Position numbers and translations under genes: made by a program. A stretch of 41,241 nucleotides of DNA from Dehalococcoidia bacterium (lineage in GTDB: Bacteria > Chloroflexota > Dehalococcoidia > Dehalococcoidales > SURF-40), in contig QZJL01000052.1 in NCBI GenBank assembly GCA_003599745.1, positions 1 to 41,241 on the forward strand, in the 5' to 3' direction. This document shows positions 1 to 41,241 of the stretch, one piece after another (the stretch's first letter is position 1; each line of letters begins with the position of its first letter). The notes below the pieces were generated by a model. It ran no database searches, was not told the origin of the DNA, and saw only the letters and a list, made by a program, of their open reading frames with translations.

Positions 1-1
1 C

Positions 2-256
2 AGCGCCGCCGTCCGCCACGACCTGCTCTGGCTGGTCATCATCGCCGTCATCAACAGCGTCATCTCCGCCTACTACTATCTGCGCGTCGTCAAGGTCATG
101 TGGCTCAGCGAGCCGGCTTCCGGTGAAAAAGTGCCTTCTTCCGGGGCGCTGCGCCTGGCGCTTATCGTAGCCTCGCTGGGCGTCCTGGTGCTGGGCGTCA
201 TCCCCGGCGCGGCGATGAAGCTGGCGCAGCTTGCCTCCCAAATGTTCCAGTTTTAG
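2..256 (+). CDS. nuoN: NADH-quinone oxidoreductase subunit N, C-terminal fragment (5' truncated by window)
   Basis: Frame 2 reads ...RHDLLWLVIIAVINSVISAYYYLRVVKVMWLSEP...FQF* ; the NSVISAYYYLRVVKVM motif is typical of NuoN/proton-pumping antiporter-like subunits. Confidence 0.85.
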   Translation, partial: SAAVRHDLLWLVIIAVINSVISAYYYLRVVKVMWLSEPASGEKVPSSGALRLALIVASLGVLVLGVIPGAAMKLAQLASQMFQF

Positions 257-385
257 CACTGGAATTCTCGGTTCTAGAACGGATTCATCTGTCCGGCGGA
301 GAATGTCCGTTTGATATGCTCACTGTATTTGTCTTGCTAGGCTTGCTATAATGATGGTTGTCATAATCAGACTGGAGGTGTCTCG

Positions 386-619
386 ATGGAAGAACTGGGA
401 CTTGGTATCGCCGGCATCATCTGGTTTTTCATCGTCCTGGCGTGGATATGGTCAATGGTCTGGAAGGGAATCGCCCTCTGGCGGGCGGGCCGGAACGGCC
501 ATCTCGCCTGGTTCATCATCATGTTCATCATTAACACCCTGGGCATCCTGGAAATAATCTATATTTTCGGTTTCAGCAGGAAGAAAGTCACACCCGCGCA
601 ACCGACACAACCTGCTTAA
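386..619 (+). CDS. small membrane protein, DUF5652-like
   Basis: 77 aa, two hydrophobic helices with W-K-G-x-A-L-W-x-A-x-R-N-x-x-x-x-W-F pattern. Confidence 0.6.
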   Translation: MEELGLGIAGIIWFFIVLAWIWSMVWKGIALWRAGRNGHLAWFIIMFIINTLGILEIIYIFGFSRKKVTPAQPTQPA

Positions 620-648
620 ATTCAGGAGCGTTTTGACTTAAAGTAGCA

Positions 649-1476
649 ATGAAAATAAAAGAAGTCGGCATCGTTTTTAACCCGCTGGTCGAGGCGGCAA
701 AGATAAAGGCCGGAGAGCTTAAGAGCTATCTCGACGGGGTCAGTGTGGCGAACTGGTTACGCTCGTCGTGGGAGCTTGGCGGGTCTCCCCCGGAGATGGG
801 CGGTACTGACCTGGTGCTCAGCGTCGGTGGCGACGGCACCATATTGCGGGTGGTGCAGACGCTGGCAAATACCGGCACACCGGTCCTGGGTATCAACCTG
901 GGCAGGCTTGGTTTTATGACCGAGCTTACCGCAGACGAAGCTCTGGCAAAGTTGCCTGAGGTTCTTGATGGCAGGGGCTGGCTCGACGAGCGGGTGATGC
1001 TTGAAGCTCAGGCTGCCGGTGATAAAAAGACCTATTATGCCTTGAATGATATCGTGGCGGCGCGCGGCGCGGTTGCCCGGATGGTCAACATTGAGGTGGG
1101 TATTGATGATGAGCCGTTTGCGACTTACCGGGCGGACGGGGTGATTTTAGCTACCGCCACCGGCTCGACCGGCTATGCGCTGGCCGCGGGTGGGCCAGTA
1201 CTTAACCCGCAGGCGACTGACCTGGTGCTTATACCTATCCTGCCGCATCTTTCGCTGTCTTACCCGCTGGTGCTGCCCGGTGATGCCGCTGTCAGCCTGC
1301 GGGTATTTGCCCCGCATACCGCGACACTGAGCATTGATGGCAACATCAATCTCGCTGTAGAAAACGGGACGAAAATCACCGCCAGGCGCAGCAAGGTGGT
1401 TGCCCGTTTCTGGCGTGTCCATCCCAGGGAGTCCTTTTACCGCACGCTGGAACAGAAACTGAGAGGGGAAAAATAA
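649..1476 (+). CDS. nadK: NAD kinase
   Basis: GGDGTILR, NLGRLGFMTE, ADGVILATATGSTGYALAAGGP motifs. Confidence 0.95.
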   Translation: MKIKEVGIVFNPLVEAAKIKAGELKSYLDGVSVANWLRSSWELGGSPPEMGGTDLVLSVGGDGTILRVVQTLANTGTPVLGINLGRLGFMTELTADEALAKLPEVLDGRGWLDERVMLEAQAAGDKKTYYALNDIVAARGAVARMVNIEVGIDDEPFATYRADGVILATATGSTGYALAAGGPVLNPQATDLVLIPILPHLSLSYPLVLPGDAAVSLRVFAPHTATLSIDGNINLAVENGTKITARRSKVVARFWRVHPRESFYRTLEQKLRGEK

Positions 1477-1477
1477 G

Positions 1478-1945
1478 GTGCCCAGTGTAGAAAAGGCCAG
1501 AATATCGGACGTCACACAGATTCATCAGATTATTAACGCCTTTGCCGCTAAGGGTGTGATGCTGCCCCGTCCTTTGAGCGAGTTGTACGAAAACATCCGT
1601 GATTACGTCGTGGTGCGCGCGGGGGAGCAGGTGACGGGCTGCGCTGCCCTTCACGTCAGCTGGGACGATACCGCCGAAGTGCGGTCGGTGGCGGTCGTTG
1701 ATGAAAAGCAGCGTCAGGGCGTTGGCTCGGTTCTCGTCAAAGCCTGTCTCGACGAGGCGAAGGAGCTTGGCATCGCCACCGTCTTTTGCCTGACATACCA
1801 GCCGGAGTTTTTCGAACGTTTCCGTTTTTCCCAGGTGGATAAGATGGAGCTGCCACGGAAGGTGTGGACCGAGTGCTACCACTGCCCCAAGTTCCCCAAC
1901 TGCGATGAGGTGGCGATGGTGTGCCGTCTGGAAAAGGAAGGTTAG
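1478..1945 (+). CDS. GNAT family N-acetyltransferase (ArgA-like)
   Basis: GTG start; EVRSVAVVDEKQRQGVGSVLVKACLDEAKELG acetyl-CoA binding motif; C-terminal CYHCPKFPNCDEVAM typical of the ArgA-like N-acetyltransferases. Confidence 0.85.
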   Translation: MPSVEKARISDVTQIHQIINAFAAKGVMLPRPLSELYENIRDYVVVRAGEQVTGCAALHVSWDDTAEVRSVAVVDEKQRQGVGSVLVKACLDEAKELGIATVFCLTYQPEFFERFRFSQVDKMELPRKVWTECYHCPKFPNCDEVAMVCRLEKEG

Positions 1946-1946
1946 A

Positions 1947-2486
1947 TTGGACGAAGAGAAGGTGCTTGCTACCGAGGCCATTTTCGAAGGCCGGGTAGTA
2001 AAGGTAAGGGTTGATAATGTCGAGATGCCTGGCGGCCGCCAGACCACCCGCGAAGTCGTCGAACACGGCGAAGTGGTGGCGGTGGTGGTGATTGACGAGC
2101 AGGGGCAGGTTCTCCTGGAGGAACAGTACCGGGGGGCGGTGGGGAAGAAGCTTCTTGAGATACCGGCTGGCGGTATCGAACCCGGTGAAGACCCCGAGGA
2201 CGCCGTGTGCCGCGAGCTTCGCGAAGAGATTGGGTATCTGCCGCAAAAAATAGAAAAGCTCGGGGGTTTTTACGCCGCGCCGGGCTACTGTACCGAGTAC
2301 ATGCACCTCTACCTGGCGACCGACCTTACTCCCAGCAGGCTCTTTGCCGAGGACTCGGAAGGCATCAGAGTGGTGAAAGTGTCCCTGGAACACGCCGTGG
2401 CCATGGTGATTTCCGGGGAAATCCACGACGGCAAGAGCGTGGCCGGATTACTGCTTTACCTGGCGAAGAAACCTGTCAAGCGATGA
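1947..2486 (+). CDS. NUDIX hydrolase (ADP-ribose pyrophosphatase-like)
   Basis: Nudix box GGIEPGEDPEDAVCRELREEIGY; TTG start at 1947 just after the upstream stop. Confidence 0.9.
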   Translation: MDEEKVLATEAIFEGRVVKVRVDNVEMPGGRQTTREVVEHGEVVAVVVIDEQGQVLLEEQYRGAVGKKLLEIPAGGIEPGEDPEDAVCRELREEIGYLPQKIEKLGGFYAAPGYCTEYMHLYLATDLTPSRLFAEDSEGIRVVKVSLEHAVAMVISGEIHDGKSVAGLLLYLAKKPVKR

Positions 2487-2811
2487 TTTCATTTAACCCT
2501 TCGACAACCCCAGCCAGTTCTTCCTGAGACAGCCTGCCAATCAGCTTGCCTATTCGCTCGGTGGATAGAGTGCGTATTTGGCTGATTTTAGCCCACGAGC
2601 GCCTGGGTAAATTTCCGGTCTTTAACTCCAGCGTCAGGGGAAAACCAGCCTTTTGCGGCTGGCTGGTGATGGCAATTGCGATGACCGTCCCGGAACGCTC
2701 ATTGAAGACATCGTGACTCAAAACCAGTACGGGACGCAAGCCGGTTTGTTCCCGTCCGATGCCCGGATTCAAGTTAGCCCAGCGCGTCTCGCCTCTTAGT
2801 ATTCCGGCCAT
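2476..2811 (-). CDS. type II toxin, MazF/PemK family
   Basis: GEIRxANLNPxxGREQxGxRPVLVLSHDxFN and AKISQIRTLSTERIGKLIGRLS motifs. Confidence 0.9.
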   Translation of the reverse strand: MAGILRGETRWANLNPGIGREQTGLRPVLVLSHDVFNERSGTVIAIAITSQPQKAGFPLTLELKTGNLPRRSWAKISQIRTLSTERIGKLIGRLSQEELAGVVEGLNEIIA

Positions 2812-3041
2812 GCGTTTGCGTCCTCGGCCAGCCCTTCTTCGGCCAGTTTTCTCTCGAAAGCTGGATTAAGTTTGGCGCTCTCGGTTAACAACCGGGTCTT
2901 TTTCAGCCGCTGCAGTTTTTCACTTACCGCTTGCTGAATCGCCTGGCTGCGGTTGGGGAAAATGTTTTCGCTAACCAGCCTGTCCAGTTCGCCGATTGAC
3001 CGTTTATCTAATGTAATCGCAATCTTTTCTTTACCCATCAC
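2796..3041 (-). CDS. ribbon-helix-helix antitoxin (CopG/MazE-like)
   Basis: N-terminal KIAITLDKRSIGELDRLVSENIFPNRSQAIQQAV RHH signature; overlaps the toxin start by 16 nt. Confidence 0.85.
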   Translation of the reverse strand: MMGKEKIAITLDKRSIGELDRLVSENIFPNRSQAIQQAVSEKLQRLKKTRLLTESAKLNPAFERKLAEEGLAEDANAWPEY

Positions 3042-3173
3042 AACCCTCCATTGGTATTACATATTATCATACTAATAACTGGTGAATCAATATCTGCTCA
3101 GATACATGGAAAAGAACCCACAGGGGATACAAACACTCCTGTTTAAGTTGAGGTATAATTACATCGATATACG

Positions 3174-4343
3174 ATGAAATCCTTTAATACGTTTAGAGTT
3201 GAACTCTCACGCTTGAGGCAGTTGTACTTCTCGGCAAAGTTTGCAACTGATGAAGCAGATTTGTCTATTTCAAGAAAGCTAACGAGTAAGGAACTTAATG
3301 GTAATTCAAAGCTTTACTTTAATGATATAGAAGAAGATGTTTATTTAATTTCTAGCTCTATTTTTGCTTTAAGACACCGGTTAAAAAATCAACTTATCAG
3401 GTATTTGAGAGAACTAATTTTTATTAGGGCTATCTCGGCGTTGGAAGTATTCTTGGTAAGCTCTGTTGAAGAAATATTCCTAATTACAAAAGAACCGTTC
3501 AAAACTAATTCCAACATTGAATTTTTGCAGGCAGAATTGCTATCTGCCGAATCTCTCTCTGATTTGTTCACTAAAATTATCTCAAGAGATTGTAGAAACT
3601 TGCATAGCGGTGGTTTCTACGAGACAAAGAAGTACTATATGAAAACTTTCGGCATCAATTTAGCCGATTGTGTACCTAATTTGGCTCAATTTGAGGAATA
3701 CCATGACCGCCGCCATCTTCTGGTTCATCGACTAGGGGCAACTGACTATGTCTACAGAAAGAAACATAACACCAATATGAAAAAGATTACTATTGAGGAA
3801 GATTATCTTCTATCATCTTTCGAGACCTTGATGGCGTTTGGCAACAAATTAAATGATAAAATATCTTCGACATACACTGTTTCTTCAAAGCGAGAGCAAA
3901 ACCAAGATTGCGCTCATCTTAAGGTTTCGCTGGTTTTTGAGACAGATAATTCAAAGACAACGGTCGTTCCTCAGTTCCAATTTTTGGTTGATGACAAACT
4001 CGTTTTCTTGCGTGACATAATACAATCATGCTCCTACCTAGACGAGCATTCACTTGAATTGGATTTAAAAGGAGCTTCTGCAATCATACGGGCTTACAAG
4101 AGGATCTTAAAGAAGTCTCAGAAAAAGGGCGAACTAACAATTGTTGCGTCGGAATTTAGAGGACCAAGTAAAGTAAAACCTTGCAGCTTGTCTAATAAAG
4201 AAGTGGAGCAAATAATTGCATCTTTGCCTCCAAAACCTTGGCCTAAAGACGTACATAAGGTTATAGCCGCTAAATTAGGTTTTAAAAAGGGGGAAGTCTA
4301 TTCAGCTATACATCAAACTAGTGGCGTTGCAGAGTCTGAATAG
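3174..4343 (+). CDS. hypothetical protein with probable HEPN-type domain (RiboL-PSP-HEPN/MAE_28990-like)
   Basis: 389 aa, AT-rich relative to neighbours; motif EEYHDRRHLLVHRLGATDYVY contains R-x4-H at 3711-3728. Confidence 0.55.
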   Translation: MKSFNTFRVELSRLRQLYFSAKFATDEADLSISRKLTSKELNGNSKLYFNDIEEDVYLISSSIFALRHRLKNQLIRYLRELIFIRAISALEVFLVSSVEEIFLITKEPFKTNSNIEFLQAELLSAESLSDLFTKIISRDCRNLHSGGFYETKKYYMKTFGINLADCVPNLAQFEEYHDRRHLLVHRLGATDYVYRKKHNTNMKKITIEEDYLLSSFETLMAFGNKLNDKISSTYTVSSKREQNQDCAHLKVSLVFETDNSKTTVVPQFQFLVDDKLVFLRDIIQSCSYLDEHSLELDLKGASAIIRAYKRILKKSQKKGELTIVASEFRGPSKVKPCSLSNKEVEQIIASLPPKPWPKDVHKVIAAKLGFKKGEVYSAIHQTSGVAESE

Positions 4344-4375
4344 GAACTGCAGCGGACTTGAACCAGTGCTGACTT

Positions 4376-4717
4376 TTATCCCAACATCCCGCTAAGCTGT
4401 CTGCCACCCAGCAGGTGCAGGTGAATGTGGGGGACGCCCTGAGTTCCTTCGGGGCCGCAGTTGATAGCTACCCGGTAGCCCCTTTCGGCGATACCCTCAC
4501 TCTTGGCGAGTTTGTTGGCGACGGCGACCAGGTGACCGAGCAGCCCCGATTTTGATTCGGGGACTTCGGCGAGCGAGGCGATGTGTTCCCGGGGGATTAT
4601 CAGGATGTGCACCGGCGCTTGTGGCTCGATGTCACGGAAGGCGATGACCTCTTTATCCTGATAGACGAACTTGGTCGGTATAGCACCGGCAATAATCTTG
4701 CAGAAAATGCAGTCCAT
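4376..4717 (-). CDS. HIT family (histidine triad) hydrolase
   Basis: CIFCKIIAGAIPTKFVYQD; GVPHIHLHLLGGR histidine triad. Confidence 0.95.
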   Translation of the reverse strand: MDCIFCKIIAGAIPTKFVYQDKEVIAFRDIEPQAPVHILIIPREHIASLAEVPESKSGLLGHLVAVANKLAKSEGIAERGYRVAINCGPEGTQGVPHIHLHLLGGRQLSGMLG

Positions 4718-4753
4718 TTCGTGCCTCCTTAATTCCCCACCCGGATTTGGTTT

Positions 4754-5821
4754 CTAGCCCAGTTTTTCAATCACGGCGTCGGCTACGCGGGAGGTGCTTG
4801 CCGGGCTGCCGGTGGGACAGAGGTCGTAGGTGAGGTCTTTGCCATCGGCGATAACGGCGGCGATGGCCTTCTCCAGCCGGTCGGCGGCACCGGTCTCCCC
4901 CAGGTGGCGGAGCATCAGCACCCCGGAAAGCATCTCGGCCATGGGGTTGGTTTTGTTCTGGCCGGTGTACTTGGGCGCGCTGCCATGGGTAGGTTCGAAA
5001 ACGGCGATGCCGTCGCCGATGTTCGCGCCCGGGGCCAGCCCCAGGCCGCCCACCAGGCCGGCGCAGAGGTCGGAGATGATGTCGCCATAAAGGTTGGGGG
5101 CTACCAGCACGTCGAACTGGTCGGGCCTTCTCACCAGCTGCATGCTTAAATTATCAACGATGCGGTCCTCGAACTCGATTTCTGGGAAACGGCGGGCAAT
5201 ATCCCGGGCGAGTTCGAGAAAGATGCCGTCGGAAAATTTCATGATGTTGGCCTTGTGCACCGCCGTCACCTTTTTACGCCGGTTGTCGCGAGCATACTGG
5301 AAGGCAAAGTTGATGATGCGGCGGCTGGCGGACTCGGAAATCATCTTGACGCTGTAGCCGGCGTCGTCGCGAGCTTTTTCCCCGCGCTTGCGCAGCAGCT
5401 TTACCAGTTCAGCGGTTTGGGGTTTGCCGCGCTCGAACTCGATGCCGGCGTACAGGTCTTCGGTGTTTTCCCGCACGATAACGATGTCCACGTTACGGTA
5501 AGGGGCAGGTATGCCGGGATAGCTCTTGCAGGGGCGCAGGCAGGCGTAAAGCTCCAGCTGCTGGCGCAGCGCCACGTTGACGCTGCGGAAACCGGTGCCC
5601 ACCGGCGTCGTCACCGGGCCTTTCAGTGCTACCTGGTTTTTGCGTATGGAATCCAGCACTTCTGGCGGCAGGGGCGTGCCCTGGGCGGCGATGGCCGCTG
5701 CCCCGGCTTGGACGACATCCCATTTAAATTCAACGCCGGTGGCTTCCAGCACCCGCCGGGCGGCTTCGATAACTTCGGGACCGATGCCGTCACCCGGAAT
5801 GAGAGTGACCCGGTGTGTCAT
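4754..5821 (-). CDS. isocitrate/isopropylmalate dehydrogenase family protein (probably NAD-type isocitrate dehydrogenase)
   Basis: LIPGDGIGPEV, VIVRENTEDLYAGIE, NLYGDIISDLCAGLVGGLG, FEPTHGSAPKY motifs. Confidence 0.9.
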   Translation of the reverse strand: MTHRVTLIPGDGIGPEVIEAARRVLEATGVEFKWDVVQAGAAAIAAQGTPLPPEVLDSIRKNQVALKGPVTTPVGTGFRSVNVALRQQLELYACLRPCKSYPGIPAPYRNVDIVIVRENTEDLYAGIEFERGKPQTAELVKLLRKRGEKARDDAGYSVKMISESASRRIINFAFQYARDNRRKKVTAVHKANIMKFSDGIFLELARDIARRFPEIEFEDRIVDNLSMQLVRRPDQFDVLVAPNLYGDIISDLCAGLVGGLGLAPGANIGDGIAVFEPTHGSAPKYTGQNKTNPMAEMLSGVLMLRHLGETGAADRLEKAIAAVIADGKDLTYDLCPTGSPASTSRVADAVIEKLG

Positions 5822-6336
5822 TGCCTTTCCTCTGCCCCGGACTCGAACTTCAGGTCGCCGTGTTTCTGAATATAGGGGATGAGGCCACCCTCATCCAGTA
5901 TTTTGAGCATTACGCCGGGGATAGGGTTAAAGCTGAGCTCTTGACGGCTGGTCTTGTCGATAATTAGCCCTTCCTTGAGGTCAACCGCGAGCTCGTCGCC
6001 GTCGGCGATGCGGCTGGTGTCGCAGATGAGCACCGGCAGCCCCTGGTTGATGGCGTTGCGGAAAAAGATGCGGGCTACCGAGCGGGCTAAGATGGCGCTG
6101 ACACCAGCCATCTTGATGACCAGGGGGGCATGCTCGCGGCTCGAACCTTGCCCGAAGTTTTTGCCGGCCACGATGAAGTCTTTCGGCTTCACCCGGGCGG
6201 CGAAGGTCGGGTCGGCGTCTTCGAGCACGTGCTTCGCCAGTTCCGGCAGGTTGCTGCGCAGGTGGGCGAGACGCCCCGGCACGATGTGGTCGGTTGAAAT
6301 ATCGTCGCCGAATTTGAAAGCGCGGCCTTTCAGCAT
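5818..6336 (-). CDS. aconitase/3-isopropylmalate dehydratase family, small subunit
   Basis: GRAFKFGDDISTDHIVPGR, GKNFGQGSSREHAPLVIK; start chosen at the ATG overlapping the large-subunit stop. Confidence 0.9.
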   Translation of the reverse strand: MLKGRAFKFGDDISTDHIVPGRLAHLRSNLPELAKHVLEDADPTFAARVKPKDFIVAGKNFGQGSSREHAPLVIKMAGVSAILARSVARIFFRNAINQGLPVLICDTSRIADGDELAVDLKEGLIIDKTSRQELSFNPIPGVMLKILDEGGLIPYIQKHGDLKFESGAEERQ

Positions 6337-7589
6337 CACATTACCTCTCTGGGGTCGGTGATTTCGCCCCGGATGGCGGTGGCCGCTGCCGTGGCCGGGC
6401 TGGCAAGGTAAACGAATGCTTCGGGATTGCCCATGCGCCCCTTGAAGTTGCGGTTGGCGGTGGAAAGGCATGCCTCGCCGCGCCCCAGCGCCCCCTGGTG
6501 GAGACCCAGGCATGGCCCGCAGCCGGGCGGCAGGATGAGTCCCCCCGCTTGTAAAAATATCTGGATGTAACCGGCTTCCATCGCCGCCAGCATGATTTCC
6601 CTTGAGGCCGGAGTGATGATTAAGCGGGTGTGCGGGTGGCGTTTGCGACCGCGGAGCAGGCTCGCGGCTATCGCCAGGTCTTCGAGCCGGCCGTTGGTGC
6701 AGGTGCCGATGAAGACCTGCCGGACCTGCGTGCCTTTTAGCTCTTTTGCCAAGGCGGTGTTGTCCACGGTGTGAGGCTGGGAAACTGTCGGTTCGAGGCG
6801 GGAAGCGTCAATGGTGATGGTTTCCTGGTAGGCGGCGTCCGGGTCGGGGGAAAGAGCGCGGTAATCGTTTTCCCGTCCCCGTGATTTCAGAAAGGCTTCG
6901 GTGGTCCTGTCCGAGGGGAAAAGGCCGACTTTAGCGCCGGCTTCCACCGCCATGTTAGCGACGGTGAGCCGCCCGCCGATTGACATGCCGGCGACGGTTT
7001 CACCGCCGAATTCCAGGGCGCGGTAGGATGCCCCCTCGGCGCCGATTTTACCAATCAAATGCAGGATGAGGTCTTTGGCATAAACGCCGGGGGAGAACTG
7101 GCCGTTGGCGATTACCCTGATGGTTTCCGGCACCCGGAACCATGTCTTGCCCAGTCCCATTGCTACGGCGATGTCGGTCGAACCCATGCCGGTGGCGAAG
7201 GACCCCACGCCTCCGGCGGTTACGGTATGGGAGTCGGCCCCGACGATGACATCACCCGGCCGTGCCAGCGTTTCGTTCACCAGCTGGTGGCAGACGCCGT
7301 CACCGACTTCGGTAATTATAGCGCCGGTCTTTTGGGCGAACTGGCGCAGGAACTGGTGGTCGTCAGCCATCTCCGAGTTTGGGCTGGGAGCAGCGTGGTC
7401 AATAAAGAGCACCGTTTTCTGGGGGTCAGCCAGTTTTTTGAAACCGGCGGCTTCGAATTGCCGCACGGTGAGCGGCCCGGTGGTGTCCTGGAGGAAGACC
7501 AGGTTAACCTGTGAGACAACCAGCTTTCCGGCACTGGCATCCGTCCCGGAATGTTCACTCAATATTTTTTCAGCTAGCGTCTTGCCCAT
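6336..7589 (-). CDS. aconitase/3-isopropylmalate dehydratase family, large subunit
   Basis: GADSHTVTAGGVGSFATGMGSTDIA, FIGTCTNGRLEDL, PPGCGPCLG 4Fe-4S ligands. Confidence 0.92.
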   Translation of the reverse strand: MGKTLAEKILSEHSGTDASAGKLVVSQVNLVFLQDTTGPLTVRQFEAAGFKKLADPQKTVLFIDHAAPSPNSEMADDHQFLRQFAQKTGAIITEVGDGVCHQLVNETLARPGDVIVGADSHTVTAGGVGSFATGMGSTDIAVAMGLGKTWFRVPETIRVIANGQFSPGVYAKDLILHLIGKIGAEGASYRALEFGGETVAGMSIGGRLTVANMAVEAGAKVGLFPSDRTTEAFLKSRGRENDYRALSPDPDAAYQETITIDASRLEPTVSQPHTVDNTALAKELKGTQVRQVFIGTCTNGRLEDLAIAASLLRGRKRHPHTRLIITPASREIMLAAMEAGYIQIFLQAGGLILPPGCGPCLGLHQGALGRGEACLSTANRNFKGRMGNPEAFVYLASPATAAATAIRGEITDPREVM

Positions 7590-7639
7590 AAGATATCAAT
7601 CACTTGTTTGCGGCTATAATTCAACAACCAGCTCCGGCG

Positions 7640-9514
7640 TTAAGCGCCGATGACTGCCAGGAGGTCATTGCGGTTGACGTGGTCGCCGGCTTTAAAATAC
7701 AGGGCTTTCACCCGGCCGGAGGTTGGTGCCGGAATGGTGTTGTCCATTTTCATCGCTTCCAGAATAACGACCGAATCACCGGCTTTCACGTCGTCACCGA
7801 CCTTGACGTCGCAGCGTATGATGACCCCCGGCATGGGTGCGGTGATTTGTTCGTCGCCGGTAACTAATTCCCGGGGATTGGCTTTGGCCTGAGCCGGTGT
7901 TGGGCGGATAGCGGTTGGGGTGACGTTTGCCACGCTGGTTGGTACCTGGTAACCATCCACTTCCTCGACGCCAACACTGTAGACCTGGTCTTCCATATAG
8001 ACCTTGAAGGCCCGTATACCGGCCTTCTTCTCCCCGGAAATAAGCTCACTGATTTTTCCAGCTTTGACCTTTGCTATCATCTCGTCTTCGCGTTTGATGT
8101 CTTCCATGGTTTTTAGCTTCTCGGTGCCGGGCGGCGGCGGCGCCTGCCCGTACTTGGCCTTGAGGAAGGCGAGTCCGGTGGTGGGGTAAAGGGCGTAGGT
8201 CAGCACATCGCCTGCGTCTTTAGCCAGGCCTTTGGTTGCTTCCCGGGCTTTTTCCATCTCCGGCTCGATGGCGTCGGCGGCGCGGCTGGTGATTGGCGTT
8301 TCGCCGCGCTCATAGCCTTTCAGCACGATTTTCTGCACGTCGGGGTCAACCGGCACCGGTGGTTTGCCGTAAAGTCCGTAAACGTAGTCTTTGACCTGGG
8401 AAGAAATCATCTTGTAGCGGCCAAAAAGGACGTTCTGCACCGCCTGGATACCGACAATCTGGCTGGTCGGGGTGACGAGGGGCGGATAGCCCAGCTCTTT
8501 GCGGACGCGCGGCAACTCTTCGTAGACTTCGTTGATGCGGTCGAGTGCGCCGGCCTCGCGCAGTTGCGACACCAGGTTGCTTATCATGCCTCCGGGAATC
8601 TGGTGCTCAAGGACGCCGGTGTCAATCACTGCCGTCCGGGTGCTGTCCATGAAGTCGCGGTACTTCGGCGCGATTTTCTCGAAGTATTCGCCCAGTTTGA
8701 AAAGGTGGTGCAGGTCAAGCCCGGTATCCCGGGGAGTCCCCTGGAGTGCCACTACCAGGGGTTCCACCGCCGGGTGTGACGAGCGCAGGGCGAAGGGCGC
8801 CAGTGTGGTGTCAACGATGTCCACGCCGGCTTCGACCGCTTTGAGCAGTGTCATCGAGCCCATGCCGCTGGTGTAGTGGGAATGGAGGCAGATGGGCACC
8901 TTGATGACCTTCTTCAGTGCCTTGATGAGGTCAGAGGCGTCTTCGGGCGCCATCAGCCCCGCCATGTCTTTGATGCAGACGCTGTCCGCCCCCATCTTCT
9001 GCAGTATGGTCGCTTTTTTCACGAAGTAATCAATGTTGTAGACCGGACCGCCCAGCCTGGGCTCGGTCAGCGAGTAGCTGATGGCGAGCTGGGCGTGCTT
9101 GCTGCATTCCTTGATGGCGGCGAGGCAGGTCTCGAAGTTCCGCTCGTCATTGACGGCGTCGAACACCCGGAAAACGTCAATGCCGACCTCCGCCGAGTGT
9201 CTGACGAAAGCAGTGACCACGTCATCGGCGTAGTTGCGGTAGCCGACCAGGTTCTGGCCGCGGAGCAGCATCTGGAGGGGGGTGTCCGGCATCAGCTTTT
9301 TCAGAATACGCGGCCGGTCCCAGGGGTCTTCGTTAAGGAATCTGGTAGCCACGTCGAAGGTGGCGCCGCCCCAGATCTCCATCGAGTCGAATCCCACCCG
9401 GTTCATTTCCGGAGCGACAGGCTCCATGTCGGAGGTGCGCATGCGGGTGGCGAAGAGCGACTGGTGACCGTCGCGCAGGGTCAGGTCGCAGATTCTGAGC
9501 CGGTTTTTTATCAT
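7640..9514 (-). CDS. pycB: pyruvate/oxaloacetate carboxyltransferase with C-terminal biotinyl domain (PycB/OadA-like)
   Basis: LRDGHQSLFATRMRTSDM carboxyltransferase start; VVILEAMKMDNTIPAP biotinylation motif. Confidence 0.92.
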   Translation of the reverse strand: MIKNRLRICDLTLRDGHQSLFATRMRTSDMEPVAPEMNRVGFDSMEIWGGATFDVATRFLNEDPWDRPRILKKLMPDTPLQMLLRGQNLVGYRNYADDVVTAFVRHSAEVGIDVFRVFDAVNDERNFETCLAAIKECSKHAQLAISYSLTEPRLGGPVYNIDYFVKKATILQKMGADSVCIKDMAGLMAPEDASDLIKALKKVIKVPICLHSHYTSGMGSMTLLKAVEAGVDIVDTTLAPFALRSSHPAVEPLVVALQGTPRDTGLDLHHLFKLGEYFEKIAPKYRDFMDSTRTAVIDTGVLEHQIPGGMISNLVSQLREAGALDRINEVYEELPRVRKELGYPPLVTPTSQIVGIQAVQNVLFGRYKMISSQVKDYVYGLYGKPPVPVDPDVQKIVLKGYERGETPITSRAADAIEPEMEKAREATKGLAKDAGDVLTYALYPTTGLAFLKAKYGQAPPPPGTEKLKTMEDIKREDEMIAKVKAGKISELISGEKKAGIRAFKVYMEDQVYSVGVEEVDGYQVPTSVANVTPTAIRPTPAQAKANPRELVTGDEQITAPMPGVIIRCDVKVGDDVKAGDSVVILEAMKMDNTIPAPTSGRVKALYFKAGDHVNRNDLLAVIGA

Positions 9515-9726
9515 TACAGCACTACCACTCTCTTAAAAATCGGGTGTCTGAGCCAGAAAGTCTCCGTCAGATGGCGTACTGGCAAGGAAAATGTTATCAC
9601 AATCAGAGCGCCTCAGGCAAGTCAAGTGGCTTCGCAGCGGGGGAGCGCGGGGCAAGGCGGTATTTGGTTTGCCACCGCCGCCTTCCAGGTGGTAAACTGG
9701 GCTTGCCGGAGCCGGGGAGATAATCT

Positions 9727-12567
9727 GTGCATCTTGTCGAAGTGAGCTTGAAAGGGCATCTGCCGGATGCCCGGGGGCTGGCTTTAGCCAGAGACATCGC
9801 TGACCTTGGTATCAGCAGTGTTCGCGGTGTCCGGGTGGTGGAAATCTACCGCCTCGACGGTAACCTGAAATCACCGGATTTGGAACGGATTTGCCGCCGG
9901 CTGCTCTGCGACCCGGTGACCGGGGAATATCGTTATGACCCGCCAGCCGCAAAAATTACGGATGGTGCCGTCGCGGTTGAGGTGGCCTACAATCCCGGCG
10001 TGGTTGACCCGGTTGAAGCCACTATTCTGAAGTCCATCCTTGACCTGGGGATAAAAGGCGTGCGCGGGGTGAGGACGGCAAAACGCTATCTCCTCGAAGG
10101 GAACCCCGGTGGCTCCGAGGTTGGCGAAATCTCTAGCAAGCTGCTGGTGAACCCCATCATCCAGCACGTGGTAAGAGTTGAAGACGGCGTTGTCCACCCT
10201 GCCCCCCAATATCATTTCAAGCTCGAAGGGATTGACCTGGCAAAGTCCCCTGAGGCGCTTGCCCGGCGCTTCGGCTTCAGCCAGGAAGAATTTGCGGAAA
10301 TCAGGGCGCATTTTGGCCGCCTGGGGCGTAATCCTACCGACGCCGAGATGGAGACGCTGGCGCAGACCTGGTCGGAACACTGCGTTCACAAGACCTTCCG
10401 CGGCAAGATTCACTTCGGCGACATCACGATTGATAATCTTCTGAAAAACACCATTATGAAGGCGACCCGCGAGCTGGATAAGCCCTGGTGTATCTCGGTC
10501 TTCGAGGATAACGCCGGGGTGATTGATTTTGATGGCCGGTGGGCGCTCTGTTTCAAGGTAGAAACGCATAACCACCCCTCGGCGGTCGAGCCTTACGGCG
10601 GCGCCGCTACCGGCATCGGCGGCGTCATCCGCGACATACTGGGCACCGGGCTTAGTTCCCGGCCGATTTTAAACACCGATGTGTTCTGCTTTGCCGAACC
10701 TGATTTCCCCTATCAAGAACTGCCTAAGGGGGTATTACACCCCCGGCGCATACTGAAAGGCGTGCGGGCGGGTGTGGCCGACTACGGTAACCGCCTGGGG
10801 ATCCCGACTTTGAACGGCGCATTATGCTTCGACCGCCGTTACCTGGCAAACCCTCTGGTCTATTGCGGCACAGTCGGCATTATGCCGGTGGAGACGGCGC
10901 GGCAGGGCAGGCAGCAGCCTGGCGACCTGGTGCTGCTGGTCGGCGGCAAGACGGGACGCGACGGCATACACGGGGTCACTTTTGCCTCCGAGCAGCTTAC
11001 TGACCAGTCGAGCACGCTTTCTTTCACCTCGGTGCAGATTGGCAACCCTATCGTGGAAAAGAAGGTGATCGATGTCCTTATGCCGGCCAGCGAGCGCCGC
11101 CTTTTCCGACGTATCACCGATTGCGGCGGCGGCGGCCTTTCCTCGGCGGTCGGGGAGATGGGGAAAGACACCGGTGTCGAGGTCTATCTCGACCGGGTGC
11201 CGCTGAAATACGCCGGTCTCTCTTATTCTGAAATCTGGGTTTCGGAGTCTCAGGAGCGCATGCTGCTCGCGGTACCGCCGGAAAATGAAAAGGAAATCAT
11301 CGAACTCTTTGCCGCGGAGAATGTCGAGGCGACCATCATTGGTAAATTCACTGATGACAGCATGCTCCGTCTCTTTTACCGGGGCAACAAAGTGGCCGAG
11401 TTGGAAATGGAGTTCCTGCACGAAGGGCGCCCACAGTTCGAGGCGGAAGCGGACTGGCAGCCGGCGGCGCATCCCGAGCCGGGCGATGGCGATCTTGCCC
11501 CACCGGAGGAAGCCCTGCTCAAAGTGCTTGGTTCGTGGAACGTCTGCAGCAAGGAGTGGGTCATCCGCCAGTACGACCATGAGGTGCAGGGTGCCAGTGT
11601 TCTGAAACCTCTGGTCGGCAAAGAAAATGACGGCCCGGGAGACGCTGCCATCATCCGGCCATTGCTCGATTCCGATAAGGGAATGATTATCTCAAACGGT
11701 ATCAACACCCGGTATGGCGATATTGACCCCTACTGGATGGCAGCCTCGGTGGTTGATGAGGCGCTGCGCCAGATTATCGCCGTCGGTGGCAGCCTCGAAA
11801 GGGTCGCCCTGCTCGATAACTTCTGCTGGGGCGATACCCGCCGCGCCGAGACGCTGGGGGCGCTGGTGCGCGCCTGCCAGGCCTGCTACGACATGGCAAA
11901 GGTCTTCGGCACGCCTTTTATCTCCGGCAAGGACAGCCTGAATAACGAGTTTGAATACGAAGGCCAGCGTATCATCATTCCCCACACTCTGCTCATTTCC
12001 GCTATCGGCGTCATCGAAGACGTTCGCCAGGTGGTATCAATGGATTTCAAAAAGGCTGGCAGCCTGATTTACCTGGTCGGCGCTACCCGCGCGGAGATGG
12101 GCGGTTCCGAATATTACCGCGCCTATGGCTATACCGGTAACCGCGTGCCCACCGTTGACGTTAAGGCGGCCAAGGTCGCGATGGATAACTTGAGCCGTGT
12201 CACCGCCGCCGGTCTCGTTAGCGCCTGCCATGATTTAAGTGACGGTGGCCTGGCGATAGCCCTCGCCGAGATGGCCTTTGCCGGCGGACTCGGCGCCGAA
12301 GTCCGTCTGTCTGAAGTGCCGCTCGCCGAGAAAATCGAGCGTGACGATTTTATCCTGTTCTCGGAGGCGAACTCCCGTTTCCTGGTCGAGGTGACGCCGG
12401 AACACCGCGAGGTATTTGAGCAGGTAATGGCCGGTGCGGTGTTTGCTCCAATCGGCGAGGTGACCGGTTCGGGAACGCTTAACGTTTACGGGCTGTCCGG
12501 TAGACGGCTCATAAGTAAGCCGGTTTCGGAACTGAAAGAGGCCTGGCAGCGGCCAATGAAATGGTGA
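9727..12567 (+). CDS. purL: phosphoribosylformylglycinamidine synthase, tandem PurS-like N-terminus fused to PurL
   Basis: Two PurS-like repeats (VSLKGHLPDARG...GVRVVEIYRLDG and VAYNPGVVDPVEA...GVRTAKRYLLEG) followed by PurL motifs QTWSEHCVHKTF, FKVETHNHPSAVEPYGGAATGIGG. Confidence 0.93.
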   Translation: MHLVEVSLKGHLPDARGLALARDIADLGISSVRGVRVVEIYRLDGNLKSPDLERICRRLLCDPVTGEYRYDPPAAKITDGAVAVEVAYNPGVVDPVEATILKSILDLGIKGVRGVRTAKRYLLEGNPGGSEVGEISSKLLVNPIIQHVVRVEDGVVHPAPQYHFKLEGIDLAKSPEALARRFGFSQEEFAEIRAHFGRLGRNPTDAEMETLAQTWSEHCVHKTFRGKIHFGDITIDNLLKNTIMKATRELDKPWCISVFEDNAGVIDFDGRWALCFKVETHNHPSAVEPYGGAATGIGGVIRDILGTGLSSRPILNTDVFCFAEPDFPYQELPKGVLHPRRILKGVRAGVADYGNRLGIPTLNGALCFDRRYLANPLVYCGTVGIMPVETARQGRQQPGDLVLLVGGKTGRDGIHGVTFASEQLTDQSSTLSFTSVQIGNPIVEKKVIDVLMPASERRLFRRITDCGGGGLSSAVGEMGKDTGVEVYLDRVPLKYAGLSYSEIWVSESQERMLLAVPPENEKEIIELFAAENVEATIIGKFTDDSMLRLFYRGNKVAELEMEFLHEGRPQFEAEADWQPAAHPEPGDGDLAPPEEALLKVLGSWNVCSKEWVIRQYDHEVQGASVLKPLVGKENDGPGDAAIIRPLLDSDKGMIISNGINTRYGDIDPYWMAASVVDEALRQIIAVGGSLERVALLDNFCWGDTRRAETLGALVRACQACYDMAKVFGTPFISGKDSLNNEFEYEGQRIIIPHTLLISAIGVIEDVRQVVSMDFKKAGSLIYLVGATRAEMGGSEYYRAYGYTGNRVPTVDVKAAKVAMDNLSRVTAAGLVSACHDLSDGGLAIALAEMAFAGGLGAEVRLSEVPLAEKIERDDFILFSEANSRFLVEVTPEHREVFEQVMAGAVFAPIGEVTGSGTLNVYGLSGRRLISKPVSELKEAWQRPMKW

Positions 12568-12573
12568 AGATGA

Positions 12574-13338
12574 ATGGCTAATCCCAGGGTACTGATACTG
12601 CGGGGGCCGGGCACCAACTGTGACCGCGAGACGGCTTTCGCCTTTGAGCAGGCCGGTGCGGCCGCGGCGCCAGTGCACATTAACCGCCTTATCAGCGGCG
12701 ACGAGCGTCTGGGCGACTATGATATCTTGGTGATACCCGGCGGCTTCACCTACGGCGATGATATCGCCGCCGGCAAGGTACTTGCCAATGAACTGATGCT
12801 GCGCCTGGGCGAGCAGGTTCACCGCTTTATCAGCGACGGGAGGCTGGTACTCGGCATCTGCAACGGTTTTCAGGTGATGGTGAAGGCAGGGATTTTGCCG
12901 GGCGCTAAGAGCCGCGAAGAATATGATATAACTCTCACCAATAACGATTCCAACCGCTTCGAGTGCCGCTGGGTGCACCTGAACGTGGTACCCGGCAGCC
13001 CCTGTGTTTTCACCAGGGGTATCGAGAGAATGTACCTGCCGGTGGCCCATGCCGAGGGTAAACTGGTAACCAGCCCCCAGGTGCTGCCTTCGCTGCCGGT
13101 AGCGCTGCGCTATGACAGTCCTGATGGCGGGACGGCGACCTATCCTCTTAACCCCAACGGTTCGGTGGCCGATATCGCCGGTATCTGTGACGCTACCGGG
13201 CGGGTCTTTGCCCTGATGCCGCATCCCGAGCGCTACATCCGGCAGATGCAGCACCCGCGCTGGACAAGGGGCGAGGGTGGCGAGCCGGGTGACGGTTTTG
13301 GGATTTTCACTAACGCGGTGGCTTTTGCCAGAGGCTAG
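12574..13338 (+). CDS. purQ: phosphoribosylformylglycinamidine synthase, glutaminase subunit
   Basis: ILRGPGTNCDRETAFAFEQAG, IPGGFTYGDDIAAGK, LGICNGFQ, MPHPERY. Confidence 0.95.
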   Translation: MANPRVLILRGPGTNCDRETAFAFEQAGAAAAPVHINRLISGDERLGDYDILVIPGGFTYGDDIAAGKVLANELMLRLGEQVHRFISDGRLVLGICNGFQVMVKAGILPGAKSREEYDITLTNNDSNRFECRWVHLNVVPGSPCVFTRGIERMYLPVAHAEGKLVTSPQVLPSLPVALRYDSPDGGTATYPLNPNGSVADIAGICDATGRVFALMPHPERYIRQMQHPRWTRGEGGEPGDGFGIFTNAVAFARG

Positions 13339-13511
13339 CACTTAATTGCGAAAATAGCGTCACAAATAATGCCGTTCGCCCTGAGCTTGTCGAAGGGGAG
13401 CTTGTCAAAGGGCGTGCCGGTGGTTCTTTTCGGTTTCGCTCAGGGCAGGCTAACGGCTCACCACGAACGGCGCGCGTACGTCTTAGCCAATTACGCAATT
13501 AGGTACTAGCG
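13333..13511. repeat. MITE/REP-like element bounded by imperfect inverted repeats
   Basis: 18-nt arms at 13333-13350 and 13494-13511 match at 15/18 positions after reverse complement; internal gccgttcg/cgaacggc pair (13371-13378 / 13464-13471) and a tandem 15-mer gagcttgtc(g/a)aaggg at 13383-13397 and 13398-13412. Confidence 0.65.
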
Positions 13512-14096
13512 CATCTTGGCTTTAGCGCCTCCGACGATGTCCAGGAAGTAGCGGTGGAAGCGGGTGTCGCCGGCAAGTTCCGGGTGGAAAGCGGTGACAA
13601 CCACTTTACCCTGCCGGGCGGCCACGATGGTGTCGTTTTCAAGTTTTGCCAGCACCTCGACGCCGGGTGCGACTTTTTCGATGATGGGGGCGCGGATAAA
13701 AACTGCCCGGAAGGGTGCTTTGCCAAGTGCCGGCACCTCAATTTCGGCTTCGAAACTTTCCACCTGGCGGCCAAAGGCATTGCGCGCTACGGTTATATCC
13801 ATAAGGCCGAGTGTCTCGAAGTTATTGGTGACCAGGTGTTTTGCCAGGACAATCAGTCCGGCGCAGGTGCCGAGGATGGGTGTACCTTTGCGTGCCAGCT
13901 CCCGCAGCGGTTCGACCAGGCGGTAGTGCTGCATCAGCTTCGAAATAGTGGTGCTCTCGCCGCCTGGAATGACCAGGCCGCTTAAGTCCGCCAGCTGCTC
14001 GGGCAGGCGCACTTCGATGGCTTCGGTTCCCAGTCCTTTGAGCACCGCAATGTGTTCCCGGAAAGCACCCTGGAGCGCCAAAACGCCAATTTTCAT
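13506..14096 (-). CDS. pdxT: pyridoxal 5'-phosphate synthase glutaminase subunit
   Basis: IGVLALQGAFREHI, GLVIPGGESTTI, PILGTCAGLIVLAK, AFHPEL. Confidence 0.95.
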   Translation of the reverse strand: MKIGVLALQGAFREHIAVLKGLGTEAIEVRLPEQLADLSGLVIPGGESTTISKLMQHYRLVEPLRELARKGTPILGTCAGLIVLAKHLVTNNFETLGLMDITVARNAFGRQVESFEAEIEVPALGKAPFRAVFIRAPIIEKVAPGVEVLAKLENDTIVAARQGKVVVTAFHPELAGDTRFHRYFLDIVGGAKAKMR

Positions 14097-14304
14097 CGCT
14101 TCATTTCCGTGTGATGGCGAAGACACAAGTCTATTTTATCAGAATTAGGCACGACGGTCGAACTGAACTCGCTGTTTTATCTTTTTGTAACCTCATCCCC
14201 TGTATATTCTCCTGTGATTTCAGGAGGAGAGCGAACTAAAGCCTCGTGGTATGTTGGCGGGCGATATGATATATTCAAATTAGAAGCACCCCAAAAGGAG
14301 CGAG

Positions 14305-15147
14305 ATGGAAAAGACCGAAGTTATCAAATTGCTGAACCGTGACCTCGAAGATGAGCATGCCGCCATCATACAGTACCTGGCTCACGCCTATGCTATGGGC
14401 GAAGGTGAGGTAGCCTGTGAAATCGAGGCCATTTCCCGTGACGAGATGCGCCACCTCGACTGGCTGGCTGAGACCATTGTCGGGTTGGGGGGGACGCCCG
14501 GCCTGGAAAGGGGTAAGGAGCTTCCCGGTGGGAAAACCGTCCCCGACTGGATGAAAAATGATGTTCTGTTGGAAGAGGGCGCGGCCAAGCAGTACCGGCA
14601 GCATATCGCTCTGATTGACGACGCGAAAATCAAGCGGCTTCTGGAGCGCATTCTGTCCGATGAAATTGCCCACCGTTTGAAGTTCGAGCACTTTATCGAG
14701 AAGGCAAAGAAAGAAGGACTGGTTGACGTCCGCGGCGAGCGCCGCGACGAGACTGCCCGGGCGCTTAACTGGGGTATCGAGCACGAGTACACCGTTGTCT
14801 TGCAATACCTCTGGCATGGCTATCTGTCCCGGAATGCGGCCATGAAAGAGCAGATGGAAGACCAAGCAATCAACGAGATGCAGCACCTGGGCTGGTTGGC
14901 TGAGGAACTGGCTTCGGGCGGCGGCAAACCCGTACTGGAGCACACCGGGGTTGAGCGTCCGTTGAAAAAACGTGATATGCTCGAAGCCGACATCAAGATT
15001 GAAAAGACGGTGGCCGCCGAGTATGACCGCGCTGCCCGCAAGACGGCTGACCCGGATATTAAACGTCTTTTGAGGCGCATCCGGGATAACGAGCTTTACC
15101 ACGTTGAGGTATTTCAGGACTTGGTGAAGAAACTCGGGAGTAGCTGA
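14305..15147 (+). CDS. ferritin-like protein with two tandem diiron-type domains
   Basis: Domain 1 EDEHAAIIQYLAHAY...EISRDEMRHLDWLAE and domain 2 EHEYTVVLQYLWHGY...QAINEMQHLGWLAEE, plus EIAHRLKFEH and ELYHVEVFQ helices. Confidence 0.85.
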   Translation: MEKTEVIKLLNRDLEDEHAAIIQYLAHAYAMGEGEVACEIEAISRDEMRHLDWLAETIVGLGGTPGLERGKELPGGKTVPDWMKNDVLLEEGAAKQYRQHIALIDDAKIKRLLERILSDEIAHRLKFEHFIEKAKKEGLVDVRGERRDETARALNWGIEHEYTVVLQYLWHGYLSRNAAMKEQMEDQAINEMQHLGWLAEELASGGGKPVLEHTGVERPLKKRDMLEADIKIEKTVAAEYDRAARKTADPDIKRLLRRIRDNELYHVEVFQDLVKKLGSS

Positions 15148-15174
15148 CATAATGATATACCCGGAGGCGATTTA

Positions 15175-15630
15175 ATGGCAGACGAGCTCGGCGAACTTTT
15201 TGACGTTGCGATTTACCGGGAAATCGCCTCTCAAGCGCTCTACCACGCTGCCCGGGAAAAGACCGATGACGCCGGGGCAAAAGTCTTGCTCGAGGAGCTG
15301 GAGAAAGGCGAGCTAAAGCACGAGCGTCAGCTCAAGGCGCTCAGAGAAAAAGGTTTTCGCAGAACGCCGGTCCGCCGCGAAAGCGTGGCTGATTTGAAAA
15401 TGAGTGACTATCTGCAAGCCCCGATGACCATCGAAGGCGCCGGTCTTCAGGACACGCTTACCTTTGCCATAATCCACGAACAGCAGGCGGTTGATTTCTA
15501 TACCGGCCTGATGGCTATCCTGGAAAGCCCCGAGGCGCAAAGCGTTTGCCAGTCTCTTATGCAGAGCGAACTAAGTCACAAGGCAAAGCTGGAGCGCCTC
15601 TTCGACGACCTGTTCTATAAAGAAGATTAA
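15175..15630 (+). CDS. ferritin-like/rubrerythrin-family protein
   Basis: YREIASQALYHAAR...LEELEKGELKHERQL; IIHEQQAVDFY...SELSHKAKLERL. Confidence 0.8.
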   Translation: MADELGELFDVAIYREIASQALYHAAREKTDDAGAKVLLEELEKGELKHERQLKALREKGFRRTPVRRESVADLKMSDYLQAPMTIEGAGLQDTLTFAIIHEQQAVDFYTGLMAILESPEAQSVCQSLMQSELSHKAKLERLFDDLFYKED

Positions 15631-15647
15631 CCCCGGGAGGGTCACCG

Positions 15648-16025
15648 ATGTCGGGGCTATCTTTGCCTTTCGAGAGCCGGTACTTCCCGGTAAAACGCTA
15701 CTTCGATTTTTATCGGCGCTCACTGTAAGATAGTGAAGCGTTCTGGGCGGAGCAGGCGCGCGTACTGGACTGGTTTCATACCTGGCACAAAGTGCTCGAC
15801 TGGCAACTTCCCTACGCCCGCTGGTTTAAGGGCGATAGGCTGAACGCCTGCTACAACTGCGTTGACCGCCACACCGTCACCTGGCGGCGTAGCAAGGTGG
15901 CGATTTACTGGGAGGGTGAGCCGGGCGACGTGCGGGTGCTCTGCTACTCAACCCGAGACCTCGGTGGCCGAGGTGGTCAGGGCTTACCAGGAGCTGAAAG
16001 GGGCGGCTGGCGGGTCAGACCGGCG
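15648..16025 (+). pseudogene. acs: acetyl-CoA synthetase N-terminal remnant
   Basis: ATG at 15648 reads to an in-frame TAA (15726-15728), then the same frame continues DSEAFWAEQARVLDWFHTWHKVLDWQLPYARWFKGDRLNACYNCVDRHTVTWRRSKVAIYWEGEPGDVRVLCYS; apparent frameshift near 15960 to SVAEVVRAYQELKGA; nothing of the AMP-forming core follows. Confidence 0.85.
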
Positions 16026-16139
16026 TAGGTTTTAGGCAACGATTCTCTCTTATTTTCACTTGACAACCCGCCTTTCGGGCAAGTAGCATGACGACGGAAT
16101 TACGCCTTTGTAAAGGCGACATAATGAGGGAAGGTATAA

Positions 16140-16934
16140 ATGGCAAGCGATTTGGCAAAACCGGTCATCGTCATCACCACTTTCGGCACCAGCATCCCTG
16201 ACGGCCTGAAAGACTTGGAGAACGTTGACACGCTGGTCACCTCGACCTACCCCGGCTACGACGTGCGCTGGGTGTTCGGCGGCATATCGGTGCGCGAGGG
16301 ACTTGCCCGGAAAGGGCAGACCACCATCTTCCAGCGCAAAGTCCCGGTCCGCAGCCTTTTGGAGCTTTACGGCGACCTTAAAAAAGAGGGCAAACGAAAT
16401 ATCGCCGTGCAGTATCTTTTCCTGCTGCCCGGTTCGAAAGGCACCGACCCGCATATGGAAGCTGGCGACACCGCCGGTCTTAACGTGGAGTTCGGCTACC
16501 CGCTGCTGGCGCCGCCCGATAACGTCGCCCGAGTGGCCGATGCCCTTGCACCTCATTTCGGCGGCCAGGACACGGTGACGCTTATCGCCGCCCATGGCAA
16601 CGGCGAGGTGCCCACCCTCAATGTCCCGCTTCTCCAGATGGATAGCTACGTGCGCAAGCACTATAGAAACACTTTCCTAGCGACCGTAGTCGGCCCGCCG
16701 GGTACCGAAATCGCCTTCGCCGACGCCCGGGAGACCGGCCTCAAGAAGGTCAAGTTCTTCCCGATGCTTTTCGTGGCTGGTGACCGCCTCACCCAGGCGG
16801 TTATGAGCGATGACCCGAAGTCGTTCAAAAATCAACTGGGGCTGGAGGCCACTACCGAGGCAGGGCTGGGCAGTAATAAGGAAGTAATGAAAATCTGGAT
16901 GGAAAGCATAGACTGGACGCTGGCGCGGTTCTAA
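16140..16934 (+). CDS. sirohydrochlorin cobaltochelatase, CbiK-like
   Basis: VIVITTFGTSIPDGL, YPGYDVRWVFGGISVREGL, VQYLFLLPGSKGTDP, AAHGNGE, ATVVGPPG; layout matches the anaerobic CbiK family. Confidence 0.7.
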   Translation: MASDLAKPVIVITTFGTSIPDGLKDLENVDTLVTSTYPGYDVRWVFGGISVREGLARKGQTTIFQRKVPVRSLLELYGDLKKEGKRNIAVQYLFLLPGSKGTDPHMEAGDTAGLNVEFGYPLLAPPDNVARVADALAPHFGGQDTVTLIAAHGNGEVPTLNVPLLQMDSYVRKHYRNTFLATVVGPPGTEIAFADARETGLKKVKFFPMLFVAGDRLTQAVMSDDPKSFKNQLGLEATTEAGLGSNKEVMKIWMESIDWTLARF

Positions 16935-16959
16935 CATTCCAGTATTGGCTGAAAACCGG

Positions 16960-17000
16960 GGTGCGCCGTGGTTTGTCGCAAACGGCGCACCTTTCTTTTT
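16960..17000 (+). terminator. intrinsic terminator downstream of the cbiK-like gene
   Basis: ggtgcgccg (16960-16968) pairs perfectly with cggcgcacc (16983-16991), followed by tttcttttt. Confidence 0.85.
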
Positions 17001-17013
17001 CCCTGGTACGGCG

Positions 17014-18081
17014 CTATGCCGGGTGAGAAAGCGGGCTGGTGATGAGCATCAGCACCAGCATTGCGCCAAGCAGGGCGATGATTATCAGGCCGATTAGCGG
17101 CACCCGCCGGGTGTCGGTGCCGGCGCCGCTCCGGGCCAGCGGTATGCGGTAGACCTGGTAGAGATTATAGAAATAGACGACCCAGATAATCATCGCCACC
17201 AGCAGGATTGGCGCCAGCCAGAATAGCGTGCCGGAGGGCAGGCGGAAGACGGTCGGCGGGGCGAATCCTTCTTCTTCAAGCTTGAGGCGTTCCGGGCCGA
17301 TAAACCGTGCTTCGCCGAGCGTGGGGACTTTGATACCCACCTCGGTACGGTAGAAGATACGGTCGGTGTCCGGCATTTCCATGGTTGTCTGGGCTTCCGA
17401 TGCCCCAAAGGATGCTCCGACGGTCATATCGCCGAAATGCCGGGGAATATACTCCAGCGTGGCGATTCCATCGCGGTCGGTGATTGCCTCTCCGATCTTC
17501 ATCGGGGCACTCGTGAAAAAATCTTTCAGGACGTAAAAATTGACCGTTTCTCCCCGAACCGGATTTCCCTGCAAATCCCTGAGCGAAGCTCTAAGGGTGA
17601 GGGGTTCTCCGGCTTCAGCCATGGCCGGGGCGGCAAGCTGCAAAGTTGTCGGAAAGACCGCGCCCGATTCGGACAGGGGCGCTGCCGGTACTGCCTCACC
17701 CAGCAACCAGAGATAAGTCAGCACCTGCCAATGCTGTTCTTCCGAAAGGGAGGACTTAAAGGGCGGCATACCCTGGCTGATGAGGCCATCGGCAAGACGC
17801 CAGAGAGAATAGTCAGGCTTCTGTTCCAGCTGTTTTTGCCAGGCGGCGGCGCTGAAGTCGGCGCTGGTAACCCCGGCCCCGGTTGTACCGTGGCAGCCGA
17901 TACAGGAACGCTGGTAGATTTCTTTGCCCGCCTGCTGGGCCTGGGCATCGTCCCAGGGGAAGGGGTTGGTCCTGCCGGCATAGGGCGGCGGCACTTCGGT
18001 GTCCTGGGCTAAAACACCGGCTGTCAGAATCATCATCAGAATGGCTGCGGCGATGACCCCGAGGAGCAAACGTATTTTCAT
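17014..18081 (-). CDS. membrane-anchored monoheme cytochrome c with central Ig-like segment
   Basis: Signal peptide; GKEIYQRSCIGCHG heme motif with downstream GMPPF Met region; Ig-like LTLRASLRDLQGNPVRGETVNFYV...TDRDGIATLEYIP; two C-terminal hydrophobic helices. Confidence 0.8.
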   Translation of the reverse strand: MKIRLLLGVIAAAILMMILTAGVLAQDTEVPPPYAGRTNPFPWDDAQAQQAGKEIYQRSCIGCHGTTGAGVTSADFSAAAWQKQLEQKPDYSLWRLADGLISQGMPPFKSSLSEEQHWQVLTYLWLLGEAVPAAPLSESGAVFPTTLQLAAPAMAEAGEPLTLRASLRDLQGNPVRGETVNFYVLKDFFTSAPMKIGEAITDRDGIATLEYIPRHFGDMTVGASFGASEAQTTMEMPDTDRIFYRTEVGIKVPTLGEARFIGPERLKLEEEGFAPPTVFRLPSGTLFWLAPILLVAMIIWVVYFYNLYQVYRIPLARSGAGTDTRRVPLIGLIIIALLGAMLVLMLITSPLSHPA

Positions 18082-19439
18082 CTTAAGCTCCTCACTTTTT
18101 CCCTGGCTTCAGCTTCCGGCAGTGCCGGTCTCGTCTCTTTCTTTTCGGATTCTTCGGCGACCTCCCAGATGGAGATTAGCGGCAGGACTTTAGCTAAAAT
18201 CACGAAAATCAGGATGAAGGCGGCAAAAGACCCAGCGGTAATTGACCACTCTACCCAGGTCGGCTGGTAAGCCCCGAACTCAAAGGGCATCAGTGGTACC
18301 TGGAGTGAGGGGATGATGATGACAAACCGCTTGAGCCACATCCCGATATTCACCAGCACGCCGGCGACCACCAGCCTGGGGATGGTCGGCCACTGGCGGA
18401 AGACGATGAGAAAGGCCGGGATGAGCATACCGCCCACCACGAACGCCCAGAACCAGGGGGCATTCGAACCGAAAAGCAGGATTTCCAGGAGGTGTTTATC
18501 CTCGACCATCAGCTTGTAGCCGGTCGTCAGGTACTCACTTACGGTCAGATAAAGGTAAAGGGCGAGCGCGGTCAGCAACAGATAGCCCAGATTTTTGAAA
18601 TGTTTTTCGGTGAGGTATTCTTCGAAATGGAAGAACCTGCGGAAGATAGCCATCACGATGATGATAGAAGCTATCCCCGAAAAAATTGCCCCGATGACGA
18701 AGTAAATACCGAAGACGGTCGAGTCCCAGCCGGGGCGCATCAGCATGGAAAAGACGAAGGAAACCACGGTGTGGACTGATATAGCGATGGGGATAATCAG
18801 GATTGCCTGGATGCTGATTGCTCGCTCCAGCCGTTTTCGCTGCCGGGGGGTGTTTTGCCAGCCGACTGCCAGTAGCGTGTAGGCCGTCCGCTTGAGGGAT
18901 GAAGCTCCCCGGCCCAGCCGGTCACGCATCAGGGCGAAGTCGGGGATGAGCGGCAGGTAAAGATAAATCAGACTGCCGGTGAGGTAGGAGGTGATGGAGA
19001 CGATGTCCCAGAGCAGGGGTGACTGGAAGCGCCCGAAGACCACGATGTGCCATACCCGGTCGGGGCGTCCCAGGTCTATAATGGGCATAAGCGCACCCAC
19101 CGATATGGCGACTACCGTAATCATCTCGGCCATGCGGGTTACCGGCGTGCGCCAGCCGGCGTGGGTGACGCGCAAAATTGCCGAGATGAGCGTTCCGGCG
19201 TGGCTGATGCCGATGAAAAAGACGAAATTCACCAGGTAGAGTCCCCACAGCACCTGGTCACGCATGCCGGTTGATACCAGGCCGTAGCGGAGCTGGACGA
19301 CAAAGGCGTAAAGCCCCCACAGGACAACCGCCAGTAGGGAAAAGACAAAAACGCGGTAGGCTGGGCTGGTACCGGCGAGTGGCCTCAGCACCGTTCGTTC
19401 CAGGCGCTCGGTATAGCTTTCGGTGCCGCCGAATCTCAT
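18078..19439 (-). CDS. NrfD/PsrC-family polysulfide reductase-type membrane subunit
   Basis: Polytopic; GLYLVNFVFFIGISHAGTLISAILRVTHAGWRTPVTRMAEMIT; PDRVWHI. Confidence 0.9.
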   Translation of the reverse strand: MRFGGTESYTERLERTVLRPLAGTSPAYRVFVFSLLAVVLWGLYAFVVQLRYGLVSTGMRDQVLWGLYLVNFVFFIGISHAGTLISAILRVTHAGWRTPVTRMAEMITVVAISVGALMPIIDLGRPDRVWHIVVFGRFQSPLLWDIVSITSYLTGSLIYLYLPLIPDFALMRDRLGRGASSLKRTAYTLLAVGWQNTPRQRKRLERAISIQAILIIPIAISVHTVVSFVFSMLMRPGWDSTVFGIYFVIGAIFSGIASIIIVMAIFRRFFHFEEYLTEKHFKNLGYLLLTALALYLYLTVSEYLTTGYKLMVEDKHLLEILLFGSNAPWFWAFVVGGMLIPAFLIVFRQWPTIPRLVVAGVLVNIGMWLKRFVIIIPSLQVPLMPFEFGAYQPTWVEWSITAGSFAAFILIFVILAKVLPLISIWEVAEESEKKETRPALPEAEAREKVRSLR

Positions 19440-20356
19440 TTAGTCGTCTCCCCCCAGGGCCATACACCGGGATGGTAGTCATACCCGGTGCCGCCGTAGC
19501 TCCACACCGGTTTAAGAAACGGGCGGGGGTCGTCGGCATGTCGGCGGAAATTCTCGCCATGACCTGGTAAATACCAGACCCGGGGCTGGGTGCCCAGCTC
19601 GTCCTTGTAGCGGTAGGCGTTGTTGGCGTCAAGGAACTTAGACAGCTGCACCACCTCCATCCCATTCGAGGCGACGTCTTCGTTAAGGTCGCCCATGTAG
19701 AGGGCTTTCATCGGGCAGCCGGATACGCAGAACGGTAGCTTGCCGTCACGCAGCATATGGGCGCAGAACATGCACTTGATGACGGTGCCCTTTACCGCCG
19801 GCACGGGGTAAAGTGGCGAATACCTGGCAAGGGCAGCCTCGGGAGGAAGCTCCGGTTCGGCCCAGTTGAAAAAGCGCCGGTGGTAGGGGCAGGCCCCCAT
19901 GCACATGCGGCAGCCGATACAACGCCGGTGGTCAATGAGGACGATACCCTCGTCGTCACGGTAAGTTGCCGCCACCGGGCAAACGTTGACGCAGGGCGGG
20001 TTCTCGCACTGGAAGCAGGGGGTGGGCATGAAGTAGCTGCCACCGCCGGACATACCCACCTCATAGACCTGAATCCACTGCTGTCCTTTAGGGACAAAAT
20101 GCCCGGCAATGCAGGCCTGGGTGCACTGCGGCGGCGCGTCAATCGTGACGCAGCCCTCGCATTTCTTTAAGTCAATCACCATGCACCAGGCACGGGTTCT
20201 GGCCTGAGCCGCATCGCCGGCAGCCCTCGGCTCTGAGGCTTGTGTCTGGCCGAACAGTCTCGGCAGGGCATACGATGAGGCGGCAATCAGTCCAACCGTA
20301 CTACCCACTCCCTTGATAAAATCACGCCTCGATAGCCCTTTTTCTTTACGCTGCAC
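19436..20356 (-). CDS. 4Fe-4S dicluster iron-sulfur subunit with Tat signal
   Basis: SRRDFIKG Tat motif; CFQCENPPCVNVCPVAATYRDDEGIVLIDHRRCIGCRMCMGACPYHRR. Confidence 0.92.
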   Translation of the reverse strand: MQRKEKGLSRRDFIKGVGSTVGLIAASSYALPRLFGQTQASEPRAAGDAAQARTRAWCMVIDLKKCEGCVTIDAPPQCTQACIAGHFVPKGQQWIQVYEVGMSGGGSYFMPTPCFQCENPPCVNVCPVAATYRDDEGIVLIDHRRCIGCRMCMGACPYHRRFFNWAEPELPPEAALARYSPLYPVPAVKGTVIKCMFCAHMLRDGKLPFCVSGCPMKALYMGDLNEDVASNGMEVVQLSKFLDANNAYRYKDELGTQPRVWYLPGHGENFRRHADDPRPFLKPVWSYGGTGYDYHPGVWPWGETTK

Positions 20357-20397
20357 TTGACTGTCCTTCCACTGAAACTGCTTTTGCCCTGTATAGC

Positions 20398-21150
20398 TTA
20401 CTTCGTTTTGTCGCCACGCAGGGCGTTTAGAATGTCCATAGTGAGCGGGATGATGGTGCTGTTCCTTTCACCGGCCATCTCCACCAGGGTCTGCAGGTAG
20501 CGGAGCTGCAGCGCCACCGGTTGTTTTGAGATGATGGATGCCGCCTCGGCCAGGGTATCCGCCGCCTGGCGCTCGCCATGGGCGTGGATTATCTTGGCGC
20601 GTTTTTCGCGCTCGGCTTCAGCCTGCCGGGCCATTGCCCGCTGCATGGCGTCGGGTAGAAGCACGTCCTTGACCTCCACCAGTGTCGCCCGCACGCCCCA
20701 CGGCTCCTCGCTCTGCTCGTCAATTATCTGCCGCAGCCGGAGGTTTATCTGGTCGCGGTGCGCCAGAAGCTCGTCCATCTCCGACTGGCCGAGGACGCTT
20801 CGCAGGGTGGTGAGCGCCAGCTGGATGATAGCCTCACGGTACTGCTCGACGTTGATGACCGCTTTCGCCGGGTCAATCGCCTGGAAATAGACGACGGCGT
20901 CCACCTTAACCGTCACGTTGTCCCGGGTGATGACCTCTTGCGGCTCCAGGACGGTGGTTACGATGCGCAGGGAAACCTTGGTCATGCGGTCAATGATGGG
21001 GATAATCAGATTGAAGCCGGGGTTTCTCACGCCGGCAAGGCGGCCAAAACGGAGCACCACGCCGCGTTCATACTGCTTGACGATTCTGATAGAAGCCGCA
21101 AGCAATGCCAGTACCACGACCACGATAAGAGTAATAAGCCAGGGATTCAT
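20398..21150 (-). CDS. SPFH-domain (stomatin/slipin) protein
   Basis: KQYERGVVLRFGRLAGVRNPGFNLIIPIID...WGVRATLVEVKDVLLPDAMQRAMARQAEAEREKRAKIIHAHGE. Confidence 0.92.
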   Translation of the reverse strand: MNPWLITLIVVVVLALLAASIRIVKQYERGVVLRFGRLAGVRNPGFNLIIPIIDRMTKVSLRIVTTVLEPQEVITRDNVTVKVDAVVYFQAIDPAKAVINVEQYREAIIQLALTTLRSVLGQSEMDELLAHRDQINLRLRQIIDEQSEEPWGVRATLVEVKDVLLPDAMQRAMARQAEAEREKRAKIIHAHGERQAADTLAEAASIISKQPVALQLRYLQTLVEMAGERNSTIIPLTMDILNALRGDKTK

Positions 21151-21241
21151 CAGTAAGCCTCCTTTTCAGGTTAGGGTCGCTTTTTCTAACTGTTTCCGTC
21201 CCGATTTTCGCCGATGGACACCGTGAGCACTGAATGTTTGG

Positions 21242-21727
21242 TTATCCCTTTAGCTCAGACGCAAAAGCACGTTCGCTCACCAGCACCTGGAAAGCGTCGT
21301 GCAGTCTGGAGTTTATGACCCGGATAAGCCCGCTGAGTATTTCGTAGCCCAGGTGGCTGTCTTCCTTCATAAGAGCCTGGAGCCGGTTGCTGTTGATGGC
21401 CAGTCCCCGGGTATTCTGCAGACAGACCGCCGTAAGAACATATGCTCCGGGCTCAATAAAAGCTGACCAGCCCGCCACTTCGTTTTTGCCCACGACATCA
21501 ACCGTTATCTTCCTAGGTGACTGCGGCGACGCGGCTGGCATCGCTATCTGTAGGGCCACCCTGCCCTCTTCAATCACCAGGAGTTCTTCCGCTCTGGCCT
21601 GCTCTTTGAAAATGGTCGTACCGGCCTCGTACAGACGGCTTTCCGCCAGGCTGGCGATTTTTCCCAACTCGGTGTTATTCAACGCAGCAAATACCGGGCA
21701 CTGTTTAAGAACATTCTTCGCGGTCAT
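21242..21727 (-). CDS. cyclic nucleotide-binding (Crp-type cNMP) domain protein, no HTH seen
   Basis: CPVFAALNNTELGKIASLAESRLYEAGTTIFKEQARAEELLVIEEGRVAL; ATG at 21727 preceded by GGAGG. Confidence 0.75.
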   Translation of the reverse strand: MTAKNVLKQCPVFAALNNTELGKIASLAESRLYEAGTTIFKEQARAEELLVIEEGRVALQIAMPAASPQSPRKITVDVVGKNEVAGWSAFIEPGAYVLTAVCLQNTRGLAINSNRLQALMKEDSHLGYEILSGLIRVINSRLHDAFQVLVSERAFASELKG

Positions 21728-22403
21728 CAATCCTCCGGACATATCCTTTGTCACCCAAACCGTACCAGAGCCGGTTCAAAATTTTGGCGGCGGACCCTAA
21801 GACCAACAACACGGCACCGGCGATGGCGATAAAGAAGCCGGGTAATGCCAGGAACAGGGTTACGATGAATATCAGGCCGAGCAGGACGGCGATGATTCCG
21901 GCCAGCATCGCTTTATCGCACAGGACGAAAATCAGGTTTTTAAGGTTCTGGCCGGGGCTTAACTGGATGCTGGCAAAGACGGGTGAATCGTAAGTTCTGG
22001 CTTTGCTGACCAGTTCCTGCAGGGTGAAGGGGATGCGTTTGCCGCCGGTTTCCCGGAAGAATAGCGGTACGAAGTCTGAACTCATGACGCCCTCACCGGG
22101 TATGGTGTCGGTATTGACCAGGACGACGCGGGTGTTGGGTATTTCCTGTGTTGCCGTTTGGGCGGTATCCAGACCGCCGATTTGCGTGAGCGGGACAGCC
22201 GCCAGCGCTACGGTGTGCGGCAGGTGGCTGTCAATGATGACCACGTCAGGGCGCAGGCTTCTGGCTAAGGCGATGGTGCCGGGGGCGTTTTCCGCCTGGC
22301 CGATAACGACTGCCTGCGGCTGTTCTTCAACCATTGCCCGCAGAAAGCGCCGGTGTTTGGCATGTCCCGATGCGAGAATTACCCGTATATTCCGTCGGCT
22401 CAC
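21705..22403 (-). CDS. receiver-like domain fused to C-terminal transmembrane helices
   Basis: IRVILASGHAKHRRFLRAMVEEQPQAVVIGQAENAPGTIALARSLRPDVVIIDSHLP, then MLAGIIAVLLGLIFIVTLFLALPGFFIAIAGAVLLVLGSA. Confidence 0.65.
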   Translation of the reverse strand: MSRRNIRVILASGHAKHRRFLRAMVEEQPQAVVIGQAENAPGTIALARSLRPDVVIIDSHLPHTVALAAVPLTQIGGLDTAQTATQEIPNTRVVLVNTDTIPGEGVMSSDFVPLFFRETGGKRIPFTLQELVSKARTYDSPVFASIQLSPGQNLKNLIFVLCDKAMLAGIIAVLLGLIFIVTLFLALPGFFIAIAGAVLLVLGSAAKILNRLWYGLGDKGYVRRIDDREECS

Positions 22404-22608
22404 GATCCTTCCAAATCAGGAACAGTCCTGTCCTAAGTGTGAGGATAACACGCCGGCTGGAGAGGTGAAATCGTGGGAACAATTGAACTTTGGTACTTGC
22501 GCAGTAAGTATTTCGCGCGCCGCTACCTGTAGGAAACCCGGTATGACCTACACGGAACTGGGTAGTCGTTTATGATGAGGAGTAGCCTGGACGCCAGCCC
22601 TAAGATGG

Positions 22609-23304
22609 TTAAGCATCCAGAGTTATGAAACCCCGCTTGATGGCGTACTTTACCAGATCGGCGCGGCGGTGCAGTCCCAGCTTGGCGATGATGTGGGCGC
22701 GGTGTGTCTGGACAGTCGCCACGCTGAGCACGAGCAGGTCGGCTATCTCCTGGTTGGTATTGCCCTGGGCGATGAGCCTCAGGATTTCCCTTTCGCGAGG
22801 GGTGAGACCGTCGTAGGTATCTCTCTCGGCGCCGGTATTGATGCGACGCACGTAGTCACTGAGCAGCTTCTTGGTCATGCTGGGATAGATGAAAACGTCG
22901 CCGTTCCAGACGGTGTAAAGGGCGTTGACCAGTTCCTGGGAAGAGCCCCCCTTGATAAAATACCCCGAGGCGCCGGCTTCGAGACTCTTGAAAAAGTAGT
23001 CGTCGCTTTCGTGCATAGTCAGTACCAGGATTTTTACATCGGGGTTCTGTCGCCTTATCTGGCCGATTGCCTCAAGACCGCTGAGGCGGGGCATGGTGAT
23101 GTCCATCAGGATGATGTCGGGCAGGAGTTGTGAGGTTATTTTAACCGCTTGTTCGCCATCAGTGGCCTCGCCTGCTACCTCAATGTCCGGTTGCCCGTCG
23201 AGCAGGGCGCGTAGCCCCTCCCGCACGATGGCGTGGTCGTCGGCTATCAAAACGCGAATCCTTCGCTTCTTTGGCGTCGGTGCCTGAAGTCTTGGTTTAC
23301 TCAT
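22609..23304 (-). CDS. NarL/LuxR-family response regulator
   Basis: RVLIADDHAIVREGLRALL; DIILMDITMPRLSG; LTPREREILRLIAQGNTNQEIADLLVLSVATVQTHRAHI. Confidence 0.95.
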   Translation of the reverse strand: MSKPRLQAPTPKKRRIRVLIADDHAIVREGLRALLDGQPDIEVAGEATDGEQAVKITSQLLPDIILMDITMPRLSGLEAIGQIRRQNPDVKILVLTMHESDDYFFKSLEAGASGYFIKGGSSQELVNALYTVWNGDVFIYPSMTKKLLSDYVRRINTGAERDTYDGLTPREREILRLIAQGNTNQEIADLLVLSVATVQTHRAHIIAKLGLHRRADLVKYAIKRGFITLDA

Positions 23305-23318
23305 TATCTCGCTCCTTG

Positions 23319-25631
23319 TTAAATTGCCCCGATGCCAGCCCGGGGCATAGTGGCGGCAGGAATTTCGACTTTGAGGCGTGTCTTTTCCCCCGGCCTAGAT
23401 TTGATGCTGAAAGTCCCTCCCAGCAGAGTCGTTCTTTCTTGAATGCCCACCAGCCCCAGCGACTCGCTTCCTGACCGGGAGCGCAGGGCGGCGCCGCCAT
23501 CGAATCCCTTGCCGTCATCTTCTATGGTGACGGTGACTCTACCTTCGCCGGCGGTCAGTTTTATGTGAACGTTTTTCGCCCCGGCATGCTTAACGATATT
23601 GTTGATGGCCTCCTGGACGATGCGGAACAGCGACGTTTCTACGACCGGGTTCAGGCGTTCGGAAAAACCCTTGCTCTCGAATTTGACCTTAATCCCGAGG
23701 TTTTCCAGATGGGTGCTGGCGTAGGTCCTGATGGCGATAACCAGTCCCAGGTCATCGAGCGCCGAGGGACGCAGGTTGAGGGTGAGGCGGCGGATTTCTT
23801 CCAGCGCCCGGACGACCAGCGACTTGGCGCTTTCCATCTTGCTCTTGAGTTTGGCCTGTTCGGGTGTGACCATATCCGCCATTGACTCGATGCTCATAAT
23901 CAGCCCGGTGAGGGTCTGGCCGAACTCGTCGTGCAGTTCCCGGGAGATGCGCTTGCGCTCATCCTCCTGAGCGGTGATAGCGCCGGACAGGAGTTGCCCC
24001 CGTAATTGTTCTTTCTGTTTTGCCTCTTCGTACAGGATAGCGTTTTCAATCGCCAGACCGATATGATAGCCAATCGAGTCTAGAAGGCGGAAGTCGTGCT
24101 CGGTAAAATAGTTGTCGCCGGAGCAGGTAACATTCATGATGCCCAGCGTGCGGTTCTTGGTCTTCAGAGGCACGGAGACGAAGCCGCTGATGTTTTGCAG
24201 TATCTCTTCGCTCAGTCTCGGGCACTGTGAGGTGTGGTTCACCATCAGCGTTTGCCGCGCTTGCCACACCTGATGGCAGGCACACCTGACGGTGGTAAGT
24301 CCCAGGTTCTGGCACCTGAAGATGTCGGTGGGGCCGGTGCAGAACATTAGTTTCATCCGGTTTTCCCCAGTGTCCCTCAGGAAAACGCAGCCGGCGGTAG
24401 CCCTGGTAACCTCCAGGACTTTGCCGAAAGCCTTTTCCAGCACATCGGTGAGGTTGAGAGACTCACTTACCGAAGCGGCAATAGTATTGAGCGCCGAAAG
24501 TTCCTCGTTGCGCGACATAAGCTCGTCCCGGGAGTAGGACAGGTCCCTTGTCATTTCATAGAAAGCGTTACCGAGCTGTCCGATTTCATCACGCCGCGCC
24601 GTCGGCCTGGCGGCGTTGAAGTCGCCGGCGGCTACTTTGGTGGCCGCCGAGGTCAGCACTTTGATTGGCCTCACGATGCTCCTGATTATCGCCCAGGCCA
24701 GGAGCAGCGTCCCCATCAGCACGATAATGCCCAGGAGGATGAGCTGTCTCTCGAGCTGACGGGTGGGAGCCAGTGCCTCCTCTTCCGATTGCCGGATGGC
24801 TATGCCCCAGGAGGCGAATGAGAGTGGGGCGAAGGCAAGCACGTCTTGGCGGCGCTGGATTTCAGACTGGGTGGTTTCGTGGCAGCGGTGGCATGTTCTT
24901 ACCGCCGCCTTGCCTTCCTTTATGAGGTCGGCGAAGCGGCCGGGGTGGTCGCTCAACTCCGAAGCCACCGGGGGCGAACCCGGCTGTGTCCTGGCGACGA
25001 CCAGCCCGTTCCCATCCACGATTTCAAGATAGCCGGTGCTGCCTACCTCGATGTCTTCGCTGAAAATGTCGGGGCTTGACTGCTCAATGTCAATCGAGCT
25101 GGCCAGCAGCCCGACGACGTTGCCGTTCTCATCGGTGATGGCAGCGGTGGCCAGCACCACCCTTTGCCCGAGCACGGGACTATTTATCAGGTTAGATATG
25201 GTGGTGGCGCCAGTCTGCAGGGTGCGGTTAGGTTCGGGGTAAGAAGCGATGTCGGTGCCGAGAATCTGGCTGTCAGATGGCTGGACACTAACCACCCGGC
25301 CACTGGCGTCGGTCAGCATAATATCGGGTACGGAAATCCGCAGGCCGGCAAACAGCCGGTGCAGTGACTCGGTCATTTCAGCAAACTCGCTCCCGGCAGG
25401 GAATTCGCGGTACTGGTTAGCCGCATTCTCGAGTTGTGAGGCCGTTTGCGTCAGCCTCTCGTCCAGGTGGTTGGCCATAATCCGGGCTATGGTAAGCCGC
25501 TGGTCAAGGGTGCGCTGGGTGCTTTCCCTCAAAGACTCCAGCCCGAGCCAGCTGAACAGACCGAGGCCGATTAACAGCCCGGCGGCAACGAGCAGGCTGA
25601 TTCTCTTTTGCAGTGACAGGTTGGTGAACAA
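23319..25631 (-). CDS. sensor histidine kinase: periplasmic sensor with CxxCH, HAMP, GAF, HisKA_3, HATPase
   Basis: TCHRCHETT (24879-24893); HAMP after second TM helix; GAF; ERKRISRELHDEFGQTLTGLIMSIE; VTIEDDGKGFDGG. Confidence 0.92.
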   Translation of the reverse strand: MFTNLSLQKRISLLVAAGLLIGLGLFSWLGLESLRESTQRTLDQRLTIARIMANHLDERLTQTASQLENAANQYREFPAGSEFAEMTESLHRLFAGLRISVPDIMLTDASGRVVSVQPSDSQILGTDIASYPEPNRTLQTGATTISNLINSPVLGQRVVLATAAITDENGNVVGLLASSIDIEQSSPDIFSEDIEVGSTGYLEIVDGNGLVVARTQPGSPPVASELSDHPGRFADLIKEGKAAVRTCHRCHETTQSEIQRRQDVLAFAPLSFASWGIAIRQSEEEALAPTRQLERQLILLGIIVLMGTLLLAWAIIRSIVRPIKVLTSAATKVAAGDFNAARPTARRDEIGQLGNAFYEMTRDLSYSRDELMSRNEELSALNTIAASVSESLNLTDVLEKAFGKVLEVTRATAGCVFLRDTGENRMKLMFCTGPTDIFRCQNLGLTTVRCACHQVWQARQTLMVNHTSQCPRLSEEILQNISGFVSVPLKTKNRTLGIMNVTCSGDNYFTEHDFRLLDSIGYHIGLAIENAILYEEAKQKEQLRGQLLSGAITAQEDERKRISRELHDEFGQTLTGLIMSIESMADMVTPEQAKLKSKMESAKSLVVRALEEIRRLTLNLRPSALDDLGLVIAIRTYASTHLENLGIKVKFESKGFSERLNPVVETSLFRIVQEAINNIVKHAGAKNVHIKLTAGEGRVTVTIEDDGKGFDGGAALRSRSGSESLGLVGIQERTTLLGGTFSIKSRPGEKTRLKVEIPAATMPRAGIGAI

Positions 25632-25653
25632 ATCAGTTATTACTACCTTAAAG

Positions 25654-26670
25654 CTAAATATCCCTGCCGACCGCCCGGGCGATGGTTCTGAGTTCTCCCA
25701 TCAGCCTGACGAAGTCCGAAGGTGTCAGCGATTGCAGCCCGTCAACCAAGGCTTCCTTGGGGTTTGGGTGGACTTCGATGAGCAGGCCATCGGCGCCGGC
25801 GGCGATGGCGGCCCTGGCGATGGCGGGCACCAGCGAGTAGTGGCCGGCGGCGTGGCTGGGGTCAACAATCACCGGCAGGTGGCTTGCCCTCTTGATGACC
25901 GGGATAGAAGAAATGTCCATTGAGAAGCGAGTTGAGGTTTCGAAGGTGCGGATGCCCCTTTCGCAGAGGATGACCCGCTGGTTGCCTTCGGCCAGAAGGT
26001 AGTCGGCGGCGGTGAGCCATTCGGTGACAGTGCAGGCGAAGCCGCGCTTCAAGATGACCGGGGACTGGCTCTTGCCCACCTCGGTCAGCAGGGTGAAGTT
26101 CTGCATATTACGCGCCCCGACTTGGAGAATATCGGCTGACCCGGCAACCAGGGCGACTTCGTGGTTATCCACCACCTCGGTGACCACCGGCATCGCGAAT
26201 TGTTTTCGGACCCTGGCCAGGAGCTTAAGACCTTCTTCTTCCAGTCCTTGGAAGCTGAATGGCGAAGTGCGCGGCTTGAAGGCGCCGCCGCGCAGGACTC
26301 TGGCCCCGGCTTTCTTCACGATTTCTGCGGCGGCCATCATCTGTTCTTCGCTCTCGACGGCGCAGGGGCCGGCCATGACCACGATTTGCTTGCCGCCGAT
26401 GGCAACGTCGCCCACTTCGACCTTGCTGTCTTCGCTCTTGAATTCCCTTGAAGCCAGCTTGTAGGGTTTCATGATACGGGTGACGCTTTCCACGCCGGGG
26501 AGCACCGCGAAAACGTCGGTGGGCAAACTGCCGGTATTGTTGCCCAGGATAGCCACCACCGCTTTGCTGGTGCCCAGATTAAGCTGAACGCTCAGGCCGA
26601 GCGATTTCGCCCGCTGCACCACGCCGTCTATCTCTTCGACGGTGGTGCCCGCCCTCATCTCAACAATCAC
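25654..26670 (-). CDS. aroF: 3-deoxy-7-phosphoheptulonate (DAHP) synthase
   Basis: GTG start; [66 protein letters not shown]. Confidence 0.93.
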
Positions 26671-26906
26671 TTAAAGCGCCTCCTTGCTGGTTGCCTAAGA
26701 TGATAGCGGTAAACGGCCACTTCGGTCAAGGGACTTCCAAAAAGCCTGCGAGATTTACAATTGAAAGGCAGCAGAGTCTGGCTGCGGTATGGACTTGCCA
26801 GGAAACAATAGGAGACAAGGGGTGTATACTATCAAGGGCTGCAGCGCTGACGACGCTGACTACAAACCGACGGTGCGGTCAGTCGGATACGTAAACCTAT
26901 CTTGTT

Positions 26907-27884
26907 TTACTGGTAAAGGTGGCAGGCAACGAAATGGCCGCTCCTATCTTGGTATTTCGGCACATCTTTGGAGCAGATTTCCAGACGCTCGGGGCAGCGC
27001 GGGTGGAAGCGGCAACCGGCAGGCGGGTTCAAAGGGCTGGGGATTTCGCCGGGGAGCAGCATACGTTTGCGATTGCGTTCGACAGCGGGGTCGGGGATGG
27101 GCACGGCGGATATCAGCGCCCGCGTGTAAGGGTGGAGGGGGTCGTTGTAGAGGTCGTTGCTGGAAGCCAGCTCCACCAGTTTGCCCAGGTACATTACAGC
27201 GATGCGGTCGCTGATATGCCTGACCAGGGAAAGATCGTGTGAGATGAAGAGCATAGTGAGGTTCATGCTTTCCTGCAGGTTATCCAGAAGGTTTACAATC
27301 TGAGCCTGAATGGAAACGTCGAGCGCGGATACCGGCTCGTCGCATACCAGGAATGAGGGGTTGGTCGCCAGTGACCGGGCGATGCCGATGCGCTGGCGCT
27401 GGCCGCCGCTAAACATGTGCGGGTAGCGCTGCGCCATTTCCGGCTCCAGTTCCACCATGGTCAACAGCTCGGCGACCCTGTCCTTCAGTTGCTTGCCTTT
27501 GGCGATACCATGCACGACTAGTGGCTCGCCGACGATGGACTCCACGGTGTGGCGTGGGTCCAGCGAACTATAAGGGTCCTGAAATATCGGTTGGAATTTG
27601 GGACGCATCGCCCGCAGCTGCCCCCTAGGAATATGGGCGAGGTCAACGCCGTCGAATACTACCTGCCCGTAGGTAACGTCGTGTAGCCGCAGGATGCACT
27701 TGCCGACGGTGGTTTTGCCGGAGCCGGACTCCCCCACCAGTCCCAGGGTTTCCCCCCGGCGGATGAAAAAGCTCACGTTGTCAACCGCCTTGATATCGGC
27801 AATCTTGCGCTGTATGAGGATACCCCGGGTAATCGGGAAGTATTTATAGAGGTTTTTGACCTCGACCAAGATGTTGTTCTCCAA
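26907..27884 (-). CDS. oligopeptide/dipeptide ABC transporter ATP-binding protein (DppF/OppF-like)
   Basis: [16 protein letters not shown] Walker [31 protein letters not shown]-terminal [15 protein letters not shown]. Confidence 0.93.
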
Positions 27885-27888
27885 CTAC

Positions 27889-28863
27889 TTAACCTCCATC
27901 GCAGTAAGGGCAAGCTACCGTGTGGCCTTTGGAAACTTCGACCAGAGGAGGCCATTCGTCGGTGCAGACATCCTTGGTGCAGTAGCAACGCGGGTGGAAG
28001 GGACATCCCGGTGGCCGTCTGACGAGGTCTGGCGGCTGCCCCTGGATGGGAATGAGCTTGGTCTGGCGGTCGCGGTCGAGCCTCGGGCTGCAGTTGAGGA
28101 GCATCCTGGTATAAGGGTGAAGCGGGTTGGCGAAGATCTCTTCGCAGGTGGCCTGTTCAACAATGCGGCCGGCATACATCACGTTGACCCGTTCGGCGTA
28201 CTTGGCGACCATGCCCAGATTATGGGTGATGAGCAGGATGGCGGCATTGAAACGCTGCACTACCGAATCGAGTAGTTCGAGAAGCTGCGCCTGAATCGTG
28301 ACGTCAACCGCGGTGGTGGGTTCGTCAGCGATGATAAGTCTGGGGTTACAGGAGAGCGCCATGGCAATCATCACCCTCTGGCGCATACCGCCGCTGAATT
28401 GCATGGGATATTGCTTGAGCCTTTCCGCATCGGGGATGCCCACCAGCTCCAGCAGACGGGAGGCTTCGGCATAGGCCTTTTCCTTTTCGACCACCTTGTG
28501 CTCTACCATGGTCTCGGTTATCTGTCGGCCGATGGTGAAAACCGGGTTCAGGCTGGTCATCGGTTCCTGGAAAATGACCGAGATTTTATTGCCCCGGATT
28601 TGACGTATTTCCTCCTTATTCAGTTTCAGGAGGTCTTTGCCTTCGAACATCGCTTCGCCGGCCCAGACTTTGCCGGGTGGCTCGGGGATGAGTCGCAGCA
28701 GGGACAGGGCGCTCACCGTCTTGCCGCAGCCGGACTCGCCCACCAGGGCAACGATTTCGCCGGGCATCACGTTGTAGCTGATGCCGTCAACTGCTTTTAC
28801 CGGCCCCCGCCGCGTGTCGAAGTAGGTCTTCAGGTCGCGGACTTCAAGCAGAGGTTCCGCCAT
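27889..28863 (-). CDS. oligopeptide/dipeptide ABC transporter ATP-binding protein (DppD/OppD-like)
   Basis: [62 protein letters not shown]. Confidence 0.93.
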
Positions 28864-28934
28864 TTAGCACGCCTCCAAAACCTGGTTAAATTCAGGGCTA
28901 GCCTTGAACGCAAGGGGTATGAGGGCTAGTTGAT

Positions 28935-28962
28935 TTTATACTACACCGATAAGCGGTGTCAA
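28935..28962 (-). promoter_or_regulatory. sigma70-like promoter of the dpp ATPase pair with inverted repeat in the spacer
   Basis: Minus strand TTGACA (28962-28957), 16-nt spacer, TATAAA (28940-28935); ACACCG-N5-CGGTGT inverted repeat at 28943-28959. Confidence 0.6.
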
Positions 28963-29000
28963 CCTTTCTAGAGAACCGGCCAAATCAAGATGTATTACCC

Positions 29001-30518
29001 TTATCCCCCGATATCCGCCAAGAAACGGGCATAGTCCGATTGCATCGTCCTGATGGCGGCAATTTCCTCTTGTGTGAGCCATTTGCTTACGTCAACCGTG
29101 TCCGAGGGATAGTGCGCCCGCTGGAAGCTTGGTCTCGCGGCGTAGGGAGCGGTGGCGTCAATCGCGATGCCCTCGCCGCCGCCGGCGCCGGTGCGGGCGG
29201 CATACTCGTTGAGAACATAGCCCACAGCAGCGGAGCCGGGCGGCGCCTTGTTAAACCCGGTCTGGGTGTTAGCCCGGGTAGCGATTGCCCAGAGGATGTC
29301 ATCGGCACTGTAAATATTAACGTCGTCGTCAACCGCCAGAATTAGCCGGCTCATCGAGACCCCGAGCGCGCCGGAAAGGATGTTCTTCACGAAGCTGTCG
29401 TCGCCGGAAAAGCGCTTTTTTACCTGGTAGACCGCACCGCTGTTCGCCCTGATGCCGTAAGGGATGTTCACATCGGTGACCAGTCCTGGCGCAATGCCCT
29501 CGGCAATATCGTAAAAGCATGCTTCACGGAATGATCTGGACAGGTTCTCGGTCTCGAAGGAAGCGGCGAGGGGAGTGTAAAAAATTGGCCGGTCCTGACG
29601 ATGGGTGATAGCGGTGACCTGGAACTTGGGAGGTTTCAGCGCTTTAGCGAGGTAACCCGCCCACTCCGGGGCAAACGGCGACGCCTGGGCTTTGCCGAGC
29701 TTTTCCGCTTCATCGGTCTCGAATATTTTCTCCGGCAGGGCATAGCCTTCAATCACCCATTCGCTGTCGGCGATGGCGTAGGCGTCAACCGTTTTGGCTT
29801 TGCAGATTTCCACCGGCGCTTCCTGAAGCGCCCCGGCAATCGCCAGCTCGTCAGTGCCGTCGGGGACAACGGTGTGGATGGCGTAGGCCGCAGCCATCAT
29901 CATCACCGCCGGGGACACGCCGATGTTGATGGTCAAGGGCACGCGGCTGCCTTTAGTAAATTCGCCTGCCGCGATTTTGCCCAGGTGGGTGGCCGGGATG
30001 ATGTTAATGCTGCCCCAGTCCTTGCCCCGGAAATACATGCGCTTGAAGGAAATTTCCCAGGTTTCCTCTGCTGGATATTTTACCAGAGCTACGCCACCGC
30101 CGAGCATCGGGCCGGCATCATCCGGGGAGTGTTTGATGAGCGGGAGAGTGGTGCTGATATCAATGTTGGCGGTAATGACGATTTCCTGGGATGGCGCTTT
30201 AGAGACGATTTTAGGAGGAAGCGGAGTTTTAATAGCCCGGTGGCACTTGAACTTCAGTTTGCGGTGGTCGTCCAGGCCGAACATGGCAGCAGTGTCCTCG
30301 ATGCGGGCGAAGAGGTTACCGGCGTCCCTTACGCCCGGGTAGCCTTTGATGTTCTCGAAGAAGAAAGCCGGGCCGTTGTCCAGCTTTTTCTCGATGGCGC
30401 TGATTTCATAGACGGTGTCCACCTCATCCTTGATTTGCTTTAGCTCGCCGCGTGCCGCGAGAAAATCAATCGCCTCGCGGAAACTCCCCGGGATATGCTT
30501 AAGGCTCTCAGCACCCAT
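29001..30518 (-). CDS. UbiD family decarboxylase
   Basis: FREAIDFLAARGELKQIKDEVDTVYEIS; FFENIKGYP; KDWGSINIIPATHLG; DDDVNIYSADDILWAIATRANTQTGF. Confidence 0.9.
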   Translation of the reverse strand: MGAESLKHIPGSFREAIDFLAARGELKQIKDEVDTVYEISAIEKKLDNGPAFFFENIKGYPGVRDAGNLFARIEDTAAMFGLDDHRKLKFKCHRAIKTPLPPKIVSKAPSQEIVITANIDISTTLPLIKHSPDDAGPMLGGGVALVKYPAEETWEISFKRMYFRGKDWGSINIIPATHLGKIAAGEFTKGSRVPLTINIGVSPAVMMMAAAYAIHTVVPDGTDELAIAGALQEAPVEICKAKTVDAYAIADSEWVIEGYALPEKIFETDEAEKLGKAQASPFAPEWAGYLAKALKPPKFQVTAITHRQDRPIFYTPLAASFETENLSRSFREACFYDIAEGIAPGLVTDVNIPYGIRANSGAVYQVKKRFSGDDSFVKNILSGALGVSMSRLILAVDDDVNIYSADDILWAIATRANTQTGFNKAPPGSAAVGYVLNEYAARTGAGGGEGIAIDATAPYAARPSFQRAHYPSDTVDVSKWLTQEEIAAIRTMQSDYARFLADIGG

Positions 30519-30699
30519 CGGCCACCTCGAAAGAATGAATCGGGTAAGACGGTTGTCGAAGCACCAGAATATTTCTCGCCACTTGCCTAAATATAGCCAA
30601 ACCGGACTCTAAAGTCAACCTGCGTAGCTTTGGGTGTTAAGTCGGTCTTCGCAAAAAATGAATAAAATCGTAACCTCTGCCCCCGGCTTGTAATATGGA

Positions 30700-30728
30700 A
30701 GGAATGCCAATGGCATACCTGATATAAT
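30700..30728 (+). promoter_or_regulatory. operator-like palindrome immediately upstream of a TATAAT -10 box
   Basis: AGGAATGCCAATGGCATACCT at 30700-30720 has 9 of 10 symmetric pairs; TATAAT at 30723-30728. Confidence 0.6.
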
Positions 30729-30760
30729 CTCGGTAGAGAAGTTCCAGAGGAGGCAAGGCT

Positions 30761-30868
30761 ATGTGTCAGACGTGCCGTCGTCACCATCCTGAGCTTTACG
30801 CTGACAAACCCACCGTCAAGGTCGCGAAGGCAGATAAAGGGAAGAAAACGTCCGCCAAAAAGAAATAG
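30761..30868 (+). CDS. 35-aa small protein with CxxC motif and Lys-rich tail
   Basis: MCQTCRRHHPELYADKPTVKVAKADKGKKTSAKKK*; AGAGGAGG Shine-Dalgarno-like sequence before the ATG; promoter-like element upstream. Not in the supplied ORF list because of length. Confidence 0.55.
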   Translation: MCQTCRRHHPELYADKPTVKVAKADKGKKTSAKKK

Positions 30869-30879
30869 CAAGAAGGTTC

Positions 30880-31950
30880 TTAAGTTCCTATTCTCAGGAC
30901 TTTCGAGCCGCGGATTTGGCCGCTTTTAAGCTCGACCAGGGCTTTATTCGCCTCTGCCAGTCCGTACTCTTGAACCTCGGGTTCAAGGCGCATTTTTGCC
31001 GCTAAACCGAGGAACTCCTGGCCGTCCTGCCTCGTCACGTTGGCCACGGACTTGATTTCCTTTTCCCACCACAGGTGCTCGGGGTAGTCCAGCCCGAATA
31101 GTAAGTCTTTGTCCGCGGGCTCTTTACGGATAAGGTTGATGACAAGTCTGCCGCCCTTTTGCAGGTTTTCCAGGGCGAATAACACCGGTTTCCAGGCGGG
31201 CGTGGTGTCAATCGCACAGTCCAGTTTTTTCGGTGTCCTGTCACTGATGTCGCCGGCCCAGTCCGCGCCCAGTTGCCGGGCTAGTTCTCTTTCGGCAGGG
31301 TTGCGGCTGACGACGAAATTTTCCGAGTTGGGATACAGGAAATTCGCCATCTGGATTACCAGATGGTTGGCGGAGCCGAAACCGTAGAGGCCGAGGGTCT
31401 TGCCGTCGGCCATGCCGGTTAATTTTAACGAGCGGTAGCCAACTACTCCGGCGCACATCAGGGGGGCAACCTTGACCGGGTCACGCAGGTTTTCAGGAAG
31501 CTTCTGGGCGTAGTTTTCATTCAGCACCATATACTCGGCATAACCGCCGTCGGCGTGGCAGCCGGTGCCCTGAAATTCCTCGCACAGGTTTTCTTCCGAG
31601 TTACGGCAGAAGCGGCATTGACCGCAGCTTGAGTATAGCCAGGTGCCGCCGACTCTGTCCCCGGGTTTAAATCTGGTAGCTTTGGTCCCGACTTCAGCGA
31701 CAGTCCCCACCGGCTGGTGCCCCGGAATTACCGGCAGCTTCGGCGGTGATATTCTGCCCTCTATCTGGTCAAGTTCGGTGCGGCAGACGCCGCAGGCGGA
31801 GACCCTGATGAGAATGTCTTTCGGGCCAGGTTTCGGGATGGGCAACTCGACCAGCTCAAGCGGTTCGGTTTTCAGGGGCAGGTCTTCTATTTGCCGTTTT
31901 TTCCCCGCCACTTCGATTTCGCAGTTCTCTTTAAGGACAAGGGCTTTCAT
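30880..31950 (-). CDS. zinc-dependent alcohol dehydrogenase family protein
   Basis: SACGVCRTELDQIEGR; IPGHQPVGTVAEVG; CGQCRFCRNSEENLC structural zinc motif. Confidence 0.92.
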   Translation of the reverse strand: MKALVLKENCEIEVAGKKRQIEDLPLKTEPLELVELPIPKPGPKDILIRVSACGVCRTELDQIEGRISPPKLPVIPGHQPVGTVAEVGTKATRFKPGDRVGGTWLYSSCGQCRFCRNSEENLCEEFQGTGCHADGGYAEYMVLNENYAQKLPENLRDPVKVAPLMCAGVVGYRSLKLTGMADGKTLGLYGFGSANHLVIQMANFLYPNSENFVVSRNPAERELARQLGADWAGDISDRTPKKLDCAIDTTPAWKPVLFALENLQKGGRLVINLIRKEPADKDLLFGLDYPEHLWWEKEIKSVANVTRQDGQEFLGLAAKMRLEPEVQEYGLAEANKALVELKSGQIRGSKVLRIGT

Positions 31951-31959
31951 TCCAGTTCT

Positions 31960-32568
31960 CTAGCCGGGCATTTCTCTGTCCGGTGTGACGATAATACGCC
32001 GGAGTGGTAAGTGTCCGGTGTCTTTGCGGGGTTTGAAGATGATTGATGGCCGCAGCTCTTCGGAGTACGTAAAGCCTTCGGCATCCCTCGCCTCGCCATA
32101 CTTTACTTTCAAATCATCCAGATGGCCGGCGTCTAAAGCCTGCGTCGGGCAACTGTCAACACACACCGGCTTCTGCCTCTCTGCCCACCTTTCCCGGCAC
32201 AGGTCGCACTTCTGCACGCTGGCGTCTTCTTCCGGCCCGAACTGCGGCGCGCCGTAGGGGCAGGCTTCGAAGCATAACTGGCAGCCGTCTTTGCCCAGGC
32301 ACTTCTGGCTGTCTATGGTTACGATGCCGTCTTCCCGCTTGGTGATTGCCCCCTGCGGGCAGGCAGCAACACAGGCGGGGTTCTGGCAGTGATAGCAGGT
32401 CATCGGGAGAAAAGTAACGAATAAGTCCGGGTATCTGCCCTTCTCAACGGTCTTGACCCTCAGCCAGCAGGCCGGCCCGGCGGGCACGTCATGCCAGTCC
32501 CGGCAGGCTACCACGCAGGCGAAGCAGCCGGTACAGCGGTTCTGGTCGAAATAAAATCCGTATTGCAT
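31960..32568 (-). CDS. 4Fe-4S dicluster ferredoxin-type electron transfer subunit (DmsB-like)
   Basis: DQNRCTGCFACVVACRDWHDV; CYHCQNPACVAACPQGAI; CQLCFEACPYGAPQF. Confidence 0.93.
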   Translation of the reverse strand: MQYGFYFDQNRCTGCFACVVACRDWHDVPAGPACWLRVKTVEKGRYPDLFVTFLPMTCYHCQNPACVAACPQGAITKREDGIVTIDSQKCLGKDGCQLCFEACPYGAPQFGPEEDASVQKCDLCRERWAERQKPVCVDSCPTQALDAGHLDDLKVKYGEARDAEGFTYSEELRPSIIFKPRKDTGHLPLRRIIVTPDREMPG

Positions 32569-32570
32569 GG

Positions 32571-34727
32571 TTACTTTTTAGCCTTCTCCACCTGCACCAG
32601 GGCGGTGTTGCTGACGAATGCGCCCGCCGGTGACGTTACGTTTTTAGTGAGCACGTTGGCGCAGCCGCCGTGGTCGGCGCCGGTTTCATCGGGGTCGTAC
32701 CACGCGCCCTGGGGAACGGCGACCACCCCGGGCATTACCCTTTCCGTCACGCGGGCAGGGATTATCATTTCTCCCCGGTCATTGAATACTCTCACTATAG
32801 CTCCGTCGCCGATGCCCCTTTTTTCGGCGTCAGCGGTGTTGATGTCAACTGCCTGGGCCTGCAGCTCGCGGAGCCAGGGCAGGTTATCGAACTGGCTGTG
32901 GGCGCGCCGCCGCAGGTGCGGCGTGATTAATTGCAGCGGGTAATTTTTGGTCAGAGGGTCGTTGCGGCTTTCCCATGTTTCCAGGTATTCAGGAACAGGC
33001 GGTATCCCGGGATGGTTCATTTTGGCGGCTACCCCGGAGAAAATTTCAATCTTTCCCGAAGGGGTGGGAAATGGGTTCTTTGCAGGGGCTCCATCGGACT
33101 TGATGCGGTAGAAGCCCCGTTCTTTGAGGGTATCGAAGTACGGTAGCCCGGCTTCCTGAGATAGTCTTGCCACCATTGACCTTACCAACTCTTCGTCCGA
33201 TTTATCGTTGTAATCGCTGATGCCGAGCTTCGCCGCTAGCGCCTGGCAGATTTGTAGCTGGGACTTCGACTCCCCCAGCGGCTCGATGGCCTTATTCACC
33301 AGAGCGTAGATGCCACCGCCCGGTGGCGCGTAAAGGTCATTCCTCTCCAAGAAAGTGCAAACCGGTAATATAATATCGGCGAATCTGGCCGAGGCGGTCA
33401 TAAATTGCTCTGTCACCAGAATGAACTCCAGTTTCTGGAAAGCCCCGGCTGCCTTATTGACCTCGGCGAGTTGGTTAAGGTAATTGGTATTTGACAGCCA
33501 GAGGAGCTTGTAGTCAGCGGGATAGCCTCCGGCTTTGCCCTTGAGAATGGCATCGGCAAACAGGCTCACGTTGACCCGGGCGCTGGAGTTCACGCTGGCG
33601 CTACGGTAGGGGAGGGCGTTCCAACGCGGCGGAGCTCCGGCTTCCACCTGGTTCGGTGGACCCGGGAGCTGGGTGATAGCGGCCACTGACTTTGTTATGG
33701 GCGCTCCCCCACTCGCAGTGGCTGCGTTGCCGGTGATGGCTTCCAGGGCAAACGCCATCCGGTGGAACTGCTCACCGAAGGCGGTACGTCCGGCGGCATA
33801 ACCGGTGACAATCGCCGCCGGGCTGGTGCCGGCATACATCCGGGCTAATTCGGCGATGGTCGCCGCCGGGACGCCGCTAATATTTTCGGCCCAGGCTGGT
33901 GTTTTTTCGACACCGTCTTCGCCGCCGAGTATATATTTTTGGAACCGGTCGAAGCCAAAAGTATAAGTATCAATAAAGTGCTGGTTGGTCCGGTTTTCCT
34001 TAATTAGCACGTAGGCTATCGCGCCGAGGACGGCGGTATCGGTTCCCGGCCTTATGGGAATCCACCGGTCGGCGAGGACTGCCGCCGAGTCGGTGAACTG
34101 GGGGTCCAGGCAGATGAATTTCGTGCCGTTCTCTTTGGCTCGGCAAAGTGCCGGGGGGATTGGCGTGCCCTGCTGGGTTACCAATGGGTTCCAGCCCCAC
34201 ATAATAATGAGACGGGACTTCGGGTATTGCTCAGGGGTGTATCCCGCCGGTCTGGCACCATAAGTGATACCGCTGGCAAAGGCGAGGCCTTCGTTCGAGA
34301 TGAAGCCCCAGGGTGCGGTGTAACCGCCGAACTGGCAAAGCAGCCGGTGAAAAGCCTGCGTGTGATGGACGGCGTGAGCATCGGCCATGGAGCAGAAGTG
34401 GAGGATCGAGGCGTTGCCGTAGCTGTCCTTGACCCGCTTAAGCTCCTGTGCCACGGTTTCCAGCGCCTCGTCCCAGGATACCCTGGCAAATTCGCCGGAG
34501 CCTCTGCGCCCCGTCCTCTTGAGAGGATACAGGAGGCGGTCGGGAGCATAAACACGCTGGCGGTAGGCGCGGCCCCGGAGGCACATACGGTGGGACGTTT
34601 CGCCGTCGCCGCCGCTCTCGATGCGCACTATCCGGCCGCTGCGGACGTGCACCTTCATCTCGCAGGTACCGCCGCAGTGGCTGTTGCAGATGGTGCGGAC
34701 TATCTTTTCCTCGTGGTTTGCTTTCAC
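32571..34727 (-). CDS. molybdopterin-dependent oxidoreductase, DMSO reductase superfamily
   Basis: CNSHCGGTCEMKVHV...CLRGRAYRQRVYAPDRLLYPLKR; FARVSWDEALETVAQELKR; C-terminal molydopterin dinucleotide-binding region TPHLRRRAHSQFDN. Confidence 0.92.
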   Translation of the reverse strand: MKANHEEKIVRTICNSHCGGTCEMKVHVRSGRIVRIESGGDGETSHRMCLRGRAYRQRVYAPDRLLYPLKRTGRRGSGEFARVSWDEALETVAQELKRVKDSYGNASILHFCSMADAHAVHHTQAFHRLLCQFGGYTAPWGFISNEGLAFASGITYGARPAGYTPEQYPKSRLIIMWGWNPLVTQQGTPIPPALCRAKENGTKFICLDPQFTDSAAVLADRWIPIRPGTDTAVLGAIAYVLIKENRTNQHFIDTYTFGFDRFQKYILGGEDGVEKTPAWAENISGVPAATIAELARMYAGTSPAAIVTGYAAGRTAFGEQFHRMAFALEAITGNAATASGGAPITKSVAAITQLPGPPNQVEAGAPPRWNALPYRSASVNSSARVNVSLFADAILKGKAGGYPADYKLLWLSNTNYLNQLAEVNKAAGAFQKLEFILVTEQFMTASARFADIILPVCTFLERNDLYAPPGGGIYALVNKAIEPLGESKSQLQICQALAAKLGISDYNDKSDEELVRSMVARLSQEAGLPYFDTLKERGFYRIKSDGAPAKNPFPTPSGKIEIFSGVAAKMNHPGIPPVPEYLETWESRNDPLTKNYPLQLITPHLRRRAHSQFDNLPWLRELQAQAVDINTADAEKRGIGDGAIVRVFNDRGEMIIPARVTERVMPGVVAVPQGAWYDPDETGADHGGCANVLTKNVTSPAGAFVSNTALVQVEKAKK

Positions 34728-34891
34728 TTTTGTCTCGCCATGATGAGTGGCTGGCTTTCTTGATAAAGTAGTGCCTCGAACATCATAAAGCCCGATTAAA
34801 AGCTTGTCAAATGACCGGAAGCTATGCTTATTATCACGGCCGCTTGAAAAGGTGGTATTATTTACGTTACATCATTAGTGAGAGGTTGAAA

Positions 34892-36847
34892 ATGCAGTCG
34901 TACGGCTGGGCGGGAAAGATGCTGGGCATTGACCTGTCGTTTGGTACGGTCAGTGAAATACCCACCATGAGTTATGCCGAGAGGTTTGTCGGCGGTAAGG
35001 GCGTCGCCAGCCGCCTCTACTGGGAGCTTATAAGCAAAGACACTGCCGCCTTAAGCCCCGATAACCACCTTTTCGTAATGAACGGCCCACTGGGTGGCGT
35101 CAGAGCGGTGGCTTCTTCCCGGTGCGTTATCGCCAGCAGGTCACCGCTTACTTATCCCGAGCAGTACTGCTGCGGTAACTTGGGCGGCTATTTCGCAGCG
35201 GCTCTGAAATGGGCCGGCCTCGACGGGCTTGATATTTACGGGATGGGAAACAAGCCGGTGGTACTGCTAATTGAGCCTGGTGGCCGTTGCACTCTTGAAG
35301 ACGCCGCCGGCTTATGGGGCAGAGATGCCTTTGAAACAATCGCAACTCTCCAGGGAAAGTACGGGGCGGACGCGCCGGTGCTTGCCATCGGTGAGGCCGG
35401 TGAGCGCCGTGTCCGCTTCGCGAATATCATCGGCTCCGGCGGCGTTTCCGCGAGCAAGGGGTTTGGTGCGGTGATGGGTTCAAAAAACTTAAAGGCCATC
35501 GTTGTTAAAGCGCCGAAGGTCAATGTTCCGGTGGCGAGGCCGGATGAGTTTGAGCGTGTTGTCGCCGAGGTCAACGGGCTTACGCTCGGTGAAAGTTCGG
35601 GGCGTTATCACAACGAGGTCAAGCTCGGCGGCGTGAAGAAGGTCGCAAACGCCTATTGCTATGGTTGTCCCGGGACGTGTCGGCGAGGCTTATACCGTTC
35701 CGGTGATGGCGAAGAAGGCTACCGTATCAACTGCGCTTCGGCATTTTTCTACCGTACCTGGGAGAAGGCCAGGACTGGCGCGGGCGGGAGCGCCACTTTT
35801 CACGCAACCCAGATAGCAAATAAGCACGGTCTCTGCGCCCTTCAGTTGACCCTCCTCTGCAAGTGGTTGCCGAAAGCGGTCCGCGCCGGTGCGGTCAATC
35901 TGGCCGACCCTGCCCTAGACTATGACCGGATGGGTACCGGGGAGTGGTTTGAAGCGCTGGCGAATTTGATTGTCAGCCGCCAGGGCATTGGCGATGTGCT
36001 AGCCGAGGGGAGCCGGCGCGCGGCGCAGACCTGGGGTATCTCAGATATGCTTGAAGGCATCGTCAGTAACACCGGGGTGCTGCCCGGCGCCGGCCACGAC
36101 CCGCGCCTTTTCCTGTCGCTCGTGCCGATCTATGCCACCGAACCCAACTTCGTTACCGCTCAGGTTCACGAAGTCTCCAAGCCACTAAGGCAGTGGATGG
36201 CCTGGGCTAACAGCGATGGCAAGCGGGGGTTTTTTACCACCGAGAAACTGCGTCATATGGCAAGGTTGTTCTGGGGCGGTGAGAAAGCGGTTGAGTTCGA
36301 CTCGCCCGATGCGATGGGCGCCGCCGCCGTACATATTCAAAATCGGGCATATGCCAAAGAGAGTCTGGTTGCCTGCGACTGGTTCTGGCCGATAAACTTT
36401 TCCGGCAATGCCGAATCGGGGACCGGCGACCCGGCTCTTGAAGCTAGGCTACTCTCGGCGGTAACTGGCGAAGAAACCGGTGAAGGGGAGTATATGCGTA
36501 TCGGGGCAAGGTGTTTCAACCAGAACCGGGCAATCTATTTGCGCGAGGGACGGCGGGGCCGCCGGGACGATGTTCTTGAAGAGCGCTTCCACGATCGTCC
36601 CTTCCAGCACGCCTCCAACATTGTTTCAGCGGTCAACCCTGATTTCAGGATGCCCGGAAGCGAGGGTAAGCTGATAAGTTGCCAGGGGGCCAGGGTTGAC
36701 CGCGGGGTGTTCAGGCGTATCATGGACGATTATTATCGGGCGCGTGGTTGGGATGTTGAGACGGGGTTGCTGAGGAAGGAAGGTCTTGAAAATCTTGGCC
36801 TTACCGACCTGATACCGGAACTGGAGAAGAGTAACCTGGTGAGTTAG
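34892..36847 (+). CDS. aldehyde:ferredoxin oxidoreductase (tungsten cofactor family)
   Basis: GKMLGIDLSFGTVSE; FVGGKGVASRLYWEL; CYGCPGTCRRGLY...INCAS; start at 34892 rather than the upstream 34811 ATG. Confidence 0.92.
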   Translation: MQSYGWAGKMLGIDLSFGTVSEIPTMSYAERFVGGKGVASRLYWELISKDTAALSPDNHLFVMNGPLGGVRAVASSRCVIASRSPLTYPEQYCCGNLGGYFAAALKWAGLDGLDIYGMGNKPVVLLIEPGGRCTLEDAAGLWGRDAFETIATLQGKYGADAPVLAIGEAGERRVRFANIIGSGGVSASKGFGAVMGSKNLKAIVVKAPKVNVPVARPDEFERVVAEVNGLTLGESSGRYHNEVKLGGVKKVANAYCYGCPGTCRRGLYRSGDGEEGYRINCASAFFYRTWEKARTGAGGSATFHATQIANKHGLCALQLTLLCKWLPKAVRAGAVNLADPALDYDRMGTGEWFEALANLIVSRQGIGDVLAEGSRRAAQTWGISDMLEGIVSNTGVLPGAGHDPRLFLSLVPIYATEPNFVTAQVHEVSKPLRQWMAWANSDGKRGFFTTEKLRHMARLFWGGEKAVEFDSPDAMGAAAVHIQNRAYAKESLVACDWFWPINFSGNAESGTGDPALEARLLSAVTGEETGEGEYMRIGARCFNQNRAIYLREGRRGRRDDVLEERFHDRPFQHASNIVSAVNPDFRMPGSEGKLISCQGARVDRGVFRRIMDDYYRARGWDVETGLLRKEGLENLGLTDLIPELEKSNLVS

Positions 36848-36968
36848 CCCCCTTGCTTACCGGCAAGGAATGGGGTGCTTCCAGCGCTACAGCAAGGCTA
36901 TCAGGTGCTTCATTGGCGAAAAATAGTGCCCCGCCGCAGCCGGCGTAAAATTTCCGGTACTAACCCTC

Positions 36969-36997
36969 TTGACAATTTTTTATATATGTAATATGAT
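36969..36997 (+). promoter_or_regulatory. sigma70-like promoter of rpoB
   Basis: TTGACA (36969-36974), 17-nt spacer, TATGAT (36992-36997). Confidence 0.75.
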
Positions 36998-37120
36998 TAA
37001 CCATTGTACCATGCCTCTTGATAGAATAACACAGGTGTGTCCTTTTTTATATCACAGCCCAAGTCCATCTATTTCGCCTCAGTAGTACCCTAATTCAGCG
37101 TGAGTTTTAGGAGTGATGTT

Positions 37121-40100
37121 ATGGCGTCTGTGTCCTCGTCATCCACTGTCCGCGTGTCTATCCCCAGGAAAACCTTCGCTCGTCTCCCCGAGGTGCTCGA
37201 AGTCCCAAATCTCATCGCTATCCAGCTGGACTCTTTCCGCTGGTTCCAGGAAAAAGGGCTTCTGGAGCTGTTCCGGGAGATATCGCCCATACACGACCTG
37301 GTGGGCAGCCGCCTTGAGTTAGTGCTGGTAGAGAACCCCAGCGTTTCGTCCCTGCTGAGCATCGGTCAGGTAAGATGTGACGGCTGCGGCGCCGCCATAA
37401 GGCACGGTGAGAGGTACTGTTATACCTCTGACACCCAGAAGCGGTATTGCACCGACTGCAGTCTTGAAACCGGTTATTTCAAAGTGGTGCGTGACCGGAA
37501 ATCGGGCGAGGTCTATCCCGCTATGTTTGTCTTAAAGGACGAGGATCTGGTGAGCGAGAAGGCCGCCAAAACCCACGGTTATTACGAGTGCTGCGAGTTT
37601 CGCAGACCTCGCCACTCGGAGCAGGAGTGTCGCCAGCGTGACCTCACCCACGCCGTGCCGCTCTACGTCAAGACCCGCCTGCTGGTCAAGGTCACCGGAG
37701 AAATCAAGGAAGAGTCCATCTTTTTCGGCGACATCCCGATGATGACGTCCAAAGGGACTTTCATCACCAGCGGTGCCGAGCGGGTGGTGGTGAGCCAGCT
37801 GCTGCGTTCGCCCGGGGTCTATTTCACCAGCGAGGAAGACGTCGCCAGCGGCCGCAGGCTATGTTTTGCCAAGCTAATACCGACGCGAGGCGCCTGGCTT
37901 GAGTTTGAAACTTCGAACCGCGACGTTGTTTCAGTGAAGATTAACGGCAAGCGGAAAATTCCTATCACGACCCTGCTGCGTGCCATCGGCTATGGTAAAG
38001 ACGAGGAGTTGCTGGGTCTTTTTCCTGAAGAGGACGATAACCCCGACCACCGCTACATCGAAACAACGATGTCCCGTGAGCCGGGCATCACCAACCGGGC
38101 GGATGCCCTGATAGATATTTATAAGAAGCTGCGTCCTGGCGACCCGCCCAGCATAGAAAACGCCCGTAAGCTGGTTGATAACCTCTTTTTTAATTCCGCT
38201 CGCTACGATCTTGGCCGCGTGGGCCGCTACAAGCTGAATAAGCGGCTGAATATCGAGGTGCCCGAAGAGAACAAAGCGCTCACTAACGAAGACATCGTGG
38301 CTATCTGCCGCCACATTCTCTTGGTCAACAACGGTCTCGATGCCTCCGATGAGATTGACCACCTGGGTAACCGCCGGGTGCGCACCGTGGGCGAGCTGGT
38401 ACAGAACCAGTTCCGCATCGGACTGCTGCGTCTCGAGCGGGTTGTAAAAGAGCGCATGAGCATCACCACCGCCGATGTCATCACCGCCTCTTCCCTGATT
38501 AATATCCGTCCGGTCATCGCCGCCATCAGGGAGTTTTTCGGTGGCTCCCAGCTTTCGCAGTTTATGGACCAAACAAATCCGCTGGCCGAATTGACCCACA
38601 AGCGACGTCTTTCGGCGATGGGCCCGGGCGGTCTCTCCCGCGAGCGCGCCGGCTTTGATGTGCGCGACGTTCACTTCTCGCATTACGGCCGTATCTGCCC
38701 CATTGAGACGCCAGAAGGCCCCAACATCGGTCTGATTGGCTCTCCGGCGACCTACAGCCTCATCAACGAGTATGGTTTCATTGAGACACCTTACCGCGAG
38801 GTTATCAAAGAACTCGACAGCCACGACAGCCGTTTGAAAGGCCAGAAGGCAAGGGAAGCGGTGGCGGATGATGACGGCAAGCCGATGGTCAAAAAGGGCG
38901 GCGTAATCACGCCGAAGGTCTTTGCCGAGCTAGCCAAGATGAGGTCCCGCCAGGTCAAGATTGAGCCTTTTGTTTCCGATGATGTGCTGTATCTTACCGC
39001 CGATAGAGAAGATAATTGCACCATTGCCCAGGCCGATGTACGCCTGGATAAGAACCGCCGTTTTGTTGACGACCGGGTCGAAGCCCGAAAGTCTGACAAC
39101 TACCTGCTTGCCGTACCCTTTGAGATTGACTACGTTGATGTCTCCCCGAAGCAGATTGTCAGCGTGGCGACGGCGCTCATTCCGTTTCTGGAGCATGATG
39201 ACGCTAACCGGGCGCTTATGGGTGCTAATATGCAGCGTCAGGGAGTGCCTCTGATTCGTGCCGAGGCGCCGCTGGTAGCTACCGGTATGGAATTCGAAGC
39301 CGCGCGCCACAGCGGACAGCTTCTCTTTGCCGAAAACGATGGTATCGTCAGCTCGGTCAACAGCTCCCGAATCATGGTTTCCCGTGATGACGGAGAGACC
39401 GATATTTATCATCTCCAGAAGTTTGTGCGCACCAATCAGGGTACGTGCATTAACCAGCGGGCGGTGGTGAGCCGCGGCGAACATGTCGAAAGGGGCGACC
39501 TGCTGGCCGACAGCTCCGCCACGGAGCAGGGCGAGCTTGCCCTGGGACAGAACGTGCTCTGCGCATTCATGGGCTGGGAAGGTTATAACTACGAAGACGC
39601 AATCATTATTTCCAACCGCCTGGTGGAAGCGGATAAATTCGCTTCGGTTCACATCTCCAAGTACGAGGTGGAAGCGCGGGAGACTAAGCTCGGACCGGAG
39701 GAAATAACCCGAGATATTCCCAATGTCGGCGAAGAAAGCCTGCGGGAACTCGATGAGGAAGGTATTATCCGTATTGGGGCTGAGGTTGGCCCCAATGACA
39801 TCCTGGTAGGTAAAATAACTCCCAAGGGCGAAACGGAACTGTCGGCGGAAGAAAAGCTCCTGCGTGCCATCTTCGGGGAGAAAGCGCGGGAGGTGAAGGA
39901 TACTTCACTTCGCATGCCTCACGGTGAGTGGGGCAAGGTCATCAACGTGCGCGAGTTTTCCCGTGCAAATAACGACGAGCTGATGGCCGGGGTGAACCGC
40001 TGGGTGCAGGTTTGGGTGGCGCAGAAGCGGCGTGTCTCCGTGGGTGATAAGCTTTCCGGACGTCACGGCAACAAGGGTGTTATCGCCCTCATCGCTCCGG

Positions 40101-41074
40101 TTGAGGATATGCCTTTCTTGCCTGACGGGCGGCCAGTGGATATTATTCTGAACCCCATCGGGGTCCCCTCGCGAATGAACCTGGGGCAGGTGCTGGAGAC
40201 GCATCTGGGCTGGGCGGCTGAGGTACTGGGCATGAGGGTTGAAACGCCGGTCTTCGACGGCGCCCGGGACTCCGACATCGAGGATGCCCTGGGCCGGGCC
40301 TGGATTATCAAGCAGGCCGGGGCCGCGAGCATGGGGTCGGGTGAAGAGTCGCCCGATGTGTGCCTGGGGCGGGCGAAAGCCTGGTTGAAGGATCGTGGCT
40401 ACGACCCTGAGGGGGTCTTTAATGATGATGGTCCCGGGGAAGCGGCGATGGTTTCGACTCGTCTGTGGCTTGAAGGACTCGGGGTACCGGCGGCAAAGCT
40501 CAAACCGGAGGAAATCGCCAGAGCGGTCGAGCGGGTGATGCAGGAGAAGCGAGAAACGCCGCCTATCCTGGGTAAGATGCTACTGCGTGACGGGCGCACC
40601 GGCCAGCCTTTTGATCAGCCGGTGACGGTGGGTAACATCTATATGATGAAACTTATCCACCTGGTCGAGGATAAGGTGCATGCCCGCTCGACCGGCCCTT
40701 ACTCCCTGATTACCCAGCAGCCGCTGGGAGGTAAAGCCCAGTTCGGCGGCCAGCGGTTCGGTGAAATGGAAGTCTGGGCGCTCGAGGCTTATGGCGCCGC
40801 TCACAATCTCCAGGAGTTTTTGACTATCAAGTCGGACGACGTCACCGGCCGCGCTAAGTCTTATGAGGCTATCGTCAAGAACGAGGAGATTCTGCAACCG
40901 GGTATCCCGGAGTCTTTCAAAGTGCTTGTGAAGGAATTGCAGAGCCTGGGGCTCGCGGTTGAGGTCATCAACGAAGAAGAAAGCGGCCCGGCACTGGCCG
41001 TCCTAATTACTGGACCGCGCCGGCCGCGTCAACGGAAAACAGGTGTGAAACGACCTCAATGTGTGGGACCCTGA
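37121..41074 (+). CDS. rpoB: DNA-directed RNA polymerase subunit beta, with N-terminal zinc-ribbon-containing insertion
   Basis: [130 protein letters not shown] before ATG at 37121. Confidence 0.97.
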
Positions 41075-41103
41075 TGAGTTCTGACGAGCAGGCTCGGTAA
41101 CAT

Positions 41104-41170
41104 GTAGGGTGGGGCTTGCCCCACCGCTTTCCGTGGGTCCAGGTTCATGGTGGGGCAAGCCCCACCCTAC
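41104..41170. repeat. long perfect inverted repeat (REP/MITE-like) downstream of rpoB
   Basis: gtagggtggggcttgccccacc (41104-41125) and its exact reverse complement ggtggggcaagccccaccctac (41149-41170); each arm also contains its own GGTGGGGC/GCCCCACC palindrome. Confidence 0.9.
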
Positions 41171-41241
41171 AACTGCCAAACAAGATCGTAGCAAAACCGG
41201 GCCGACCTGTCAAAGCGCTACTCGTGTACGATCGCGATCAG

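Follow-up and report, generated by a model that had tools for sequence, protein, structure and literature searches.

A predicted microprotein gene behind a promoter palindrome in a Dehalococcoidia genome: the gene is conserved, the palindrome is not

A 41,241-nucleotide stretch of the genome of a Dehalococcoidia bacterium (contig QZJL01000052.1, hereafter the window) contains an open reading frame (ORF) of only 35 codons behind a promoter-like sequence that overlaps an almost perfect palindrome. Gene catalogues of Dehalococcoidia tend to miss such short ORFs. The locus raises two questions: is this ORF a gene, and is the palindrome an operator that controls it?

Position and Expression Signals of the Micro-ORF

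The micro-ORF lies on the plus strand with its ATG at position 30761, the coding part at 30761-30865 and a TAG stop codon at 30866-30868, and encodes the 35-residue peptide MCQTCRRHHPELYADKPTVKVAKADKGKKTSAKKK. A Shine-Dalgarno-like sequence, GAGGAGG (30747-30753, plus strand), is located 7 nt 5′ of the ATG, and all 13 genomes that carry the ORF have a GGAG-type site at this place (see below). Further upstream, TATAAT (30723-30728) is preceded by a TG (30720-30721) and forms with it the extended -10 promoter element TGATATAAT (30720-30728, plus strand); the transcription start is predicted at about 30735. The last T (30720) of the imperfect palindrome AGGAATGCCAATGGCATACCT (30700-30720) is part of this TG. 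ORF, TATAAT, GAGGAGG and a palindrome with nine of ten symmetric pairs had all been located in a preliminary description of the locus, correctly to the base.

The genes on either side serve here as context only. A UbiD-family decarboxylase gene (29001-30518, minus strand) is divergent to the micro-ORF, and a gene of the zinc-type alcohol dehydrogenase family (30880-31950, minus strand) is convergent to it and ends 11 bp past its stop codon. Since it is flanked by a divergent gene on one side and a convergent gene on the other, the microprotein gene forms a single-gene unit. The UbiD-family gene has a separate, sigma-70-like promoter-like site (TTGACT-17-TATATT, 30590-30618, minus strand) about 80 bp off the palindrome. 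Both neighbors belong to a minus-strand run at 26907-34727 that also includes genes for oligopeptide ABC transporter ATPases, an Fe-S cluster protein and a molybdopterin oxidoreductase, which suggests anaerobic aromatic or alcohol metabolism.

Homologues in Two Orders of Dehalococcoidia

The preliminary description had called for a search for homologues of the micro-ORF, and the ORF turned out to be conserved in 12 further Dehalococcoidia genomes: seven belong to the same order (Dehalococcoidales), and the remaining five to a single genus, g168, from a second order. The peptides from the 13 genomes are 31-37 residues long. Carriers in the same order are the window genome, G023, G140, G126 and four genomes of genus g53, i.e., 8 of 156 genomes with the window's own included; in the second order, a profile search found the gene in 5 of 84 genomes, all of genus g168. 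In the search of the class, profile E-values of the homologues ranged from about 1e-13 to 1e-18 for each genome. When 60 relatives were searched with the protein, there was a single clear match, with 67% identity over 27 residues (E 1.5e-9), in G023, which shares the order of the window genome but not its family; no homologue of the locus was found among these 60 relatives at the DNA level. From another collection, an independent pattern scan retrieved the records DUFB01000064, DUEU01000071, JAUSGV010000161 and PWRA01000112, all assigned to Dehalococcoidia or Dehalococcoidales, which by sequence are the loci of G126, G023, G140 and G497. Because its presence is patchy (8/156 genomes of the order), the function of the microprotein appears to be dispensable.

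Other matches were rejected as chance. Weak profile matches in G056, G189, G430, G257, G601 and G723 were partial and mostly located in long frames or frames without a start, that of G056 falling within an enolase-family gene, and the matches in SAR116, Cyclobacteriaceae, Clostridium and Clostridiales lie in frames unlike the microprotein family. Searches of Pfam, NCBIfam and PDB gave no credible match to the micro-ORF or its alignment, and nothing on the microprotein was found in the literature. Judged by its sequence, the microprotein is a member of an undescribed family, which adds a conserved microprotein family to Dehalococcoidia, probably including Dehalogenimonas.

Selection on the Peptide and Conservation of Its Promoter

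The micro-ORF and its homologue in G023 differ at 7, 6 and 21 sites in codon positions 1, 2 and 3, respectively. Among the four closest g168 sequences, dN is 0.06-0.10 and dS 0.30-0.67, and the genes of G082 and G076 are distinguished by three synonymous changes and no others. In every pair with estimable dS, dN was well below dS, and third-position changes dominate. The micro-ORF thus behaves in both respects, homologues and codon-level purifying selection, as a protein-coding gene, and we regard 30761-30868 (plus strand, including the TAG) as almost certainly a real and conserved one. This agrees with the earlier proposal that a microprotein gene had been missed here, served by a promoter of its own and a strong ribosome-binding site; conservation across two orders can now be added to this.

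Conservation extends into the sequence just upstream of the gene. A TATAAT-like element is found 20-38 nt 5′ of the ATG in 12 of the 13 homologues, and seven have the TG extension. In a comparison of the window with G248, 28 of the 41 nt before the ATG match, as against 12 in the preceding 41 nt; in the 18-nt stretch between the -10 element and the ribosome-binding site 12 positions match (shuffle fraction 0.003). An extended -10 element tolerates the lack of a -35 region. The palindrome in place of a good -35 region had been read as a sign of control by a dimeric repressor or activator; since TGATATAAT is an extended -10 element of the kind common to several homologues, the absent -35 region needs no activator and is explained without such control.

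Conserved Residues and Proposed Function

The microproteins share the core M-C-x2-C-[RK]-x-H-[HN]-P and, behind it, a Lys/Ala/Pro tail with K as the last residue; their net charges are +4 to +10. Invariant in a 12-row alignment are M1, C2, C5, H8, P10, K16, K20 and the last K; C2, C5 and H8 are the only Cys and His residues among them. Where the window has HHPEL, HNPG stands in four of the five sequences from g168, and this replacement by Asn indicates that the second His is not essential. The signature "CxxC plus HH", in which metal binding had been seen, therefore holds for the CxxC, but not for the pair of His residues. A structure model was poor (pLDDT 62, pTM 0.24), with pLDDT values below 50 at residues 23-29 and 33-35 of the tail, as expected of a disordered segment, and a fold search with it gave no match. 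Because of the low confidence of the model, we make no claim on the fold.

From the conserved sequence, we propose that the microprotein gene has its own extended -10 promoter for transcription and uses its strong ribosome-binding site for translation, and that the N-terminal C-x2-C-x2-H[H/N]P segment of the product would bind a metal ion, probably zinc. When Cys stands at position 2, the initiator Met is normally removed, and removal of Met1 before Cys2 could provide an additional N-terminal amine/thiol ligand. The C-x2-C-x2-H head is a putative minimal metal site: as Cys2, Cys5 and His8 are the only three invariant ligands, stable coordination of a single zinc ion would depend on the N-terminus, dimerization or a partner. 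The flexible, strongly basic tail may, by its composition, hold the microprotein on nucleic acid or ribosomes; Lys/Ala/Pro tails are, however, common and no proof of nucleic-acid binding. Metal binding appears the somewhat better-founded of the two properties and is rather probable, whereas for association with nucleic acid or ribosomes we see about even odds. The combined reading, i.e., a real gene whose product acts in trans, binds a metal ion and associates with nucleic acid or ribosomes, has in our estimate a probability of about 0.4-0.5. Expression and metal binding are directly testable because several carrier species have complete single-contig genomes and are thus probably cultured.

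The main rival to a metal site, which we consider rather unlikely but not far-fetched, is a redox or thiol peptide whose CxxC would form a reversible disulfide, for example as a sensor, a thiol buffer or a carrier of sulfur or metal to an enzyme. The same residues would be compatible with such a role, since a conserved His and basic residues are close to the CxxC, and genes for molybdopterin and Fe-S enzymes are located near the microprotein gene in both the window and G023. These neighbors are not conserved, however, a thioredoxin-like context is lacking, and the invariance of His8 favors a function as ligand and with it the metal site.

Small one-domain zinc-finger micro-proteins, e.g., HVO_0758, are known from Haloferax volcanii (PMC10716476, PMC6562870) and carry two C(P)XCG motifs (PMC10716476). 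The two groups are alike in their size below 70 residues, the presence of a Cys-pair motif and small genes that had been overlooked before, but the microprotein described here has a single CxxC, combined with a His and a basic tail, instead of two C(P)XCG motifs. A sequence relation between them was not found. Lys/Ala/Pro-rich basic tails are also borne by bacterial histone-like proteins. The microprotein resembles these in the KPAAKP...KKK composition of its tail and in its positive net charge, but it lacks an HU or H1 domain and has only a Cys/His head of 13-16 residues.

The Palindrome: Operator or Chance

The palindrome has the structure AGGAATGCCA-A-TGGCATACCT with its center at 30710 and a mismatch at the fourth of the ten pairs. 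Relative to the predicted start, it is centered near -25 and spans about -35 to -15; the previous placement "at the -35 position" is correct in that the palindrome covers this position, but it extends well beyond it. Dyad symmetry of nine out of ten pairs over -35 to -15 corresponds to a classical repressor position, which makes it conceivable that a dimeric regulator uses the palindrome as its operator, the microprotein gene being either autoregulated by its metal-binding product or under a metal-responsive repressor. The extended -10 element without a -35 region would fit this idea, as would the MerR-family gene that adjoins the micro-ORF in genus g168.

The comparative data point in the other direction. 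The palindrome, which had been expected to recur upstream of the homologues as the conserved operator of a dimeric regulator, is present in none of the 12 homologous promoters, all of which come from genomes outside the family of the window genome, and the MerR protein of g168 has no counterpart in the window genome or the other carriers of the same order. Statistics on the palindrome are based on the 41-kb window and a pattern search of its own genome. In the window, one palindromic 21-mer of this quality was observed, with 1.2 (uniform model) to 1.95 (Markov model) expected, so that it occurs at chance frequency; when spacers of 0-6 were counted, 13 palindromes of equal quality were found. 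The post hoc chance of finding such a palindrome in a given 50-bp promoter is about 1-2%. The window's own genome, which is 78% complete, contained no second exact copy. Among about 23 near-matches inspected, of roughly 70, in 20 stretches of this genome, there was no symmetric full-length copy; all but two were located within long ORFs, and those two were not symmetric either. A regulon defined by the palindrome found no support in the near-matches inspected. The palindrome is thus at most a lineage-specific operator and probably a product of chance, and its role as operator of the microprotein gene seems unlikely. It illustrates that even a conspicuous palindrome in a promoter can have no bearing on what is conserved at a locus.

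Changing Neighborhoods of the Microprotein Gene

No neighbors of the microprotein gene are common to different genera. In genus g53, probably Dehalogenimonas, four of eight species carry the gene, at three different addresses: in G082 and G076 it sits behind a D-Ala-D-Ala-ligase-like gene, whereas the counterpart of this ligase gene in G077 (79% identical) has no microprotein gene behind it and the G077 copy is located elsewhere (L047:6833-8200 vs. L080). By this comparison, the gene evidently moved or was gained or lost within g53.

In genus g168, the gene adjoins a tRNA-Met gene and ends about 14 bp from it in G497. In G248, it lies between two copies, 223 bp apart, of the 26-nt 3′ end of the tRNA; both belong to a series of five copies, by which the MerR gene (in a unit of 542 bp) and further small units are set off as well. 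The microprotein gene is missing from G331, where the MerR unit and an intact tRNA-Met-like sequence are present, and G301 has other cargo at this site. The location of the g168 module among these repeats hints at past mobility of the microprotein gene.

The g168 arrays (L052:7585-10080 in contig C28 of G248, L054:5187-10600, L091 and L092) consist of units of 223, 312, 542 and 1342 bp; between the units stand 26-nt copies of the tRNA-Met(CAU) 3′ end as direct repeats, and each unit holds one or two small genes, for the microprotein, the MerR regulator or a short membrane-like ORF. Genomes related to the carriers of the array have other cargo or an empty site.

Patchy presence, the changed addresses in G082 and G076 versus G077 and the module between tRNA repeats would all be expected of a passenger gene of small mobile modules, such as a toxin-antitoxin or counter-defence set, whose upkeep is selfish rather than cellular. 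We judge this improbable, as no integrase or recombinase was seen in the neighbors checked, direct repeats of tRNA or tmRNA 3′ ends were found only in g168, with none beside the window copy or the six copies tested from other genomes of its order, no credible relative was detected among phages, viral contigs and plasmids, and purifying selection on the gene is strong. A related and similarly doubtful idea is that the gene and its promoter/leader of about 40 bp form a self-contained mini-gene and spread together as a one-gene module via recombination at the 3′ ends of RNA genes, its product being a metal-dependent nucleic-acid-binding peptide that would serve the host or the element. This idea is based on the g168 unit of about 220 bp between the tRNA-Met 3′-end repeats, beside one- and two-gene units of 0.3-1.3 kb. 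Tandem genomic islands targeted to ssrA are known from Dehalococcoides (PMC3146451). The g168 homologue likewise has direct repeats around it that match the 3′ end of an RNA gene, here tRNA-Met, but its modules are only 0.2-1.3 kb in size and have no visible integrase, and the window copy lacks repeats.

That the ORF is very short and close to its promoter could also indicate a regulatory leader peptide (uORF) or a small RNA with an incidental ORF, which is most improbable given the codon pattern of selection on the peptide, by which this explanation is already largely refuted, the lack of an Rfam match at the locus, and the lack of a conserved co-directional downstream gene. Since the neighbors differ in every genus and the window has no co-directional gene next in line, the microprotein very probably acts in trans and not as a leader peptide.

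A further small-ORF arrangement was observed next to the homologue in G023, where two very similar short ORFs with a single membrane span and a WYLNIGGIY motif are arranged in tandem (L009:1930-2340, contig C69), with the microprotein gene on one side and a gene for a molybdopterin oxidoreductase on the other.
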